Below, piece after piece: positions 1 through 64,000 of a DNA stretch of 64,000 nt. The stretch lies in NCBI RefSeq assembly GCF_019222765.1, contig NZ_CP078145.1:682001-746000 (forward strand), in the 5' to 3' direction. Made by a program: the position numbers and the translations under genes. Position 1 is the stretch's first letter; each line of letters begins with the position of its first letter. Below the pieces are notes generated by a model, which was not told the DNA's origin, did not search any database, and saw only the letters and a list, made by a program, of their open reading frames with translations. Origin of the DNA: Nocardia iowensis. Lineage in GTDB: Bacteria > Actinomycetota > Actinomycetes > Mycobacteriales > Mycobacteriaceae.

Positions 1-446
1 GTGAGCCGCCAGCCGCCATCCGCCTCGACGGCGGTGGTGGTCGGCCGGGCAGGCTCCCAATTGTGCTCTTCGGACAGCGCCGCGGTCAGGATCACCCGAC
101 CCGCACCGGCCTGGGTGGCCCGATCCTGTTGCGCCGCATCGCCGAACCGGGCCAGTGCGCCCGCGCCGACCACGATCGACCACAGGTACGGCACCGCGGC
201 GACGTACTTGCCGAGCTCACGCAGGACGGCGGTCTGCTCGAGCACGCCGAAGTCGTTGCCGCCCACGGACTCCGGCAGCGCCGCCGCGAGCACACCGGTC
301 TCGGCGAGCGAACTCCACAGGGCTTCGTCGAATCGCTCAGCCGCGGTGTCGAGCTCACGCAGCCGGTCGGCGGTGACGAGCTTGCCGCACACCTCGCCGG
401 TCAACCGGGCCAGGTCGAGTTGCGCTTCGGTAGGGGTGAAATCCAT
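1..446 (-). CDS. fadE27: Acyl-CoA dehydrogenase, FadE27/ChsE5-like (5' part only)
   Basis: Read on the minus strand from the ATG at 446, the frame stays open to the window edge, so about 148 N-terminal residues are visible and the C-terminus lies outside. The protein begins MDFTPTEAQLDLARL and continues with an alpha-helical acyl-CoA dehydrogenase N-terminal domain, including an ALPESVGGNDFG segment typical of the family. The start lies 21 bp after the stop of the neighbouring dehydrogenase, so the two are probably co-transcribed. In M. tuberculosis FadE26 and FadE27 (ChsE4-ChsE5) form a heteromeric flavoenzyme that desaturates the CoA-activated cholesterol side chain. The assignment to FadE27 rests on family and gene order: adjacent dehydrogenase, then fdxD, hsd4A and mce4. 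The catalytic part is not visible. Confidence 0.8.
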   Translation of the reverse strand, partial: MDFTPTEAQLDLARLTGEVCGKLVTADRLRELDTAAERFDEALWSSLAETGVLAAALPESVGGNDFGVLEQTAVLRELGKYVAAVPYLWSIVVGAGALARFGDAAQQDRATQAGAGRVILTAALSEEHNWEPARPTTTAVEADGGWRL

Positions 447-467
447 GTCTGCTACCTGCTTTCCAAC

Positions 468-1661
<1,194 letters not shown>

Positions 1662-1716
1662 GGCAAATACCTCAGGCCTTCGTCGGGGTGGGTTGCACCG
1701 ATCATTGCATATCGAC

Positions 1717-1730
1717 TGAAACATGTTCCA
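1717..1730. promoter_or_regulatory. KstR-type operator between fadE26 and fdxD
   Basis: The 14-mer TGAAACATGTTCCA fits the KstR operator pattern tnnAACnnGTTnnA at every fixed position. It sits in the divergent region between fadE26 and fdxD, 56 bp before the fadE26 start and 87 bp before the fdxD start. KstR is the TetR-family repressor of cholesterol catabolism in mycobacteria and rhodococci; its gene is not in this window. Confidence 0.78.
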
Positions 1731-1817
1731 GTATTGCTGCTGAATCCGGTCGATGGCGCCGCGCGAGGCGGCATCGGCTTGTTAGGCTTCGACCAGGATC
1801 GCGGTAAAGGAGTTCTG

Positions 1818-2006
1818 ATGAAGGTAAGCGTCGATCTGGACCAGTGTGAAGCGAACGGAATCTGTGTCGGAATCGCCCCCGACGTGTTCGAACTCGATGA
1901 TGAGGACCAGTTGCACATCCTCGAAGCCGACGTGCGGGCCGACCGCCTCGCGGACGTCGAGGACGCGGTGGCGCAATGCCCGAAAGCGGCCCTGCGACTC
2001 CAGTGA
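1818..2006 (+). CDS. fdxD: Small ferredoxin, 3Fe-4S type (FdxD-like)
   Basis: This 62-residue acidic protein carries CEANGICVGIAPDVF near the N-terminus and CPKAAL near the C-terminus, with cysteines at residues 10, 16 and 54. Three cysteines in this spacing match small [3Fe-4S] ferredoxins that feed electrons to cytochromes P450 or other oxygenases. The ATG at 1818 follows an AAAGGAG ribosome-binding site at 1806-1812, which excludes longer upstream starts. The gene lies between divergent sterol acyl-CoA dehydrogenases and hsd4A, as fdxD does in M. tuberculosis (Rv3503c). Its partner enzyme in sterol breakdown is not identified here. Confidence 0.88.
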   Translation: MKVSVDLDQCEANGICVGIAPDVFELDDEDQLHILEADVRADRLADVEDAVAQCPKAALRLQ

Positions 2007-2026
2007 GACCGGGCCTTGCCATAGAT

Positions 2027-2040
2027 TGGAACACGTTCTA
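2027..2040. promoter_or_regulatory. KstR-type operator overlapping the hsd4A promoter
   Basis: TGGAACACGTTCTA differs at one base from the canonical KstR palindrome TAGAACACGTTCTA. Its last two bases begin TAGGGT (2039-2044), a TANNNT-type -10 element that ends 6 nt before the GTG of hsd4A at 2051. A repressor bound here would cover the -10 box, and the transcript would be leaderless or nearly so. The operator is well supported; the leaderless start is inferred. Confidence 0.85.
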
Positions 2041-2050
2041 GGGTCGGCTC

Positions 2051-2956
2051 GTGAGTGATGACGATGTGAGTCTGGCGGGCCGGGTAGCGATCGTGACCGG
2101 AGCCGGTGCCGGGCTGGGGCGGGCAGAGGCGCTCGCGCTGGCCGGAGCAGGCGCTTCGGTGGTGGTCAACGACCTGTCGGAATCGGCTGCGGTGTCCGAC
2201 ACCCTGTCCGAGATCCGTGCGCTCGGCGCGAAGGCCGAGTTCGTCGCGGGCAGCATCGCCGAACGCACGACGGCGGACGCGCTGATCCGCACCGCCGACG
2301 AAGCCTTCGGCGGCGTCGACATCGTGGTGAACAACGCGGGCATCACCAGGGACCGCATGCTGTTCAACATGTCCGACGAGGACTTCGACGCGGTCGTCGC
2401 GGTCCACCTGCGCGGACATTTCCTGTTGTCCCGCAACGCGGCGACGTATTGGCGCGGCAAGTCCAAAGCGGCGGGCGCACCGATCTACGGCAGGCTCATC
2501 AACACCTCGTCCGAGGCCGGACTGCTCGGGCCGGAGGGGCAGGCCAACTACGGCGCCGCCAAGGCGGGCATCACCGCCCTGACCCTGTCGGCCGCCCGCG
2601 CACTGTCCCGGTATGGCGTGCGCGCCAACGCGATCGCGCCCCGCGCGCGGACGGCGATGACCGAGGCCGTGTTCAGTGCGGCGCCCGAGGGCGAGGTCGA
2701 CCCGCTCTCGCCCGATCATGTGGCCCGGCTGGTCGCCTACCTCGCCTCGCCGGCCGCCGACGCGGTGAACGGTCAACTGTTCGTGGTCTACGGCGGGATG
2801 GTGGCGCTCATGGCGGCACCGGTTGTCGAGCAACGCTTCGACGCCGCTGGTGGCCAGTGGTCCGCCGGAGATCTAGCCGCGACCCTCGGCGGCTATTTCG
2901 CCGAACGCCCTGCGGGGCAGACATTCTCGGCCTCGGCCCTGCTGGATCTGGGCTGA
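2051..2956 (+). CDS. hsd4A: Short-chain dehydrogenase, 17-beta-hydroxysteroid type (Hsd4A-like)
   Basis: The 301-residue protein is a classical SDR: TGAGAGLG dinucleotide-binding loop near residue 17, NNAG near residue 94, catalytic serine in NTSSEAG and the YGAAK tyrosine-lysine pair. After the SDR core a tail of about 50 residues follows, as in Rv3502c-like proteins. It should oxidise or reduce a hydroxyl on a steroid or on its CoA-linked side chain with NAD(P). It stands alone between fdxD and the mce4 operon, has its own KstR site, and is followed by 342 bp without a gene before yrbE4A. The start is the GTG at 2051, directly downstream of a putative -10 box. The exact substrate is inferred from orthology and context. 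Confidence 0.85.
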   Translation: MSDDDVSLAGRVAIVTGAGAGLGRAEALALAGAGASVVVNDLSESAAVSDTLSEIRALGAKAEFVAGSIAERTTADALIRTADEAFGGVDIVVNNAGITRDRMLFNMSDEDFDAVVAVHLRGHFLLSRNAATYWRGKSKAAGAPIYGRLINTSSEAGLLGPEGQANYGAAKAGITALTLSAARALSRYGVRANAIAPRARTAMTEAVFSAAPEGEVDPLSPDHVARLVAYLASPAADAVNGQLFVVYGGMVALMAAPVVEQRFDAAGGQWSAGDLAATLGGYFAERPAGQTFSASALLDLG

Positions 2957-3209
2957 GTCCGGAAGAGCTCGACCGGGCGAGCGAAACAAGCTCAGCGAGG
3001 ATCGACAACTGCAAGGCCCGGTGACACGGAGCTGCTGATCGACTGTCCAACTGTTGATCACGGGTCTGGCACTTGGTAGACATTGGTGGTCGAGATGTGT
3101 GCCGCCGCACAAAGGTGGGATCAATCTCGCTGACACTCGTTTCAAATTCATATGCCGATGCAAAGAAAAAGTGCAGCTCAAAAGTGGCAAACATCTTCCG
3201 GCAACGCAA

Positions 3210-3223
3210 TGAACGTGTTCTAA
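3210..3223. promoter_or_regulatory. KstR-type operator upstream of the mce4 operon
   Basis: ATGAACGTGTTCTA matches the core AACnnGTTnnA and departs from the consensus only at the first base. It lies 76 bp before yrbE4A in the 342-bp gap between hsd4A and the mce4 operon (2957-3298). Apart from this palindrome and the AAGGAGG ribosome-binding site at 3284-3290, nothing else was recognised in that gap. The site probably controls the whole transport operon. Confidence 0.75.
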
Positions 3224-3298
3224 TCGTGGAGGCGGTGCGGCCTCGGTGAAGAATCGTGCCGTGAGCTTGTACGCAGGTTTGAGCAAGGAGGTTCGCTG

Positions 3299-4063
3299 AT
3301 GAACGAGGTCCTTGCCGTGCCATTGCGGGCCGTTGGCGGGTTCTTCGAACTGACCGCCGAAGTCGCACGCTCCAGCGTGCGCAGGCCATTTCAATGGCGC
3401 GAGTTCATCGACCAGTCGTGGTTCATCGCGCGAGTCTCGATCGTGCCGACGCTGTTGGTCGCGATTCCATTCACCGTTTTGGTGAGCTTCACGCTGAACA
3501 TCCTGTTGCGCGAGATCGGCGCGGCCGACCTCAGCGGCGCGGGCGCGGCATTCGGCGCGGTCACCCAGGTGGGTCCGATCGTCACCGTGCTGATCGTCGC
3601 GGGGGCCGGTGCCACCGCGATCTGCGCTGACCTGGGCGCTCGCACCATTCGCGAGGAAATCGACGCGATGCGGGTGCTCGGCATCAACCCGGTGCAACGA
3701 CTGGTGGTGCCGCGGGTGCTCGCCTCGATGTTCGTCGCGCTGATGCTCAATAGCCTGGTGTGCACTATCGGCATCGTCGGCGGATTTCTGTTCTCGGTGT
3801 TTCTGCAAGACGTGAACCCGGGCGCGTTCGTCAACGGCATCACGCTGCTGACCCATTTGCCCGAATTGGTCATCTCCGAGGTGAAGGCCGGATTGTTCGG
3901 GCTGATCGCCGGGCTGGTGGCTTGTTATCTGGGTCTGAATGTCAAAGGCGGTCCCAAGAGTGTCGGTGACGCGGTGAATCAGACCGTTGTCTTCGCCTTT
4001 ATGGCCTTGTTCGTGGTGAACGTGGTGGTCACCGCGGTTGGCATCAAGTTCACGGCGCGGTGA
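3299..4063 (+). CDS. yrbE4A: Mce4 transporter permease YrbE4A
   Basis: This 254-residue MlaE/YrbE permease has about five hydrophobic segments and the family hallmark ADLGARTIREEIDAMRVLGI, where the EEIDAMRVLGI loop is thought to contact the ATPase MceG. The ATPase is not encoded here, as is usual for mce operons. With YrbE4B it should form the membrane core of the Mce4 importer for cholesterol and related sterols. The ATG follows a strong AAGGAGG ribosome-binding site and opens an operon whose later genes mostly overlap by 4 bp. A KstR-like operator precedes it. Confidence 0.93.
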   Translation: MNEVLAVPLRAVGGFFELTAEVARSSVRRPFQWREFIDQSWFIARVSIVPTLLVAIPFTVLVSFTLNILLREIGAADLSGAGAAFGAVTQVGPIVTVLIVAGAGATAICADLGARTIREEIDAMRVLGINPVQRLVVPRVLASMFVALMLNSLVCTIGIVGGFLFSVFLQDVNPGAFVNGITLLTHLPELVISEVKAGLFGLIAGLVACYLGLNVKGGPKSVGDAVNQTVVFAFMALFVVNVVVTAVGIKFTAR

Positions 4064-4067
4064 CCGC

Positions 4068-4919
4068 ATGGCCTTCGTGATCGAATCCCGCTTCCCGCGT
4101 ACCGTGCGACGAGTGCGTCGGATGTCGGACTCGCTCGATTCTGTCGGTAAACATGCTGTGTTCTACGCCCAGGCTCTTGGGGCCATTCCGCGCGCCATGA
4201 CGCACTATCGAACCGAAACCATTCGGCTGATCGCCGAAATCAGCATGGGCAGCGGTGCTTTGGCGGTGATCGGTGGCACCGTGGTGATCGTCGGCTTCCT
4301 CACGCTGTTCGCCGGCGGCACCATCGCCGTGCAGGGTTACAGCTCGCTCGGCAATATCGGCGTCGAGGCGCTTACCGGCTTCTTCGCGGCATTCATCAAT
4401 GTGCGCATCGCGGCGCCGGTGATTTCCGGCATCGGATTGGCCGCCACCATCGGGGCGGGTTCGACCGCGCAGCTCGGCGCCATGCGGGTGGCCGAGGAGA
4501 TCGACGCGCTGGAGTCGATGGCGATTCGGCCGGTGCCGTATCTGGTCGGGACCAGGGTGCTGGCGGGGATGATCGCGATCGTGCCGCTGTACGCGCTCGC
4601 GGTGATCGCGTCGTTCCTGGCCAGCCGGTTCGCGACGGTCGTCATCTACGGGCAGTCGGCGGGCGTCTACGACCATTACTTCTCCACCTTCCTGATCCCG
4701 AGCGACATCCTCTGGTCGTTCGCGCAGGCGATCTTCATGGCGCTGGCCGTCATGCTGATCCACACCTATTACGGCTTCCATGCCGCGGGCGGACCGGTCG
4801 GGGTCGGCGTCGCGGTCGGCAACGCGGTGCGGGCCTCGCTGGTCGCGGTGGTCACGGTGACCCTGCTGATCTCGCTGGCCATCTACGGCACCTCCGGCAA
4901 CTTCCATCTCTCCGGGTAA
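4068..4919 (+). CDS. yrbE4B: Mce4 transporter permease YrbE4B
   Basis: The 283-residue protein is the second MlaE-type permease, with the conserved MRVAEEIDALESMAIRPVPYLVGTRVLA loop in its middle and hydrophobic segments on either side. The ATG at 4068 lies 4 bp after the yrbE4A stop and gives MAFVIESRFPR; a longer frame reaching into yrbE4A is unlikely. It should pair with YrbE4A in the inner membrane and receive sterol from the Mce4A-F proteins that follow. Order and spacing are those of mce operons in general. Confidence 0.93.
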   Translation: MAFVIESRFPRTVRRVRRMSDSLDSVGKHAVFYAQALGAIPRAMTHYRTETIRLIAEISMGSGALAVIGGTVVIVGFLTLFAGGTIAVQGYSSLGNIGVEALTGFFAAFINVRIAAPVISGIGLAATIGAGSTAQLGAMRVAEEIDALESMAIRPVPYLVGTRVLAGMIAIVPLYALAVIASFLASRFATVVIYGQSAGVYDHYFSTFLIPSDILWSFAQAIFMALAVMLIHTYYGFHAAGGPVGVGVAVGNAVRASLVAVVTVTLLISLAIYGTSGNFHLSG

Positions 4920-4923
4920 GCGA

Positions 4924-6120
4924 ATGGCGGATTCGAAGCAATTGCGCGCTGCACTTGGTCTCAAACTGGCCGGTGCCGCGATGGTGCTCGCACTGGTCGC
5001 CGTCGTCGCCATCGCACTGATCATGTTCGTCGGCGGGTTCGCGTCGACGGCCACCGTCACGGTGGACGCGCCGCGCAGCGGGCTCGTGCTCGATCCCGAC
5101 GCCAAGGTGAAGGTGCGCGGGGTGGAGATCGGCCGGGTCGTCGCGATCGATCAGACACCCGACGGCGCGAGCCTGAAGCTGGCGGTGAATCCAGAACAGC
5201 TGAAACTGGTTCCGGCCAACGCGGGCGTCGATATCCGGTCCACCACCGTGTTCGGCGCGAAGTACGTGAACTTCACGGTGCCGGAACAACCTTCGCCGAC
5301 CTCGCTGCAACCGGGTGCGACGGTGACGGCGCAGCGGGTGACCGTCGAGTTCAACACGCTGTTCCAGCACTTGTCCGATGTGCTGGCCAAGGTGGAGCCG
5401 GAGAAGCTGAACGCGACGCTGTCCGCGCTCGGCACGGCGCTGCAGGGCCGCGGCGAGAAGCTGGGCGATTTGCTCGCCCGCAGCGACGCCTACCTACGCG
5501 ACATCAACCCGTATCTGCCGACGCTGCAACAGGATCTGGTGCAGACCGGCGAGGTCACCAACCTGTACGCGGACACCGTCCCCGATCTGTTGCGCACGGT
5601 CGACAACGCCACCGTGACCAGCGCCAGCCTGGTCGACGAGCAGCAGAGCCTGGACAACGTGCTGGCCAACGTGGTCGGCCTCGCCGACACCACCGGCTCG
5701 GTATTGCGGGACAACACCGGCGATTTCAGCACCGCGCTCGATCTGCTGCGGCCGACGACGAGCCTGTTGTTCGAGTACGCTCCCGCGCTCGGCTGTTTGA
5801 TCGACGGCCTCGGCCCGATGATGCCGCTCGCCGAGGACGTGTTCGGCGGGGTGCTGCCTGGCATCGGGATGAACACCAACTTCATGTTCGGCGCGAAGCC
5901 GTACACCTATCCGGACGACCTGCCCAAGGTGAACGCGACCGGCGGCCCGCACTGCGCTGGCGTGGTGGATCGGGTGCCGGGCAGTCACGCCGACTATGTC
6001 GTCACCGACACGAACGAGGGAGCTCCGTACGTGCCGAACACGGGTTTCACGAAGCCCAATGAGGCGCCCAAGGTGTTCCAGCTGCTGTTCGCCGGGCTGC
6101 CGGGGGTGGGAAGGCTGTGA
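4924..6120 (+). CDS. mce4A: Mce4A, MCE-domain sterol-uptake protein
   Basis: The 398-residue protein has a short cytoplasmic N-terminus, one membrane anchor (about residues 15-40, LAGAAMVLALVAVVAIALIMF), an MCE/MlaD domain (about residues 40-120, with VKVRGVEIGRVV) and a long helical region that probably contributes to a hexameric channel with Mce4B-F. In M. tuberculosis Mce4 imports cholesterol. It starts 4 bp after yrbE4B and its TGA overlaps the GTG of mce4B. Length and domain order are normal for the family. Confidence 0.92.
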   Translation: MADSKQLRAALGLKLAGAAMVLALVAVVAIALIMFVGGFASTATVTVDAPRSGLVLDPDAKVKVRGVEIGRVVAIDQTPDGASLKLAVNPEQLKLVPANAGVDIRSTTVFGAKYVNFTVPEQPSPTSLQPGATVTAQRVTVEFNTLFQHLSDVLAKVEPEKLNATLSALGTALQGRGEKLGDLLARSDAYLRDINPYLPTLQQDLVQTGEVTNLYADTVPDLLRTVDNATVTSASLVDEQQSLDNVLANVVGLADTTGSVLRDNTGDFSTALDLLRPTTSLLFEYAPALGCLIDGLGPMMPLAEDVFGGVLPGIGMNTNFMFGAKPYTYPDDLPKVNATGGPHCAGVVDRVPGSHADYVVTDTNEGAPYVPNTGFTKPNEAPKVFQLLFAGLPGVGRL

Positions 6121-7142
6121 AGAACACCGCGACGACCGTCAAACTGGCCATCTTCACGCTGGTGATGGCGCTGGTCTTCGCCGGGCTGACGATCGTGTTC
6201 AGCCAGATGCGCTTCGCCAGGGAGTACGGATACCACGCCGTGTTCACCAGTTCGTCGGGGATGCTGCCGGGCTCGAAGGTGCGCATCGCCGGCGTGCCGG
6301 TCGGCTCGGTCTCCTCGGTGAAGGTGGGCAAGGACCATCTCGCGCACGTCGAGTTCGATGTCGACCGCAAGTACCGGCTGCTCACCAGCACCCGCGCCAC
6401 GATCAGATACGAAAACCTGGTCGGTGACCGGTATCTGGAGCTGTTGGAGGGCCCGGGCTCGGCGGATGTGCTGCCGGACGGCGGCACCATCGGCAAGGAC
6501 AAGACGGCGCCCGCACTCGACCTGGACATGCTGCTCGGCGGGTTCCGCCCGCTGCTGCGCGGGTTGGATCCCGCGCAGGTGAACGACCTGACCAGTGCGC
6601 TGCTGCAGATCTTCCAGGGCCAGGGCGGCACGCTGGTGTCGCTGCTCAACAGCGGCGGCTCCTTTGCCAAGACGCTGGCCGACCGCGACGAATTGATCGG
6701 CAACGTGATCAACAACCTGAACACGGTGTTGCAGACCATCGATGAACGCGGTGACCAGTTCGCCACCACCCTCGACGAATTACAGCGGCTGGTCAGCGGT
6801 TTGGCCGCCGACCGTGATCCGATCGGCGACGCGCTGCCGCGGATCGCGGGCGCCACCCGCGACCTGACCGACCTGCTCGCGCAGGCGCGCCCGGATCTGC
6901 GCTCCACCATCGAGCAGACGGGGCGATTGTCCACCAACCTGGACAACGGCTCGGACACCTTGCAATGGGTGCTCGACCGGCTGCCGGAGACCTACAAGAA
7001 GCTGATCCGGATCGGCGCCTACGGCTCGTTCCTCCAGCTCTACATCTGTGGCACCAATTTGGTGGTGGACGGCCCGAACGGGCAGCCGTTGCAAGTGAAC
7101 CTGCCGGGTAAGCAGACGACCGGAAGGTGCGCACCCGAATGA
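6117..7142 (+). CDS. mce4B: Mce4B, MCE-domain sterol-uptake protein
   Basis: The 341-residue protein starts with GTG inside the mce4A stop (GTGA, 4-bp overlap). It has an N-terminal anchor (LAIFTLVMALVFAGLTIVF), an MCE domain with PGSKVRIAGVPVGSVSSV, and a helical C-terminal half, ending in a cysteine-containing segment typical of Mce B proteins (LYICGTNLVVDG). It is one of six non-identical subunits of the predicted Mce4 channel. The overlap with mce4A and mce4C implies translational coupling. Confidence 0.92.
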   Translation: MKNTATTVKLAIFTLVMALVFAGLTIVFSQMRFAREYGYHAVFTSSSGMLPGSKVRIAGVPVGSVSSVKVGKDHLAHVEFDVDRKYRLLTSTRATIRYENLVGDRYLELLEGPGSADVLPDGGTIGKDKTAPALDLDMLLGGFRPLLRGLDPAQVNDLTSALLQIFQGQGGTLVSLLNSGGSFAKTLADRDELIGNVINNLNTVLQTIDERGDQFATTLDELQRLVSGLAADRDPIGDALPRIAGATRDLTDLLAQARPDLRSTIEQTGRLSTNLDNGSDTLQWVLDRLPETYKKLIRIGAYGSFLQLYICGTNLVVDGPNGQPLQVNLPGKQTTGRCAPE

Positions 7143-8206
7143 ACGAGCAGCGATCACGTGTCGTCACCATCGGCATCGTCGGCCTGGTGCTCGCGGTGTG
7201 TGTGGCCTTGTCGGCCCTGCAGTTCGACCGGCTGCCGTTCATCCGCGGCGGCGCGACCTACACCGCGCACTTCGCCGACGCGGGCGGGTTGGTGCCGGGC
7301 GATCCGGTCCAGGTGGCCGGGGTGCGGACCGGCCGGGTGGACGATGTCCAACTGGACGGTGCCAGGGTGCTGGTCCGCTTCACCCTGGATGAGTCGATTG
7401 TGCTCGGCGAGAAGACTTCCGCCGCGATCAAGACCAACACCGTGCTCGGCCGCAAGTCGCTGGAGGTGACGCCGACCGGATCGGGTGCGCTGCGGCGCGA
7501 CGACACGATTCCGTTGGACCGCACCACCTCTCCGTATTCGCTCAACGAAGCGCTCGGTGATCTCGGCCGCACGGTGCAGGGACTGGATCTGGCGCAGGTC
7601 GACAAGACGCTGGATACGCTCTCGGCGACCTTCGCCGACACTCCCGCTCCGCTGCGGGCGGCGCTGGACGGGGTAACGGCGTTGTCGCGCAGCATCAATG
7701 CGCGCGACCAAGCCCTGTCCGACTTGCTGGTCCGGGCGCAGAACGTCACCAAGATCCTGGCCGACCGGAGCAACCAGATCAACGCGCTGCTGCTGGACGG
7801 CAACAACCTGCTCGGCGAGCTGGACCGGCGCCGCGCCGCGATCGGCCAGCTGATCGTCTACGTGAACGAGGTGTCCAAGCAGCTGTCCGGCCTGGTATCG
7901 GACAACGAGCCGCTGCTCAAACCCGCACTGGACAAACTGAATTCGGTGCTGGCCCTGCTGCAGCGCAACAAGCAGAACATCTCCGAAGCGCTCGACAACC
8001 TGGGCCCCTATGCGGCGGCGCTCGGTGAGCAGGTCGGCAACGGCCCGTGGTTCAACGCCTACGTCGTCAACGCCAGCAGCGCGGAATTGCAGCCGCTGGT
8101 CGATGCGCTGGTGTGGCCGGAGCATCTGCCCGAAGACCTCCGCAACGTCTTCACCAACCCGGCACCGCCGTCGATCGGGCCCGCCCTTCAGGAGCCACCG
8201 CGATGA
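7139..8206 (+). CDS. mce4C: Mce4C, MCE-domain sterol-uptake protein
   Basis: The 355-residue protein begins at the ATG at 7139, which overlaps the mce4B stop as ATGA. It carries one N-terminal anchor (VVTIGIVGLVLAVCVALSAL), an MCE domain with VPGDPVQVAGVRTGRVDDV, and a helical region with repeated leucines. Like its neighbours it should span the cell envelope as part of the Mce4 complex. The length agrees with Mce C proteins. Confidence 0.92.
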   Translation: MNEQRSRVVTIGIVGLVLAVCVALSALQFDRLPFIRGGATYTAHFADAGGLVPGDPVQVAGVRTGRVDDVQLDGARVLVRFTLDESIVLGEKTSAAIKTNTVLGRKSLEVTPTGSGALRRDDTIPLDRTTSPYSLNEALGDLGRTVQGLDLAQVDKTLDTLSATFADTPAPLRAALDGVTALSRSINARDQALSDLLVRAQNVTKILADRSNQINALLLDGNNLLGELDRRRAAIGQLIVYVNEVSKQLSGLVSDNEPLLKPALDKLNSVLALLQRNKQNISEALDNLGPYAAALGEQVGNGPWFNAYVVNASSAELQPLVDALVWPEHLPEDLRNVFTNPAPPSIGPALQEPPR

Positions 8207-9459
8207 ACATGCTGGAACGAGCTCGAAACCTACCGCGCTGGGTGCTGGCGGTCGCGGGCGTGCTGGTCGCCGCGCTGGTGCTGGCCGCCGGGTACAGCGG
8301 TGTCACCCGGCTCGGGAAAACCACGATCACGGCGTATTTCCCGTCGACCTCCGGCCTGTACAAGGGTGACGAGGTTCGGGTGCTCGGCGTGAGCGTCGGC
8401 CGCATCGATTCGATCGATCCGGGCAAGGACCGGGTGCAGGTCAAGATGACCCTGGACCGCGGGATCGACATACCCGTCGACGCACGCGCGGTGATCATTT
8501 CGCCGTCGCTGGTGTCGGCGCGGTTCATCCAGCTGGCACCGGCCTACACCGGCGGCCCGAAAATGGCCGACGGCGCGGAGATTCCGCTCGAGCACACGGC
8601 CGTGCCGGTGGAGTGGGACGACATCAAGGCCGAACTGTCCAAGCTGGCAACCACTTTGGGACCGGTCGGCGACGACACGCAGGGCTCCTTCGGCCGCTTC
8701 GTCAACACCGCCGCCGACAATATGGACGGCAACGGGCAGAAACTGCGCGACACGCTGCGGGAGCTGTCCGCCACCCTGAACACGCTGTCGGACGGGCGCA
8801 CCGATCTGTTCGGCACCATCCGCAATCTGCAGAAGTTCGTCGACGTGCTGTCGGCGAGCAACGAACAGATCGTGCAGTTCGGTGGCAGGCTCGCATCGGT
8901 GTCCTCGGTGCTGGCCAATACGTCGGAGGAACTCGGTGCGGGACTGGACAATCTGGATACCGCGCTGGGTGATGTGAAGCGTTTCCTCGAAGGCAGCGGC
9001 GCCGAGCTCACCGAGGGTGTGCAGCGGCTGGCCGAGGTAACGCAGCAGCTGGTGGACAAGCGCCCCGAACTGGAGCGGGTGCTGCACTCGGGACCGACGG
9101 CGCTGGTGAACTTCTATCAGATCTACAAGCCGGCTCAGGGCACGCTCAGCGGCGCGGTCGCGCTGAACAACACGGCCGATCCGCTCAGCTTCCTCTGCGG
9201 CTCGGTGCGGGCGCTGGAGACCAACGATTCCGATCGCTCCGCCGATCTGTGCGCGCAGTATCTCGCGCCGGTGATCAGTTCGCTGGCCATGAATTACGCG
9301 CCGATCATGCTGAATCCGGCCACCGGGGTGCACGCGTTCCCGGACCAGCTGAAGTTCAGCCCGCCGAGTCTGGCCGAGCAGGCGGCGCCGCCCGGGCCGC
9401 CGCCGGTGACGGTGCCGAATGGCATTGCCGGACTCGCTATCCCGGGAGGAGGGCGATGA
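8203..9459 (+). CDS. mce4D: Mce4D, MCE-domain sterol-uptake protein
   Basis: The 418-residue protein starts at the ATG at 8203 within the ATGA overlap with mce4C. A hydrophobic anchor (WVLAVAGVLVAALVLAAGY) is followed by an MCE domain containing YKGDEVRVLGVSVGRIDSI and by a long helical part with a proline-rich end. Mce D subunits are usually somewhat longer than A-C, as here. A much longer open frame running in from within mce4C is not the gene. Confidence 0.91.
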   Translation: MNMLERARNLPRWVLAVAGVLVAALVLAAGYSGVTRLGKTTITAYFPSTSGLYKGDEVRVLGVSVGRIDSIDPGKDRVQVKMTLDRGIDIPVDARAVIISPSLVSARFIQLAPAYTGGPKMADGAEIPLEHTAVPVEWDDIKAELSKLATTLGPVGDDTQGSFGRFVNTAADNMDGNGQKLRDTLRELSATLNTLSDGRTDLFGTIRNLQKFVDVLSASNEQIVQFGGRLASVSSVLANTSEELGAGLDNLDTALGDVKRFLEGSGAELTEGVQRLAEVTQQLVDKRPELERVLHSGPTALVNFYQIYKPAQGTLSGAVALNNTADPLSFLCGSVRALETNDSDRSADLCAQYLAPVISSLAMNYAPIMLNPATGVHAFPDQLKFSPPSLAEQAAPPGPPPVTVPNGIAGLAIPGGGR

Positions 9460-10700
9460 CACGACCTCGCCGGATGGCAACCCTGGTAGTGGGACTCGCA
9501 GTGGCGCTGGGAATTTCCGGCTGCGAGTGGGACGGCCTGAACTCACTGCCCATGCCGGGCACCGAAGGCACCATGGACGGCGCGTACCGGGTGCGCATCC
9601 AGATGCCGAATGTGACCACGCTGACCAGGAATTCACCGGTGCGGGTCGACGACGTCACGGTCGGGACGGTGTCGAATATCGAGGTGGAAGGCTGGCACGC
9701 GCTGGTCACGGTCACGCTGAACCCGAGTGTGCGGCTGCCCGCCAACGCCGTCGCCAAGATCGGGCAGACCAGTCTGCTCGGCAGTAATCACGTCGAACTG
9801 GCCGCGCCGACGGACACCGCGCCGCAGGGACAGCTGAAGGGTGGCGATGTCATCCCGCTGGAGCGGGCCGGGGCCTACCCGACCACGGAGCAGGTGCTGT
9901 CCTCGCTGTCGGTGGTGCTGAACGGCGGCGGCATCTCGCAGCTGGAAACGATTACCCGCGAACTGAATTCCGCGCTGGTCGGCCGGGAGAACGATATTCG
10001 TGATCTGCTGCCGCAGCTCAATGAGCTGACCACGAACCTGGACAAGCAGCGCAACGACATCATCGCGGCGATGAGCGGGCTGGATCGTCTCGGCGGCCAG
10101 TTGGTGCGGCAGCGCGACGTGGTGGCCGCTGCCATCGAGCGGATCCATCCCGCGCTCACCGTGCTCGCCGACCGCACCGCGAACATCACCGCGGCGATCA
10201 ACGCGCTCGGTGACCTCAGCAACGTCACGGATCGGCTCATCGCCACCAGCGGCGACAACCTGAAGGCGAACCTGCGCAGTCTCGCGCCGGTGCTGCAGAC
10301 GCTGGCCGACACCGGGGTCAATTTGATCGAGGCGATGAAGATCATCCCGACTTTCCCGTTCCCGATGAAGAACCTGGACAAGGCGATCAAGGGCGACTAC
10401 CTCAACTTGTTCATCACGGTCGACCTGACCGGCAAGCGGCTGGACAGCAACTGGCTGACCGGCACGCCACTCGGCGGCCGGTTCGGCGGTGTCGAGGGCG
10501 TGATCGGCAGTTTCGCGCCCGATACCGCCGCGCAGAGCGGCAACCCGGCAACCGGCCCGCTGCAACCACCGCCCGCCGCCGATGCGCAGCCGACGCCGAC
10601 CATTCCCGGTCTGCCGCCGATTCCCGGCTTGCCCGCCATTCCCGGGCTGACCGTGCCGATGCCGGGAGACACTGCGCCACAAGGGGGTCCGGGCCGATGA
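9456..10700 (+). CDS. mce4E: Mce4E lipoprotein (LprN-like)
   Basis: The 414-residue protein has a lipoprotein signal peptide: MTRPRRMATLVVGLAVALG then a GISGC lipobox with the acylated cysteine near residue 24. The MCE domain follows (NSPVRVDDVTVGTVSNI), then a helical part and a proline-rich C-terminus with repeated PGLP-like motifs. The E position of mce operons regularly encodes a lipoprotein; in mce4 of M. tuberculosis it is LprN. Start and stop overlap mce4D and mce4F by 4 bp. Confidence 0.92.
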   Translation: MTRPRRMATLVVGLAVALGISGCEWDGLNSLPMPGTEGTMDGAYRVRIQMPNVTTLTRNSPVRVDDVTVGTVSNIEVEGWHALVTVTLNPSVRLPANAVAKIGQTSLLGSNHVELAAPTDTAPQGQLKGGDVIPLERAGAYPTTEQVLSSLSVVLNGGGISQLETITRELNSALVGRENDIRDLLPQLNELTTNLDKQRNDIIAAMSGLDRLGGQLVRQRDVVAAAIERIHPALTVLADRTANITAAINALGDLSNVTDRLIATSGDNLKANLRSLAPVLQTLADTGVNLIEAMKIIPTFPFPMKNLDKAIKGDYLNLFITVDLTGKRLDSNWLTGTPLGGRFGGVEGVIGSFAPDTAAQSGNPATGPLQPPPAADAQPTPTIPGLPPIPGLPAIPGLTVPMPGDTAPQGGPGR

Positions 10701-12124
10701 CGCTCACCCGATTCGTCCGCGTCCAGCTGTCGATCTTCGCCGTGTTGACGGTGATCGGCCTGGCGGTGATGGGCGGGGTGTATGTGAAGCTGCCCGCCAT
10801 GTTCGGCATCGGCCGGTACGACGTCACGGTGCAGCTGGCGGCGACGGGCGGTCTCTACCCGACGGCCAATGTCGCCTACCGGGGCACGAATATCGGTGTG
10901 GTGCAGGATGTTCTGCTCACCTCGACCGGTGTCGAGGCGAAGCTGTCCATCGATAGCGACTACAAGGTTCCCGCGGATGTGACGGCGTGGGTGCGCAGCG
11001 TCTCTGCGGTGGGTGAGCAGTACGTCGACCTGATTCCGGCCGACCGCCCCACCGGCGGCAATTTGGCCGACGGCGCGGTGATCCCGGTGGAACGCACCAA
11101 GTTGCCGCAGGATGTCGGCTCGTTGCTCGACCAGTCCGACCGGCTGCTGTCCAGCGTGGCCGACACGCGGCTGCGGCAGGTGATCGATGAGGCGTTCAAG
11201 GCGTTCAACGGCGCGGGTCCGGATTTGCAGCGGTTCATCGATTCGGCAGCGCTGCTGGTGCAGGAGGCGCAGAACAGCGCGGAACCGACGAAGAAGCTGC
11301 TGGACCAGATCGGGCCGTTGCTGGACACGCAGATCCGGTCCGACGCGGCCATCCGGTCGTGGACCAGCGATCTGGCCACGGTGACCGATCAGCTGCGCGC
11401 GCACGATCCGTCGCTGCGCAACGTGTTGCGCGACGGCCCTTCCGCGATGCAGCGGGTGAACGCGCAGTTCGAATCGCTGCGTCCGACGTTGCCGCTGCTG
11501 CTGACGAACCTGGTCAGCGTCGGACAGGTCGGCGTCACCTATCACGCTGGGCTGGAACAACTCCTGGTGGTCTTCCCGCCGCTGATCGCGGCGCTGAAGA
11601 CGGTCATCCGCGGACCCGCGGAGTACGGCGCCATGGTCGACTTCATGGTCGTGGTCAACGACCCGCCCGCGTGTACGACCGGGTTCCTGCCGCCGAACGA
11701 GCGGCGCTCGCCGAGCGAGCTGGACTCGGTCGGTACCCCGCCGGGTCTGTACTGCAAGGTGCCGCAGGATTCGCCGATCGAGGTGCGCGGCATTCGCAAT
11801 ACGCCGTGCGCGGAGTTCCCCGGCGTGCGGGCGCCGACGCCCGAGCTGTGCCGGACCGGCTATGTCCCGGAAGGCAACAACCCCCCGTTCGGCCCGCCGC
11901 AACCGGTTGCGCCCGCGTCCGCGCCGGTCGCGCCCGGTCCGGCGCAGGTGGCACCCGCCGCGTACGGCACCGGCACGCCGGCTGCCGCGAGATCCTATGA
12001 CCCGTCCACCGGCCAGTACATCGGCCCGGACGGCCGCACCTACCGACAGGGCGATATCGGACCGGGCGGTTCGGGCACGGTACCGTCGAGCTGGCAGGCA
12101 ATGCTCGAGGAGCAGCAACAGTGA
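10697..12124 (+). CDS. mce4F: Mce4F, MCE-domain sterol-uptake protein
   Basis: The last of the six MCE proteins, 475 residues, has an N-terminal anchor (LSIFAVLTVIGLAVMGGVYV), an MCE domain (YPTANVAYRGTNIGVVQDV), a helical region, and a proline/alanine-rich tail ending in a YDPSTGQYIGPDGRTYRQ motif and SSWQAMLEEQQQ. Its TGA stop overlaps a GTG that opens the first 26-codon repeat unit, so translation could continue by coupling through the repeat into mam4A. A proline-rich tail of this kind is common in Mce F proteins. Confidence 0.92.
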   Translation: MTLTRFVRVQLSIFAVLTVIGLAVMGGVYVKLPAMFGIGRYDVTVQLAATGGLYPTANVAYRGTNIGVVQDVLLTSTGVEAKLSIDSDYKVPADVTAWVRSVSAVGEQYVDLIPADRPTGGNLADGAVIPVERTKLPQDVGSLLDQSDRLLSSVADTRLRQVIDEAFKAFNGAGPDLQRFIDSAALLVQEAQNSAEPTKKLLDQIGPLLDTQIRSDAAIRSWTSDLATVTDQLRAHDPSLRNVLRDGPSAMQRVNAQFESLRPTLPLLLTNLVSVGQVGVTYHAGLEQLLVVFPPLIAALKTVIRGPAEYGAMVDFMVVVNDPPACTTGFLPPNERRSPSELDSVGTPPGLYCKVPQDSPIEVRGIRNTPCAEFPGVRAPTPELCRTGYVPEGNNPPFGPPQPVAPASAPVAPGPAQVAPAAYGTGTPAAARSYDPSTGQYIGPDGRTYRQGDIGPGGSGTVPSSWQAMLEEQQQ

Positions 12125-12201
12125 GCGAACGAAGTGAGCGAGCCATGTGGCAGTGCGCATCGCGCATGACGGAGCCGAGCGCCAGCGAGGTGCAGTCATG
12201 A
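12121..12201 (+). CDS. Possible 26-residue peptide in repeat unit 1
   Basis: The frame opens with GTG overlapping the mce4F stop and ends with TGA overlapping the ATG of the next unit. The predicted peptide starts VSERSERAMWQ and ends TEPSASEVQS. It may be translated only as a bridge that keeps ribosomes moving between mce4F and mam4A. No domain is recognisable, and no function is proposed. Confidence 0.4.
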   Translation: MSERSERAMWQCASRMTEPSASEVQS

Positions 12202-12274
12202 GCGAACGAAGTGAGCGAGCCATGTGGCAGCGTGCATCGCGCATGACGGAGCCGAGCGTCAGCGAGGCGCAGTC
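12121..12274 (+). repeat. Tandem 77-bp repeat between mce4F and mam4A (MIRU-like)
   Basis: Two adjacent 77-bp units, 12121-12197 and 12198-12274, agree at 72 of 77 positions. Each begins at a start codon that overlaps the preceding stop (GTGA, then ATGA), and the last unit ends in the ATGA that starts mam4A. The units share both ends with the 77-bp tandem at 24829-24982 but differ in the middle. The architecture recalls mycobacterial interspersed repetitive units, which also sit in intercistronic junctions with overlapping start and stop codons. Confidence 0.9.
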
Positions 12275-12278
12275 ATGA
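12198..12278 (+). CDS. Possible 26-residue peptide in repeat unit 2
   Basis: The frame opens with ATG overlapping the stop of unit 1 and closes with TGA overlapping the ATG of mam4A at 12275. The peptide starts MSERSERAMWQ and ends TEPSVSEAQS, differing from unit 1 at four residues counting the initiator codon. The same C-terminal TEPSVSEAQS is encoded at the second repeat locus near purB. Translation is inferred from the overlaps alone. Confidence 0.4.
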   Translation: MSERSERAMWQRASRMTEPSVSEAQS

Positions 12279-13138
12279 GTGATAGCAACACGGATCACCG
12301 CCGCACGCGACGACGTGCGGTGCGCTCGGTCGGGCCACCGGCCGAGGAGACGGCGAGCCTCGGTGTGACGTCGGTTCCGGCCGATAGCGTGGGCGCTGGG
12401 CAGGCGAGTACCGCGGAACCGGAGCAGCAGCCGGGCAACGAGCAAAGTGCCGTGGTCTCGGCCGCGCAGTCGGACACCGACGCTGAAAAGGTGGCCGCCC
12501 CCGCACCGGATGCGAGCGCGGCGCGGACCGACGACGTTGTCGAACCCGTGGCGGCGGACGACAAGACTGTCGACCTCGCCAAGACACCGACCGTGCCAGC
12601 TGCCGACGAGCAGGACGCCGACGCACAGAACTCGACGGATCCGAAGAAACGGGTCGGGGCCGGGCGCATCGCCGCCATGGCCGCCGCCGCGGTCCTCGTC
12701 CTCGCACTGCTGGCCGGCGCGGGCCTCGCCGCGGTACAGGCGCACTCGATCGACACCCGCGACGCCCGCCGCACCGAGTACGTGCAGACCGCCCGGCAGG
12801 CCATCCTGAATCTCACCACCATCCGCGCCGATTCGGCCAAGGAAGACATCGACCGGATCCTCGCGGTGGCCTCCGGCCAGTTCAAAAACGAATTCGACGG
12901 CCGGGTCGACCCATTCATGAACATCGTGCAGCAGGCCAAGGTCGTCTCCCACGGCGAGATCGTCGAGGCGGCGGTGGAAAGCGACGACAAGGATTCCGCG
13001 AAGGTGCTGGTGGCCGCCAAGCAGACGCTGACCAACGCCGGGCAGGAGGGACCGCAGACGCGGTTCTATCGCTTCCGGGTGACCGTGAGCCGCGGCGACT
13101 CCGGGCTGTCCGTATCCAAAGTGGAGTTCGTGGCATGA
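12275..13138 (+). CDS. mam4A: Mce-associated membrane protein, Mam4A-like
   Basis: The 287-residue protein has a long, alanine- and acid-rich disordered N-terminus (about residues 1-120), one transmembrane helix (AAMAAAAVLVLALLAGAGLA) and a C-terminal domain of about 140 residues typical of Mce-associated proteins (RRTEYVQTARQAILNLTTI). Such proteins follow mce genes and are thought to stabilise the Mce complex. The start is the ATG at 12275 inside the last ATGA overlap of the tandem repeat. Its stop overlaps mam4B by 4 bp. The protein corresponds in position to Rv3493c. Confidence 0.83.
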   Translation: MSDSNTDHRRTRRRAVRSVGPPAEETASLGVTSVPADSVGAGQASTAEPEQQPGNEQSAVVSAAQSDTDAEKVAAPAPDASAARTDDVVEPVAADDKTVDLAKTPTVPAADEQDADAQNSTDPKKRVGAGRIAAMAAAAVLVLALLAGAGLAAVQAHSIDTRDARRTEYVQTARQAILNLTTIRADSAKEDIDRILAVASGQFKNEFDGRVDPFMNIVQQAKVVSHGEIVEAAVESDDKDSAKVLVAAKQTLTNAGQEGPQTRFYRFRVTVSRGDSGLSVSKVEFVA

Positions 13139-13620
13139 AAACGCGTGGCAAGATCCTGCTGGCGGCCCTGAGCGTGGTCACCCTCGCGGCCTTGATCGTG
13201 TTGGGCGTCAGCGGATTCCGGATCTGGGACGACAAACAAGCCGAACAGGCGCGCAAGGACGCGCTGACCGCCGCCGACCGCACGGTCTCGGCCATGTTCA
13301 CCTACGACTACCAAACGGTGGACACCGAACTGCCCAAGGCGGCCGACAACCTCTCGCCGAAGTTCCGTGACGACTACCTGAAGCTGATCGAGCAGGCCAT
13401 CGCCCCGGGCGCCAAGGACAAGCAACTCTCCGTCAAGGCCACCACCCAGGCGGGCGGTGTCGTCTCCGCCGACAAGTCCCATGTGGTGGTCCTGCTGTTC
13501 CTGAATCAGGTGACCACCAGCAAGGATTCACCCGAGGGCACCACCACCGGCAGCCGCGTCCGCGCCACCCTGGACAAGGACGGCGACCGCTGGCTGGTCG
13601 ACCAGGTCACGCCGGTCTGA
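13135..13620 (+). CDS. mam4B: Mce-associated membrane protein, Mam4B-like
   Basis: The 161-residue protein has one N-terminal transmembrane helix ([21 protein letters not shown]) and a periplasm-facing domain with [21 protein letters not shown], which is typical of Mce-associated proteins, ending in [13 protein letters not shown]. It is the last gene of the mce4 operon, starting in an ATGA overlap with mam4A. Only 12 bp separate its stop from that of the convergent sensor kinase gene, so the two transcripts probably overlap at their ends. Confidence 0.83.
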
Positions 13621-13632
13621 CGAAAGAGGCTG

Positions 13633-15099
13633 TCACGCAGCGTGTTCGCGCGGCAGTCGGACGGTGAAGGTGGTCCCTTCGCCTTCGACGCTGCGCACGT
13701 TCACCGTGCCGCCGTGCGCGGTGACCAGGGCTTGCACGATGGACAGCCCGAGGCCGGTGCCGCCGCTGGCGCGAGTGCGTGAGCTGTCGGTGCGGTAGAA
13801 GCGTTCGAAGATGCGGTCGGCCTCCTCGGGAGGTAGACCAGGGCCGGTATCGGCGACCTCGAGCAGCACTTCATCGTCGGCGGGGGTGAGGCGAACGGTG
13901 ACCGAGGCGTCGGCCGGAGTGTGCGTGAGCGCGTTGTTGAGCAGGTTCGTCAGGACCTGCCGGAGTCGGGTCTCGTCACCGATTACCTCCAACGTGCCTT
14001 CACCAGAACGAATTTCGAGTTGAATGCGGCGGCAGGGCGCGTCCGGGTCGGCGGCCGCCGCCATGGCGCGGGCACTGTGCACGGCATCGCTGGCCACCGC
14101 CAGCAGGTCGACCTGGCCCTGTTCCAGCGGGCGCTGGGCGTCGAGGCGGGCCAGCATCAGTAGGTCCTCGACGAGGATGCCCATCCGCTGGGACTCGCGT
14201 TCGATGCGGTCCATGAAGAGGTCGGGATCGGTGGTGGCGCCCTGGCGGTAGAGCTCGGCGAAGCCGCGGATGGTGGTGAGCGGGGTGCGCAATTCGTGGC
14301 TGGCGTCGGCGATGAACCGGCGCATGTTCGCCTCCGAACTCTTCGCGGCCGCCTCGGACGCCTCGGTCTTCGCGAACGCCTGCTGGATCTGAGCCAGCAT
14401 GCCGTTCAAGGATTGGGACAGGCGATCGACCTCGGTATTGTTGCCGCGCACCGGAACTCGGCGATACATCTCGCCGCGGGCGATGGCCGCGGCGATGTTC
14501 TCCACCCGGCGCAGCGGACGCAGGCTGCGCCGGATAACGAAGTAGGCGACCACCGCGAGCGCGGCGAGCACGACCAGTCCGACGACGAGTTGCAGCATGA
14601 TCAACCGATTGACCGTGTCATTGTTCTGGTTGAGCGGTAGCGCCACGGTTGTGATGCGGTCCGGGGTGCGCAGTGTCAACGCTCGCCACTCGATCGGCCC
14701 GCCACCCACCGAACCGACGGTCACCGGGACGGGGCCGGGCGAATCCGGTAGGGCGGGTTGGGCATCCACGCCGAAGGCATTGAGGAAGAAGGTCGGTCCG
14801 TCCGTCGTCCCCACCGAGCGGACGTAGAACTGGCTCGGCGCATGCCGCGGATCCGGCGGCGGCACCGGCGGTGGTTGGATCCGCGCCCGCCGCGACCACT
14901 CCAGCACGCCCTCGCGCAGTTGCTGGTCGGTGCGGTCGGTCAGCGACTGCTCTAAACTGGAGGTGACCACCATCCCGGAGATCAGCAGCCCGAGCCCTGC
15001 GGTCAGGACCAGCACCACCATCAGCGTCACCCGCAACGGGATCGCCGACAGCACGTCGGAGGCCTTGGCGCGGATCGTCGCGACCCGCCCCCCGCTCAT
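13633..15099 (-). CDS. phoR: Sensor histidine kinase, PhoR-like
   Basis: The 488-residue protein has two transmembrane helices (about residues 20-42 and 165-187) flanking a proline-rich extracytoplasmic sensor region, then HAMP, HisKA and HATPase domains. The phospho-acceptor is His268 in [22 protein letters not shown]-box [16 protein letters not shown] and G-boxes [10 protein letters not shown] and [10 protein letters not shown] follow. The sequence closely resembles mycobacterial PhoR over the kinase domains and also in the SQFYVR segment of the sensor part. The ATG at 15099 overlaps the regulator stop by 4 bp, so the pair is one operon. Other family members such as TrcS are possible, so the symbol is provisional. 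Confidence 0.8.
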
Positions 15100-15833
15100 T
15101 TCCCGGCCGACCGGCTGCGGCTCGGTGCGCGCATGACGTAACCGACGCCGCGCAGGGTGTGGATGAGGCGCTCGTCGCCGGTGTCGACCTTCTTGCGCAG
15201 ATACGAGACGTAGGTTTCGACGACGCCGACCTCGCCGCCGAAGTCGTAGCGCCACACGTGATCCAGGATGCGCGGCTTGCTCAGCACGGTGCCCGCGTTG
15301 ACCATGAAGTAGCGCAGCAGCGTGAACTCGGTGGGGGACAAGGCGACCGGCTCGCCCGCCTTCCACACCTCATGGGTGTCGTCGTCGAGTTCGATGTCCT
15401 CGAACCGGATTCGCGAACTCTCCCGCTCCGGCGCGGTGTGCCCGGCGCGACGCAGGATCACCCGCAACCGGGCGACCACCTCCTCCAGGCTGAACGGCTT
15501 GGTGACGTAGTCGTCGGCGCCGAGGGTGAGGCCGGTGATCTTGTCCTGCACCTCGTCGCGTGCGGTCAGGAACAGCACGGGGGCATCGATGCCGTCCGCT
15601 CGCAGACGGCGCAGCAGGCCGAAGCCGTCCATGCCCGGCATCATCACATCGACGATCAGCGCCTGCGGCCGGAAACTGCGCGCCTTGTCCAGCGCCTGCG
15701 CCCCATCGGCGGCGGTGTCCACGGCGAAGCCCTGGTAGCGCAAACTCACCGCGAGCAGCTCCACGATCATCGGCTCGTCGTCGACCACCAGCACCCGCGC
15801 CTCGGGTGCCTGCTCCGCAGGCGCACCACTCAT
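15096..15833 (-). CDS. phoP: DNA-binding response regulator, OmpR family, PhoP-like
   Basis: The 245-residue protein has a receiver domain with EARVLVVDDEPMIVELL, phospho-acceptor Asp62 in VDVMMPGMDGFG and the conserved KPFSLEEVVARL, followed by a winged-helix domain (SPTEFTLLRYF, ILDHVWRYDFGG, TLRGVGYVMR). It is very similar to mycobacterial PhoP, which controls envelope lipids, acid response and secretion. The ATG at 15833 gives a GGCGGA site about 10 nt upstream; an ATG at 15851 would leave no room for one, and a TTG at 15875 is less likely. It is the first gene of the pair. In M. tuberculosis phoPR is not beside mce4, so the location is unusual. Confidence 0.82.
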   Translation of the reverse strand: MSGAPAEQAPEARVLVVDDEPMIVELLAVSLRYQGFAVDTAADGAQALDKARSFRPQALIVDVMMPGMDGFGLLRRLRADGIDAPVLFLTARDEVQDKITGLTLGADDYVTKPFSLEEVVARLRVILRRAGHTAPERESSRIRFEDIELDDDTHEVWKAGEPVALSPTEFTLLRYFMVNAGTVLSKPRILDHVWRYDFGGEVGVVETYVSYLRKKVDTGDERLIHTLRGVGYVMRAPSRSRSAGK

Positions 15834-15968
15834 GGCTTCATGGTCCGCCATCCGCCTGCGAACTTGCTGGACCAACCCTGGGCGATTCCTGTGTATCTGC
15901 CGCGTGGCCGCGAACGGCGCTCGTAAGACTCGCGCGTGGTGGTCATTCAGGGCCGTAGAGCTGCGATT

Positions 15969-17534
15969 TCAGCGGGACGGTTGCCTGTCCTCCGGGTATA
16001 CGTCGTCGTCGGTGAGTAGGGCGCTGCCCGCGACCTGGCCCTGGGCCAGCGCCTCGAGGAAGGCGCGGGCCCAGCGGTCAACGTCGTGGGCGAGGACCTG
16101 GCGGCGCAGTGAGCGCATGCGGCGGCGTTTGGTGTCGCGATCGTCTTCCACGGCGGAGACGATGGCGTCCTTGACACTGTCCAGGTCGTGCGGGTTGCAC
16201 AGGTAGGACTGGCGCAATTCGGCTGCGGCACCGGTGAATTCGCTGAGCACCAGGGCGCCGTTGAGGCCGCTGTGGCAGGCGACGTACTCCTTGGCGACCA
16301 GGTTCATGCCGTCACGCAGCGGCGTCACCAACATCACGTCGGCGGCCACGAAGAAGGCGATCAGTTCGTCGCGGGGGATCGGGCGGTGCAGATAGTGCAC
16401 CACCGGGTAGCCGACCCTGGCGAACTCGCCGTTGATCCGGCCGACCTGACGCTCGATGTCGCCGCGCATCTGGATATAGCTCTCCACCCGCTCACGACTC
16501 GGGGTGGCCAGCTGGACCATGACGGTCTCGGACGGATCGACCCGGCCGTCCAGCAGCAGCTCCTCCAGCGCGTTGAGCCGGATGTCGATGCCCTTGGTGT
16601 AGTCGAGGCGGTCGACGCCGAGCAGGATGTTCTTCGGATTGCCCAGTTCCGCACGGATTTTCGTGGCCCGTTCGCGGATCGACCGGCGCCGCGAGTGCTC
16701 GTCGAGTTCGGCCGAGGAGATCGAGATCGGGAAAGCGCCGACCCGGACCGTGCGGAATCCGACCTGCACGACGCCGAGCTTGGAGCGCACCCCGACGGTG
16801 CCGCGCGAGGTCGGCTGACCGGCCAGCCTGCGGGCCAGGTACAGGAAGTTCTGCGCGCCGCCGGGCAGGTGGAAGCCGATCAGGTCGGCGCCGAGCAGCC
16901 CCTCGACGATCTCGGTGCGCCACGGCATCTGCATGAACAGCTCGACCGGCGGGAACGGGATGTGCAGGAAGAAACCGATGGTCAGATCGGGCCGCAGCAT
17001 CCGGAGCATCTTCGGCACCAGCTGCAACTGGTAGTCCTGCACCCACACGGTGGCGCCCTCGGCGGCCACCTTCGCGGTCGCCTCGGCGAAGCGGCGGTTC
17101 ACCGTGACGTAGGCGGCCCACCACTTGCGGTCGTAGACCGGGCGCACGATCACGTCGTGGTAGAGCGGCCAGAGCGTGCCGTTGGAGAAACCTTCGTAGT
17201 AGTCGGCCACCTCGTCCGCGGACAGCGGCACCGGATGCAGTTCGAGACCGTCCTCGATGATCGGATCGACGTCCGCGTCGGGGACTCCCGCCCAGCCGAC
17301 CCAGGCGCCTTTGTTGTTGCGCAGCACCGGCTCCAGCGCGGTGACCAGACCGCCGGGGCTGCGTTTCCAGCGGGTCGTGCCGTCGGGCAGGCGTTCGAGG
17401 TCGACGGGCAGCCGGTTGGCCACGACGACGAAGCCGGAGCCGGCTTCGGCCGGGCCGGTGGTCGTCTTCGTGCTCTCGTCGGTCGGTGTGTCTAGGGCGG
17501 GCTCGGAGTCGTCGGACGAAGTCATCTGGTCCAC
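15969..17534 (-). CDS. otsA: Alpha,alpha-trehalose-phosphate synthase (UDP- or ADP-forming)
   Basis: The 521-residue GT20 enzyme joins a nucleotide-activated glucose to glucose 6-phosphate to make trehalose 6-phosphate, the precursor of trehalose for stress protection and for mycolate carriers. Visible family motifs are [55 protein letters not shown] and the C-terminal [12 protein letters not shown] segment that binds the donor. The GTG at 17534 is taken as the start because AAAGGA lies 7 nt upstream; ATG at 17525 is an alternative. In M. tuberculosis otsA (Rv3490) also lies close to mce4, which supports the assignment. Confidence 0.93.
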
Positions 17535-17611
17535 TCACGCATCCTTTGCGCGTCGCTGGGTCCCCCAGGAAATCTGGTGTCGACGTCGCCGTTGGCGTCG
17601 AAAGGCTTGCT

Positions 17612-17782
17612 CTATTCGCCCCGGGAGCTCGGACCGATGCCGAGCATCGACAACAGCATCCGGCACTCGTCGGCGTCCTCGGCGTAGGCCGCGACAACGC
17701 GCTGCGCCTGACGCGCGGTTTCGTCGGCGAGTGGTTCCAGATCGTCGTCCGCGATGTCGTTCGCGCTGCCCTTCGCGGCCAT
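17612..17782 (-). CDS. Small uncharacterised protein next to otsA
   Basis: This 56-residue, acidic protein has the central part ETARQAQRVVAAYAEDADEC and the end LLSMLGIGPSSRGE, apparently two short helices without signal or membrane segment. The ATG at 17782 is preceded by GGGAGGA with 8 nt spacing, a better start than the GTG at 17803. It lies 77 bp before otsA on the same strand and is probably co-transcribed with it. No domain is recognised with certainty; a role connected to otsA is only suggested by position. Confidence 0.65.
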   Translation of the reverse strand: MAAKGSANDIADDDLEPLADETARQAQRVVAAYAEDADECRMLLSMLGIGPSSRGE

Positions 17783-17947
17783 CTTCAAGTCCTCCCGGTT
17801 CACTACGCTCGTACGTGCGAATAGTCAATGGTATCTGGCGCCGCCGAGGCCGGGTGGCACCCGCGTCGCACGGGCCCCCGGCCGGTGTGCCGACCCCATC
17901 CGTCCCTATACCGTGGGACTTAGCATCAACTCCACGAAAGGGTCGAT

Positions 17948-18781
17948 ATGCCGCTGGCCACGGTGAACGGAATTTCCCTCAACTACCAGGTCAAAGGTGA
18001 CCGCGCGCGGGGTACCGATGTCAAGGGTTCGGCGCCGCTTGTGGTCATGATCATGGGCACCGGCAGCCCAGGGCGGGTCTGGGAATTGCATCAGGTGCCC
18101 GCACTGGTCGCCGCGGGATACCGGGTGTGCACCTTCGACAATCGCGGGATCGCGCCCTCCTACGAGGCCGCCTCCGGGATGACCCTCGATGAGCTGGTCG
18201 CCGATACCGCGGCGCTGATCGAGTTCCTGGACGAAGGTCCCGCGCTGGTGGTCGGCACCTCGATGGGCGCACGGGTCGCGCAGGAACTCGCGCTGGCCAG
18301 GCCCGAACTGGTCCGCAAAGCCGTCTTCATGGCGGGTCACGGGCGCCTCGACCAGTTCCAGAAGACGCTCTCGCTCGGCGAACACGAACTCGACGCCAGC
18401 GGAATCAAGCTGCCCGCGAAGTACGAGGCCGCGCTGACCGCGGTGATGAACCTCTCGCCCGCGACGATGGCCGAACCGAACTCGGCCCGCGACTGGCTGG
18501 ACCTGTTCGAGTTCACCGGTGGCCCGGTGCCGCCGGGCATTCGCGCGCAGCGGCGGATGGACCACGACTTCGAACGGGTGCAGGCCTACCGCGCGATCAC
18601 CGTGCCGTGCCTGGCCGTAGGGTTCGCCGACGACCGGATGATCCCGCCTTACCTGTCCAGGGAGATCGCCGAGGTCATCCCCGGCGCGCGCTACCAGGAA
18701 GTTCCGGACGCCGGCCACTTCGGCTACCTGGAACGACCCGAGACGGTGAACAAGATTCTGCTCGATTTTTTCGCGAGCTGA
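17948..18781 (+). CDS. Alpha/beta hydrolase
   Basis: The 277-residue protein has the alpha/beta-hydrolase fold signature: oxyanion region MIMGTGSPGRVWE, FDNRGIAPS, the nucleophile elbow VVGTSMGARVAQE with serine near residue 108, an acidic residue in FADDRMIP and the catalytic histidine in DAGHFGYLERPE. No signal peptide is visible, so it should act in the cytoplasm. A GAAAGGG ribosome-binding site precedes the ATG. It resembles ester hydrolases and the cofactor-free peroxidase-like branch; the substrate cannot be read from the sequence. Confidence 0.85.
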   Translation: MPLATVNGISLNYQVKGDRARGTDVKGSAPLVVMIMGTGSPGRVWELHQVPALVAAGYRVCTFDNRGIAPSYEAASGMTLDELVADTAALIEFLDEGPALVVGTSMGARVAQELALARPELVRKAVFMAGHGRLDQFQKTLSLGEHELDASGIKLPAKYEAALTAVMNLSPATMAEPNSARDWLDLFEFTGGPVPPGIRAQRRMDHDFERVQAYRAITVPCLAVGFADDRMIPPYLSREIAEVIPGARYQEVPDAGHFGYLERPETVNKILLDFFAS

Positions 18782-18945
18782 GTTTCCCGGCCCGAGGTAA
18801 CCGCCCAGGCGTAACGTCTCCCTTGCTAGGGTCGAAACAACGCTCGGGACTCCAAACGGCGCGCAAGTCCGTGGAACCTCGGTTCGTCGGACCGGCGCCG
18901 GGCGATCCATGAGCGATCCCGTACATAGCGCCAGTATCCAGTGAG

Positions 18946-19194
18946 GTGAAATTGAGCACCAACCCCTTCGATGATGAGGACGGCCGCTTCTTCGTCCTGG
19001 TCAACGACGAAGAACAGCACTCCCTGTGGCCTGCCTTCGCGGAGGTCCCGGCCGGATGGCGAGTCGTGTTCGGCGAGGACAGCCGCGCCGCATGCGTCGA
19101 ATACGTCGAGAAGAACTGGACGGATATGCGTCCGAAGAGCCTGCGTGACGCGATGGCCGCGGACGACGCGGCCCGTCAGGGCGCCCAGTCCTGA
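18946..19194 (+). CDS. MbtH-like protein, orphan
   Basis: The 82-residue protein matches the MbtH family throughout: [39 protein letters not shown] and [13 protein letters not shown] with its conserved tryptophans. MbtH proteins bind and activate adenylation domains of non-ribosomal peptide synthetases. No such synthetase or siderophore gene is near, so this copy must act on an enzyme encoded elsewhere. Start is uncertain: GTG at 18946 (MKLSTNPF) or TTG at 18952 (MSTNPF), with GAGGTG overlapping or close by. Confidence 0.88.
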
Positions 19195-19317
19195 ACCGCG
19201 GTAGCTGAATACTGCGCCGGGACACTCGAACGACCGCCGACTGCGTGATGCCGTAAAGCCGGTGTCACGCAGTCGGTGTGCCCGGCTATGATGGCAACCG
19301 CTTTCCAGCAGGCACCC

Positions 19318-19389
19318 GCCTCCTTAGCTCAGTGGTAGAGCACTCGCCTTGTAAGCGAAAGGTCGTCAGTTCAATCCTGACAGGGGGCT
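19318..19389 (+). tRNA. tRNA-Thr, anticodon TGT
   Basis: A complete cloverleaf can be folded: acceptor GCCTCCT with AGGGGGC, D-stem GCTC/GAGC, anticodon loop CTTGTAA (19348-19354) with anticodon TGT reading ACA, and T-stem GTCAG/CTGAC around TTCAATC. The anticodon stem has one weak C-A pair at its base. The CCA end is not encoded. A strong terminator follows. Confidence 0.92.
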
Positions 19390-19399
19390 CCGGTCAGCA

Positions 19400-19440
19400 C
19401 GGGTGGTCGGACCGAATCGGTCCGACCACCCGTTTTCTTA
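19400..19440 (+). terminator. Rho-independent terminator after tRNA-Thr
   Basis: A 16-bp perfect stem (19400-19415 with 19417-19432, CGGGTGGTCGGACCGA on the left arm) is followed by TTTTCTTA. It ends the tRNA transcript and also lies downstream of the convergent HIT gene. Confidence 0.88.
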
Positions 19441-19456
19441 TGTGCTGGACCAGAGT

Positions 19457-19882
19457 TCAGTCGGGGACGTTCGCTCCGTGGCCGAGGTCACGCAGTGCCT
19501 GCTTGATCTTCGACTGCGCCTCGTCGAGCGATTCGGGACTCGGATTCGGGTCGGCGCCGGAGATGTCGAAGTCACCCATGGTGAACGCCGGGAAGACGTG
19601 CACATGCAGGTGCGGCACCTCCAGACCGGCGATCAGCAGACCGGCCCGCGGCGCGTCCCACGCCGCCCGCACGGCCTGCCCGATCTTCTGTGCGACACCG
19701 GTCAGGCGCGCGAACGTCTCGGCGTCCACGTCCTGCCACTGATCGATCTCCTTGCGCGGCACCACCAGCGTGTGCCCGGGGGTGACCGGTGCGATGGTGA
19801 GGAAGCCGACGAATTCGTCGTCCTCCCAGACGAATCGACCCGGAATCTGACCTGCGATGATCGCGCTGAATACGGAAGCCAT
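19457..19882 (-). CDS. HIT family nucleotide hydrolase/transferase
   Basis: The 141-residue protein is a histidine-triad protein: [17 protein letters not shown] and the active motif PHLHVHVFP, where the middle histidine attacks the nucleotide phosphorus. HIT proteins hydrolyse AMP-linked or dinucleotide substrates; the exact one is unknown. On the minus strand TAGTCT stands 7 nt before the ATG at 19882 and no ribosome-binding site is seen, which suggests a leaderless mRNA. A second HIT gene lies at 26431. Confidence 0.87.
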
Positions 19883-19912
19883 GTCTCGCAGACTAGTCCG
19901 GGCCGCCGCCGG

Positions 19913-20290
19913 CTACACCGCCGCGAAGTGCGACAGGATGCCCTGCACCTCGTAGATGTCGACCTGGCGGTTGAAACGCTTCTGGATCGGCTCGTTGCTA
20001 CCCGAGATCCAGATGCTGAGTTCGGCGTCCAGATCGAAGGTGCCCGCGGTTTCCACCGCGAAGTGGGTGATCGCGCGGTAGGGGACGCTGTGATAGCTCA
20101 CCTTGCGGCCGGTCATGCCCTGCTTGTCGACCAGGATCAGCCGCCGGTTCGTGAACAGGATCGCGTCGCGGACCAAAAGATAAGCGGCGTAGATCTGTTC
20201 GCCGTTGCCCATCAGTTTCGCGTATTCCTGTTGCGCTTGGCCGGGATCGATCCGCCCGGCATTGCCCATCAGTCCGTCGATCAGACCCAT
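19913..20290 (-). CDS. Bacterial PH-domain protein
   Basis: From the ATG at 20290, preceded by GAAGGA, the 125-residue protein starts [16 protein letters not shown] and matches the small bacterial pleckstrin-homology proteins related to YvbH: a region that turns up in the form [20 protein letters not shown], then VPYRAITHF and an end with [18 protein letters not shown]. It is soluble with no signal. The role of such proteins is unknown. It lies divergently 159 bp from purD. Confidence 0.78.
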
Positions 20291-20449
20291 CGTGTGCACA
20301 TCCTTCGCGCGGTGTGGGTGGCGTGGTCCGGCTGCGGTATGCCCGAACCATCCCTTTCCATCATCCATGCCGCGAGACCGATATTCGATGGTCGGCCAAG
20401 GTTCCTGGCCGAGGCATGTCTTCCTGCGGCTTCACCTAAGCTGTCTGCC

Positions 20450-21796
20450 GTGCGCGTACTCGTCATCGGTTCCGGAGCCCGTGAACATGCCCTCGTCCTT
20501 GCGCTGCGCCGTGACCCCGCGGTGCGCGCCATCGTGGCCGCTCCGGGCAACGCGGGCATCGCGCAGCACGCGCAGACCCGGCCGGTCGATCCGTGTTCGG
20601 CGGAGGCGGTGGTCGCGCTGGCCACCGAGACGGCGGCCGACCTGGTGGTGATCGGGCCCGAGGTGCCGCTGGTGCTCGGCGTCGCCGACGCGGTGCGGGC
20701 CGCCGGGATCGCCTGTTTCGGACCGTCGGCCGCGGCCGCACGGATCGAAGGCTCGAAGGCGTTCGCCAAGGACGTGATGGCCGCGGCGGGAGTGCGGACC
20801 GCGCACAGTGAGATCGTGGACACCCCGGCCGACCTCGATGCCGCGTTGAGCCGGTTCGGCCCCACCTGGGTGGTGAAGGACGACGGTCTCGCCGCGGGCA
20901 AGGGTGTGGTGGTCACCGCCGACCGTTCCGCCGCCCGCGATCACGGCGCCGAACTGCTCGAGCAGGGCCACCCGGTGCTGCTGGAATCGTTCCTGGACGG
21001 GCCGGAGGTCTCGCTGTTCTGCCTGGTCGACGGGGAGACGGTGGTGCCGCTGCTGCCCGCGCAGGATCACAAGCGGGTCGGTGACGGCGACACCGGCCCG
21101 AACACCGGCGGCATGGGCGCTTACACGCCGCTGCCCTGGCTGTCCGACGAAGCGGTCACCGCCATCGTCGAGGATGTGGTGAAACCCGTTGCGGCCGAAC
21201 TGGTTCGCTGCGGCAGCGGATTCTCCGGCCTGCTCTACGCCGGCCTCGCGATGGGCGCCGCCGGACCCGCGGTCGTCGAATTCAATTGCCGCTTCGGCGA
21301 TCCGGAAACGCAGGCCGTGCTCGCCCTGCTGGAAAGTCCGCTCGGCGAGCTGCTCAACGCCACCGCCACCGGCACGCTCGACCAGGTGGCTCCGCCGCGC
21401 TGGCGCGACGGTTCCGCGATCACCGTGGTGGTCGCCGCCGAGAATTACCCGGGCCGCCCGCGGGTCGGCGACGTGATCTCCGGCGCGGGCGAAGGTGCCA
21501 TCGATGATTCCGCCGCGGTGCTGCACGCGGGCACCGCGTTGCGCGAGGACGGCGCTCTGGTTTCCGCGGGTGGCCGCGTGCTCAATGTGGTCGGTGTCGG
21601 CGCCGACCTGGCCGAGGCCCGTGCGCACGCCTATGCGCGCATCGACTCGATCAAACTGCCGGGCAGCCACTACCGCACCGACATCGGCCTCGCCGCCGTC
21701 GAAGATCGCATCACGGTTCCGCCTCTCCGGGAATTCAGGCCAGATTCAGGAGCCGTGACGGTGGCGTCGGCGGCCGACGGCGACGTAGTCGGTTGA
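20450..21796 (+). CDS. purD: Phosphoribosylamine-glycine ligase (GAR synthetase)
   Basis: The 448-residue protein catalyses the second step of purine synthesis, joining glycine to phosphoribosylamine with ATP. It has the N-terminal [19 protein letters not shown], the ATP-grasp region [11 protein letters not shown] and [19 protein letters not shown], and [16 protein letters not shown]. The GTG at 20450 stands 7 nt after TAAGCT with no ribosome-binding site, as in leaderless genes. The normal family end is reached near residue 423; the last 24 or so residues ([14 protein letters not shown] onward) and the stop codon are encoded by a dispersed repeat also found at 53923. The enzyme part looks intact. 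Confidence 0.93.
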
Positions 21797-21844
21797 GTTA
21801 GCTCGTACCCGGTGAGTTACCGATGTGCTGGCGAAATCAGTTGT
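21719..21844. repeat. Dispersed repeat, about 125 bp, copy A at the purD 3' end
   Basis: This stretch aligns with 53923-54047. The first 25 bases differ at two positions (CCGCCTCTCCGGGAATTCAGG here), the middle is weaker with a one-base gap, and the last 54 bases align without gaps at 45 of 54 positions, ending GCGAAATCAGTTGT. Similarity stops abruptly at both ends. It covers the last codons and stop of purD and continues into the gap before the M23 peptidase gene. No terminal inverted repeat or transposase is visible. Confidence 0.85.
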
Positions 21845-21859
21845 TGCGTCGAGCAAGGT

Positions 21860-22849
21860 CTAGCCGAAGTTGAGGCCATGTAGGGCCAGCCACTGCCGTG
21901 GATCTACGTGCTGGCCGCCGACGATGACCTCGAAATGTAGGTGCGGGCCGGTGGAGTCGCCGCGGTTGCCCATGCGGGCGATCTGCATTCCGGCCGGGAC
22001 TCGCTCGCCGCGCGAGACGAAGAAGTCGTACATGTGGCCGTACACGGTGATGCTGCCGTCGTCGTGGCGGATCCGCACCCATAGCCCGAAACCCTCGGCC
22101 GGGCCCGCGTCGATGACGGTACCGTTGGCGACCGCGTAGATCGGCGTGCCGATCGGCCCCGCGATGTCGATGCCGTTGTGGAAAGTGCCCCAGCGGGAAC
22201 CGAACCCGGAGGTGAAGATGCCGCGCGCGGGCATGGCGAAACCGGTGCGGCCCGGCAGGACCGCGCCCGGTGGCGTCGTCGTGCCGCCGGACATCCACGG
22301 TTGCCATTCGCCCGCGGCCGCGGCGGCGGCCTCGGCCTTGGCGCGTTCCAGGGTGGCGCGCGCGGCGGCCGCGACCACTGCCTGTTCGCGCAGGCGTTCG
22401 CCGTTGGCGATGGCGTTCAGATACCGGCGCACCGACGGCGGGGTGGCCTGCACCTGCAGCGGATAGGCCACGGCGACGCGCTGCACGTGATCCGGGTCAG
22501 GAACGCGATAGCTGATCGCGCCCGCGTAAGTGGCGTCACCCGCGGCGAAGACGGCGGTCGCGGCGAGCCCGGCCAGCAGCACGCGATGCTTGCGGAGCAG
22601 TGCGAGGAGTTCGTCTCGGTCCGGTCGTTTTTCCCATCTGGCGCGCAGCTCGGCGCGCCGCCGCCACAGTTCCCGCGGATCGGGGCGTCGTCGCAGTAGC
22701 TCCTGGACGTTCAGCCGATCGAGCAGGACGTGGGTCGGTCGTTGGGGTAGCTGGGCACGCCAATCCCGCGGAATGACCCCGATGCCACCCACTCCGCGCA
22801 CTCGGTCGAGTCCAGCCCGTCGAGCATTCTCGAGCATCAAGCCGACCAT
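21860..22849 (-). CDS. M23 family peptidoglycan endopeptidase-like protein
   Basis: The 329-residue protein has a basic cytoplasmic N-terminus of about 90 residues, one transmembrane segment (VLLAGLAATAVFAAGDATYA), an alanine-rich helical linker and a C-terminal LytM/M23 domain. Zinc-site motifs are present: HNGIDIAGPIG, and GPHLHFEV with its HxH. It should cut peptidoglycan cross-bridges or, if inactive, activate another hydrolase from outside the membrane. The start is uncertain between ATG at 22849 and at 22837, with no clear ribosome-binding site. It is divergent from the aminotransferase gene with 42 bp between them. Confidence 0.85.
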   Translation of the reverse strand: MVGLMLENARRAGLDRVRGVGGIGVIPRDWRAQLPQRPTHVLLDRLNVQELLRRRPDPRELWRRRAELRARWEKRPDRDELLALLRKHRVLLAGLAATAVFAAGDATYAGAISYRVPDPDHVQRVAVAYPLQVQATPPSVRRYLNAIANGERLREQAVVAAAARATLERAKAEAAAAAAGEWQPWMSGGTTTPPGAVLPGRTGFAMPARGIFTSGFGSRWGTFHNGIDIAGPIGTPIYAVANGTVIDAGPAEGFGLWVRIRHDDGSITVYGHMYDFFVSRGERVPAGMQIARMGNRGDSTGPHLHFEVIVGGQHVDPRQWLALHGLNFG

Positions 22850-22891
22850 AACCCCGGCGGGCGGGGTGTGACACCGTCTACCGTCTGTCGG

Positions 22892-24055
22892 GTGTCCAGA
22901 GAATCTCGCCGGTCGACCATTCCACCTTTCTACGTGATGGACGTCTGGAAAGCTGCCGCGCAACGGGCAAGGACCCACGGGGATGTGCTGGTCCTCGCCG
23001 CGGGACAGCCCTCGACGCCGGCGCCGATCCCGGTGTTGCGGGCGACCAAGACCGCGATCGAGTCCGAATTGCTCGGTTACACCGAAACTTTCGGCATCCT
23101 GCCGCTGCGTGAAGTGATCGCCGCGCACCACACCGAAACCTACGGCTACGCCGTCGAGCCGGACGACGTGGTGGTCACGACCGGATCGTCCGGCGCGTTC
23201 TCGCTGATCTTCCTCGCCGCCTTCGACCCCGGCGACACCGTGGTGGTGGCCCGCCCTGGCTACCCCGCCTACCGCAACACGCTCACCGCGCTCGGCTGCC
23301 GGGTGGTGGAACTGGACTGCGGCGCCGAAACCCGGTTCCAGCCGACGGTCGCCATGCTCGACGCGCTGCCCGAACCGCCGGACGGACTGGTGGTCGCGAG
23401 CCCGGCCAACCCGACCGGCACCATGATCGCGCCCACCGAACTGGCCGCGCTGGCCCGCTGGTGCGATGCGCACGGCACCCTGCTCATCTCCGACGAGATC
23501 TACCACGGCATCACCTACGCCAGTTCGGACACCGGGACCTCCTCGTCCTGGGAGACCTCCCGTGAATCGGTGGTCATCGGCTCGGTATCCAAGTACTTCT
23601 CGATGACCGGCTGGCGGCTCGGCTGGATGCTCGCGCCGAGCGGTTTGCGTCCCGCGCTGCAGCGGCTGGCTTCCAATCTCACCGTGTGCCCGCCCGCGAT
23701 CTCGCAGTACGCGGCGCTGCACGCGTTCGGCGCCGAGGCGAAGGCCGAACTCGACGGCCACGTCCGCCGTTATGCCGTCAACCGGCAGTTATTGCTCGAC
23801 GGACTGCCGAAGATCGGCATCACCGAGCTCGCCCCCGCCGACGGTGCCTTCTACGCCTACGCGGATATCGGCCACCTCACCGACGACGCGCGCAAGTGGT
23901 GTGCCGACGTGCTCGACCACACCGGCGTCGCGCTCGCGCCGGGCATCGACTTCGACACCGTGCACGGAAATCGGACAGTTCGCTTCTCCTTCGCGGGGGC
24001 CACCGCGGACATCGAGGCGGCGCTGGTTCGTCTAGGGCACTATCTGGGTGTTTGA
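22892..24055 (+). CDS. Pyridoxal phosphate-dependent aminotransferase, class I/II (AspB-like)
   Basis: The 387-residue protein closely resembles mycobacterial AspB (Rv3565): IPPFYVMDVWKAAAQR near the start, TTGSSGAFSLIF for the phosphate loop, ASPANPTGTMI, ISDEIYHG and the cofactor lysine in SVSKYFSMTGWRLGWM. It is a fold-type I aminotransferase, probably using aspartate or another amino acid. The GTG at 22892 is chosen because TACCGT lies 7 nt upstream, a leaderless arrangement, and the protein then starts MSRESRRSTIPP; the GTG at 22868 would add eight residues. The substrate is not defined by the sequence. Confidence 0.88.
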   Translation: MSRESRRSTIPPFYVMDVWKAAAQRARTHGDVLVLAAGQPSTPAPIPVLRATKTAIESELLGYTETFGILPLREVIAAHHTETYGYAVEPDDVVVTTGSSGAFSLIFLAAFDPGDTVVVARPGYPAYRNTLTALGCRVVELDCGAETRFQPTVAMLDALPEPPDGLVVASPANPTGTMIAPTELAALARWCDAHGTLLISDEIYHGITYASSDTGTSSSWETSRESVVIGSVSKYFSMTGWRLGWMLAPSGLRPALQRLASNLTVCPPAISQYAALHAFGAEAKAELDGHVRRYAVNRQLLLDGLPKIGITELAPADGAFYAYADIGHLTDDARKWCADVLDHTGVALAPGIDFDTVHGNRTVRFSFAGATADIEAALVRLGHYLGV

Positions 24056-24183
24056 TCGTCGTGTCCGGCAACAACTTTCCGCAGTTCGGCACCGTGGCGG
24101 CGCGGATACGGTAGAACATCGATGGTTGCTTTTCCTCGCTGATTTCCCCTGGAAGAACTGATGACGACTGGCACGATGGCACG

Positions 24184-24822
24184 GTGATCACCGCGACCAC
24201 CCCGAAAGGCGAACGGCGTCGCCAAGCTCTGGTAGCTGCCGCCGCCGAGTTGTTGCTCGAAGGTGGGTTCGAGGCGGTGCGGCATCGGTCGGTCGCTACC
24301 CGCGCCGACCTTCCGTTGGCGTCGACCACCTACTACTTCGAATCGCTCGAAGACCTGATCGCGCGGGCGGTCGAGTTCAGCGGCAATGTGGAACTCGAGG
24401 CGATGCGCCGCCGGGTCGGCGAAGTGAGCCATCGCCGCCGCGGCGCCGAGGCGACCGTCGACCTGGTCCTCGATCTGCTGGTGGGCACCGACGGGCACGA
24501 CGAGGGCGCGCGCGGGCAGCTGATCGCCCGGTACGAGCGGTCGGTGGCGTCCGCGCGGCACCCCGAGCTGCGCGAGGTGCAGCTGCGACTGCGCGCTCAG
24601 CTCGACGAACTGCTCGCCGACGTGCTGCGCCGCTCCGACAGGTTGGTGCGACCGGAGCAACTACGCAGGTTGGTCGCGGTGGTCGACGGTGCGGTGGTCG
24701 CGGCACTGACCGAACTGGAGCCCGAACCCCGCCGAATGGCGCGCGGCGCACTGCTCGAGGTCATCGACATCGTCGCACCCGCGACGCCCCAGCAAGTGGA
24801 CCGTTTCCGCGCATTAGACTGA
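24184..24822 (+). CDS. TetR family transcriptional regulator
   Basis: The 212-residue protein has an N-terminal TetR helix-turn-helix domain (GERRRQALVAAAAELLLEGGF and HRSVATRADLPLASTTYYF) and a ligand-binding helical domain. A TetR gene (Rv0775) occupies the same position before purB in M. tuberculosis. Its GTG start has no evident Shine-Dalgarno sequence. The stop lies 6 bp before the 77-bp tandem repeat, so it may be co-transcribed with purB. Its ligand and targets are unknown. Confidence 0.88.
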   Translation: MITATTPKGERRRQALVAAAAELLLEGGFEAVRHRSVATRADLPLASTTYYFESLEDLIARAVEFSGNVELEAMRRRVGEVSHRRRGAEATVDLVLDLLVGTDGHDEGARGQLIARYERSVASARHPELREVQLRLRAQLDELLADVLRRSDRLVRPEQLRRLVAVVDGAVVAALTELEPEPRRMARGALLEVIDIVAPATPQQVDRFRALD

Positions 24823-24828
24823 CCAAAC

Positions 24829-24909
24829 GTGAGCGAGCGCAGCGAGGGAACCATAGACACAGCGCCCATGGGCACGACGGAGCCGAGCGTTAGCGAGGCG
24901 CAGTCGTGA
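24829..24909 (+). CDS. Possible 26-residue peptide in repeat unit 1
   Basis: GTG at 24829 opens a frame that ends with the TGA at 24907-24909, overlapping the GTG of the next unit. The peptide begins VSERSEGTIDTAP and ends TEPSVSEAQS, the same end as at 12198. Translation is inferred only from the start-stop overlaps. Confidence 0.35.
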   Translation: MSERSEGTIDTAPMGTTEPSVSEAQS

Positions 24910-24982
24910 GCGAGCGCAGCGAGGGAACCATAGACACAGCGCCCATGGGCACGACGGAGCCGAGCGTTAGCGAGGCGCAGTC
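24829..24982 (+). repeat. Tandem 77-bp repeat between the tetR gene and purB (MIRU-like)
   Basis: Two identical 77-bp units, 24829-24905 and 24906-24982, stand head to tail. Each starts GTGAGCGAGCGCAGCGAGG and ends GAGCCGAGCGTTAGCGAGG followed by CGCAGTC. Each unit opens at a GTG overlapping the preceding TGA as GTGA, and the last overlap is the start of purB. Both ends match the mce4F-mam4A tandem while the central 25 or so bases differ. Perfect identity of the two units points to a recent duplication. Confidence 0.9.
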
Positions 24983-24986
24983 GTGA
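24906..24986 (+). CDS. Possible 26-residue peptide in repeat unit 2
   Basis: This is an exact copy of the previous frame. Its TGA (24984-24986) overlaps the GTG start of purB at 24983, so purB translation might be coupled to it. No function is proposed. Confidence 0.35.
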   Translation: MSERSEGTIDTAPMGTTEPSVSEAQS

Positions 24987-26404
24987 GCATCGTCCCGAAT
25001 GTCTTGGCCACCCGATACGCCAGCCCGGAACTGGTGCGGCTGTGGTCGCCCGAGAACAAGATCGTGCTCGAGCGGCGGCTCTGGCTGGAGGTGTTGCGGG
25101 CTCAGTCGGAACTCGGAATCGACCTGCCCGCAGGCGTGCTCGCCGACTACGAGCGGGTGATCGACCAGGTCGACCTGGCTTCCATCGCCGAGCGCGAACG
25201 GGTCACCCGGCACGACGTGAAGGCGCGCATCGAGGAATTCAACGCGCTGGCCGGGCACGAGCATGTGCACAAGGGGATGACCAGCCGCGACCTCACCGAA
25301 AACGTGGAGCAGCTGCAGATCCGGCTCTCGCTCGAGCATGTGCACGCACACGGTGTCGCGATCGCGGCGCGGCTCACCGAGCGGGCCGCCGAGTACCAAA
25401 CGCTGGTGATGGCGGGTCGCTCGCACAATGTCGCCGCGCAGGCCACCACACTGGGCAAGCGGTTCGCCTCGGCCGCCGACGAACTGCTGATCGCCCTCGC
25501 CAGGGTGCGTGAGCTGATCGACCGGTACCCGCTGCGCGGCATCAAGGGGCCGATGGGCACCGCCCAGGACATGCTCGACCTGCTCGGCGGCGACCCGGCC
25601 AAGCTCTCGGCATTGGAACAGCAGGTCGCCAGGCATCTCGGCTTCGCGACCGTGCTCACCAGCGTCGGCCAGGTGTATCCGCGTTCGCTCGACCACGACG
25701 TGCTCTCCGCCCTGGTCCAGGTCGGTGCCGGTCCGTCGTCGTTCGCGCACACCATCCGGCTGATGGCCGGGCACGAGCTGGTCACCGAGGGCTTCCAGCC
25801 CGGCCAGGTGGGCAGTTCGGCAATGCCGCACAAGATGAACACCCGCTCCTGCGAGCGCGTCAACGGTCTACAGGTGGTGCTGCGCGGATACGCCTCGATG
25901 GCCGCCGAACTGGCCGGCGCGCAGTGGAACGAGGGCGACGTCTTCTGCTCGGTGGTCCGCCGCGTCGCGCTGCCGGACGCCTTCTTCGCCATCGACGGCA
26001 TGATGGAAACCTTCCTCACCGTGCTCGCCGAATTCGGCGCCTACCCCGCCGTCATCGCCCGCGAACTGGACCGCTACCTCCCCTTCCTCGCCACCACCCG
26101 CATTTTGATGGCCGCGGTCCGCACCGGCGTAGGCCGCGAAACCGCCCACGAGGTCATCAAGGAACACGCCGTAGCCGTAGCCCTCGCCATGCGCGAACAG
26201 GGCCGCGAACCCGACCTCCTCGACCGCCTCGCCGCCGACGACCGGCTGCCCCTCGACCGAGCCGCCCTGGACACCGCACTCGCCGACAAGTCCGCCTTCA
26301 TCGGCGCCGCCGAAGCCCAGGTCTCCGACGTCATCGCCGCAGTCCAAAAACTCGTCGACCAATACCCCGAAGCCGCCCACTACACCCCATCCCCAATCCT
26401 CTAG
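24983..26404 (+). CDS. purB: Adenylosuccinate lyase
   Basis: The 473-residue enzyme cleaves succinyl-AICAR and adenylosuccinate, releasing fumarate. It carries HDVKARIEEFNAL, GMTSRDLTENVEQLQ, AGRSHNVAAQATTLGKRFA and the fumarase-family signature GSSAMPHKMNTR near residue 277, where the flexible loop serine acts. It is nearly collinear with mycobacterial PurB. The GTG start lies in the last GTGA overlap of the 77-bp tandem repeat and gives MSIVPNVLATRYASPE, as in relatives. The 3' third uses almost only C-ending codons, in contrast with the next gene. purC, the usual neighbour in mycobacteria, is absent here. Confidence 0.95.
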   Translation: MSIVPNVLATRYASPELVRLWSPENKIVLERRLWLEVLRAQSELGIDLPAGVLADYERVIDQVDLASIAERERVTRHDVKARIEEFNALAGHEHVHKGMTSRDLTENVEQLQIRLSLEHVHAHGVAIAARLTERAAEYQTLVMAGRSHNVAAQATTLGKRFASAADELLIALARVRELIDRYPLRGIKGPMGTAQDMLDLLGGDPAKLSALEQQVARHLGFATVLTSVGQVYPRSLDHDVLSALVQVGAGPSSFAHTIRLMAGHELVTEGFQPGQVGSSAMPHKMNTRSCERVNGLQVVLRGYASMAAELAGAQWNEGDVFCSVVRRVALPDAFFAIDGMMETFLTVLAEFGAYPAVIARELDRYLPFLATTRILMAAVRTGVGRETAHEVIKEHAVAVALAMREQGREPDLLDRLAADDRLPLDRAALDTALADKSAFIGAAEAQVSDVIAAVQKLVDQYPEAAHYTPSPIL

Positions 26405-26430
26405 CGGGAGCAGCCGTTAGGGTTTCGGCC

Positions 26431-26853
26431 GTGGATCCGTATTCGATTTTCGCTGACATCATTGCTGGGCGGGCGCCTGCCAGTCGGGTGTATGAGGACG
26501 ATGATGTGTTGGCGTTCATGGATATTCGGCCGATGACGCCGGGGCATGTGCTGGTGGTGCCGAAGGTGGTTGCGCGGAGTTTGGCGGAGCTGGATCCGGT
26601 GGTCGGGGGGAAGTTGTTTCAGGTGGGGCAGCTTGTGGCGGCGGCGTTGCGGGACAGTGAGGTCGGGTGTGATGGGGTGAACTTCTTTCTGGCCGATGGG
26701 GTGACGGCGGGGCAGGAGGTGTTCCATGTGCATCTGCATGTCATTCCGCGGACGGTTGGCGACGGGTTCGGGTTGCGGGGGCGGCCGACCAGTCCGCGGC
26801 GGGCCGATCTGGACTATCTGGCAGGGTCGATCCGGGGTGCGCTCGCTCGCTGA
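26431..26853 (+). CDS. HIT family protein
   Basis: The 140-residue protein contains MTPGHVLVVPKVVARSL and the histidine triad FHVHLHVIPR, so it belongs to the HIT nucleotide-binding hydrolases, near the Hint/FHIT-like branch. It starts with GTG 7 nt after TAGGGT and 26 bp after the purB stop, without a ribosome-binding site. Codon use is unlike its neighbours: G- and T-ending codons dominate (ggg, gtg, ttg, gat), whereas the end of purB is C-ending. That may mark an independent origin or a mutational bias. Confidence 0.87.
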   Translation: MDPYSIFADIIAGRAPASRVYEDDDVLAFMDIRPMTPGHVLVVPKVVARSLAELDPVVGGKLFQVGQLVAAALRDSEVGCDGVNFFLADGVTAGQEVFHVHLHVIPRTVGDGFGLRGRPTSPRRADLDYLAGSIRGALAR

Positions 26854-27010
26854 ATCAGCCGGTTCGCCATGGGGCTGCTGAGGCTGGTGGGAGCCGAGTT
26901 GCCTTCAGGATAGTTTGCTGAGCGAGCGCCGAGACGTAGAAAACTCTTCCGCGCATACTCTCGGTGAGCTATGTTGAAACCCATTGGCATGCGGTAATGG
27001 AGGTGGGGAC

Positions 27011-27970
27011 GTGCGGCGAACCAAGGTTGCTGTTGCGGTGCTGACCTTTGCGCTTGCGCTGCTCGGCTCGGCGATGATCGCACCGGCCCCGGCGTCCGCC
27101 GCGCAGATCGAACGGCTCGATCGCCTGACCCCGACACGTTCGGCGATGTTCGTCTATTCACCGGCGATGGGCCGCACCATTCAGGTTCAGGTGCTGCACC
27201 CGGCGGGCGGCGGTCCGCGCCCCGCCTACTACCTGCTGGACGGGCTCGATCCGGGCCTCAGCCAAAGCACCTGGACCAACGCCACCGACGCGGAACGATT
27301 CTTCGCCGGTTCGAACGTCAACGTCGTGCTGCCCGTCGGCGGCCAGGCCAGCTACTACACCGACTGGCAGCAGGACGACCCCCGCTTCGGCCGCTACCGG
27401 TGGGAGACCTTCCTGACCGAGGAACTGCCACCACTGATCGACGGCTGGTTCAACGGCAACGGCGTCAACGCGATCGGCGGACTCTCGATGGGCGGCAACG
27501 CGGCCTTCATCCTGGCCGCCCGCAATCCGTGGCTGTACCGAGCCGTCGCAGGCTACAGTGCCTGCCCCGACACCGGTCTTGCCATGGGCGCGGTGATGTT
27601 CTCCATCGCCAATCGCGGCGGCGACCCGCTCAATATGTGGGGCGCACCCGGCAGCCCGGCCTGGGCCGAACACGATCCAGCACAGCTGGCAGAACGTTTG
27701 CGCGGCAAGACAATCTATCTGTCCTCGGGCACCGGCATTCCCGGCCCGCACGAGACGGAGATCAAACCTCAACTGGCCGAGAACATCTTCCTCGGCGGCC
27801 CGGTCGAGGTCGGCGTCAACACCTGCGTGGCCGCGTTCGAACAGCGCCTACGTGGCCTCGGCATCCCGGCCCGAGTCGACTACAGCGGCACCGGAACTCA
27901 CTCGTGGTCCTACTGGCAGGACACCCTGCACGCGTCCTGGCCGACCATCGCACCCGCCATCGGAGCCTGA
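27011..27970 (+). CDS. Secreted antigen-85-like esterase/mycolyltransferase family protein
   Basis: The 319-residue protein has a signal peptide (VAVAVLTFALALLGSAMIAPAPASA, cleavage near ASAAQ) and an alpha/beta-hydrolase domain of the antigen 85 family: YYLLDGLDPGL, WETFLTEELPPLIDGWF, nucleophile GGLSMGGNAAF and THSWSYWQ with the catalytic histidine. GTG at 27011 follows GGAGGTGGG. Antigen 85 enzymes transfer mycolic acids to arabinogalactan and trehalose; some relatives, such as Rv0774c at the same location in M. tuberculosis, are esterases. True mycolyl transfer is not proven by the sequence. Confidence 0.84.
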   Translation: MRRTKVAVAVLTFALALLGSAMIAPAPASAAQIERLDRLTPTRSAMFVYSPAMGRTIQVQVLHPAGGGPRPAYYLLDGLDPGLSQSTWTNATDAERFFAGSNVNVVLPVGGQASYYTDWQQDDPRFGRYRWETFLTEELPPLIDGWFNGNGVNAIGGLSMGGNAAFILAARNPWLYRAVAGYSACPDTGLAMGAVMFSIANRGGDPLNMWGAPGSPAWAEHDPAQLAERLRGKTIYLSSGTGIPGPHETEIKPQLAENIFLGGPVEVGVNTCVAAFEQRLRGLGIPARVDYSGTGTHSWSYWQDTLHASWPTIAPAIGA

Positions 27971-28006
27971 CCGGCGCCGAGCCCCGCACGGGCACAGCGG
28001 ATTCCG

Positions 28007-28672
28007 TCAGTCGCGGCCCGCGTTCAGCACGAGTATCGCGATCTGGACCCGGTTTTCGGCGTCGAGCTTGGCCAGCAGCCTGCTGATATGCGATTTCACC
28101 GTCGCGACACTGAGATGCAGTTCCTTGGCGATCTCGGAGTTGGCCAAGCCGCGGCCGATGGCCTCGGCGATATCGCGTTCCCGATCGGTGAGCGTGCTCA
28201 GGGCGCGGCGGGCGTGTTCGCGGGCCTGGTCGTCCTCGCTCGGCGCGGCGGTGGCGACCGAGATCAGTTGCGCGATAACGCTCGGCGAGAGCATCGGGCG
28301 CCCCGCCGCCACCTGCTTGACCGCGGCGACGATATCGGCGGGCGGGGTGTCCTTGAGCAGGAATCCGTGCGCTCCGATCCGCAGCGCGCGCAACACCATG
28401 TCATCGGCGTCGAACGTGGTGAGCACCAGCACGCGCGGCGGATCGGCCCGGCTCAGCAGCTCGCGGGTGGCGTCGAGCCCGTCACGCACCGGCATCCGGA
28501 TATCCATCAGCACGACGTCGGGGGATTGTTCGCGGACCACCGCCTGCGCTTGCTCGCCGTCGGCGGCCTCGCCGACCAGTTCCAACTCCGGGTCACCGCC
28601 GAGGATCAGCGTCAGCGCCGAGCGGGCCAGCGGCTCGTCGTCGACGACGACCACACGGATGCGGGCATTCAC
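28007..28672 (-). CDS. Response regulator, NarL/LuxR family
   Basis: The 221-residue protein has a receiver domain (RVVVVDDEPLARSALTLIL, phospho-acceptor in VVLMDIRMPVRDG, LVLTTFDADD, FLLKDTPPADI) and a C-terminal LuxR helix-turn-helix (LTDRERDIAEAIGRGLANSE and LHLSVATVKSHISRLLAKL). The GTG at 28672 overlaps the kinase stop as GTGA, so it is the second gene of a kinase-regulator operon. The signal and regulon are unknown. Confidence 0.93.
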   Translation of the reverse strand: MNARIRVVVVDDEPLARSALTLILGGDPELELVGEAADGEQAQAVVREQSPDVVLMDIRMPVRDGLDATRELLSRADPPRVLVLTTFDADDMVLRALRIGAHGFLLKDTPPADIVAAVKQVAAGRPMLSPSVIAQLISVATAAPSEDDQAREHARRALSTLTDRERDIAEAIGRGLANSEIAKELHLSVATVKSHISRLLAKLDAENRVQIAILVLNAGRD

Positions 28673-29874
28673 CGGTCGCTCTCCACATCAACCGGCCACG
28701 GCAACGTGGCGCGCAGCTGGAATCCGCCCGCCGGATCGGGACCGTAATCGAGTGTGCCGCCGACCAATTCGGCGCGTTCGGTGAGTCCGAGCAGCCCGTA
28801 GCCGGAGGACGGCAGCGAAAGACCGGCGTGCACCGGGGCGGCGTTGCCCACGTCGACGATCAAATCGTGGCCGGGCCCGCCGTCGACGCGCACCCGGACC
28901 GAGGCGCCGGGGGCGTGCTTGCGCGCGTTGGTCAGCCCCTCCTGGGCGATGCGGTACGCCGTGCGCGCGCTCGTCGCCGGAAGGTCGGCCGTCGTGGTGT
29001 CGGTCATCGACACGTCCATGCCCGCGGCGCGTGCCTCGTCGACCAGCCGGGTGAGATCGGCAAGCGTGGGCTGTGGCGGTTCCGGGGTGTCGGTGAGCGC
29101 GGTGTCGTCGCTGGTGCGCAGCACACCGAGTACCTCACGCAACTCTTGCAGCGCGAGATGGGCGTTCTCGGCAATGGTCTTCGCGGTCGCGGTGGTCTGC
29201 TCCCTGGTCAGGTCGGTGCGGAAACCGAGCGCACCCGCGTGCATCGCCACCACCGAAATCCGGTGCGCCAGTACGTCGTGCATTTCCCGCGCGATGCGAT
29301 TGCGTTCCAGCAGCCGCGCCTCGGCAGCCCTGGCGTGTTGCTCACGTTCGGCGGTCTCGGCGCGAGAGCGCAACGACCACACCAGGTCTCGCCGCGCACC
29401 GACCGCGAAGCCGATCGCGACAATTGCCGCGACACTGACCGTCAGCACTGACGGGCCATACCAATCCGGTTGCGCACCAGGACGTTTCGGATAGACCAAG
29501 CTGTCGGTGAGCAAGCCGGTGCCGATGCAGACGATCGACAGCGCGATCGTCTCGGGATAGCGCCGCCGGGTAGCCAGCGAACACAGCACCAGCGCCGCGG
29601 CGCCGTTGGCGCTCACCGACGCGGTGGACACCACCATGACGATCACCGCGATCGGCACCGGATACCTGCGCCGCCACAGCGTGAGCAGGATGCAGGCCAC
29701 ACCGAGCAGCGGGTCGCCGACGTGGAACCAGGTCAGCAACGCCCCGTCGAGCGGCGCCATCTCCGCGTTGACGCCCGACCAGGCGAGCAGACCGATGGCG
29801 GCCGCGGCCGCCAGCCGCCAGGCGTGCGACCACGGCCGCAGCGGCGGCGCCGACGACAGCGGTGCGGTGGACAT
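28669..29874 (-). CDS. Sensor histidine kinase, NarL-system type (HisKA_3)
   Basis: The 401-residue protein has several N-terminal membrane helices (about residues 15-150) with almost no extracytoplasmic loops, a helical dimerisation domain whose phospho-acceptor lies in RNRIAREMHDVLAHRISVV, and a HATPase domain with IAQEGLTNARKHAPG and SSGYGLLGLTERAELVGG. This is the LiaS/DesK-like class, which senses within or near the membrane. The ATG at 29874 follows TACAGT by 6 nt, a leaderless pattern. It precedes its regulator with a 4-bp overlap. Confidence 0.92.
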   Translation of the reverse strand: MSTAPLSSAPPLRPWSHAWRLAAAAAIGLLAWSGVNAEMAPLDGALLTWFHVGDPLLGVACILLTLWRRRYPVPIAVIVMVVSTASVSANGAAALVLCSLATRRRYPETIALSIVCIGTGLLTDSLVYPKRPGAQPDWYGPSVLTVSVAAIVAIGFAVGARRDLVWSLRSRAETAEREQHARAAEARLLERNRIAREMHDVLAHRISVVAMHAGALGFRTDLTREQTTATAKTIAENAHLALQELREVLGVLRTSDDTALTDTPEPPQPTLADLTRLVDEARAAGMDVSMTDTTTADLPATSARTAYRIAQEGLTNARKHAPGASVRVRVDGGPGHDLIVDVGNAAPVHAGLSLPSSGYGLLGLTERAELVGGTLDYGPDPAGGFQLRATLPWPVDVESDR

Positions 29875-30048
29875 GCCGCGACTGTAGGTGGCGGCTGTCC
29901 ACCCGCGCATCGGCCGCCAGGGCGAATTCGGATCGACCAAAGGATGAACCGACCGTCGACCGCTGGCCGATGTGCCGTGACGTGCGCCGGAGCAACGATG
30001 GGAAGCGACAGGCAACACCCCACCGGGCAACACGAAACGGAGAATGTG

Positions 30049-30282
30049 ATGGGCAAGAACGTTTGGGTCGGACTACAGGTCGTCGGCATAGTCTTGCTGG
30101 TCGCTTCGGCCCAAGCCGTCATCCGCCTGCTCATCGACCACCGCAAATCCCAGGTCTGGGGCCTGCTCGACTGGGTGCCGGGCGGCTGGACCGGCCAACT
30201 CGCGGTCCTTATCGGCATAGCGGCCGTAGGCGCGGTGCTCGCGGACCGCGCCAACAACAAGGCGAAGGCCTTCGGTGAGTGA
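30049..30282 (+). CDS. Small two-helix membrane protein
   Basis: The 77-residue protein has two hydrophobic helices (VWVGLQVVGIVLLVASAQAVI and LAVLIGIAAVGAVLAD) around a short loop with HRKSQVWGLLDWVPGGWTGQ, and ends with a charged tail. GGAG at 30039-30042 supports the ATG at 30049. It is monocistronic, divergent from the sensor kinase. No family is recognised and no function is proposed. Confidence 0.75.
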   Translation: MGKNVWVGLQVVGIVLLVASAQAVIRLLIDHRKSQVWGLLDWVPGGWTGQLAVLIGIAAVGAVLADRANNKAKAFGE

Positions 30283-30295
30283 ACCGGGTGCCGCG

Positions 30296-31210
30296 CTACC
30301 CGCGGCCGACATCGCTCGGTGCGGGTCGGACCGCGCTGGTTCCGGCCGCGAGCCGGTCGAGCAGGGTGCTCAGCACCTGTTCGGCATGCGTCCACAGCAG
30401 CGCGCCGCCCGTCTCGGGGACGATGTGGCGGTGTGCGCCGGGAATGCGAGTGGCCAGCCAGGCACCGTTGTCGGGCGAGTGGCTAGTGTCCAGCGCGCCG
30501 TACCAAATATCCACCGGTACAGCGATTTCCCCGAGGCGCAAGGGCCACCGACTCATGGCCAGCACGGTGTCGCGGGCGTACCCGGCTGAACCCTGTGCGA
30601 ACGCCTCGGTCAACGCCCGGTGATAGGCGGCTTCGAACGCCGGAAGTCGATACACGGCCACGTCGGACGGCGGACTCCCACCGACCACCATGTCCCACAT
30701 GGCGTCCGCGGTGAACCCGGCGAAGAATCGCTCCGCCGCCGCGGCATCCTGCGCGACCTTGTCGACGATGTCGCGCAGTGCCGCAGGCAACGCGGTCGCG
30801 AACTCCGGCGCGGCAACCTCATCCGCACCGGAGACGATGGCCAGCGCCGCGGCCAGGCCCGCCTCCGCGCACGCCAGCGCGAACGGCGCTCCCTGCGAAT
30901 TGCCGACCACCGCCGGGAGACCCAATTCGCGTGCCGTCACCAGCGCGCGCATGTCCTCGGCGAAATCGACGAACGTCCGCCCCGGCGCCGGTGTCGAGGC
31001 ACCGAGGCCCGGCCGGTCGACCGAAACCAGCCGGACCCCGAGCGGTTCGAGCACATCGGTACCGAACCCGAGGCACCGGCTCGTCGCGGCACCTGGGCAC
31101 AGCAGTACCGGCACACCGTCCAGCGGCCCCCACTCGGCCCACCCGAGCAACCGACCGTCGGGCAGCTCGGTCGTGCCGAGCCGGGCGGGCTCATCAACAG
31201 ACACGCTCAT
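30296..31210 (-). CDS. Alpha/beta hydrolase
   Basis: From ATG 31210 the protein has 304 residues and an alpha/beta-hydrolase fold: LLCPGAATSRCLGFG, SVDRPGLGAS, nucleophile elbow VVGNSQGAPFALA, an acidic residue in YGALDTSHSPDN. The expected histidine is probably the one in PGAHRHIVPETGG. The frame also contains in-frame ATGs up to 31228, so the start may lie a few codons further upstream. It converges with the small membrane protein gene over 13 bp. The substrate is unknown. Confidence 0.82.
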   Translation of the reverse strand: MSVSVDEPARLGTTELPDGRLLGWAEWGPLDGVPVLLCPGAATSRCLGFGTDVLEPLGVRLVSVDRPGLGASTPAPGRTFVDFAEDMRALVTARELGLPAVVGNSQGAPFALACAEAGLAAALAIVSGADEVAAPEFATALPAALRDIVDKVAQDAAAAERFFAGFTADAMWDMVVGGSPPSDVAVYRLPAFEAAYHRALTEAFAQGSAGYARDTVLAMSRWPLRLGEIAVPVDIWYGALDTSHSPDNGAWLATRIPGAHRHIVPETGGALLWTHAEQVLSTLLDRLAAGTSAVRPAPSDVGRG

Positions 31211-31369
31211 GAACACCATCATGATCATGCTGCGGGCCCGGGCGCACCGGATTTTCGCTTGGCCGCCACCACGGGCGGCTGGACCGTGATCCCGCGGTGC
31301 GGCAGCTGATCAGCGGCGTTGCCGGGTCCTGCTGGGACGGGTGCGGTGCCCGCGGCTACGGTGGAGCGC

Positions 31370-33544
31370 ATGGCTCTCGACAGCGGTACCGGAACGATTT
31401 CGAACCTGGACGGGGTGGCGGCGCCGATCGCCAAGACGGTGCCCACCGAACGCGTGCATCACGGCGATGTGTTCGTCGACGAGTACGAGTGGCTGCGGGA
31501 CAAGGACAACCCCGAGGTCATCGCGCACCTGGCGGCGGAGAACGCCTACACCGAGGCACAGACCGCACACCTGGCGCAGCTGCGCGACACGATCTTCGAC
31601 GAGATCAAGTCGCGCACCCAGGAGACGGACCTGTCCGTGCCGACCAGGATGGGCGACTACTGGTACTACTCGCGCAGCTTCGAGGGCAAGCAGTACGGCG
31701 TGCACTGCCGGTGTCCGATCGCGGCCGATGCCGATGGCATCGATGCGTGGACCCCGCCGCAGCTAGAGGCCGGGACAGCGGTGCCGGGTGAACAGGTGCT
31801 GCTGGACAGCAACGAGGTCGCCGAGGGACACGATTTCTTCGCACTCGGTGCCTTCTCGCTGAGCCATGACGGCAACCTGCTCGCCTACTCGGTGGACACC
31901 GTCGGTGACGAGCGGTATGTACTGCGCTTCAAGGACCTGCGCACCGGGGAGATGCTGCCGGACGAGATCACCGAGACCGCGCCGGGCGCGACGTGGTCGC
32001 TGGACGGCACCCACGTCTTCTATCAGACGGTCGACGAATCCTGGCGGCCCGACACCGTGTGGCGGCATCGCCTCGGTGCACCGACCGACACCGACGTGAA
32101 GGTCTTCCACGAGCCCGACGAGCGCTACTGGGTGAGCATCACCTCGACCCGCTCGGAGCGGTATCTGATGATCTGGGTCGGCTCCAAGATCACCACCGAG
32201 GGCTGGGTGCTCGAATCCGACAACCCCGAGGGCGAATTCCGGGTCATCCTGCCGCGCCGCGAAGGTGTCGAATACTCGGCCGAGCACGCTGTGGTCGGCG
32301 GCGAGGACCGGTTCCTGATCCTGCACAACGACGTCGTCGACGGCGTCAAGGCGGAGAACTTCGTGCTCGCCGACGCCCCGGTCGCCGATCCGTCGAACCT
32401 GACGCTGCTGATCGGGCACCGCGACGACGTGCGGCTGGAGGACATCGACGCCTTCGCCGACCACCTGGTGCTGAGCTACCGGCGGGAAGCACTGACCCGC
32501 GTCGCGATCTGGCCGTTGACCAAGGACGGGTACGGCGAACGGAGCGAACTCGAATTCGATCTGGAACTCTTCGCGGTCGGTGCGGGCGCGAATCCCGAGT
32601 GGGCGCAGCCCACCTTGCGCATCGGGCTCACCTCGTTCATCACCCCGGTCCAGGTGTTCGACTACGTGCCCGCCACCGGCGACCTGCTGCTGCGCAAGGA
32701 GCAGCCGGTGCTCGGCGGGTACGACGCGAACGACTATGAGCAGCACCGGGATTGGGCGGTCGCCGAGGACGGCACCCGGATCCCGATCTCGCTGGTGTGG
32801 AAGAAGAACGTCGCGGTGGACGCGCCGAAGCCCTTGCTGCTCTACGGGTACGGCTCCTACGAGGCCAGCATGGACCCATCCTTCTCCGTCTCGCGGCTGT
32901 CGCTGCTGGATCGCGGCATGGTGTTCGCGGTAGCGCACGTGCGTGGCGGTGGCGAGATGGGCCGGCTCTGGTACGAGCACGGCAAGACTCTCACCAAGAT
33001 GAACACCTTCACCGATTTCGTCTCGTGCGCAAAGCATTTGATCGACACCGGCGTCACCTCGGCGGACCGGCTGATCGCCGACGGCGGCAGCGCGGGCGGC
33101 CTGCTGATGGGCGCGGTGGCGAACCTGGCCCCGGAGCTGTTCGCGGGCATCCTGGCGAATGTCCCGTTCGTGGATCCGCTCACCTCGATTCTTGACCCGT
33201 CCCTGCCGCTGACCGTCATCGAATGGGACGAGTGGGGTAACCCGCTGGCGGACAAGGAGGTCTACGACTACATGAAGTCCTACGCCCCCTACGAGAACGT
33301 CGAAGCCAAGGACTACCCGGCCATCCTGGCCATCACCAGCCTCAACGACACCCGGGTGCTCTATGTCGAACCGGCCAAGTGGGTCGCGAAATTGCGCGCG
33401 ACCAAGACCGGTGACGCACCGCTGCTGCTCAAGACCGAAATGAGCGCGGGCCACGGCGGCGTCAGCGGCCGGTACGAGAAGTGGAAGGAAGTCGCCTTCG
33501 AGTACGCCTGGGTGCTGGACCGGGTCGGCCTCGCCGACGCCTGA
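31370..33544 (+). CDS. ptrB: Oligopeptidase B, S9A prolyl oligopeptidase family
   Basis: The 724-residue protein has an N-terminal beta-propeller domain (about residues 20-440, starting after EYEWLRDKDNPEVIAHL) and a C-terminal catalytic domain. The triad is visible: Ser574 in DGGSAGGLLMG, Asp660 in LNDTRVLYVEP and His695 in AGHGGVSGRYEKW. Such enzymes cut short peptides after basic residues in the cytoplasm. It has no signal peptide. TACGGT lies 7 nt before the ATG at 31370, pointing to a leaderless start. The gene is intact here, whereas in M. tuberculosis the equivalent (ptrBa/ptrBb, Rv0781-0782) is annotated as two. Confidence 0.93.
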   Translation: MALDSGTGTISNLDGVAAPIAKTVPTERVHHGDVFVDEYEWLRDKDNPEVIAHLAAENAYTEAQTAHLAQLRDTIFDEIKSRTQETDLSVPTRMGDYWYYSRSFEGKQYGVHCRCPIAADADGIDAWTPPQLEAGTAVPGEQVLLDSNEVAEGHDFFALGAFSLSHDGNLLAYSVDTVGDERYVLRFKDLRTGEMLPDEITETAPGATWSLDGTHVFYQTVDESWRPDTVWRHRLGAPTDTDVKVFHEPDERYWVSITSTRSERYLMIWVGSKITTEGWVLESDNPEGEFRVILPRREGVEYSAEHAVVGGEDRFLILHNDVVDGVKAENFVLADAPVADPSNLTLLIGHRDDVRLEDIDAFADHLVLSYRREALTRVAIWPLTKDGYGERSELEFDLELFAVGAGANPEWAQPTLRIGLTSFITPVQVFDYVPATGDLLLRKEQPVLGGYDANDYEQHRDWAVAEDGTRIPISLVWKKNVAVDAPKPLLLYGYGSYEASMDPSFSVSRLSLLDRGMVFAVAHVRGGGEMGRLWYEHGKTLTKMNTFTDFVSCAKHLIDTGVTSADRLIADGGSAGGLLMGAVANLAPELFAGILANVPFVDPLTSILDPSLPLTVIEWDEWGNPLADKEVYDYMKSYAPYENVEAKDYPAILAITSLNDTRVLYVEPAKWVAKLRATKTGDAPLLLKTEMSAGHGGVSGRYEKWKEVAFEYAWVLDRVGLADA

Positions 33545-33549
33545 TCTCC

Positions 33550-33582
33550 ACTGGTGGCCGGTCGCGCTGACCGGCCACCAGT
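33550..33582 (+). terminator. Hairpin downstream of ptrB
   Basis: A perfect 14-bp stem (ACTGGTGGCCGGTC, 33550-33563, with 33569-33582) and a 5-nt loop begin 6 bp after the ptrB stop. There is no T-run, so termination would be of the hairpin-only kind described in actinobacteria, or the stem may protect the mRNA end. Confidence 0.65.
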
Positions 33583-33702
33583 TCCCCCGGCACGCTGCCA
33601 TAGCGCATTTGTGATGATGCGGAGAGAACGTGTGTCAGGGTGTTCGTCGCACGGTCATCCCACCTGCACGCCCAGTACATCTGCCGCTGGCACCGTGAGT
33701 TC

Positions 33703-34404
33703 ATGAACGCTGAGCTGATCGTATCGATTTCCGGGATCAGGGACACCACTCGGGACGCGGCGATCCAGTTCGCCGCCGAGATGGATCAGCGCGGCGTGCC
33801 ACTGTCGCTGCTCGTGGCGCCCCGGTTGAAAGGCAAGTACCGGCTGGTCGACGACCCCGCGACGCAGGCGTGGCTGCGCGGGCGCCGGGCCCGCGGCGAC
33901 GCGATCGTGCTGCACGGCTACGACCAGGCGGCGACCAAACGTCGCCGCGCCGAATTCGCCACACTGCCCAGGCATGAGGCCCGGTTGCGGCTCACTGCGG
34001 CGGATCGGGTGATGGAGCAGGTCGAGTTGCGCACCAGGCTGTTCGCCGCCCCGCGCTGGGACGCCTCCGCGGGCGCCATCGAGGCGCTGTCCGAGGTCGG
34101 TTTCCGGGTCGCGCTCGGCCTGACCTCCATCCTGGACCTGGAACACAATGTGGCGCAGAAGGTCCGGGTGTACGGCATCGGCGAGGGCTTTCGCGCCGAA
34201 CCGTGGTGGTGCCGGGCCCTGGTGATGGGCGCCGCGCGCACCGCGCGGCGCGGTGGTCTACTGCGCCTTGCGGTTTCGGCCGCACAGTTGGAGCGCTCCG
34301 GACCGCACCAGGCGATGCTCGACGCGGTGGACCTCGCTCTGTTCCATGGTGCGCTCGGTCAGGTATACCGCTGGGAGCCGCCCGCCATCGCGCGTGCGGC
34401 CTGA
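33703..34404 (+). CDS. DUF2334-like polysaccharide-deacetylase-fold protein
   Basis: The 233-residue protein starts MNAELIVSISGIRDTTRDAA and contains LSLLVAPRLKG, GDAIVLHGYDQ and a central LFAAPRWDASAGAIEALSEVGFRVALG segment, which resembles the NodB-like fold of DUF2334 proteins. No signal or membrane segment is visible. In M. tuberculosis Rv0784 lies in the same place after ptrB. The first part of the deacetylase metal site (usually D-D, HxxxH) is not clear, so enzymatic activity is uncertain. Confidence 0.72.
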   Translation: MNAELIVSISGIRDTTRDAAIQFAAEMDQRGVPLSLLVAPRLKGKYRLVDDPATQAWLRGRRARGDAIVLHGYDQAATKRRRAEFATLPRHEARLRLTAADRVMEQVELRTRLFAAPRWDASAGAIEALSEVGFRVALGLTSILDLEHNVAQKVRVYGIGEGFRAEPWWCRALVMGAARTARRGGLLRLAVSAAQLERSGPHQAMLDAVDLALFHGALGQVYRWEPPAIARAA

Positions 34405-34698
34405 AGGACGCCGCGGCGTGGTGTGGTCGGGCACCGCGGCCGGGTGGTGATCGGCACCGCCGAGCGTGGCCGATCGGCGTCGCCGCTCGTGAATGGCGTA
34501 ATCGGGCGGCGGCGCGCGGCGACAGGCCGGGCGCTTGGCCGAACTCGGGCGACACGGACCGTTCGGTCGACTACATTTCAACCTTCGTACTGATCGGTTT
34601 GTGCCACAGTGGACGAGCGGCGCTGCCGCCGCCCTGTCCGGACCGTCTCGGCATCCTTGACCAGGTGTGCGACAACACGAAGAAGTGAGGCGCTGGCA

Positions 34699-36063
34699 AT
34701 GACCGACGATTCCCGCACCGCCGAGCTACGCGCGAAGGTGGCCGCGCTCATGCCGCAGGCGAAAACCGATCTGGCGCAGCTTGTTTCGTTCAAGTCGGTG
34801 GCCGACCCGCGCCAGTTCCCGCCGGAGGAGTGCGAGCGGGCCGCGCAGTGGGTCGCCGACGCGTTCGTCGCGGCCGGACTGACCAGGGTCGGGCTGCACG
34901 AGACGCCGGACGGCAGCAAGGCCGTCATCGCCGCCAATCCCGCCCCCGCTGGCGCGCCGACCGTGCTGCTGTACTGCCACTACGACGTGCAGCCGCCGCT
35001 GGACAGCGCGGCTTGGCGCACGCCGGTGTGGGAGCTGACCGAGAAGAACGGGCGCTGGTACGGCCGCGGCAGCGCCGACTGCAAGGGCAATATCGTCATG
35101 CACCTGACCGCGCTGCGCGCGCTGGGTCCCGAGCTGCCGTTGGGCGTCATGGTGGTCGCCGAGGGATCCGAGGAACAGTCCACCGGCGGGCTGGAGCGCT
35201 TCGTCGAGGCCAACCCGGAGTTGTTGCGCGCCGACGCCATTCTGATCGGTGACTGCGGAAACTTCGCCGCGGGCGTACCGACGCTGACGGAAACGTTGCG
35301 CGGCAACGTGAATGTCATCGTCACCGTGCAAACCCTCGCGGGCCCTTTGCATTCCGGCATGTTCGGCGGACCGGCACCGGACGCGCTCGCCGCGCTGATT
35401 CACCTGCTCGCCACGCTGCGCGACGAACACGGCAACACCACGGTGGCCGGGCTGCCCAATGATCAGCGCTGGCCGGGTGTGCAGTACCCGGAGGACCAGT
35501 TCGGCACCGACGCGGGTGTGCTGCGCGGCGTCGAGTTCACCGGTGACGGCTCCATCGCCGACATGCTCTGGGCCCGACCGGCGTTGACCGTCCTCGGCAT
35601 CGATGCACCGCCGGTGGTCGGCTCGGCCGCTGCCATCCAGCCGTCGGCACGCGCCAGGCTCAATCTGCGTATTCCGCCGGGCACCGATCCGGTGCAGGCG
35701 CACAAGGCACTGGTCGCGCACCTCGAGGCGAACACCCCCTGGAATGCCGAGCTCACCGTCGAACTGGAGGGCAGCGGCGCGCCGTTCCGCTCCGGCAGCG
35801 GCGGTCCGGCCCGCGAGGCGATGGAGGCGGCGCTGGCGGCCTCGTACGGCCGCGCGGCCACCACCCAGGGCCAGGGCGGATCGATTCCGCTGTGCAACGT
35901 CTTCGCCGACACCTACCCGGCCGCCGAGATCATGTTGCTCGGTGTCGAGGAACCGAAGTGCCTGATCCACGCTCCCAACGAGAGCGTGGATCCCGCCGAA
36001 ATCGAGCACATGGCGCTCGCCGAGGCGCTGTTCTTGCAGAACTACGCCGAACAACCCTGGTAG
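34699..36063 (+). CDS. M20 family metallopeptidase (dipeptidase)
   Basis: The 454-residue protein is an M20 peptidase: first metal site YCHYDVQPPLDSAAW, then WYGRGSADCKGNIVMHLTAL, VVAEGSEEQSTGGLERFV with the catalytic glutamate pair, LHSGMFGGPAPDAL in the lid region and the final LIHAPNESVDPAEIEHM. It should split dipeptides in the cytoplasm with two zinc ions. The ATG at 34699 is preceded by GTGAGG at a short distance. The 294 bp upstream hold no recognisable gene. It converges with the metallo-hydrolase gene. Confidence 0.9.
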   Translation: MTDDSRTAELRAKVAALMPQAKTDLAQLVSFKSVADPRQFPPEECERAAQWVADAFVAAGLTRVGLHETPDGSKAVIAANPAPAGAPTVLLYCHYDVQPPLDSAAWRTPVWELTEKNGRWYGRGSADCKGNIVMHLTALRALGPELPLGVMVVAEGSEEQSTGGLERFVEANPELLRADAILIGDCGNFAAGVPTLTETLRGNVNVIVTVQTLAGPLHSGMFGGPAPDALAALIHLLATLRDEHGNTTVAGLPNDQRWPGVQYPEDQFGTDAGVLRGVEFTGDGSIADMLWARPALTVLGIDAPPVVGSAAAIQPSARARLNLRIPPGTDPVQAHKALVAHLEANTPWNAELTVELEGSGAPFRSGSGGPAREAMEAALAASYGRAATTQGQGGSIPLCNVFADTYPAAEIMLLGVEEPKCLIHAPNESVDPAEIEHMALAEALFLQNYAEQPW

Positions 36064-36100
36064 CTACCGCGCGACCCGGGTAGCTCCCGCCGCGGACGCG

Positions 36101-36745
36101 CTAGAACTCGCGCTGGTCTTCCGGTTCCACGACGGTGAATTCCGTACCGGCCGGGCCCATTTCGGACAGTCTGCCGAAGTAGATGCCCTGTGCCTCCGGC
36201 GTGATGATGCCGTAGTGGATCGGCAGCGCGGTGCGCGGCGCGACCGCCCGCAGGTAGTCCACCGTCTCGCTGATCCGCATCCACGGCGCCGCCGCCGGAA
36301 TGGCGAGCACGCCGACCGGGACCGGCGGCACCCACAGCGAGTCGCCGGGATGCACCAGCTGCGCCGGATCGTCCGGGGTGCCCAGCTGGAACACGGTGTT
36401 GTCGATGACCGGCAGCTCCGGGTGGATCACCGCGTGCCTGCCACCGCCCCCGGTGATCCGCAGGTCGCCGAGTGTGAGGACGTTGCCCGCGTGCACCGCC
36501 TCCCACGGCTCGCCGCGCTGCTGCGCGGTCTGCGGGTCGGCCAGCAGGCGAGCGCCGGGATTCGCCTGGACCAGTGCCTCGATCCGGTTCGGGTCGATGT
36601 GGTCGGGATGCTGGTGGGTGATCGCGATGGCGTCCAGACCGGTGAGGCCCTCGAAGCCGTGCGAGAAGGTGCCCGGATCGAACAGCACCTTCTTGCCGTG
36701 TAGCTCGACGAGCAGACAGGAGTGGCCGAAGTGAGCTATGCGCAT
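36101..36745 (-). CDS. Metallo-beta-lactamase-fold hydrolase
   Basis: The 214-residue protein starts MRIAHFGHSCLLVE, like UPF0173-type and related metal-dependent hydrolases, and has the metal motif THQHPDHID plus histidines in GGRHAVIHPEL and LPIHYG. It is cytoplasmic. The ATG at 36745 follows TAACAT by 6 nt without a ribosome-binding site. A comparable gene (Rv0786c) precedes purS-purQ in M. tuberculosis. The substrate is not known. Confidence 0.85.
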   Translation of the reverse strand: MRIAHFGHSCLLVELHGKKVLFDPGTFSHGFEGLTGLDAIAITHQHPDHIDPNRIEALVQANPGARLLADPQTAQQRGEPWEAVHAGNVLTLGDLRITGGGGRHAVIHPELPVIDNTVFQLGTPDDPAQLVHPGDSLWVPPVPVGVLAIPAAAPWMRISETVDYLRAVAPRTALPIHYGIITPEAQGIYFGRLSEMGPAGTEFTVVEPEDQREF

Positions 36746-36874
36746 CCAGCCATGTTATTGCGCGACCGGAATTCGGGCACGGAGCAGAATTTTGGCCGAC
36801 CCCGGAGACGCCGCGGGCAACCTGCACAACTACGCTGCTCAGGTAACCCCCCACCACCACATGAGGAGCAACGC

Positions 36875-37111
36875 GTGGCACGAGTCGTGGTCGAGGTGAT
36901 GCCGAAGGCCGAGATCCTGGACCCCCAGGGACAGGCCATCGTCGGTGCGCTCCCGCGCCTGGGATTCGAGGGCATCTCGGATGTACGGCAGGGCAAGCGA
37001 TTCGAACTCGACGTCGACGACAGTGTCGGGGACGCCGAGCTCGAGCAGATCGCCGAATCGCTGCTGTGCAACACGGTGATCGAGGAGTGGAAGGTAACCC
37101 GGCTGCCATGA
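36875..37111 (+). CDS. purS: Phosphoribosylformylglycinamidine synthase subunit PurS
   Basis: This 78-residue protein ([35 protein letters not shown]) is the small PurS subunit that bridges PurQ and PurL in the FGAM synthase complex. GTG at 36875 has GAGGAG 6 nt upstream. Its TGA overlaps the ATG of purQ as ATGA, so the two are co-translated. PurL is encoded separately at 51552. Confidence 0.94.
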
Positions 37112-37785
37112 CTGCGCGTATCGGGGTCATTACTTTTCCCGGCACGCTCGACGATGTCGACGCGGCACGGGCGGTGCGGCTGGCGGGGGCCGAGGCGGTC
37201 AGCCTCTGGCACGCCGACGCCGATTTGAAGCAGGTCGACGCGGTCGTCGTGCCCGGCGGTTTCTCCTACGGTGACTATTTGCGCGCCGGTGCCATCGCTC
37301 GGTTCGCGCCGGTGATGGGCGAGGTCGTGCGCGCCGCGAAGACCGGCCTGCCGGTGCTCGGCATCTGCAACGGCTTCCAGGTGCTGTGCGAGGCCGGCCT
37401 GCTGCCCGGCGCACTCACCCGCAACGAGGGCCTGCACTTCATCTGCCGCGACGAATGGCTGCGGGTGGAATCGGCCTCGACCGTGTGGACCTCGCGCTAC
37501 GAGCCAGGCGCCCAGATCCTGGTCCCGCTCAAGTCCGGCGAGGGCCGCTTCCAAGCCACCACCGCGGTCCTCGACGAGCTGGAAGGCGAAGGCCGAGTGG
37601 TCTTCCGCTACGCGGGCGAGAACCCGAACGGCTCACAGCGCGGCATCGCCGGCATCGCCTCCGCCGACGGCCGCATCGTCGGCCTCATGCCGCACCCCGA
37701 ACACGCCACCGAACCCCTCACCGGCCCCAGCGACGACGGCCTCGGCCTGTTCCTCTCGGTGCTGGACACCCTGGTCACAGCCTGA
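37108..37785 (+). CDS. purQ: Phosphoribosylformylglycinamidine synthase subunit PurQ
   Basis: The 225-residue glutaminase subunit supplies ammonia for the fourth purine step. The class I amidotransferase triad is visible: Cys87 in LGICNGFQ, His196 and Glu198 in MPHPEHA. The [15 protein letters not shown] segment is diagnostic for PurQ. It begins in the ATGA overlap with purS. The 3' end is very rich in C-ending codons. A 19-bp inverted repeat follows the gene. Confidence 0.95.
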
Positions 37786-37850
37786 TCGAGCCGATCACTC
37801 GCCATCCAACCACCACAGCGCGAGTCTTTCGAGCGCCGTTCGCGGCCCGT

Positions 37851-37913
37851 CTCGCGTCCGAGTGGCCGAAGCGCATGCGACGCAGTCGCGAGTCTCGGCC
37901 GCTCGGACGCGAG
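37851..37913. repeat. Long inverted repeat downstream of purQ
   Basis: CTCGCGTCCGAGTGGCCGA (37851-37869) pairs with 37895-37913 over 19 bp with a single T-G pair, around a 25-nt loop that is itself partly self-complementary (GCGCATGCGACGC). It lies in the 223-bp gap between the convergent purQ and binding-protein genes. It may act as a two-way terminator without a T-run, or be a palindromic repeat element. Confidence 0.7.
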
Positions 37914-38008
37914 GCCCATCCGTCGCCCGACCACCGCCCCTCATCGAATCGCTACGCGATGCTGACATTCAGGGGCCGCGAACACGCCGCGGCCACGCGG
38001 CCAAAAAC

Positions 38009-39085
38009 TCAGGTAATTCTGGCGACGATGTCGAACTCGACGCCGTTGGCGCGGGCGATGTAGCCGTGCTGGATGGCCTGGTTGCCTTGGAAAGCGCGCT
38101 GCCCACCGGGGGTTTCGAGCAGCACGCCGTGGTCGATCGCGCCGAGGACGTCGGGCACCCGCAGTGAGCCCACCGCGTGCGCGAGCCCGGCCAGTGTGTG
38201 GATGGCCTCGTAGGTCATGTTGCTGAAACTGGTGAGTGCGGGCGCGAATTCACCGTGCAGCTTGCGATAGCGCGACACCCGCTCCCGGCCGTCCGGCGTG
38301 TGTTCGTCGATGAAGAAGCTGGATGCCGCATAGAAGTTGTGGTTGGCGCCGGGACCGCCGGCCAGCAACACGTTCTCGTCGGCCGCCGGGCTGATCCGCA
38401 GCTGGGACGCGGCCCGTCCGGTGGCGGCGAATTGCCGGTTGAACCGGGACACATCCGCGCCGACCATCAGGATCACCACGCCGTCGGCCCGGTCCAGCGC
38501 CGGATGGGACAGGAAGTCGCCGAAGTCGGGCGCGCCGAGCGGCACGAACCGCTCGAGCACGATGGCATCCGGGTCGGTCAGGCTGTTGCGGATCGCCTTG
38601 GCCGACTCCCGCGGCCAGATGTAGTCGTTGCCGATGATGGCCCAGCGCCGCACGCCGTGCTCGCGCTCCAGCCAGCGCAGGGCGGGCAAAGTCTGGCCCG
38701 CCGGGTGCTCGCCGAGCATCAGGACACCGGGGAGTTCGTTGGTCAGACCCTCGTGTCCGGTGGCGAATAAATAGGGCACCCGGCTCGCGGTGGCACGGGC
38801 CACCGCCAGCCGCACCGCGGAGGTGTGCCAGCCGGTGATCGCGTCCACCATGCCGGTCGCCAGTAGTGCCGAAACCTCGCTCGCCACCTCGTGCGGCGGA
38901 CGCCCGCCATCAATATTCGTAGTACGAATTTCGCGCCCGAGAATTCCTGTGCCCCGGTTGATTTCGTCGACGGCAAGCGAAATCGCGGCATCGCAGGAAG
39001 GAGCCACGATGCCGCCAGGACCCTGCATCGGAACTATGTTCAGGATCTCGATAGTGCCCTCTGGGCTCTCGCCGAACGCTGACAT
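38009..39085 (-). CDS. Periplasmic-binding-protein type 1 family sensor/receptor (AmiC-like)
   Basis: The 358-residue protein has the type 1 periplasmic-binding fold of branched-chain amide or urea receptors: LNIVPMQGPGGIVAPSCDAA, AVDEINRGTGILGREIRT, DAITGWHTSAVR, FATGHEG, WAIIGNDYIWPRESAKAI, and the late YEAIHTLAGLAHAVGS. It lacks a signal peptide or lipobox: the ATG at 39085 has GAAGAAGAG upstream and the mature fold begins within 15 residues. That fits a cytoplasmic ligand sensor like Pseudomonas AmiC rather than a transporter subunit, and no transporter genes are near. It is divergent from a MarR regulator, 51 bp apart. Confidence 0.78.
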   Translation of the reverse strand: MSAFGESPEGTIEILNIVPMQGPGGIVAPSCDAAISLAVDEINRGTGILGREIRTTNIDGGRPPHEVASEVSALLATGMVDAITGWHTSAVRLAVARATASRVPYLFATGHEGLTNELPGVLMLGEHPAGQTLPALRWLEREHGVRRWAIIGNDYIWPRESAKAIRNSLTDPDAIVLERFVPLGAPDFGDFLSHPALDRADGVVILMVGADVSRFNRQFAATGRAASQLRISPAADENVLLAGGPGANHNFYAASSFFIDEHTPDGRERVSRYRKLHGEFAPALTSFSNMTYEAIHTLAGLAHAVGSLRVPDVLGAIDHGVLLETPGGQRAFQGNQAIQHGYIARANGVEFDIVARIT

Positions 39086-39136
39086 TCGGTACTCTTCTTC
39101 TCGTTCGAGCGAAATTCATGGCAGGCAGGAATAACA

Positions 39137-39568
39137 ATGACGACCATTGTAAGCGGATATTCGACGCTGCATGGTGCGCTGCGTGCCGCGGAACGCGGTT
39201 GGCTGCGTCACTTGGATGCCGCACTGTGTGCCAGGCAGCTCACGGCCGACCAGTGGTCGATGTTGTCGAACCTCTCCAGTGAGACCGGCATCACCATGAG
39301 CGAGCTCGCGGCCAGGTCACAGCTTGCGCCGTCCTCCGCGACCCGGCACGCGGACTACCTGGCCGAGCGCGGTCTGATCTTCCGGCTCGCGGCCCAGGAC
39401 GACCGCCGGCGGATCCTGATCGGCCTGAGCAGACTCGGCGCGGAGCTGGTCTCGTCGGTGCGCGCCGAGGAGGCACGGGCGGAGCAGGAACTGCGGACGC
39501 GAATCGGTGCGCGCCGCTATACCGAACTCATGCGTTTACTGGAACTGGTTTCCGCGAACCCTGAGTAG
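39137..39568 (+). CDS. MarR family transcriptional regulator
   Basis: The 143-residue protein has the winged-helix MarR pattern: LTADQWSMLSNLSSETGITMSELA, SQLAPSSATRHADYLAERGLI and the wing RLAAQDDRRRILIGLS. ATG at 39137 follows CAGGCAGGA. MarR proteins usually control a divergent neighbour, here the AmiC-like protein, through the 51-bp shared region. A CTCGTTCGAG palindrome lies in that gap but is too short to name an operator. The inducer is unknown. Confidence 0.87.
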   Translation: MTTIVSGYSTLHGALRAAERGWLRHLDAALCARQLTADQWSMLSNLSSETGITMSELAARSQLAPSSATRHADYLAERGLIFRLAAQDDRRRILIGLSRLGAELVSSVRAEEARAEQELRTRIGARRYTELMRLLELVSANPE

Positions 39569-39911
39569 GCGGAATTCGTCCGACGATTTTCGAAGTCCGG
39601 TACCTCCCCGGCCGCTCGTGCGGCCATCTATGCACGGTGCCAAATGGAATTAATGTGGCCGCCCGTCATAGTAAATCCGAAGTACTGGTAATCCTGAACT
39701 TTGCTATGCGCGGCCGCTCTGTGGCGTCTGTGTAGCCGCCGTGGCCGCAGCTCGACAGCAGAGGTGCTCCCGCGTGTCCGAGGCGCTTCGCGGCTCGCCT
39801 GGTGCGTCGCAAGCCGTGACTCCTGCCGCGTACTATCGTTCCGCTCGGACCAAGATCTCGATCTGCACCATCGCGCACGTTCGTCTCCGCCGAAACGGAA
39901 AGTGGTGTCCG
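39569..39911. other. 343-bp gap between the MarR and lipase genes, no gene recognised
   Basis: The stretch is less GC-rich near 39640-39700 than its surroundings. It probably holds the promoter of the secreted lipase. Open frames through it run into the lipase gene upstream of its signal peptide and look like chance frames. Confidence 0.6.
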
Positions 39912-41087
39912 ATGCGATTGTTCGGTTCTTCGCAACGCGCGGCCCTGGCGGCAGGGGTGGCGGTCTGTTTCGTGTCCGGCGTGATCACGGCACCGGCGCA
40001 CGCGGCGACCGTGGGAACGATGATCTCGGTGCTGCCGCAGCCCGAGGGCTGGCGCGGCGTCAGCAATGGCTCGGTCGTCGAATACTGGATGACCGGTTCG
40101 GACGGCACCCCGAAACCCGCCAGCGGTGCGGTACTCATTCCGCCCGGTCCGGCACCGCGGGGCGGCTGGCCGATTCTCGCCTTCGACCATGGCAGCTTCG
40201 GCCTCGGTCCGGGCTGCGGCGCCCAGTCGGATCCGGCCCGCGGCCCCTGGCCCGAGCTACGTGTGGCCGAGGACAAATTCGTGGCGAGCTTTCTGTCCAA
40301 GGGGTTCGCCGTGGTGGCGCCGGACTATCTCGGGCTCGGCCGGTTCGACACCGGCCCGCATCCCTACCTCGAACTGAAGACCGAGGCCACCGCGACCATC
40401 GATCTCGTCAGGGCGGCCAGGTCGCACTTTGCCGAGTTGTCCCGGACCTGGGTGGTCCTCGGTGGTTCGCAGGGCGGGCACGCCGCGTTGGGGACCGCCC
40501 ACCTGCAACGGACCTATGCCCCGGAGCTCGACTTCCGCGGCGCGATCGCGATCGACCCCGCGTCCGACGCGGAGAACCTGCTGCCGATGGCCGGACCGTG
40601 GGGTCCCGACCTGCCCAGCGAAGTCGGTCAGGCCCTCACCGTGTTCGTCTCCAGCGTGCTCGCGGGACTGCGGGCCGCCCGGCCGGACGCGAACATGGAC
40701 AGCTACCTGACGCCGCGCGGCCGGGACGTTCTCGATACCGTCGGCCAGCTGTGCCAGGACCGGATGATCGACCACGTCGGTGCCGTCCGGCTCAGCCAGC
40801 TGCTGTCGAAGCCGTTGACCAACAGGCACTTTCACGAGGTGCTCGCCGCGTACCTCGGCCTGCCGACCAGTGGTTACGATGCGCCGATCTTGTTGCTCGT
40901 CAACGCGACCGACATCTCGGTACCCTCGCCGCTGCACGCGGCATTGGCAGCCCGTTTCGCCGCCAATCGAGTGGACTATAAGATGATCGTCGGTACGGGC
41001 CGGCACCTCCAGATCAACCGGGAGATGCTCGCGGCCATCGATACCTTTCTTGCTCGGATCGAACCCGCCACGACGGGCCAGAACTAG
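39912..41087 (+). CDS. Secreted lipase, LIP family
   Basis: The 391-residue protein has a signal peptide (ALAAGVAVCFVSGVITAPAHA, cleavage near AHAAT) and matches secretory lipases: GGWPILAFDHGSFGLGPGC, VAPDYLGLGRFDTGPHPYL, nucleophile LGGSQGGHAAL, VNATDISVPSPL and GTGRHLQINREM with the probable catalytic histidine. It should hydrolyse esters or triglycerides outside the cell. ATG at 39912 gives a normal signal peptide; longer starts would place a polar stretch before it. The related mycobacterial and nocardial enzymes act on host or environmental lipids, which fits the lipid theme but is inference. Confidence 0.84.
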   Translation: MRLFGSSQRAALAAGVAVCFVSGVITAPAHAATVGTMISVLPQPEGWRGVSNGSVVEYWMTGSDGTPKPASGAVLIPPGPAPRGGWPILAFDHGSFGLGPGCGAQSDPARGPWPELRVAEDKFVASFLSKGFAVVAPDYLGLGRFDTGPHPYLELKTEATATIDLVRAARSHFAELSRTWVVLGGSQGGHAALGTAHLQRTYAPELDFRGAIAIDPASDAENLLPMAGPWGPDLPSEVGQALTVFVSSVLAGLRAARPDANMDSYLTPRGRDVLDTVGQLCQDRMIDHVGAVRLSQLLSKPLTNRHFHEVLAAYLGLPTSGYDAPILLLVNATDISVPSPLHAALAARFAANRVDYKMIVGTGRHLQINREMLAAIDTFLARIEPATTGQN

Positions 41088-41099
41088 CGTTTCCAGACA

Positions 41100-41125
41100 G
41101 TGGTGCGAGGTGTACCGCGCACCAC
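41100..41125 (+). terminator. Hairpin downstream of the lipase gene
   Basis: GTGGTGCG (41100-41107) pairs perfectly with CGCACCAC (41118-41125) around a 10-nt loop, 12 bp after the lipase stop. It is followed by GAGTTTCTG, only a weak T-run. Confidence 0.55.
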
Positions 41126-41304
41126 CGAGTTTCTGTGCGACAAATGCGTGAGTGCAGTGAGATACCGGCCGAACGCGTGGTGCCAGTGCGCGCCGAATCG
41201 GCGAAATCTGTAGAAACAGAAGGGTTCCGGTTATGCATGGTCAGTGCGATAAGAAGGTGTGTCGTTGCATCGATAGACGACCGCTATGGTCGATGCTGGT
41301 GCCC

Positions 41305-42420
41305 ATGGAATCGACTTCCCCGAGCGTAGAAAGGCGTGGGCCCCGCCGCACATTTGTGGCCGGTACCGCGGTAGCAGGGCTGCTTGTCGGTGTTATGACC
41401 GGATTCGGCGCGGTGTCCGCTTCGGCGGCGCCGAGCGTATCCGGGATTCCCACGAACGCGGTGTCCCCGGATGGTTCGCGTATTACCGGTGTCGAACAAA
41501 TCGATGACCACAGCATCCGGCTCCAGGTGCACTCCGCGGCGATGGACAAGACATTTCCGGTCGACGTCGTCCGCCCGGCCGATAACTCCCGGCCCCGGCC
41601 GACGCTCTATCTGCTGAATGGCGCCGACGGTGGCGAAGGCCTGGCGTCGTGGCAGGCGCAGACCGATATTCCGAAGTTCATGGCGGACAAGAACGCCAAC
41701 CTGGTAATTCCGGTGGGCGGGCCGTTCAGCTACTACGCGGACTGGATCAAGGATGATCCGGTACTCGGTCGCAACAAATGGAAGACATATTTGACCGAAG
41801 AGTTGCCACCGCTGATCGATGCGGCACTCGGCACCAATGGCGTCAATGCCATCGCGGGAATTTCCACCGCGGGCACCAGCGTGCTCACGATCCCCATGGC
41901 GAAGCCGGGCCTCTACAAGGCCGTGGCCGCCTACAGTGGCTGCGCGCAGACCAGCGACAAACTCGGCACGGCTTTTGTCAAGTCGGTGGTCGGCATGGGC
42001 GGCGGCGACGTAGAGAACATGTGGGGCCCACCCGGCTCGCCCGAATGGCTGGAAAACGACGCATACATCAATGCCGAGAAATTGCGCGGAGTGGATCTGT
42101 ACCTGTCGTCGGGCGACGGCAGCCCGGGCAAATACGACACGATCGACGGACGGGCCGAACAGCTCGGCGGCGGCCGGACCCAGATCGATGGGGACGACAA
42201 TCAGCTCGGCATCGAAACGCTGATCAATCAGATCGCGGTCGGCGGCGCGATCGAGGCCGTCACCAACTTCTGTACCCGCAACATGCAGCAGCGGCTGGAG
42301 TCGCTCGGTATTCCGGCGACTTTCCGCTACGCCTCCGGTACGCATTCGTGGGGTTACTGGCAGGACGAGTTCAAGCGGTCCTGGGCGTTCCTGTCCCGCA
42401 GCATGGGTTTGTCGGAGTAG
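41305..42420 (+). CDS. Secreted antigen-85-like protein (mycolyltransferase family)
   Basis: The 371-residue protein has a twin-arginine-like N-terminus (ERRGPRRTFVAGTAVAGLL) and signal peptide ending near ASAAPS, then an antigen 85-family domain: TLYLLNGADGGEGLASWQ, WKTYLTEELPPLIDAAL, nucleophile AGISTAGTSVLT, AYSGCAQTS, and TRNMQQRLESLGIPATFRY with the catalytic histidine in GTHSWGYWQ. In the antigen 85 elbow GLSMAGSS the methionine is replaced by threonine here. Function as mycolyl transferase or esterase is undecided. ATG at 41305 is taken as start; ATG at 41293 is possible. Confidence 0.83.
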   Translation: MESTSPSVERRGPRRTFVAGTAVAGLLVGVMTGFGAVSASAAPSVSGIPTNAVSPDGSRITGVEQIDDHSIRLQVHSAAMDKTFPVDVVRPADNSRPRPTLYLLNGADGGEGLASWQAQTDIPKFMADKNANLVIPVGGPFSYYADWIKDDPVLGRNKWKTYLTEELPPLIDAALGTNGVNAIAGISTAGTSVLTIPMAKPGLYKAVAAYSGCAQTSDKLGTAFVKSVVGMGGGDVENMWGPPGSPEWLENDAYINAEKLRGVDLYLSSGDGSPGKYDTIDGRAEQLGGGRTQIDGDDNQLGIETLINQIAVGGAIEAVTNFCTRNMQQRLESLGIPATFRYASGTHSWGYWQDEFKRSWAFLSRSMGLSE

Positions 42421-42449
42421 CGAACCTCGGTCGGTCTGCGGTGTTCGTG

Positions 42450-42489
42450 GCGGGGTCGATGGTTATCTCCGGATAGCCGTCGGCCCCGC
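42450..42489 (+). terminator. Hairpin downstream of the antigen-85-like gene
   Basis: An 18-bp stem with three G-T pairs (left arm begins GCGGGGTCGATGG at 42450, right arm ends GGCCCCGC at 42489) closes a TCCG tetraloop 29 bp after the stop. The nearby TTCGGTATTT is a weak T-run. Confidence 0.65.
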
Positions 42490-42685
42490 TTCGGTATTTC
42501 GACGTGTGATACAGCTGCGATTTGTCCGCTGGTTGTCCGAAATGTACTACTCGGTGACTCAGCGAAGATCGGCGCGGCGGCACGAAAATGCGAAGTATAA
42601 ATAGGTAACATTTACGCCGTTATTCGCCCGATGGACACGCCGCGTTGCTCAGGGACCCGGCCGATCGGCCGTATATCCTGCCTGC

Positions 42686-43534
42686 ATGGTATCTACAGAG
42701 CCCCTGATCAACGATGTTTCCGACACGGCACGATGGGCAGCAGCATATCGGGCCATAGAATCGTCCCGAAAAGACGCGCTAATCTGTGATCCATTCGCCG
42801 ATCGCATGGCCGGACCCAGTGGCTACGAGATAATCAACGCGGCTCCGAAGAAAGTGCGGAGCGGACTCGGCGTCATTGTCCGGACAAAGATCATCGACGA
42901 CCTTATCCAGGATTCATTGGCGCGGGGTTGCACTCGGGTGCTGAACCTTGCCGCCGGCCTCGACACCCGTCCGTATCGCCTCGATCTGCCCGCTGAGCTG
43001 ACCTGGATCGAAGCCGACCTGCCCCGGTTGCTCACCGAGAAGGAGCAACTTCTGGCCGACGAGACGCCCAAGTGCCGGTTGGAACGGCATCAGGTGGACC
43101 TGTCCGATGGGGCCACCATGCGCTCGTTCCTGGATTCCGCGGTGGTGGATCCCGCCCACACCCTGGTCATTGCCGAAGGGCTCATCCAGTACCTCGAGGA
43201 CGAGCAGGTGAACGAGCTGGCCGCCGCGCTGCGCGCCGCGAACGTCGCCTGGTGGATCGTGGACGTCATGAATACGACGATGCAGACCGGCATGGAGAAG
43301 TCTTACGGAACCATGTTCGAGAATGCGCCGTTCCGATTCGTCTCGGATGATCCGATCGCATATCTGGAAGAACGGGGTTGGGCGGCAACGGACGTGGAAT
43401 CCGTGTACACCACAGCGCGCCGCGCGGGTCGCCTGCCGCTCAAGATGCGGTTGCTCGCTCCGCTGCTCGAGCCGGACCCTCGCAATACCGCGGGCCGGCC
43501 GTGGGCCGGTGTGCTCCGGTTGTCCCCGTCGTGA
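42686..43534 (+). CDS. Class I SAM-dependent methyltransferase, TIGR00027/LCMT family
   Basis: The 282-residue protein belongs to the actinobacterial leucine-carboxyl-methyltransferase-like O-methyltransferases: DTARWAAAYRAIESSRKDALICDPFADR near the start is the typical opening, and LNLAAGLDTRPYRLDLP is the SAM-binding loop, followed by EADLPRLLTEK and VIAEGLIQYLEDEQV. Cytoplasmic. TATCCT stands 6 nt before the ATG, so the transcript may be leaderless. Substrates of this expanded family are mostly unknown. It ends before a two-sided terminator. Confidence 0.87.
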   Translation: MVSTEPLINDVSDTARWAAAYRAIESSRKDALICDPFADRMAGPSGYEIINAAPKKVRSGLGVIVRTKIIDDLIQDSLARGCTRVLNLAAGLDTRPYRLDLPAELTWIEADLPRLLTEKEQLLADETPKCRLERHQVDLSDGATMRSFLDSAVVDPAHTLVIAEGLIQYLEDEQVNELAAALRAANVAWWIVDVMNTTMQTGMEKSYGTMFENAPFRFVSDDPIAYLEERGWAATDVESVYTTARRAGRLPLKMRLLAPLLEPDPRNTAGRPWAGVLRLSPS

Positions 43535-43608
43535 CGTAGCGACATCTGTCGGTGGCCGGGCCGATCGGTGCGGCCACCGGATAGTTCCGGTAAAGCCTGG
43601 CATAAACG

Positions 43609-43655
43609 AAATGCAGGGCCGAGCGTCTGCAGTCGCTCGGCCCCGCATTTTCTAG
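43609..43655. terminator. Two-way terminator between the methyltransferase and peptide genes
   Basis: A 17-bp stem with one mismatch (43609-43625, AAATGCAGGGCCGAGCG, with 43634-43650) encloses an 8-nt loop. The A-rich left arm and T-rich right arm make it usable on both strands. It ends the methyltransferase mRNA and, on the minus strand, the first small peptide gene. Confidence 0.82.
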
Positions 43656-43663
43656 GTCTGGGT

Positions 43664-43747
43664 TTACAGCAGGCCCAGCGCGGAGACGGCGATCGCTACG
43701 ACGGCGCCCAGGCCGATGCCGAGGGGGAGGGTAACGGAGAGCAGCAT
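43664..43747 (-). CDS. 27-residue hydrophobic peptide, copy 1
   Basis: On the minus strand, ATG at 43747 opens a 27-codon frame ending in TAA. The peptide starts MLLSVTLPLGIG and ends VSALGLL; it is almost wholly hydrophobic with no charged residue. AAAAAGGAG at 43758-43766 is a strong ribosome-binding site. A nearly identical gene stands 143 bp upstream, and both leaders share GGAGTAC and the CCGAC stretch before it. A terminator lies just downstream. It could be a membrane microprotein, a type I toxin-like peptide or a leader; no family is recognised. Confidence 0.72.
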   Translation of the reverse strand: MLLSVTLPLGIGLGAVVAIAVSALGLL

Positions 43748-43828
43748 AATGGTAGTACTCCTTTTTAGTCGGGTGGGTGTGTCCAGTAAAAACGACCTGA
43801 ATCCGCCTCAGCGGATTCGTGGAATTCG

Positions 43829-43872
43829 AGAAAAACGGAGTCTGGCGTTCCTCCTGCGTACGCCAGATTCCG
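43829..43872 (-). terminator. Rho-independent terminator of small peptide gene copy 2
   Basis: Read on the minus strand, a 13-bp stem (43836-43848 with 43860-43872, one G-T pair, 11-nt loop) begins 18 bp after the peptide stop and is followed by TTTTT (43831-43835). Copy 2 is therefore its own transcription unit. Next to it, GAATCCGC and GCGGATTC (43799-43806, 43811-43818) form a further short hairpin before copy 1. Confidence 0.85.
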
Positions 43873-43890
43873 AGTTCCCGTCGGCTGCTG

Positions 43891-43974
43891 TTAGAGCAAG
43901 CCCAGCGCGGAGACAACCAGAGCGAGTGTGAGGCCGACGCCGAGGCCGAGGGGGAGAGTAACGGAAAGCAGCAC
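43891..43974 (-). CDS. 27-residue hydrophobic peptide, copy 2
   Basis: GTG at 43974 opens a 27-codon frame ending in TAA at 43891. The peptide starts MLLSVTLPLGLGVG and ends VSALGLL. The first ten and last seven residues are the same as in copy 1, and the middle is varied but equally hydrophobic. AAGGAG at 43981-43986 lies 6 nt upstream. Conservation of ends, ribosome-binding site and separate terminators argues for a real, selected gene pair rather than chance frames. Confidence 0.72.
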   Translation of the reverse strand: MLLSVTLPLGLGVGLTLALVVSALGLL

Positions 43975-44197
43975 GAGGTACTCCTTCGTTGGTCGGTTGA
44001 GTGTGGTCTAGCAAGAGAGATCATGCCAAGTGTGGCCTGGCAGACGTTGAACTGTTCCGGCGTGTCGGAAATTTCGCGACATCTGACCTTTCTAAGCAAC
44101 CGTTCAATCGCTCGATTTCCACGCTGGACATTCGTTCAACCGGCATCGTCGAAAAGCCGGTCGTGCCAAGGATTACCGGCGGGTGGTGCGGTCGAGC

Positions 44198-44584
44198 TCA
44201 GTAACGGTGGCAGGAGGCCGCGACTTTGCTCATCACCGCGCCCGATTCGGCATTGGCGGCACTGGTGTCGGTCATCGCCTCGATCTGCGCCCGGTGGTTG
44301 GTAAGCATCCCGAAAATCGCCGCGCGCTGATCGGCAGGCGCTGAGAGCGTCATTTGCAGTGCTGTCTTGTGGATCGGCGAGGCGTCGAGCTTGGCTGCTG
44401 CTTCCGGTGCCACGTCGTGCAGTGCTGTGTCGAACTGACTGAACGAGCATTTCGTCACCAACAGGCCCACCATGTCATCGATCGGATTGGCGGCGGCGGT
44501 GCCGGCCCCGAGCAATGCGGTGCCCGCGGAAACCGCGCCGATGGCGAGAGCGGCGATCGTGTATCGGGTTTTACGCATCTTCAT
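44198..44584 (-). CDS. Secreted haemophore-related protein (Rv0203/Rv1174c family)
   Basis: The 128-residue precursor has a signal peptide (TIAALAIGAVSAGTALLGAGTAAA, cleavage before NPIDD) and the short helical domain of haemophore-related proteins: VTKCSFSQFDTALHDVAPEAAAKLD, SPIHKTALQMTLSAPADQRAAI and the C-terminal SCHRY. Two cysteines, one early and one four residues from the end, probably form a disulfide. Relatives such as Rv0203 bind haem outside the cell; others have unproven roles. AAGGG precedes the ATG at 44584. Downstream a GCCGG/CCGGC stem followed by TTTT (44152-44180 on the other strand) may end the mRNA. Confidence 0.8.
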   Translation of the reverse strand: MKMRKTRYTIAALAIGAVSAGTALLGAGTAAANPIDDMVGLLVTKCSFSQFDTALHDVAPEAAAKLDASPIHKTALQMTLSAPADQRAAIFGMLTNHRAQIEAMTDTSAANAESGAVMSKVAASCHRY

Positions 44585-45052
44585 GTAGTGACCCTTCGTA
44601 TAGTTGGTCTGGCTGCCAGGGTCGGTGACCCGGCGGTGATGCTACTCAACAAAGTGCCGACATCACGAGAACGAACCGCGTGGATTGTGTCGAAAGTTCT
44701 TGCGCAAGGGACGAATGCGCGATCCGGCGACGTCACCGTGACGAAAGAATGGCGGTACGGAGTACGGTAGGCCGTCGCGTTCCGCGACAGCCTGAGCGGT
44801 TGTTGTATTTAGTCGGAAGAATGTGCGGCATAAGCGCATCCGGCACGTCTGCGGGGTGCTCGCGAAACCGCAGGCAAAGAAGTGGATTCACGAGCGCACC
44901 GGCCTTTCGGTGTGTTGAGCGGGCGGATCACGTCGTTTCTGGCATGGTGTCGCCGTGCCCTGAGCGGCGTTCGCCGGAGTTCGATCCGGCCGGCCGGGCT
45001 GCCTCGTGTACGCGAAGACGATCGTGCGACGAGTGGAAGGTACGAATCTCAC
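44585..45052. other. 468-bp divergent gap between the haemophore-like and ABC genes
   Basis: This stretch separates divergent genes and must hold both promoters. No gene with a ribosome-binding site or family match was recognised in it; open frames that run through it into the ABC gene lack conserved sequence. GGCGGTGATGC near the haemophore side and a less GC-rich part at 44790-44840 are the only changes of composition noted. Confidence 0.55.
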
Positions 45053-45988
45053 GTGTTGGAAATTTCGGGATTGACCAAGCGCTACGGTGACGTTGTCGCG
45101 TTGTCCGACATGACGTTCGATGTGCGCCCGGGGGAGTTGTTCGGGTTTGTCGGCTCCAATGGCGCGGGCAAGACGACCACGATGCGAATCATCATGGGGG
45201 TGATCGCTGCCGATGCGGGTTCGGTCCGGTTCGATGGCCGTCCAGTGGATCTGGTGACGCGGCGGCGCATCGGCTACATGCCGGAGGAGCGCGGCCTGTA
45301 CCCGCGGATGAAGGTGGGTGCGCAGCTGCAATATTTCGCTCGGCTACACGGCTTTTCGGATTTCGAGGCGTCGGCCGCCGCACAGCTGTGGATGATGCGG
45401 CTCGGTATCGAACAGCGCGCCGACGACGACGTCCTGAAGCTCAGTCTCGGCAATCAGCAACGCGTGCAGCTGGCGACGGCCCTGGTGCACAACCCGGACG
45501 TGCTGGTGCTGGACGAACCGTTCTCCGGTTTGGATCCCGTTGCGGTCGACGTGATGAGTTCGGTGCTGCGCGAACGCAGTGCGGACAAGGGCAGCCCGGT
45601 GCTGTTCTCCTCGCATCAACTCGATCTGGTCGAACGGTTATGCGACCGTGTCGGAATCGTCCGTAATGGGACCATGGTGGCCTGTGGGGCAGTTGATGAA
45701 TTGCGCGGTCGCGGACCGGCATTGATCGCCATCGATGCGCCCGGCTTGGACGACGACTGGATCACCCGAATGCCCGGTGTCTCCGTGGACGGACGCGAGG
45801 AGTCCCGGTGGGTCCTGCGCCTGGAGGATCACGTCGACGACCATCTGGTGCTCGCCACCGCGCTCGCGGCCGGGCCGGTACGTGAATTCGGCCGGGTACA
45901 ACCCACTTTGACCGATCTGTTCCGAGACGCGACGGTCGATTCGACGGTCGATGACGCGACGGTCGCGTCCGTAGAGGCGGCGGCATGA
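45053..45988 (+). CDS. ABC transporter ATP-binding protein, NatA-like
   Basis: The 311-residue protein starts at GTG 45053 (LEISGLTKRYGDVVALSD). It has Walker A GSNGAGKTTTM, signature LSLGNQQRVQ in place of LSGGQ, as in the NatA group, Walker B VLVLDEPFSGLDP and switch histidine SSHQLD. An extra C-terminal domain of about 90 residues follows. It should power the permease encoded next, with ATGA overlap. NatAB exporters move sodium or drugs; the substrate here is unknown. Confidence 0.9.
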   Translation: MLEISGLTKRYGDVVALSDMTFDVRPGELFGFVGSNGAGKTTTMRIIMGVIAADAGSVRFDGRPVDLVTRRRIGYMPEERGLYPRMKVGAQLQYFARLHGFSDFEASAAAQLWMMRLGIEQRADDDVLKLSLGNQQRVQLATALVHNPDVLVLDEPFSGLDPVAVDVMSSVLRERSADKGSPVLFSSHQLDLVERLCDRVGIVRNGTMVACGAVDELRGRGPALIAIDAPGLDDDWITRMPGVSVDGREESRWVLRLEDHVDDHLVLATALAAGPVREFGRVQPTLTDLFRDATVDSTVDDATVASVEAAA

Positions 45989-47205
45989 GGGAGCGAACCG
46001 CCGAGCGCCTCTCGTCGGCGCAGGCGATGCGAATCGTCGCGGCGCGGGAGATCGAGGTCCGGCTCCGATCCAAGGCCTTTGCCGCCATCACAGCCGTCCT
46101 GGTGCTCGCCGTCGTCGGCACGGTGCTGCTGTTCCATTTCCTCGACAAGGGCGCGACCGCCGAGGCGGAAAAGGTTGGGGTGACGCCGGATACGGTTCAG
46201 TTCCAGCAGCTGCTCGTCGCCGCAGGAGCGGCGTCGGGGCAGCCGATCGAGACCACCGTGGTCGACCGGAACGCCGGTGAGCAGCAGGTCCAGCAGGGCG
46301 ATCTGACGGCGTTACTCGTCGGCGCGGCAAACGGGCAGCTGCAGGTGGTGGTGAAATCCGCGCTGCCGGACGGCCTGCGCACCGCGTTCGGCCTGGTCGT
46401 CCGCCAGGCCGCGATGCATCAGGAAATCACCTGGCTCGGTGGCGATCCGGCCACGGTGGAGCGCGCGATCGCCGAGGCGAAGGTCGATGTGCAACCGCTG
46501 CAACCGGTCGACGAGCATCGTGGTGCGCGCGTCGGCATGGCGGCGGTGATCGGTGTGCTCAGCTACGTGATGCTGCTGATCAGTATCCAGCTGACCGGGC
46601 AGGGTGTCGTCGAGGAGAAGGCCAATCGCATTGTCGAGCTGCTGCTCGCGACGATCCGTCCGTGGGAGCTGTTGGCAGGCAAGGTGGTCGGCATCGGGCT
46701 GGTGACCATCATCCAGGTCGCGGTGGTCGCCGTGGCCGGGATGACCAGCGCCTTTGCCACCGGGGTGCTGGAACTTTCGACCGCGATGGTCAGCGGCGTC
46801 GTCGGGTGGGCGATCGTGTGGTATCTGCTCGGCTACTTCCTGTATGCCCTGGTGATCGCGGCGGCCGCGTCGCTGGTGTCGCGGCAGGAGGATCTCGCGT
46901 CGGTGGCGGTTCCGATCTCCGTTGTGGTGATCGCGGCCTATCTGATCGGACAGTCCATCGTTCCGGCGGATCCGCACGGCACCTCATCGACGGTGCTGTC
47001 GATGATTCCGTTGCTGTCTCCGGTGGTGATGCCGATGCGGGTGGCCTACGACGTGCCCGGCTGGCAGATGACGGGCGCACTGGTCGCGATGGTGCTGACC
47101 ATCGCGGTGGTGGCCCGGTTGGCCGGTCGGATCTACGGCAACGCCATCCTGCTCACCGGCAGCCGAGTCTCGGTGCGCACCGCCCTTCGCGCGAACGCAA
47201 AGTGA
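45985..47205 (+). CDS. ABC-2 type permease, NatB-like
   Basis: The 406-residue protein begins in the ATGA overlap with the ATPase gene. It has an N-terminal transmembrane helix (AITAVLVLAVVGTVLLFHF), a large extracytoplasmic domain of about 150 residues, then five further helices, including GVLSYVMLLISIQLTGQGVVEEKANRIVELLL, the family core. This topology is that of NatB/ABC-2 exporters. With its neighbour it makes a complete two-gene exporter. Confidence 0.88.
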   Translation: MRERTAERLSSAQAMRIVAAREIEVRLRSKAFAAITAVLVLAVVGTVLLFHFLDKGATAEAEKVGVTPDTVQFQQLLVAAGAASGQPIETTVVDRNAGEQQVQQGDLTALLVGAANGQLQVVVKSALPDGLRTAFGLVVRQAAMHQEITWLGGDPATVERAIAEAKVDVQPLQPVDEHRGARVGMAAVIGVLSYVMLLISIQLTGQGVVEEKANRIVELLLATIRPWELLAGKVVGIGLVTIIQVAVVAVAGMTSAFATGVLELSTAMVSGVVGWAIVWYLLGYFLYALVIAAAASLVSRQEDLASVAVPISVVVIAAYLIGQSIVPADPHGTSSTVLSMIPLLSPVVMPMRVAYDVPGWQMTGALVAMVLTIAVVARLAGRIYGNAILLTGSRVSVRTALRANAK

Positions 47206-47309
47206 AACGTCGATAGACACGCGACCGGACCGGATAGTCCGTTTTGTGACTGGTGTGACTATAACATCGGCGACTGCACCCACTGTCTGTTCGGTCAGGA
47301 GGCATCTCG

Positions 47310-48773
47310 ATGGCGTTCGGTCCCCGTCTACGCGATACAGCACTACGTGGCGGCACAGCACTACGTTGCTGCCGACGTGCAGTAGTGATGTGCTGTGTCG
47401 CAATGGCCGCGGGGTCGGTCACCATCCCGGCCTCGGCCGCCCCGCCTGCCGAGGCAGCCATCCTGCCGCCGAGCTTGATCGAAGCCTTACGGCGCGACCT
47501 CGGCATCGACGCCGACGAATACCTGCACCGGGTCGAGGTGGCGCATCGATTGTCCGACTACGCCAGGTCGGCCCGGATCGCACACCCGGCAGCTTTCGCC
47601 GGTATCCGGATGGACGGCGCCCGCCCGGTCGTCTCGCTCACCGACGGGGTGAGTTCCGGGCACGCGCGGGCGGCCGCCGAGGCGGCGGGGTTCACCGTGG
47701 AAACGGTCTCCGTCAGCGAGGCCACCCTGCGGGAGCGACGAGCCGCGTTCGAGCGCTGGCTGGCCGGGCAGACCCGCGCGGTCGCCCAGTCGATCTTCGG
47801 GTACGGAATCGATGTGGCGCACAACAGTTTCGCGGTGCGCGTCGCCAAAGACATCCAACTGCCCGCCGAGGTGGGGCCGGTTCGATCGATCACGGCGACG
47901 ATGCCGGAAACGCGGCCCGACAACAGCACCGACGAGGTGCGGTCGATTGCGGCCGAGGAGCCCGACGGCGCCATCGTCGGCGGCCAGTCCTACGCCTTCC
48001 AGGTCGACGGCGAGGCCCACCGGTGCTCGTTCGGCTTCAACGCCACCGATGAAAAGGGCAATGCGGTCAACATCACCGCCGGCCACTGCGACCCAAACAA
48101 CCTTGTCGTGCAGGCGAAGCGAACGCGCGAACCACAGCGCATCTTTACCGTGCGTGGCACCTCCGACGAACGGTACGTGCCCGGTGAAAAGCCGAAGCTG
48201 GGCGCCGAACTCGGCTACTTCGACGCGTCCAGCTTCAGCCCGCACGACTACGGGATCCTGCGGATCAACGAGGCGGCCGCGCCGCGGTTCCGGAACAACC
48301 TGGTCTCGGCCGGACAGCTCTCGCCGCCGACCCCGTCGATCGTGCCGCCCACGCTGGATACCGGCAGCAGCCCCGGCTCAGCGCCGGAAGCCGCACGGCA
48401 GGGTGATGTCGTGCGCATCGACGGCACCGCCGATCCGATCGACGGCAGCGTGGTGTGCAAGGCCGGATTCCGGTCCGGCTACTCCTGCGGCATGGTGCTC
48501 GCGTCCGGCCAGACCGCCTGGCTGAACGACGTGCCCGGCCACGGCGATACGCCGGTCCGGTTCGAGGAAATGTTCCTCACCACCCTGTGCGGTCACCAGG
48601 GTGACAGCGGCGGTCCGATCATGGCGGGCACCAAGGCGGTCGGCATCAACAGCTCCATCGTCACTACCACCACGCTGTTGGACGGCGCCTGCGGGCACCT
48701 GCCGGTGCTGCTCGGTCAGCCGCTCAGCACGGTGCTGCGGGAGCACCCGGGCTTGAAAGTCCGCACCAGCTGA
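47310..48773 (+). CDS. Secreted chymotrypsin-like serine protease (S1 family)
   Basis: The 487-residue precursor has a signal peptide (AVVMCCVAMAAGSVTIPASA), a propeptide of about 150 residues with the ARAAAEAAGFTVETVSVS pattern common in actinobacterial S1E-like pro-regions, and a protease domain with His259 in TAGHCD, Asp313 in HDYGI and Ser433 in GDSGGP. Cysteine pairs typical of secreted S1 enzymes are present. It should mature outside the cell by removal of the propeptide. CAGGAGG precedes the ATG. Mycobacteriales often have several of these; the target is not known. Confidence 0.87.
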   Translation: MAFGPRLRDTALRGGTALRCCRRAVVMCCVAMAAGSVTIPASAAPPAEAAILPPSLIEALRRDLGIDADEYLHRVEVAHRLSDYARSARIAHPAAFAGIRMDGARPVVSLTDGVSSGHARAAAEAAGFTVETVSVSEATLRERRAAFERWLAGQTRAVAQSIFGYGIDVAHNSFAVRVAKDIQLPAEVGPVRSITATMPETRPDNSTDEVRSIAAEEPDGAIVGGQSYAFQVDGEAHRCSFGFNATDEKGNAVNITAGHCDPNNLVVQAKRTREPQRIFTVRGTSDERYVPGEKPKLGAELGYFDASSFSPHDYGILRINEAAAPRFRNNLVSAGQLSPPTPSIVPPTLDTGSSPGSAPEAARQGDVVRIDGTADPIDGSVVCKAGFRSGYSCGMVLASGQTAWLNDVPGHGDTPVRFEEMFLTTLCGHQGDSGGPIMAGTKAVGINSSIVTTTTLLDGACGHLPVLLGQPLSTVLREHPGLKVRTS

Positions 48774-48800
48774 TCTGCCGGTGCCCCTAAGATCGCGATC

Positions 48801-50099
48801 ATGCCCGTTTCCGCCACCGCCGCCACCGCCACCGGATTGTGCGCGTTCATCGATGCGTCGCCCTCGCCCTTCCACGTCTGCCGCACGGTGGCGGGCGAAC
48901 TCGAGGCCAACGGCTTCACCCGGCTCACCGAATCGCAGCCGTGGCCGGCGGACGGCCCGAGCAAGCACTACGTGGTGCGTGGTGGATCGCTGATCGCCTG
49001 GGCGACGGCGGACGCGGCGGGCAGCACACCGTTCCGGGTGGTCGGCGCGCATACCGACAGCCCGAACCTGCGGGTGAAACAGCACCCCGATCTGGCGTCG
49101 GCCGGGTGGCAGCTGGTCGGCCTCGAGCCCTACGGCGGCGCCTGGCTCAATTCTTGGCTGGATCGCGAGCTCGGCATCTCCGGGCGACTGAGCGTTCTCG
49201 ACGGAGACGCGGTGCGCGAGCAGCTGGTTCGCATCGACGAGCCGATCCTGCGGGTGCCGCAGCTGGCCATTCACCTGTCCGATGACCGCAAGGGCGTCAC
49301 GCTCGATCCGCAGCGCCACGTCAACGCTATTTGGGGGGTCGGCCGCGAACCGCGCTCATTCCTCGCGTTCGTCGCCGAGCATGCGGAGCTCGATCCGGCC
49401 GCGGTGCTCGGCTGGGAGCTGATGACGCACGATCTGGCGCCCAGCCGGATAGTGGGCCGGGACCAGGATCTGGTCAGCGCGCCTCGGCTGGACAACCAGG
49501 GCACTTGTTACGCGGGCCTGCAGGCCTTCCTCGCCGCCGTCGAGGAGCCCGGCGCGGCCATTCCGGTATTCGCCACGTTCGACCACGAAGAGGTCGGCAG
49601 CCAGTCCGACCGCGGCGCCCAGTCCGATCTGCTGCCGACGGTGCTGGAGCGGATCGTGCTCACCCGCGGCGGCGATCGCGCCGAATTCCTTGCCACGCTG
49701 GCCGGTTCGGTCTGCGCCTCCGGCGATATGGCGCACGCGACGCACCCCAACTACTCCGACCGGCACGAGCCCGCGCACCGCATCGAGGTGAACGGCGGGC
49801 CGGTACTGAAGGTCAACCAGAATCTGCGCTACGCCACCGACGCGGTGGGCGCGGGGGCGTTCGCGCTGGCGTGCGCACAGGCGGGAGTTCCATTGCAGCG
49901 CTACGTCCATCGCGCCGATCTGCCGTGCGGATCGACCATCGGCCCGATGACGGCCGCGGGCACCGGCATGACGACGGTCGATGTGGGCGCGGCCCAGTTG
50001 GCGATGCACTCGGCGCGCGAAATGATGGGCGCCGCAGATGTTCCGGCCTACGCCGCGGCGCTGGCCGCCTTCCTCACGCCCGCCGTCACCGGGCGATAG
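48801..50099 (+). CDS. pepC: M18 family aminopeptidase
   Basis: The 432-residue cytosolic zinc aminopeptidase has [66 protein letters not shown] with the catalytic glutamate, and [15 protein letters not shown]. It should remove N-terminal, often acidic, residues. The ATG stands 7 nt after TAAGAT, so the mRNA is probably leaderless. In M. tuberculosis pepC (Rv0800) also lies shortly before purL. Its last 52 bp overlap the end of the convergent glycosyltransferase gene. Confidence 0.92.
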
Positions 50100-51352
50100 G
50101 TCGCCACCGCCACGACGAACACCGCGAGAGTGGCGAGCACGTAACTGCTGCCGATGAGCTGCTGCCACCAGGCCCAGCCGAGCTCCTTGTCCGCGGCGTG
50201 CGGCAGCAACCACTGCGGTCCGATCAGGAACATCAGGGTCAGCGCGCCGACGCAGCCGAGAAACAGCGGGCTGCGCCTGCCGCGCACGATGACGTCCGCG
50301 GTCACCACCAGCGCGGGTGCGATCCACACCCAGTGGTGCGACCAGGACACCGGCGAAACCAGCAGCACCACCGCGGCATTCACCAACAGCGCGGCCACCG
50401 TGGCACCCGCGTCGATCAGCCTGCGCATCCAGACGGCCGCCAGGGCGATCGCCACCAGGGACAGCGCGATCCACAGCAGGGTGGCCACCGAGTCGGCGAC
50501 GCCGAGCCGGAAAACCATCCCCTTGATCGACTGGTTACCCGCGAAGTACGGCGGCCCGATCCGGCCGGTATCGGCGAGCGTGTGGAACCAGTACTCGGTC
50601 GAATCGCTGGGGAACAGCAGAAAACCGAGGCCGACCGCCGCGATGGCGGAGACGATCAGCGTGCCCGCCGCCTTCCAGTCCTTACGCAGCAGGAAGTACA
50701 GCAGGTACCCGCCGGGGATCAGCTTCACCGACACCGCGATGCCGATCAGCATGCCGCGCGGCCAGAACGGCTTGCGCACCAGGCAATCCAGCGTGATCGC
50801 GGCCATCAGCACCAGATTGATCTGGCCGAAGCCGAAGGTCTGGCGCAACGGCTCGAACGTCTGCAGCAGCGCGACCGCGCCGATGACGATCGTCAGGGTG
50901 CTCAGCCGGGACAGCTCGGGGCGGATCCGCGCGAGCACCACCCACAGCGTGACGGCCAGGCTCGCCAGCGAGGTCACCAGCACCAGCACCTCGGCAAGCA
51001 GCAACGGCATCAGCGCGAGCGGCGCGAAGAACAGCGCGGCGAGCGGGGGATAGGTGAACGGTAATCCGATGCCCGCGACCGGCGGCATCGGCCCGTACAG
51101 CTCGCCGTCGTCGAGCCAGACCCGGGCGCCGTTGCGATACACCTGTAGATCGATGTACCCGGACCACCAGTGGGCCAGCAGCGACAGGATCGCCGAGGCG
51201 ATGAACAGGCCGACCGCGATCAGCAGCCAGCGCAGCTGCTCACGGGACATCGGAATGCGTGCCGGGGCGGTCGGCTCGGAGCTCGCGGCGGCGCGCGGGT
51301 GCTTCGAGGCAACCGGCTCAGCGGAATCCGCAAACCCCGATCGTTCGTTCAC
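50048..51352 (-). CDS. Polyprenyl-phosphate mannose-dependent mannosyltransferase, GT87/DUF2029
   Basis: The 434-residue protein has about ten transmembrane helices and the early loop [20 protein letters not shown], whose aspartate (IDLQVYR) is the proposed catalytic base in this GT-C family; [12 protein letters not shown] and [12 protein letters not shown] are also characteristic. Such enzymes add alpha-1,2-mannose to phosphatidylinositol mannosides or lipoarabinomannan, from polyprenyl-phosphate mannose, on the outer side of the membrane. The start is uncertain: GTG 51352 or ATG 51250, neither with a good ribosome-binding site. It overlaps pepC tail to tail. Confidence 0.85.
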
Positions 51353-51551
51353 GGGGCCCAGAGTATCGGTGTGCCTCGATGTGACCGCCGTCGGCGCGCG
51401 CGGTCACTAGCACGGCTTGTGACCGGGCGCACAGGAATCCGGCGAACCGGGCGAGACGCCTATGCGGCCCGGTGCCCACCAACCGTCACGGCTAAACTTC
51501 CAGGCGAATCCCCAGCTTCGCGCTCCCGGCCCGAAAGGACCCTGGTATCCC

Positions 51552-53846
51552 GTGACTTCGCAGGTCGACACCGTCAGCGCAGCCGCAGCAACTCCCGACG
51601 TGCCGCAACCCTATAAAGAGCTGGGTCTGAAGGACGACGAGTACGCCCGCATCAAGGAAATCCTCGGCCGTCGGCCGACCGACGCCGAACTGGCGATGTA
51701 CTCGGTGATGTGGAGCGAGCACTGCTCCTACAAGTCGTCGAAGGTGCACCTGCGCTACTTCGGCCAGACCACCACCGAGCAGATGCGGGCCTCGATGCTG
51801 GCGGGCATCGGGGAGAACGCGGGCGTCGTCGATGTCGGCGACGGCTGGGCGGTCACCTTCAAGGTGGAAAGCCACAACCACCCGTCCTATGTCGAGCCGT
51901 ATCAGGGCGCGGCCACCGGTGTCGGCGGCATCGTGCGCGACATCATGGCGATGGGCGCACGGCCGATCGCGGTGATGGACCAGTTGCGCTTCGGCGCGGC
52001 GGACGCTGCCGATACCCGGCGCGTGGTCGACGGTGTGGTGCGCGGCGTCGGCGGTTACGGCAACTCGCTCGGCCTGCCCAACATCGGCGGCGAGACCGTG
52101 TTCGACGCGTCCTACCAAGGCAATCCGCTGGTGAACGCGCTGTGCGCGGGCGTGATGCGGGTCGAGGACCTGCACCTCGCCTTCGCCTCCGGCACCGGCA
52201 ACAAGATCATTCTGTTCGGCGCGCGCACTGGCCTCGACGGCATCGGCGGCGTCTCCGTGTTGGCCTCGGACACCTTCTCCGGTGACGAGTCGGGCACCGG
52301 TCGCAAGAAGCTGCCCAGTGTGCAGGTCGGCGACCCGTTCACCGAGAAGGTGCTCATCGAGTGCTGTCTCGAGCTGTACGCGGCCAAGCTGGTGGTCGGC
52401 ATCCAGGACCTCGGCGGCGCCGGGTTGTCCTGCGCCACTTCCGAACTGGCGGCCGCGGGCGATGGCGGCATGCACATCGAGTTGGACCGGGTACCGCTGC
52501 GCGCCACCGGCATGACCCCAGCCGAGGTGCTCTCCAGCGAATCGCAGGAGCGCATGTGCGCGGTCGTGACGCCGGAGAACGTGGACGCGTTCATGGCGGT
52601 GTGCCGCAAGTGGGACGTGCTCGCCACGGTGATCGGTGAGGTCACCGACGGCGACCGGCTGATCGTCACCTGGCACGGCGAAACCGTCGTCGACGTGCCG
52701 CCGCGCACCGTCGCGCACGAGGGCCCGGTGTACGAACGGCCGGTGCGGCGACCGGACGAGCAGGACGCGCTGATCGCCGACAGCACCGACAAGCTGACCC
52801 GCCCGAAGACCGGCGACGAGCTGCGCGCGACGCTGCTGCAAATGCTGGCCAGCCCGCAGCTGTGCAGCCGCAAGTGGATCACCGAGCAGTACGACCGCTA
52901 CGTGCGCGGCAACACCGTGCTCGCCGAGCACGCCGACGCGGGCGTCATCCGGATCGACGAGCAGACCGGCCGCGGCATCGCGCTGGCCACCGACGCGTCC
53001 GGCCGCTACACGAAGCTGGACCCGTACACCGGCGCGCAGCTCGCGCTCGCCGAGGCCTACCGCAATGTCGCCACCACCGGCGCCACCCCGAAGGCCGTCA
53101 CCAACTGCCTCAACTTCGGTTCCCCCGAGGATCCCGGCGTGATGTGGCAGTTCCAGCAGGCTGTCCGCGGTCTCGCGGACGGCTGTGTGGCCCTTGGCAT
53201 CCCGGTCACCGGCGGCAACGTCAGCTTTTACAACCAGACCGGGCAGACGGCCATCCTGCCGACCCCGGTGGTCGGCGTGCTCGGCGTGATCGACGACGTG
53301 CACCGGCGCATCCCGACCGGGCTCGGCCTGGAGCCGGGGGAGACGCTGATCCTGCTCGGCGAGACGCACGACGAATTCGGTGGCTCGATCTGGTCGCAGG
53401 TCGCGCACGACCACCTCGGCGGCGTGCCGCCCAAGGTCGACTTCGCCCGCGAGCAGTTGCTCGCCGAGGTGCTCACCGCTGGCTCGCGCGACGGCATGAT
53501 CAGTGCGGCGCACGACCTTTCCGAGGGCGGGCTGGTCCAGACCGTCGTCGAGGCCGCGCTGGCCGGCGAAACCGGTTGCCGCATCCTGCTTCCCGAGGAT
53601 GCCGACCCGTTCGTGACATTGTTCTCCGAGTCGGCCGGACGGGTACTCGTCGCGGTGCCGCGCTCGGAGGAGACCCGGTTCACCAAGATGTGCACCGCCC
53701 GCGAATTGCCGTGGACGCGCATCGGTGTGGTCGACCAGGGTACGGATTCCATTGAGGTGCAAGGGCAGTTCTCCGTCCCCATGGACGAGCTGCGTGCCGC
53801 ACACGAGGGCACGCTGCCGAAGTTGTTCGGAGCAAGTGCGGTCTGA
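51552..53846 (+). CDS. purL: Phosphoribosylformylglycinamidine synthase subunit PurL
   Basis: The 764-residue large subunit converts FGAR to FGAM with ATP and ammonia from PurQ. Features: [15 protein letters not shown] with the active histidine, [35 protein letters not shown] and, in the second half, [29 protein letters not shown] and [10 protein letters not shown]. Length is that of the small PurL type that needs separate PurS and PurQ, here at 36875-37785. GTG at 51552 gives TSQVDTVS and is preceded by AAAGGA at 12 nt. Confidence 0.95.
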
Positions 53847-53884
53847 TGCCGCCTGGGGCTGGAGCGGTCTCAGTAGTTGAGCGC

Positions 53885-53914
53885 GGCGGCGCCGGCCGAA
53901 TCGTCGGCGCCGCC
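53885..53914 (+). terminator. Hairpin downstream of purL
   Basis: A perfect 10-bp GC stem (GGCGGCGCCG, 53885-53894, with 53905-53914) lies 38 bp after the purL stop, without a T-run. It ends just before repeat copy B. Confidence 0.6.
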
Positions 53915-53922
53915 GAGCTCCC

Positions 53923-54047
53923 CCGCCTCTCCGCGTATTCAGGCCAGGCCTAGGTGCGGGGAGAGGAGCGTCGGCGTCCGGCGGCTGGGATTCGGCTGAG
54001 TCAGCTGATACCCGGCGAGTTACCCATGTTCGTGCGAAATCAGTTGT
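53923..54047. repeat. Dispersed repeat, about 125 bp, copy B at a hydrolase 5' end
   Basis: It is the partner of 21719-21844, starting CCGCCTCTCCGCGTATTCAGG and ending GCGAAATCAGTTGT. The last 54 bases match the purD copy at 45 positions. Here the repeat carries GGCGAG, a possible ribosome-binding site, and the ATG at 54026, so it supplies the first seven codons of the membrane hydrolase. Confidence 0.85.
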
Positions 54048-55726
54048 CCTTTTCGCTGTTCGGGGTGGTAGTCGCCACGCTGTTCTTCGCGCTATCGCTG
54101 ACTCCTTCGCTGCTGCCGCGGGATTGGCTGTTCGAAGGGCTCGTCGGCGGGATCAACGCGGCGATCGGCTACGGCGTCGGCTGCCTGCTGGAGTGGGCGT
54201 ACCGCAGATGGATTCGGCCCCGGGTGCGGCTGCCCGCTGCTGTGACAGAGACATTCGCCGAGCTGCCCACCTGGTTGCCGGGCGCGATCAAGGTGCTCGT
54301 GGTGGTCGCCTGCGTGATCGTCGCGATAGTGATGCTGATTCAGTCGGCGCGGTGGCAGCGCGAAATCACCGCGCTGATGGGGATGGACGACATCACGACC
54401 ACGGGCTTTCTGCGCACCGGTGCGCTGAGCGCCGCCGTGATCGCGGTGGTGATCGGGGTCTTCCGTGCTGTCCGGTGGCTGGTGCGGTGGGTCGCGAACG
54501 AACTCATCGAGCGGGTACACATCCCGCGCAAACTCGCGCTGCCCATCGGCTTCCTGATCGTCACCATCGTCGCCGTCACGTTGTTCAACGGCGTGCTGGC
54601 CAAAGCGTTCTTCTCGGTGGCGAATTCGGCGTTCAGCGTGCGCAACAGCCACACCTCACCCAATGCCACCCAGCCGCAGTTGCCGGAACGGTCAGGCAGC
54701 CCGGCCTCGCTGGCGAAGTGGGAGACGCTCGGCTCGGAAGGGCGCTGGTTCGTCTCCTATGTGCCGACCGCCGCCGACATCGCCAGGGTCACCGGCAAAC
54801 CCGCGCGCGAACCCATTCGCGTCTACACCGGCCTGGAATCGGCGGACGGTCCGCAAGCCCAGGCCGAGCTGGCCGTCGCCGAACTGGAGCGCACCGGTGC
54901 CTTCGACCGCAAGGCCTTGGTCGTGGTGACAACCACCGGCACCGGCTGGGTCGACTCCACCAGCGCCGAATCCGTCGAGATGATGTACGGCGGCGATACC
55001 GCGATCGTCGCCACCCAGTACTCGTATCTGCCCAGCGTGCTGTCCTTCCTCTCGGACAAGGAGAAGGCGACGCGGATGGGAAAGCTGGTGTTCGACAAGG
55101 TGTATGAGCACTGGTCGGCACGGCCGGCGCAGGCGCGGCCGAAGCTGCTTGTCTACGGCGAGAGTCTCGGCTCGCAGGGGTCGGAGGGTGCCTTCACCGG
55201 CCTGTCCGATCTGCGAACGAAGTCCGACGGGGTGCTGTGGGTCGGTCCGCCGAACTCGAATCGGCTGTGGGGCGAATTCGTCGCCCGGCGCGACCCCGGC
55301 TCACCCGAGGTGCTGCCGACCTACGCCGACGGCCTGGTGGTGCGGTTCGCCGACAGCCGCGGCGATCTGTGGCGGCCGCCGGGCACCTGGCTCGCGCCGC
55401 GCATCGCCTACCTGCAGCACGCGTCCGACCCGGTGGTCTGGTGGTCGCCGGATCTGCTGTTCGACGAACCGGATTGGTTGCGCGAGCCGCGCGGACCGGA
55501 TGTGTCGCCGACCATGGCGTGGTATCCGATCGTCACGTTCTGGCAGGTCGCCGCGGACCTGCCCAACGCGCAGGGCGTCACCGACGGGCACGGCCACCGC
55601 TATGGCACGCTGGTGCTCGATGCCTGGGCCGCCCTCGCCGAGCCGCCGGATTGGTCGGCCGAACTGTCGGACCGGATCCGAAACTACTTGGAACAGTCGG
55701 CCGTTCGGGAACGCTCACTCAAGTGA
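54026..55726 (+). CDS. Membrane-anchored alpha/beta hydrolase (Abhydrolase_9 type), paralogue 1
   Basis: The 566-residue protein has four N-terminal transmembrane helices (about residues 9-190, with FFALSLTPSLLPRDWLFEG and GINAAIGYGVG) and a C-terminal alpha/beta-hydrolase domain facing out or in, with nucleophile YGESLGSQGSEG, LQHASDPVVWW for the acid and a DGHGHRYG histidine. The domain pair is common in Mycobacteriales; the substrate is unknown. The start codon and first residues (MFVRNQL) lie within the dispersed repeat; the true start could be changed by its insertion. A close paralogue lies at 56350. Confidence 0.86.
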   Translation: MFVRNQLSFSLFGVVVATLFFALSLTPSLLPRDWLFEGLVGGINAAIGYGVGCLLEWAYRRWIRPRVRLPAAVTETFAELPTWLPGAIKVLVVVACVIVAIVMLIQSARWQREITALMGMDDITTTGFLRTGALSAAVIAVVIGVFRAVRWLVRWVANELIERVHIPRKLALPIGFLIVTIVAVTLFNGVLAKAFFSVANSAFSVRNSHTSPNATQPQLPERSGSPASLAKWETLGSEGRWFVSYVPTAADIARVTGKPAREPIRVYTGLESADGPQAQAELAVAELERTGAFDRKALVVVTTTGTGWVDSTSAESVEMMYGGDTAIVATQYSYLPSVLSFLSDKEKATRMGKLVFDKVYEHWSARPAQARPKLLVYGESLGSQGSEGAFTGLSDLRTKSDGVLWVGPPNSNRLWGEFVARRDPGSPEVLPTYADGLVVRFADSRGDLWRPPGTWLAPRIAYLQHASDPVVWWSPDLLFDEPDWLREPRGPDVSPTMAWYPIVTFWQVAADLPNAQGVTDGHGHRYGTLVLDAWAALAEPPDWSAELSDRIRNYLEQSAVRERSLK

Positions 55727-55742
55727 GTGGATAGGACGCGAA

Positions 55743-55784
55743 CCTGGGCGGGCCAGGACCCCTCGTGCACAAGGCCCGCCCAGG
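55743..55784. terminator. Two-way hairpin terminator between convergent genes
   Basis: CCTGGGCGGGCC (55743-55754) pairs perfectly over 12 bp with 55773-55784, around an 18-nt loop. It lies between the ends of the hydrolase gene and the YiaAB-like gene, 16 and 8 bp away. Confidence 0.75.
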
Positions 55785-55791
55785 AGCGTCG

Positions 55792-56082
55792 TCAGGCGAC
55801 GGAATTGAATGGATCGTGCTCGGCGAGCAGCTTTTCCATCCGCGCCTGATCGATGCGACCGTGCACGGTCGCGGCTTCGTGCTGGTCACGCACCACCTTC
55901 GCCAAGGTGAAGGTGCTGGTCACCAGGAAGAGCATGGACATGGCGAGAAAGCCTCGCTGCCACATATCCAGTGGCAGATAACAGATTCCGACGCCCACCC
56001 CGAGGAAGCTGACGCCGAACGCGATCGCGGCCTGCGCGATGAACGCCGAAGTGGTTTTCGGCTGTGCGTTGGGAGTGCTCAT
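55792..56082 (-). CDS. YiaA/YiaB family small membrane protein
   Basis: From ATG 56082 the 96-residue protein has two transmembrane helices, about residues 13-35 (IAQAAIAFGVSFLGVGVGICYL) and 41-60, with the family pattern FGVSFLGVGVGICYLPLDMWQRGFLAM, then a charged tail ending EKLLAEHDPFNSVA. YiaAB proteins occur widely but their role is unclear. No ribosome-binding site is convincing, and the protein is probably monocistronic. Confidence 0.8.
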   Translation of the reverse strand: MSTPNAQPKTTSAFIAQAAIAFGVSFLGVGVGICYLPLDMWQRGFLAMSMLFLVTSTFTLAKVVRDQHEAATVHGRIDQARMEKLLAEHDPFNSVA

Positions 56083-56349
56083 GGGTAAGAAGTCTGCCGA
56101 CACGCGTTCGCGCGCAACCGCGTACAACTACTCGAGCGGTCTGGGTAATTGCCGACCGCCGCCGAAACCTGGCCGATTCAGCGGTGCCGCCGGGCCGCGG
56201 TGCCGCCGATGGCGGTGCGCGGCGATGCGCCGCGCGGCGGCCCGGGCAACGCGCCGCCGACCGTACCGGACCGCCATACTGTTCGGGTGATGATCGCTAC
56301 GGACCCGCCGACGCCGTCCGCGCCCGACCCCCGCCCGCGCTGAGTTCTC

Positions 56350-58086
56350 GTGCTCGAGACCGCCACCACCCTGACGAAGCTGCGTGCGCGCGGCATCGTC
56401 ATCGTGCGGCGCGTGGAAGACATCATCGATCTGAATTACGTCGGGCTCGTCGTCGCGACGGTGTTCTTCGCGCTGTCGGTGACCCCGTCGCTGCTGCCGC
56501 GCGATTGGCTGTTCCAGGGGCTGATCAGCGGGATCAACGCCGCGCTCGGCTACGGCGTCGGCTGTGTGCTGGAGTGGCTGTTCCGGTTGTGGGTGCGGCC
56601 GCGGCTGACCAGGATTGCGCCGCCGCCCACCTGGGTGCGCTACGCAGTGAAGTCCGCGGTCCTGTTCACCGCCGCGTTGAGTGCGGCATTGATGCTCGTC
56701 CAGTCGGCGCGCTGGCAGCGGGAGATCACCGCGCTGATGGGGATGGCGGGCACGACGACGCCCGCCTACCTGCGCACCGGGTTGCTCAGCTTGGCGGTGG
56801 GCGCGGCGGTGGTCGCGGTGTACCGGACGGTGCGCGAGACCATCCGGTTTCTGGCCCGGCTGCTCAACCACTGGGTGCGGGTGCCGCGGGAGCTGGCACC
56901 GGCCGCTGGGTTCCTCGTGCTCGTCGTGCTGGCCGTGACCATCTTCAACGGCGTCGCCTCGCGGGCCTTCTTTGCCGTCGCCAACTCGGCGTTCAGCGTG
57001 CGCAACGACCACACCTCGGTGAACGCGATCCAGCCCGTCCAACCCGAACGCTCCGGCAGCCCCGCCTCGCTGGCCAAATGGGAAACCCTCGGCTACGAGG
57101 GCCGGTGGTTCGTTTCGCATGGGCCGACCGCGAGCAAGATCGGTGAGGTGACCGGCCGACCGGCTCGGGAACCGATCCGCGCCTACGTCGGCTTGGAATC
57201 GGTCGAGCCAGGCGAGGACCCGGCGGAACTCGCGGCCGCGGAACTCGAGCGGACCGGCGCGTTCGATCGCAAGGTGCTCGTGGTGATGACCACCACCGGC
57301 ACCGGGTGGGTGAATGCCATGGCCGCCGGGGCCATCGAATACATGTACGGCGGCGACAGCGCGATCGTCGCCTCGCAGTATTCGTACCTGCCCAGCGTGC
57401 TGTCGTTCCTCGCGGACCGGAGCAAGGCGATGACCGCGGGCCGGGCGATGTTCGACGCGATCCACCGGCACTGGGCGGCGCGGCCGCGGGAGCAGCGGCC
57501 GAAGCTGCTGGTATACGGGGAAAGTCTCGGCTCGCAGGGTTCCGAAGCGGCCTTCGACGGGCTCGCCGATCTGCGGACGAAGGTGGACGGCGCGCTGTGG
57601 GTCGGTCCGCCGAACTCGAATCGACTGTGGAAGCAGTTCGTTTCGCGGCGCGATCCCGGCTCGCGGGAGATCCAGCCGGTGTACGCCGACGGGCTGGTCG
57701 TGCGATTCGCCTCCGACAGTGCCGATCTCGCGCGCCCGTCCACCGAGTGGCGGCCGCCGAGGATTGCCTACCTGCAGCACGCGTCGGACCCGATCGTTTG
57801 GTGGTCGACGGATCTCATTTTCTCGCAACCGGATTGGCTGTCCGAGCCGCGCGGCGCGGATGTGTCGTCACAGATGCGATGGTGGCCGTTCGTCACCTTC
57901 TGGCAGGTGGCCGCCGACCTCACCAATGCCCAAGCGGTCACCGATGGACACGGGCACCGTTACGGCAGTCTCGTGCTCGACGGGTGGGCGGCAATCGCCG
58001 CGCCGCCGGACTGGACCGCCGGCCTGTCCGACCGGGTCAGGGCGGAGCTGGAAGTAGCCGAGGATTTCGAGCGGAAGACCAAGTGA
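56350..58086 (+). CDS. Membrane-anchored alpha/beta hydrolase (Abhydrolase_9 type), paralogue 2
   Basis: The 578-residue protein is closely related to the one at 54026 along its whole length: VVATVFFALSVTPSLLPRDW, GINAALGYGVGCVLEW, SRAFFAVANSAFSVRN, nucleophile YGESLGSQGSEAAF and LQHASDPIVWW. It differs at the N-terminus, which here begins with an extra amphipathic stretch of about 20 residues rather than MFVRNQL. GTG at 56350 is the assumed start. The TGA overlaps the GTG of the CPBP protease gene, so the two are co-expressed. The duplicated gene pair flanks the YiaAB-like gene. Confidence 0.86.
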   Translation: MLETATTLTKLRARGIVIVRRVEDIIDLNYVGLVVATVFFALSVTPSLLPRDWLFQGLISGINAALGYGVGCVLEWLFRLWVRPRLTRIAPPPTWVRYAVKSAVLFTAALSAALMLVQSARWQREITALMGMAGTTTPAYLRTGLLSLAVGAAVVAVYRTVRETIRFLARLLNHWVRVPRELAPAAGFLVLVVLAVTIFNGVASRAFFAVANSAFSVRNDHTSVNAIQPVQPERSGSPASLAKWETLGYEGRWFVSHGPTASKIGEVTGRPAREPIRAYVGLESVEPGEDPAELAAAELERTGAFDRKVLVVMTTTGTGWVNAMAAGAIEYMYGGDSAIVASQYSYLPSVLSFLADRSKAMTAGRAMFDAIHRHWAARPREQRPKLLVYGESLGSQGSEAAFDGLADLRTKVDGALWVGPPNSNRLWKQFVSRRDPGSREIQPVYADGLVVRFASDSADLARPSTEWRPPRIAYLQHASDPIVWWSTDLIFSQPDWLSEPRGADVSSQMRWWPFVTFWQVAADLTNAQAVTDGHGHRYGSLVLDGWAAIAAPPDWTAGLSDRVRAELEVAEDFERKTK

Positions 58087-58724
58087 GTAGAGTTCCGGAA
58101 GTTGCTGTCGCCGTTGGCATTCCACTGGCATGGAGCAATTGGTTGCTGCCCGGGCTTGGACTCGGTGTCCGGGGTAGGACAGCCGCCAATGCGGGATTCG
58201 CCACCGCCTACGCGCTCGTCTTCGATGACGATCCGAACTGGTTCTCAGCGAGGGGATTTCGGTACGGCATAGTTTCCGCTGCGCTTGTTGCAGCCGGTTA
58301 CGGTGTGGCCCTCGCTATTCCGCCGGTGCGGGAGGGGTTGCGCGAGTTCGCCGACCGCGGGCCGGAGGTGTCCGACGCCGAATGGATCGCGGTGCACATC
58401 CCGATCGGCACTGTCTACAGCGAAGAGATGGTCTTCCGCGCTGCACTGGATCCGTTGCTGGACAACGCTTTCGGCTCCCGTGCTGGATCGCTGCTCGGTG
58501 CACTGACATTCGGCCTATGGCATATCCACCCGGCTCGCGCGGCGGGTGAGAGTGTCCCGGCCACGGTCGCCGCCACCGCTGCGGGTGGCTTTGTGCTCGG
58601 CTGGCTGCGCCGCCGCACCGGGAGCGTCACCGCCCCGGCCTTGCTTCACTTCGCCACCAATGCGGGCGGTGCTATCGCGCCGCGCCTGGCCAGGCTCTTC
58701 GGAACCCCGCGCACGCAAGCCTGA
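58083..58724 (+). CDS. CPBP family intramembrane metalloprotease
   Basis: The 213-residue membrane protein begins at the GTG within the GTGA overlap with the upstream hydrolase gene. It has several hydrophobic segments, the CPBP/Abi motif YSEEMVFRAAL (EExxxR), and the second and third conserved parts in LTFGLWHIHP and LLHFATNAGGAI. These are glutamate-type membrane proteases related to Rce1, some of which process peptides or protect against bacteriocins. Coupling to the hydrolase suggests a shared envelope task, not yet defined. Confidence 0.87.
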   Translation: MSRVPEVAVAVGIPLAWSNWLLPGLGLGVRGRTAANAGFATAYALVFDDDPNWFSARGFRYGIVSAALVAAGYGVALAIPPVREGLREFADRGPEVSDAEWIAVHIPIGTVYSEEMVFRAALDPLLDNAFGSRAGSLLGALTFGLWHIHPARAAGESVPATVAATAAGGFVLGWLRRRTGSVTAPALLHFATNAGGAIAPRLARLFGTPRTQA

Positions 58725-58901
58725 CCGGGGCGGCGTCACGCCCAGGTTCGGGCTCATCGGCTGTCTGTAGCGGTCGCGCCCATTGTTGCAGGACCGGAGT
58801 GGCTGAAACCTGCCCACTTGCGCACAGCGTTCCTGTCTGCGTACAGTGTTCGCAACGAGAGAACGGCGTACGCCCCAACGGGATCGAGCAGGAGAAAGAG
58901 C

Positions 58902-60365
58902 ATGTCGAACAACGTGAACTGGGATACCAACGGCGACTGGAAGGTGCAGGGCGACTGGGGCACCACCGATTCGACCGGTCGGGAATTCGCGCTGGCTCGC
59001 TGGCAGCAGCGGCTGGACGAACTCCGGGCCGCCCACCATGTGCCCGGCGCGGCGCTGGCGATTCTGGTCGACGGCAAGGTCTACGAAATCGCTAGCGGTG
59101 TCCTGCATCGGGGCACGGGCGTGCCGGTCACCACCGACTCGGTGTTCCTGTGTGGCTCGATCGCCAAGGTCTACACCGCGACGTTGATCATGCGGCTCGT
59201 CGACGAGGGCAAGCTCGATCTCGACGCGCCCGTCGTCGAGGTGCTGCCCGAGTTCGCCACGCCGGATGAGGAAGCCACGCAGCAGATCACGGTCCGGCGG
59301 TTGCTCAGCCACACCGGCGGCGTGACCAACGACTTCAACTACGACGGCGGCCGCGGCGACAACTGTCTCGCCGAATATGTCCGGGCCGCAAGGGAAGTCG
59401 CGCTGGACTGTAAACCGGGCACGGCGATGTCATACGGCAGCCTCGGCTATGTGGTGCTCGGTCGGGTCATCGAGGTGCTGACCGGCAAGACCTTCGACGA
59501 GGCGGTGCGGGACTTGCTCGCCGTCCCCTTGGGTCTCGACCATCTGGTGACGCTGCCCGAGCAGGCGCTGCGGTTCCGCACCGCGATGAGCCATCTCGGC
59601 GCACCGGGGCAGTACCCGGATCCCGCGCCGGAGTGGGACATCATGCCGCGCTCCGTCGCGCCCGCGGCACGGGTCATCAGCACGGCCGGTGACATGGTGC
59701 GCTTCGCCCGGATGCACCTGGAGGGTGGTCGCGCCGCCGACGGCACCACCGTGCTGTCCGCCGAATCCGTTGCGGCAATGCAGCATCGAGCGATCGACGT
59801 GCCGGACAAGTGGACCGTCAGCGCCGACGGCTGGGGCCTCGGCTGGACGTTGTACGACTGGAACGGCATCAAGGGCTTCGGCCACGACGGCGCCGCGATC
59901 GGCCAGTACGGCTACCTGCGGGCCATCCCCGAAGCCGGTGTCGCCGTCGCACTGCTCACCAATGGCGGTGGCGCGCGCCAACTTTACGCGGCGCTGTTCC
60001 GGGAACTGCTCGCCGAACTGGCCGGGGTGCGGATGCCAGACCCGTTCGGCCCCGCCGTTCCGCCGGTCCCCGTGGACATCGCGCCGTTCGTCGGCACATA
60101 CCAGCGGGCTGGCGTCGTCATCACGGTCAGCAAGCAGGACGACGGCTCCGGTCACATGCTGTACGAATTCGTCGACGACATGAAGGACATGTCCCCGCCG
60201 CTGAGCATGGAACTCACCCCCGTCTCGGAGACGGTCTTCGCCGCTTCCGGCGCTGGCCCCTCCTTCAGCGAGGACTACATGCCCATCGTCTTCGCCACCC
60301 TCGCCGACGGCACCGAGGCCTGCTACGTCGGCATGCGCGCTACCCCGAAACAGGCCACCAACTGA
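58902..60365 (+). CDS. Serine hydrolase, beta-lactamase/DD-peptidase-like family
   Basis: The 487-residue protein has the class C-like fold with Ser86 and Lys89 in CGSIAKVY and Tyr178 in MSYGSLGYVVLG, replacing the YxN motif. A third box may be in GHDGAAIGQYGY. An additional C-terminal domain of about 100 residues (VDIAPFVGTYQRAG) resembles the lipocalin-like end of some esterases. There is no signal peptide after ATG 58902 (AGGAG upstream), so this is more likely a cytoplasmic esterase or peptidase than a resistance enzyme. A longer start upstream is unlikely. Confidence 0.85.
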   Translation: MSNNVNWDTNGDWKVQGDWGTTDSTGREFALARWQQRLDELRAAHHVPGAALAILVDGKVYEIASGVLHRGTGVPVTTDSVFLCGSIAKVYTATLIMRLVDEGKLDLDAPVVEVLPEFATPDEEATQQITVRRLLSHTGGVTNDFNYDGGRGDNCLAEYVRAAREVALDCKPGTAMSYGSLGYVVLGRVIEVLTGKTFDEAVRDLLAVPLGLDHLVTLPEQALRFRTAMSHLGAPGQYPDPAPEWDIMPRSVAPAARVISTAGDMVRFARMHLEGGRAADGTTVLSAESVAAMQHRAIDVPDKWTVSADGWGLGWTLYDWNGIKGFGHDGAAIGQYGYLRAIPEAGVAVALLTNGGGARQLYAALFRELLAELAGVRMPDPFGPAVPPVPVDIAPFVGTYQRAGVVITVSKQDDGSGHMLYEFVDDMKDMSPPLSMELTPVSETVFAASGAGPSFSEDYMPIVFATLADGTEACYVGMRATPKQATN

Positions 60366-60409
60366 TCGTCCGCGAAATATAGGGCCGGGCCCCCGGTAAT
60401 CTCGGCGAC

Positions 60410-60802
60410 GTGGCGCGACAAACAGTGAGCCCGGCCGATCTCAGGTCGGCGGTGGATGCGGTGAGTGACTGGCTGCTGGACGAGTCGGCACCCACCCCCA
60501 CGCGCACCGAACTCGCCGCAGCCGTCCGCACCACCGCCCGAACCCTGGCCGCCTCAGCCCCCGGCCATTCGGTAGAGGTACGCGTCCCCCCGTTCGTCGC
60601 GGTCCAATGCATCGAAGGCCCCCGCCACACCAGAGGCACCCCACCGAACGTCGTAGAAACCGACCCCCGCACCTGGCTCCTCCTGGCCACCGGCCTACTC
60701 GACTTCACCACCGCCCTCGACTCCGGCACCCTCACCGCCTCCGGCAGCCGCGCCCCCGAAGTAGCCCACTGGCTCCCCATAACCCGCCCAACCCCCGACT
60801 GA
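60410..60802 (+). CDS. Sterol carrier protein-like small protein (SCP_3 type)
   Basis: The 130-residue protein (LRSAVDAVSDWLLD, VEVRVPPFVAVQCIEGPRHTRGTPPNVVETDPRTWLLLATG) matches the small SCP-like proteins that precede purF in mycobacteria, such as Rv0807. No signal is visible. TAATCT stands 7 nt before the GTG, a leaderless arrangement. It converges with the YhgE-like gene. Codon third positions are overwhelmingly C toward the 3' end. A ligand has not been shown; lipid binding is inferred from the fold. Confidence 0.82.
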   Translation: MARQTVSPADLRSAVDAVSDWLLDESAPTPTRTELAAAVRTTARTLAASAPGHSVEVRVPPFVAVQCIEGPRHTRGTPPNVVETDPRTWLLLATGLLDFTTALDSGTLTASGSRAPEVAHWLPITRPTPD

Positions 60803-60834
60803 CGATCCCGCACCACGCACGGGCCCACTTGCGG

Positions 60835-62190
60835 TCAGGTGGTCACGCGGTTGCTGCGGTGCAGGCCCTTGCGGTCGTAGAAGCGGGTGATGAGGGCGCC
60901 GAAGGTGAGGCCGATGGCTAGGCCTGCGAGGGCCATCCAGACGCCGCGGGCGAGGCCGGACTCGAAGTTGGCGTCGAAGTAGAGGATGGCGCGGATGCCG
61001 AGGAAGACCTGGTGCATCGGTTCGAAGGAGGCCAGCCAGCCGAAGTACTGGGGGGTTGCCTCGATCGGGACGGTGCCGCCGGAGGAGGGCAGGCCGAGGA
61101 TGATGAACAGGATCAGGTTGACCAGCAGGCCGGCCGAGCCGATCGCGGCCAGCGTGGACAGGCCGGTGATGCCGACGGCGATGATGGCCAGCGCGCTGTA
61201 GAGGAACAGTGCCAGCGGGTGGTCGATCGGCATGTCCAGGGCCTTGCCGACGATGAGGAAGACCGCCGAGACGATGTTCGCGGTCACCACCATGACGCCC
61301 CACTTGATCAGCAGGGTGCGGAAACGCGAGATGGGTGTGGGCGGGTAGTGCACGAACCACGGCCCGTATTCGGTGGGGATGAAGCCGAGTTGGGCGTCGA
61401 TCATGGTGTGGATGACCATCGCGCCGACCACCCCGGCGAGCAGCAACAGCAGCGCGTAGAAGAACGCGGTGAGGCCTTGGCCGGTGCCATCGGGCAATGG
61501 ATGATACTGCTGGACAACAACTTTCACCGGATCGGCCAGAGCGACCCTGCTGGCACCGGACAGCTCGGGCGCGGGCGGCCCGCCGGGCTGCGGCTTCAGC
61601 TGCTCGGTCACCTGGTCGGTGAGCTGCTTGCCGACCTGCTTGTTCACCTCGGTCAGCGCCTGATTGCCAACCCGGAGCACGATCTGGGTGCCGAACGCGC
61701 CGGTCCGCGGATTGGTCTGCAGGGTGATGATCGGGCGCTCCATGTCGCCGGGAATCACACTGCCGACGCCGAGAATGCCGAGCCGCTTGCTGAAATCGCT
61801 CGGGATGACGATCGCGCCGTAGACCTCACCGGACTGCATCTGCCGCTCGGCCTCGCTGATGCTGATCACATGCAGGTCGACCTTGTCCGACGGCACCCCC
61901 TTGACGAGCGCGTCGGTGATCTGGTTACCGGAATTCACCTGCTGCGCCCGATCGGCCGTGCCGATGACATCGCCCACATCTTGGTTCACCAGCGCGATGG
62001 GGAAATCGTGCAGATTCTTCTCCGGATCGACGACGTAATCCAGGTACATGATGCCGAGCAGAGCCGTCAGGAGGGTGAGCACTCCGATGGGAAACAGCAC
62101 CATGCGAGCCCATGGTCGGCGCTGCGGCGCCGCTGCTCCTGTGTTCGATCCCGCCCCGCTGCCGGTGTCCGCGCTGTCGGTAGTCGTCAC
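60835..62190 (-). CDS. YhgE/Pip-like ABC-2 membrane protein
   Basis: The 451-residue protein has an N-terminal transmembrane helix (MVLFPIGVLTLLTALLGIMYL), an extracytoplasmic domain of about 190 residues (FPIALVNQDVGDVIGTADRAQ, GAIVIPSDFSKRL) and a C-terminal block of about six helices (ALLLLLAGVVGAMVIHTMID onward). This is the YhgE/Pip or ABC-2 exporter layout; no ATPase gene lies nearby. GTG at 62190 is chosen because TACGGT lies 7 nt upstream; longer frames enter the purF region. It may export a lipid or peptide, unproven. Confidence 0.83.
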   Translation of the reverse strand: MTTTDSADTGSGAGSNTGAAAPQRRPWARMVLFPIGVLTLLTALLGIMYLDYVVDPEKNLHDFPIALVNQDVGDVIGTADRAQQVNSGNQITDALVKGVPSDKVDLHVISISEAERQMQSGEVYGAIVIPSDFSKRLGILGVGSVIPGDMERPIITLQTNPRTGAFGTQIVLRVGNQALTEVNKQVGKQLTDQVTEQLKPQPGGPPAPELSGASRVALADPVKVVVQQYHPLPDGTGQGLTAFFYALLLLLAGVVGAMVIHTMIDAQLGFIPTEYGPWFVHYPPTPISRFRTLLIKWGVMVVTANIVSAVFLIVGKALDMPIDHPLALFLYSALAIIAVGITGLSTLAAIGSAGLLVNLILFIILGLPSSGGTVPIEATPQYFGWLASFEPMHQVFLGIRAILYFDANFESGLARGVWMALAGLAIGLTFGALITRFYDRKGLHRSNRVTT

Positions 62191-62335
62191 GGCTCGCACC
62201 GTAACAGCTGGCGCGCCGACGTCCCGACCCGTGCGCCGCGCCGATTGCTGCTCGTATGCGGTAGCGGTGATCGCGAACGAAGTTTCACCCGTAGAATGAA
62301 ACGTGCCCCCAGCCCGCCCGAACAGGGAGCAAACG

Positions 62336-63937
62336 GTGACCAACGCCGAACTGCCGGTCGACAGCCCGATCTCCGATGTCAATGGCTCAACCGCCACCCC
62401 CGATCAGGTCGAGAACGAGCCACGCGAAGAGTGTGGCGTGTTCGGAGTCTGGGCGCCGAGCGAGGACGTGGCGAAGCTCACGTACTACGGCTTGTACGCG
62501 CTGCAGCACCGCGGGCAGGAGGCGGCGGGCATCGCGGTATCCGACGGTTCGCAGATCTTGGTCTTCAAGGATCTCGGCTTGGTCAGTCAGGTATTCGACG
62601 AGCAGACGCTGGCCGCCATGCCGGGCCACATCGCCGTCGGTCACTGCCGCTACTCCACCACCGGCGGCGTGACCTGGGAAAATGCCCAGCCCATCTTCCG
62701 CACCACCTCGGTCGGTTCCGGACTGGCCTTGGGCCACAACGGCAATCTGGTCAATACCGCCGAATTGGCCGGTCGCGCACGGGAACTCGGACTCATCGGC
62801 GCCACCGTCGCGAACGGCCGCCCGCAGCCGATCGCCGCGACTTCCGACTCCGACGTGATCACCGCGCTGCTCGCGCACGCGTCCGCGGATTCGAGCATCG
62901 AGCAGGCGGCGATGGAGCTGCTGCCGACGCTGCGTGGCGCGTTCTGCCTGACCTTCATGGACGAGCACACCCTCTACGCCGCGCGCGACCCGCACGGTGT
63001 CCGCCCGCTGTGCCTCGGCAGGCTGGACCGTGGCTGGGTTGTTGCCAGCGAAACCGCGGCATTGGACATCGTCGGCGCCGCGTTCGTCCGTGAGATCGAA
63101 CCCGGCGAACTGCTGGCGATCGATGCCGACGGTGTGCGGTCGATGCGCTTCGCCAACCCCGAGCCCAAGGGCTGTGTCTTCGAGTACGTGTACCTGGCCC
63201 GGCCGGACAGCACCATCGCAGGCCGCTCGGTACACGCCACCCGGGTCGAGATCGGCCGCCGTTTGGCCAAGGAGCATCCGGTCGAGGCCGATCTGGTGAT
63301 CCCGGTGCCCGAATCCGGCACCCCGGCCGCCGTCGGCTACGCACAGGGCTCCGGCGTGCCCTACGGCCAGGGCCTGATGAAGAACGCCTATGTCGGGCGC
63401 ACCTTCATCCAGCCGAGCCAGACCATCCGTCAGCTCGGCATCCGGCTCAAGCTCAACCCGCTGCGCGAGGTCATTCGCGGCAAGCGACTGATCGTGGTGG
63501 ACGATTCGATCGTTCGCGGTAACACCCAGCGCGCGCTGATCCGCATGCTGCGCGAGGCGGGCGCGCTGGAGATCCACGTCCGGATCGCGTCGCCGCCGGT
63601 GAAGTGGCCGTGCTTCTACGGCATCGACTTCGCCTCGCCCGCCGAGTTGATCGCCAACGGTTCAGGTGCCGAAGGCAGCTTCGACGAGATGGTGGAGGGC
63701 GTACGCCGCTCGATCGGCGCCGACACCCTCGGCTACATCTCCACCGAGGGCATGATCGCCGCCACCGAACAACCGCGCTCCCGGCTGTGCTGCGCCTGCT
63801 TCGACGGCAGCTACCCGATCGCGCTGCCCACCGAGGCGGCCATCGGCAAGAACCTGCTGGAAGGCATGCTCACCGGGCAGCCCGAGGCAATGCTGCTGGG
63901 CGAGAACGCGAATGCGAGCGCGCTGAGCCGTCCGTGA
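62336..63937 (+). CDS. purF: Amidophosphoribosyltransferase
   Basis: The 533-residue enzyme starts purine synthesis by making phosphoribosylamine from PRPP and glutamine. A propeptide of 32 residues ends before the nucleophile Cys33 (EECGVFGVW), typical of the processed B. subtilis-type enzyme. The glutaminase domain has GLYALQHRGQEAAGIAV, YSTTGG and GHNGNLVN; the phosphoribosyltransferase domain has VVDDSIVRGNTQR. Cysteines near residue 480-485 (RLCCACFDG) and CFYGIDF belong to the Fe-S site. GTG at 62336 has AGGGAG 6 nt upstream, better than GTG 62303. purM normally follows, beyond the window. Confidence 0.95.
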   Translation: MTNAELPVDSPISDVNGSTATPDQVENEPREECGVFGVWAPSEDVAKLTYYGLYALQHRGQEAAGIAVSDGSQILVFKDLGLVSQVFDEQTLAAMPGHIAVGHCRYSTTGGVTWENAQPIFRTTSVGSGLALGHNGNLVNTAELAGRARELGLIGATVANGRPQPIAATSDSDVITALLAHASADSSIEQAAMELLPTLRGAFCLTFMDEHTLYAARDPHGVRPLCLGRLDRGWVVASETAALDIVGAAFVREIEPGELLAIDADGVRSMRFANPEPKGCVFEYVYLARPDSTIAGRSVHATRVEIGRRLAKEHPVEADLVIPVPESGTPAAVGYAQGSGVPYGQGLMKNAYVGRTFIQPSQTIRQLGIRLKLNPLREVIRGKRLIVVDDSIVRGNTQRALIRMLREAGALEIHVRIASPPVKWPCFYGIDFASPAELIANGSGAEGSFDEMVEGVRRSIGADTLGYISTEGMIAATEQPRSRLCCACFDGSYPIALPTEAAIGKNLLEGMLTGQPEAMLLGENANASALSRP

Positions 63938-64000
63938 TCATGGCTCGTCCATGATTCATCACCGTCCATAAATGCCGGGAACCCCGACATCCCTTGCGCG

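Follow-up and report, generated by a model that had tools for sequence, protein, structure and literature searches.

Tandem genes for uncharged micropeptides in Nocardia and their linkage to a MytC-like mycoloyltransferase gene

The window (the whole 64-kb stretch of Nocardia iowensis DNA that was analysed) contains two 27-codon genes that belong to a previously undescribed Nocardia family of uncharged, hydrophobic micropeptides, encoded mostly in tandem arrays. The coding frames are under purifying selection, a conserved element lies upstream of the arrays, a covarying hairpin follows some of the first copies, and the arrays are linked to the gene for a MytC-like mycoloyltransferase. We propose that the peptides are glycine-zipper helices of the cell envelope, probably of the mycomembrane, that serve as partners or acyl acceptors of this enzyme and work like PorA/PorH, a tentative reading in which belief and doubt are nearly balanced.

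Two micropeptide genes in the window

The array and its protein-coding neighbours are as follows.

41233..42420, plus strand: MytC/Cmt1-like mycoloyltransferase gene, proposed partner (PF00756; Cmt1 similarity)
42686..43534, plus strand: LCM methyltransferase gene, neighbour in the class A clade (PF04072, TIGR00027)
43664..43747, minus strand: micropeptide gene, second and last in the array (27 aa, ATG start, TAA stop, SD AAGGAG)
43891..43974, minus strand: micropeptide gene, first in the array (27 aa, GTG start, TAA stop, SD AAGGAG)
44198..44584, minus strand: haemophore-related gene, frequent neighbour (TIGR04529)

The earlier note, made from the sequence alone, had described two minus-strand frames of 27 codons at 43664-43747 and 43891-43974, and both are present at these coordinates. 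The two peptides, 70% identical to each other, share the ends MLLSVTLPLG and VSALGLL and contain no charged residue, and a strong SD with the common sequence AAGGAGTA precedes both frames, all as had been claimed. Likewise, Pfam and TIGR matches place a methyltransferase gene on one side of the pair and a haemophore-related gene on the other. These are the only SD-led ATG or GTG frames of 20-40 codons in the 64-kb window that lack D, E, K, R, H, N and Q. SD-led, charge- and amide-free frames of this length numbered zero in 60 first-order Markov windows, and chance frames were rejected on this comparison. Within the 8.95-Mb genome, the copy at 43664..43747 matched itself (100%, E 8.4e-9) and gave only one other strong match; a class A profile had strong matches at the two window copies only, and its third match (E 0.035) lies inside a 733-codon frame.

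Two side observations concern the surroundings of the array. The methyltransferase encoded at 42686-43534, between the enzyme gene and the array, is 80-89% identical to its counterparts in four class A relatives, the next in the collection being at 49%. The sole Rfam match in the window at the gathering threshold is a tRNA at 19318-19389.

A Nocardia family of four length classes

Orthologues of the window genes (class A), at the same position and alike in length, start and SD, are present in four other genomes of the genus, with three copies in G080 and G017 and two in G077 and G094. The gene order of the window is kept in all four: the mycoloyltransferase and methyltransferase genes are on one strand, the peptide genes and the haemophore-related gene on the opposite strand, and an ABC transporter comes next. 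A search of 150 genus genomes with the class A profile gave 12 strong matches (E <= 1.6e-9), confined to the five class A genomes; the weaker matches, among those listed, had E >= 0.004 and fell in frames of at least 128 codons.

More distant members came from a model-free scan of haemophore-related gene flanks for SD-led frames in which no more than one residue is charged or an amide (37 loci), which revealed diverged tandem arrays in other species, with peptides of 28 aa (class B) and 32 aa (class C) that differ by a single four-residue insertion. When 20 longer stretches (about 221 kb) were scanned, arrays accounted for 37 of the 38 matches. The resulting catalogue comprises 63 genes at 21 loci in 19 genomes, namely 12 of class A (11 of 27 aa and one of 29 aa), 30 of class B and 21 of class C; the script that built it demanded G7 and S8 in classes B and C, and its B/C count is the same as that of an independent B/C profile search (51 matches in 14 of 148 genomes). 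Four genes lie beyond the catalogue: one of class B in G140 and three of class D (24-25 aa) in G116, G146 and G009. The family thus totals at least 67 genes in at least 23 genomes of the genus, numbers that are lower bounds because the profile search missed the G140 peptide and class D. The twin set of the window is not the rule, as relatives have one to six copies per locus, with five in G048 and six within one array in G012 and G068.

Besides their main arrays, two genomes carry secondary loci. In G012, a lone class C gene (L186:4962-5060, minus strand) lies upstream of an MMPL-family gene (1294-4557, minus strand) that also carries carboxypeptidase-regulatory-like domains. In G068, three class C genes (L185:4815-5281, minus strand) form a further array that has neither the upstream element nor a mycoloyltransferase gene, and three frames near it have no Pfam match.

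Beyond the genus, a class B profile run against 301 genomes from 31 genera of the family matched only in Nocardia G008 (at most 27 candidates per genome being scored), and the B/C profile gave no match in 397 genomes from 85 genera of the order, a sample without any positive genome; these negatives are soft because the number of candidates scored per genome was limited. Pfam and NCBIfam scans placed the peptides in no significant family, the one Pfam match (E 0.099) being far below the cut-off. Four peptide prefixes were absent from the open-access literature searched, and the topic listings held no description of the family. Table 2 of a study of N. brasiliensis small RNAs, which covers differential RNAs only, has no entry at 695-697 kb (PMC5543724).

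Selection and peptide properties

Purifying selection acts on the frames: pooled pN/pS (Nei-Gojobori, pairs of distinct sequences) is 0.335 for the 27-aa class A genes (36 pairs), 0.387 for class B (253 pairs) and 0.389 for class C (210 pairs). Several pairs of copies (G048.1/.2, G048.3/.4, G121.3/.4 and G121.4/.5) differ by 6-9 synonymous changes and no nonsynonymous ones. The earlier note had held that these are real and easily missed genes for membrane microproteins, a view that would fail if the frames drifted like intergenic DNA in related strains. Orthologous frames are kept in those strains at the pN/pS values above, and this view is now strongly supported. Uncharged frames of about 24-32 codons are something of a blind spot, easily missed yet conserved and present in up to six copies.

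Among the 1775 residues that follow Met1 in the 63 catalogued genes there is no D, E, K, R, H, N, Q, Y or W, and the peptides, at 24-32 aa, have no basic N-terminus. G7, S8 and G11 are invariant in all 51 class B and C genes. Class A has no GS motif; its T6 is invariant, and S4 is found throughout except in G094. Class D follows the pattern GxxxGxxxGxxxG. In each class, small residues (Gly, Ala, Ser, Thr) recur every three to four positions on one helix face. The hydrophobic moment was equalled or exceeded in 11 (class B), 2 (class C) and 704 (class A) of 2000 column shuffles, and none of the classes has a polar face. Periodicity of the small residues was modest, the observed value being reached at lag 8 in 32 (class A) and 30 (class C) and at lag 4 in 43 (class B) of 2000 shuffles, among 24 lag tests of which most were unremarkable. 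The ladder of small residues, together with the class D pattern, suggests a membrane-spanning helix that would self-associate through its small-residue face.

Upstream element and hairpins

Four further features of the array were located outside the coding frames.

44019..44068, minus strand: conserved upstream element CCGACACGCCG-28 nt-TTGGCATGATC, putative promoter (exact pattern in relatives)
43828..43879, minus strand: hairpin after the first copy, loop with GCAGGAGG, then T5 (folding, covariation, model score)
43799..43818, minus strand: smaller second hairpin between the copies, then a T run (terminator-like scan, 2 found versus 2.5 in shuffles)
43605..43654, no strand assigned: strong two-way terminal hairpin of the array (z -5.86 for 43600-43663; terminator-like scan match on the plus strand)

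The exact CCGACACGCCG/TTGGCATGATC pattern, with a gap of 20-45 nt allowed, was found in 17 of the 148 genus genomes searched, at one site each and always at an array, and a backward control of the pattern gave no site. This pair of boxes with near-constant spacing, 5' of the first copy, marks the primary loci; it is degenerate at those of G049 and G101 and not visible at the secondary loci G068:C24 and G012:C9. A tolerant search of nine genomes (fixed gap, up to three mismatches) returned eight sites, seven of them at arrays and the eighth at another place in G022; it returned none in G036, where the gap is 29, or in G101, which gave one control match. Variants of the element also lie 5' of the G140 gene and of the class D genes, and this common element argues for homology of all four classes. 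The element may act as a promoter.

Between the two window copies, the earlier note had placed a single hairpin with T5. That hairpin is present, and a second, smaller one accompanies it, so that two hairpins (about 43828-43879 and 43799-43818) separate the copies; the region of the first (43795-43890) folds with a z of -3.37. The strong last hairpin also stands (43605-43654). The idea that each gene has its own terminator holds only in part: in relatives, the element stands before the first copy, a hairpin often follows that copy, and a strong one often closes the array. The hairpins make better sense as elements of a single operon than as marks of two separate units. At 11 of the 17 loci folded, the last copy is followed by a hairpin with an energy of -28 kcal/mol or lower, a count that leaves out four near-duplicate genomes and, owing to the fixed lengths folded, missed at least one hairpin of -35.6 after G022.3. 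One upstream promoter would then transcribe the whole array, the first-copy hairpin would taper expression and the strong hairpin would end the operon, while the tandem copies would provide a higher dosage.

The GCAGGAGG-loop hairpin follows 8 of 21 first copies (G000, G077, G106, G049, G012, G068, G022 and G036) and also the third copy of G022, at 29-33 nt from the stop codon (54 in G049 and 38 for the third copy of G022). After 13 first copies the GCAGGAGG motif is absent within 130 nt, and it is present downstream of the G140 gene. In an alignment of nine rows, the loop letters are constant and the stem has 14 pairs, with 94.4% of cells paired and eight pairs changed on both sides. Covariation is well above that of slid controls, and on four of five measures no shuffle out of 500 reached the observed value, the fifth being further pair types (85 of 500). 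A covariance model run over 148 genomes gave its nine training sites 56-66 bits, with 36.8 for the site ranked next; at E <= 0.001 it matched in 25 genomes, array hairpins being mixed with unrelated ones. The first-copy hairpin at 43828-43879 is the best R1 site in the window, at 56 bits. Independent handles for finding further members are offered by the element before the first copy and by the covarying hairpin.

A wider role for this hairpin, as a terminator of general use, was considered: the GCAGGAGG motif is frequent, with 8 occurrences in the window versus 2.86 in shuffles, but the training sites score far above the next site, below which array and unrelated hairpins are mixed. As a separate observation, the GCAGGAGG loop resembles the SD of class B and C genes and is perhaps a decoy or a processing signal.

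Linkage to a MytC-like mycoloyltransferase gene

The closest solved structure to the product of 41233-42420 is Cmt1/MytC of C. glutamicum (E 7e-75), followed by PS1 (9e-45) and Ag85A (4.5e-24). Ser189, Glu310 and His341 of MytC, in the numbering given in PMC11927696, align with Ser, Glu and His of the window enzyme, which thus shares the catalytic Ser-Glu-His; however, Cmt1-like paralogues, several per genome, are found in all 148 genus genomes searched. The evidence therefore lies in linkage to a subgroup of these enzymes and not in their presence, and proximity alone would be weak.

A relative of the window enzyme is encoded near the primary array at 19 of 23 loci (the five class A genomes, G091, G106, G048, G041, G121, G008, G140, G012, G068, G022, G036, G116, G146 and G009). 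At two loci (G059 and G066) both the array and the enzyme gene are at contig ends and linkage is undecidable, and at two (G049 and G101) no such enzyme is encoded in the stretch around the array, nor is one at either secondary locus. Four of the 19 linked loci are not independent of the enzyme: G140 was found via the hairpin model at a site beside it, and G116, G146 and G009 by scanning beside enzyme genes. Eight haemophore-related loci without an array (L119, L122, L124, L125 and L127-L130) have no such enzyme gene. In G012, G068 and G022 (L112, L114 and L116), the array is adjoined by a tandem pair of mycoloyltransferase genes.

Among 20 further mycoloyltransferase neighbourhoods that were scanned, a gene for a hydrophobic peptide adjoins the enzyme gene in four, those of G140, G116, G146 and G009. 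Class D came to light through the last three, where the upstream element is present and there is no haemophore-related match. The other 16 neighbourhoods (12 of the core clade, G045, G012:C49, G068:C12 and G022:C9) have no peptide gene, a count that leaves out a Ser/Thr/Ala-rich frame 0.9-4.4 kb away in L242, L244 and L248; the G045 enzyme is sister to the class D enzymes, and those of G012:C49, G068:C12 and G022:C9 are close to the class A enzymes. A hydrophobic ALAWLVAAIISxLNVxLIYLTVTG-like stretch with no SD, possibly the end of a longer gene, recurs about 0.9-1.4 kb past core-clade enzymes in L242, L243, L246, L247 and L249.

On a tree of the enzymes (22 linked and 17 unlinked rows), the linked ones cluster: the linked and unlinked labels change three times versus 12.9 times when shuffled, with 0 of 500 shuffles as low, a contrast that is inflated by near-copies. 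A mycoloyltransferase search at E 1e-100 in 60 genomes of another genus returned no match. The haemophore-related gene lies near primary arrays of classes A, B and C; no match to it came up beside class D, and it was therefore rejected as a functional partner.

Possible roles of the peptides

Where the earlier note left the role open among a membrane microprotein, a type I toxin and a secreted peptide, the comparison of genomes favours an envelope microprotein tied to the mycoloyltransferase. On this proposal, the leaderless uncharged peptides would form single membrane-spanning helices, and the Gly/Ala/Ser/Thr stripe on one face would let them pack into oligomers. Their site would be the cell envelope, most likely the mycomembrane, where we hypothesize that the nearby MytC-like enzyme acts on or with them, probably adding a mycolate at a conserved hydroxyl. 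The candidate acceptor would be Ser8 in classes B and C, its counterpart in class D, and Thr6 or Ser4 in class A. MytC places mycolates on PorA, as described in PMC11927696. According to the account in PMC11066868, O-mycoloylation has no strict motif, occurs close to small residues and falls on Ser more often than on Thr; the same account mentions Nocardia orthologues of Cmt1, no substrate being named at that point. The Ser/Thr preference and these orthologues are compatible with the hypothesis and do not prove it. Against the proposal stand the primary and secondary loci without such an enzyme gene and the close relatives of linked enzymes that have no peptide gene beside them; in class A, moreover, the GS motif is absent, the hydrophobic moment does not exceed that of shuffles, and the methyltransferase gene separates the array from the enzyme gene. 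The most specific version, an O-mycoloylated glycine-zipper family with one Ser or Thr as acceptor, a co-inherited MytC-like enzyme, an oligomer in the mycomembrane and a GCAGGAGG-loop hairpin that sets the copy ratio, is rather unlikely to hold in full.

Among the alternatives, the peptides could be inner-membrane microproteins that carry no lipid and tune a membrane protein such as an ABC-2 transporter or a cell-wall enzyme. This is unlikely, if still a serious contender: single-helix peptides with a small-residue packing face would suit such a role, and ABC transporter genes lie near the array at 8 of 23 primary loci (class A, G106, G049 and G101), but the stretches examined around the other arrays showed none, up to six copies suggest bulk use, and the linkage to the enzyme would be left unexplained. 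The same transporter genes, of ABC-2 type, and the short leaderless frames are what one would expect of secreted surface-active, signalling or antimicrobial peptides exported by a neighbouring ABC transporter. Uncharged peptides are poorly soluble, however, class A is not amphipathic and most arrays have no transporter gene found nearby, which makes secretion highly improbable. Leader peptides of transcription attenuators likewise combine a short frame, here rich in Leu, Val and Ile, with a hairpin behind it. It is the protein sequence that is conserved and not runs of codons, and in the window the array is followed by a strong hairpin and then convergent genes, with no same-strand structural gene behind it to be regulated; we rejected this reading, which is scarcely credible.

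An array of type I toxins, in which depolarising hydrophobic peptides arranged in tandem like Ibs, Ldr and Zor would be silenced by an antisense RNA, is improbable as well. The likeness is in length, hydrophobicity and tandem copies, toxins such as IbsC, ShoB, Ldr, Fst and ZorO being short, hydrophobic single-helix peptides often encoded in tandem; IbsC has 19 residues and ShoB 26, and most of the toxins listed in the same source carry charged residues, IbsC, ShoB and DinQ being excepted there from a positive C-terminus (PMC8309996). Type I toxins are defined by their antisense RNA, and the check for one that the earlier note had suggested revealed no such partner at the array, by tests that are weak for RNAs of this kind: there is no Rfam match at the array, and a consensus promoter scan gave no opposite-strand site over it (the sole match is at 42734-42761), a weak negative because the conserved element, on the coding strand, escaped the scan too. 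Synonymous sites vary freely, with no sign of antisense constraint inside the frames, and linkage to a mycoloyltransferase gene would not be expected of toxins.

For the envelope helices that we favour, the closest parallels are PorA/PorH, PorACj and PorACur of Corynebacterium, likewise short peptides, helical as is predicted for those of Nocardia and described as having no signal sequence, encoded by adjacent gene copies in mycolic-acid organisms with a MytC relative (PMC11927696, PMC5944148). We liken the Nocardia peptides to these by their described properties and not by sequence, and do not claim membership of that family. PorA/PorH-type peptides are 40-57 aa long and amphipathic, and some have been shown to form pores, whereas the Nocardia peptides have 24-32 aa and no charged residue. 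On our proposal they would have a structural or channel-forming role in the manner of PorA/PorH; peptides without a polar face would make a poor pore, so that packing or forming a barrier is no less likely than acting as a channel. In Corynebacterium, both protein mycoloylation and short helical peptides of the mycomembrane are already known. The peptides encoded near the MytC-like gene are a concrete candidate substrate, suited to mass spectrometry, with one predicted acceptor residue; if the proposal is true, mycoloylation would extend to dedicated micropeptides outside that genus. The gene neighbourhoods differ as well: PorA/PorH genes are described as lying between the groEL2 and polyphosphate kinase genes (PMC5944148), whereas the Nocardia arrays lie elsewhere, next to mycoloyltransferase, methyltransferase, haemophore-related and ABC genes.
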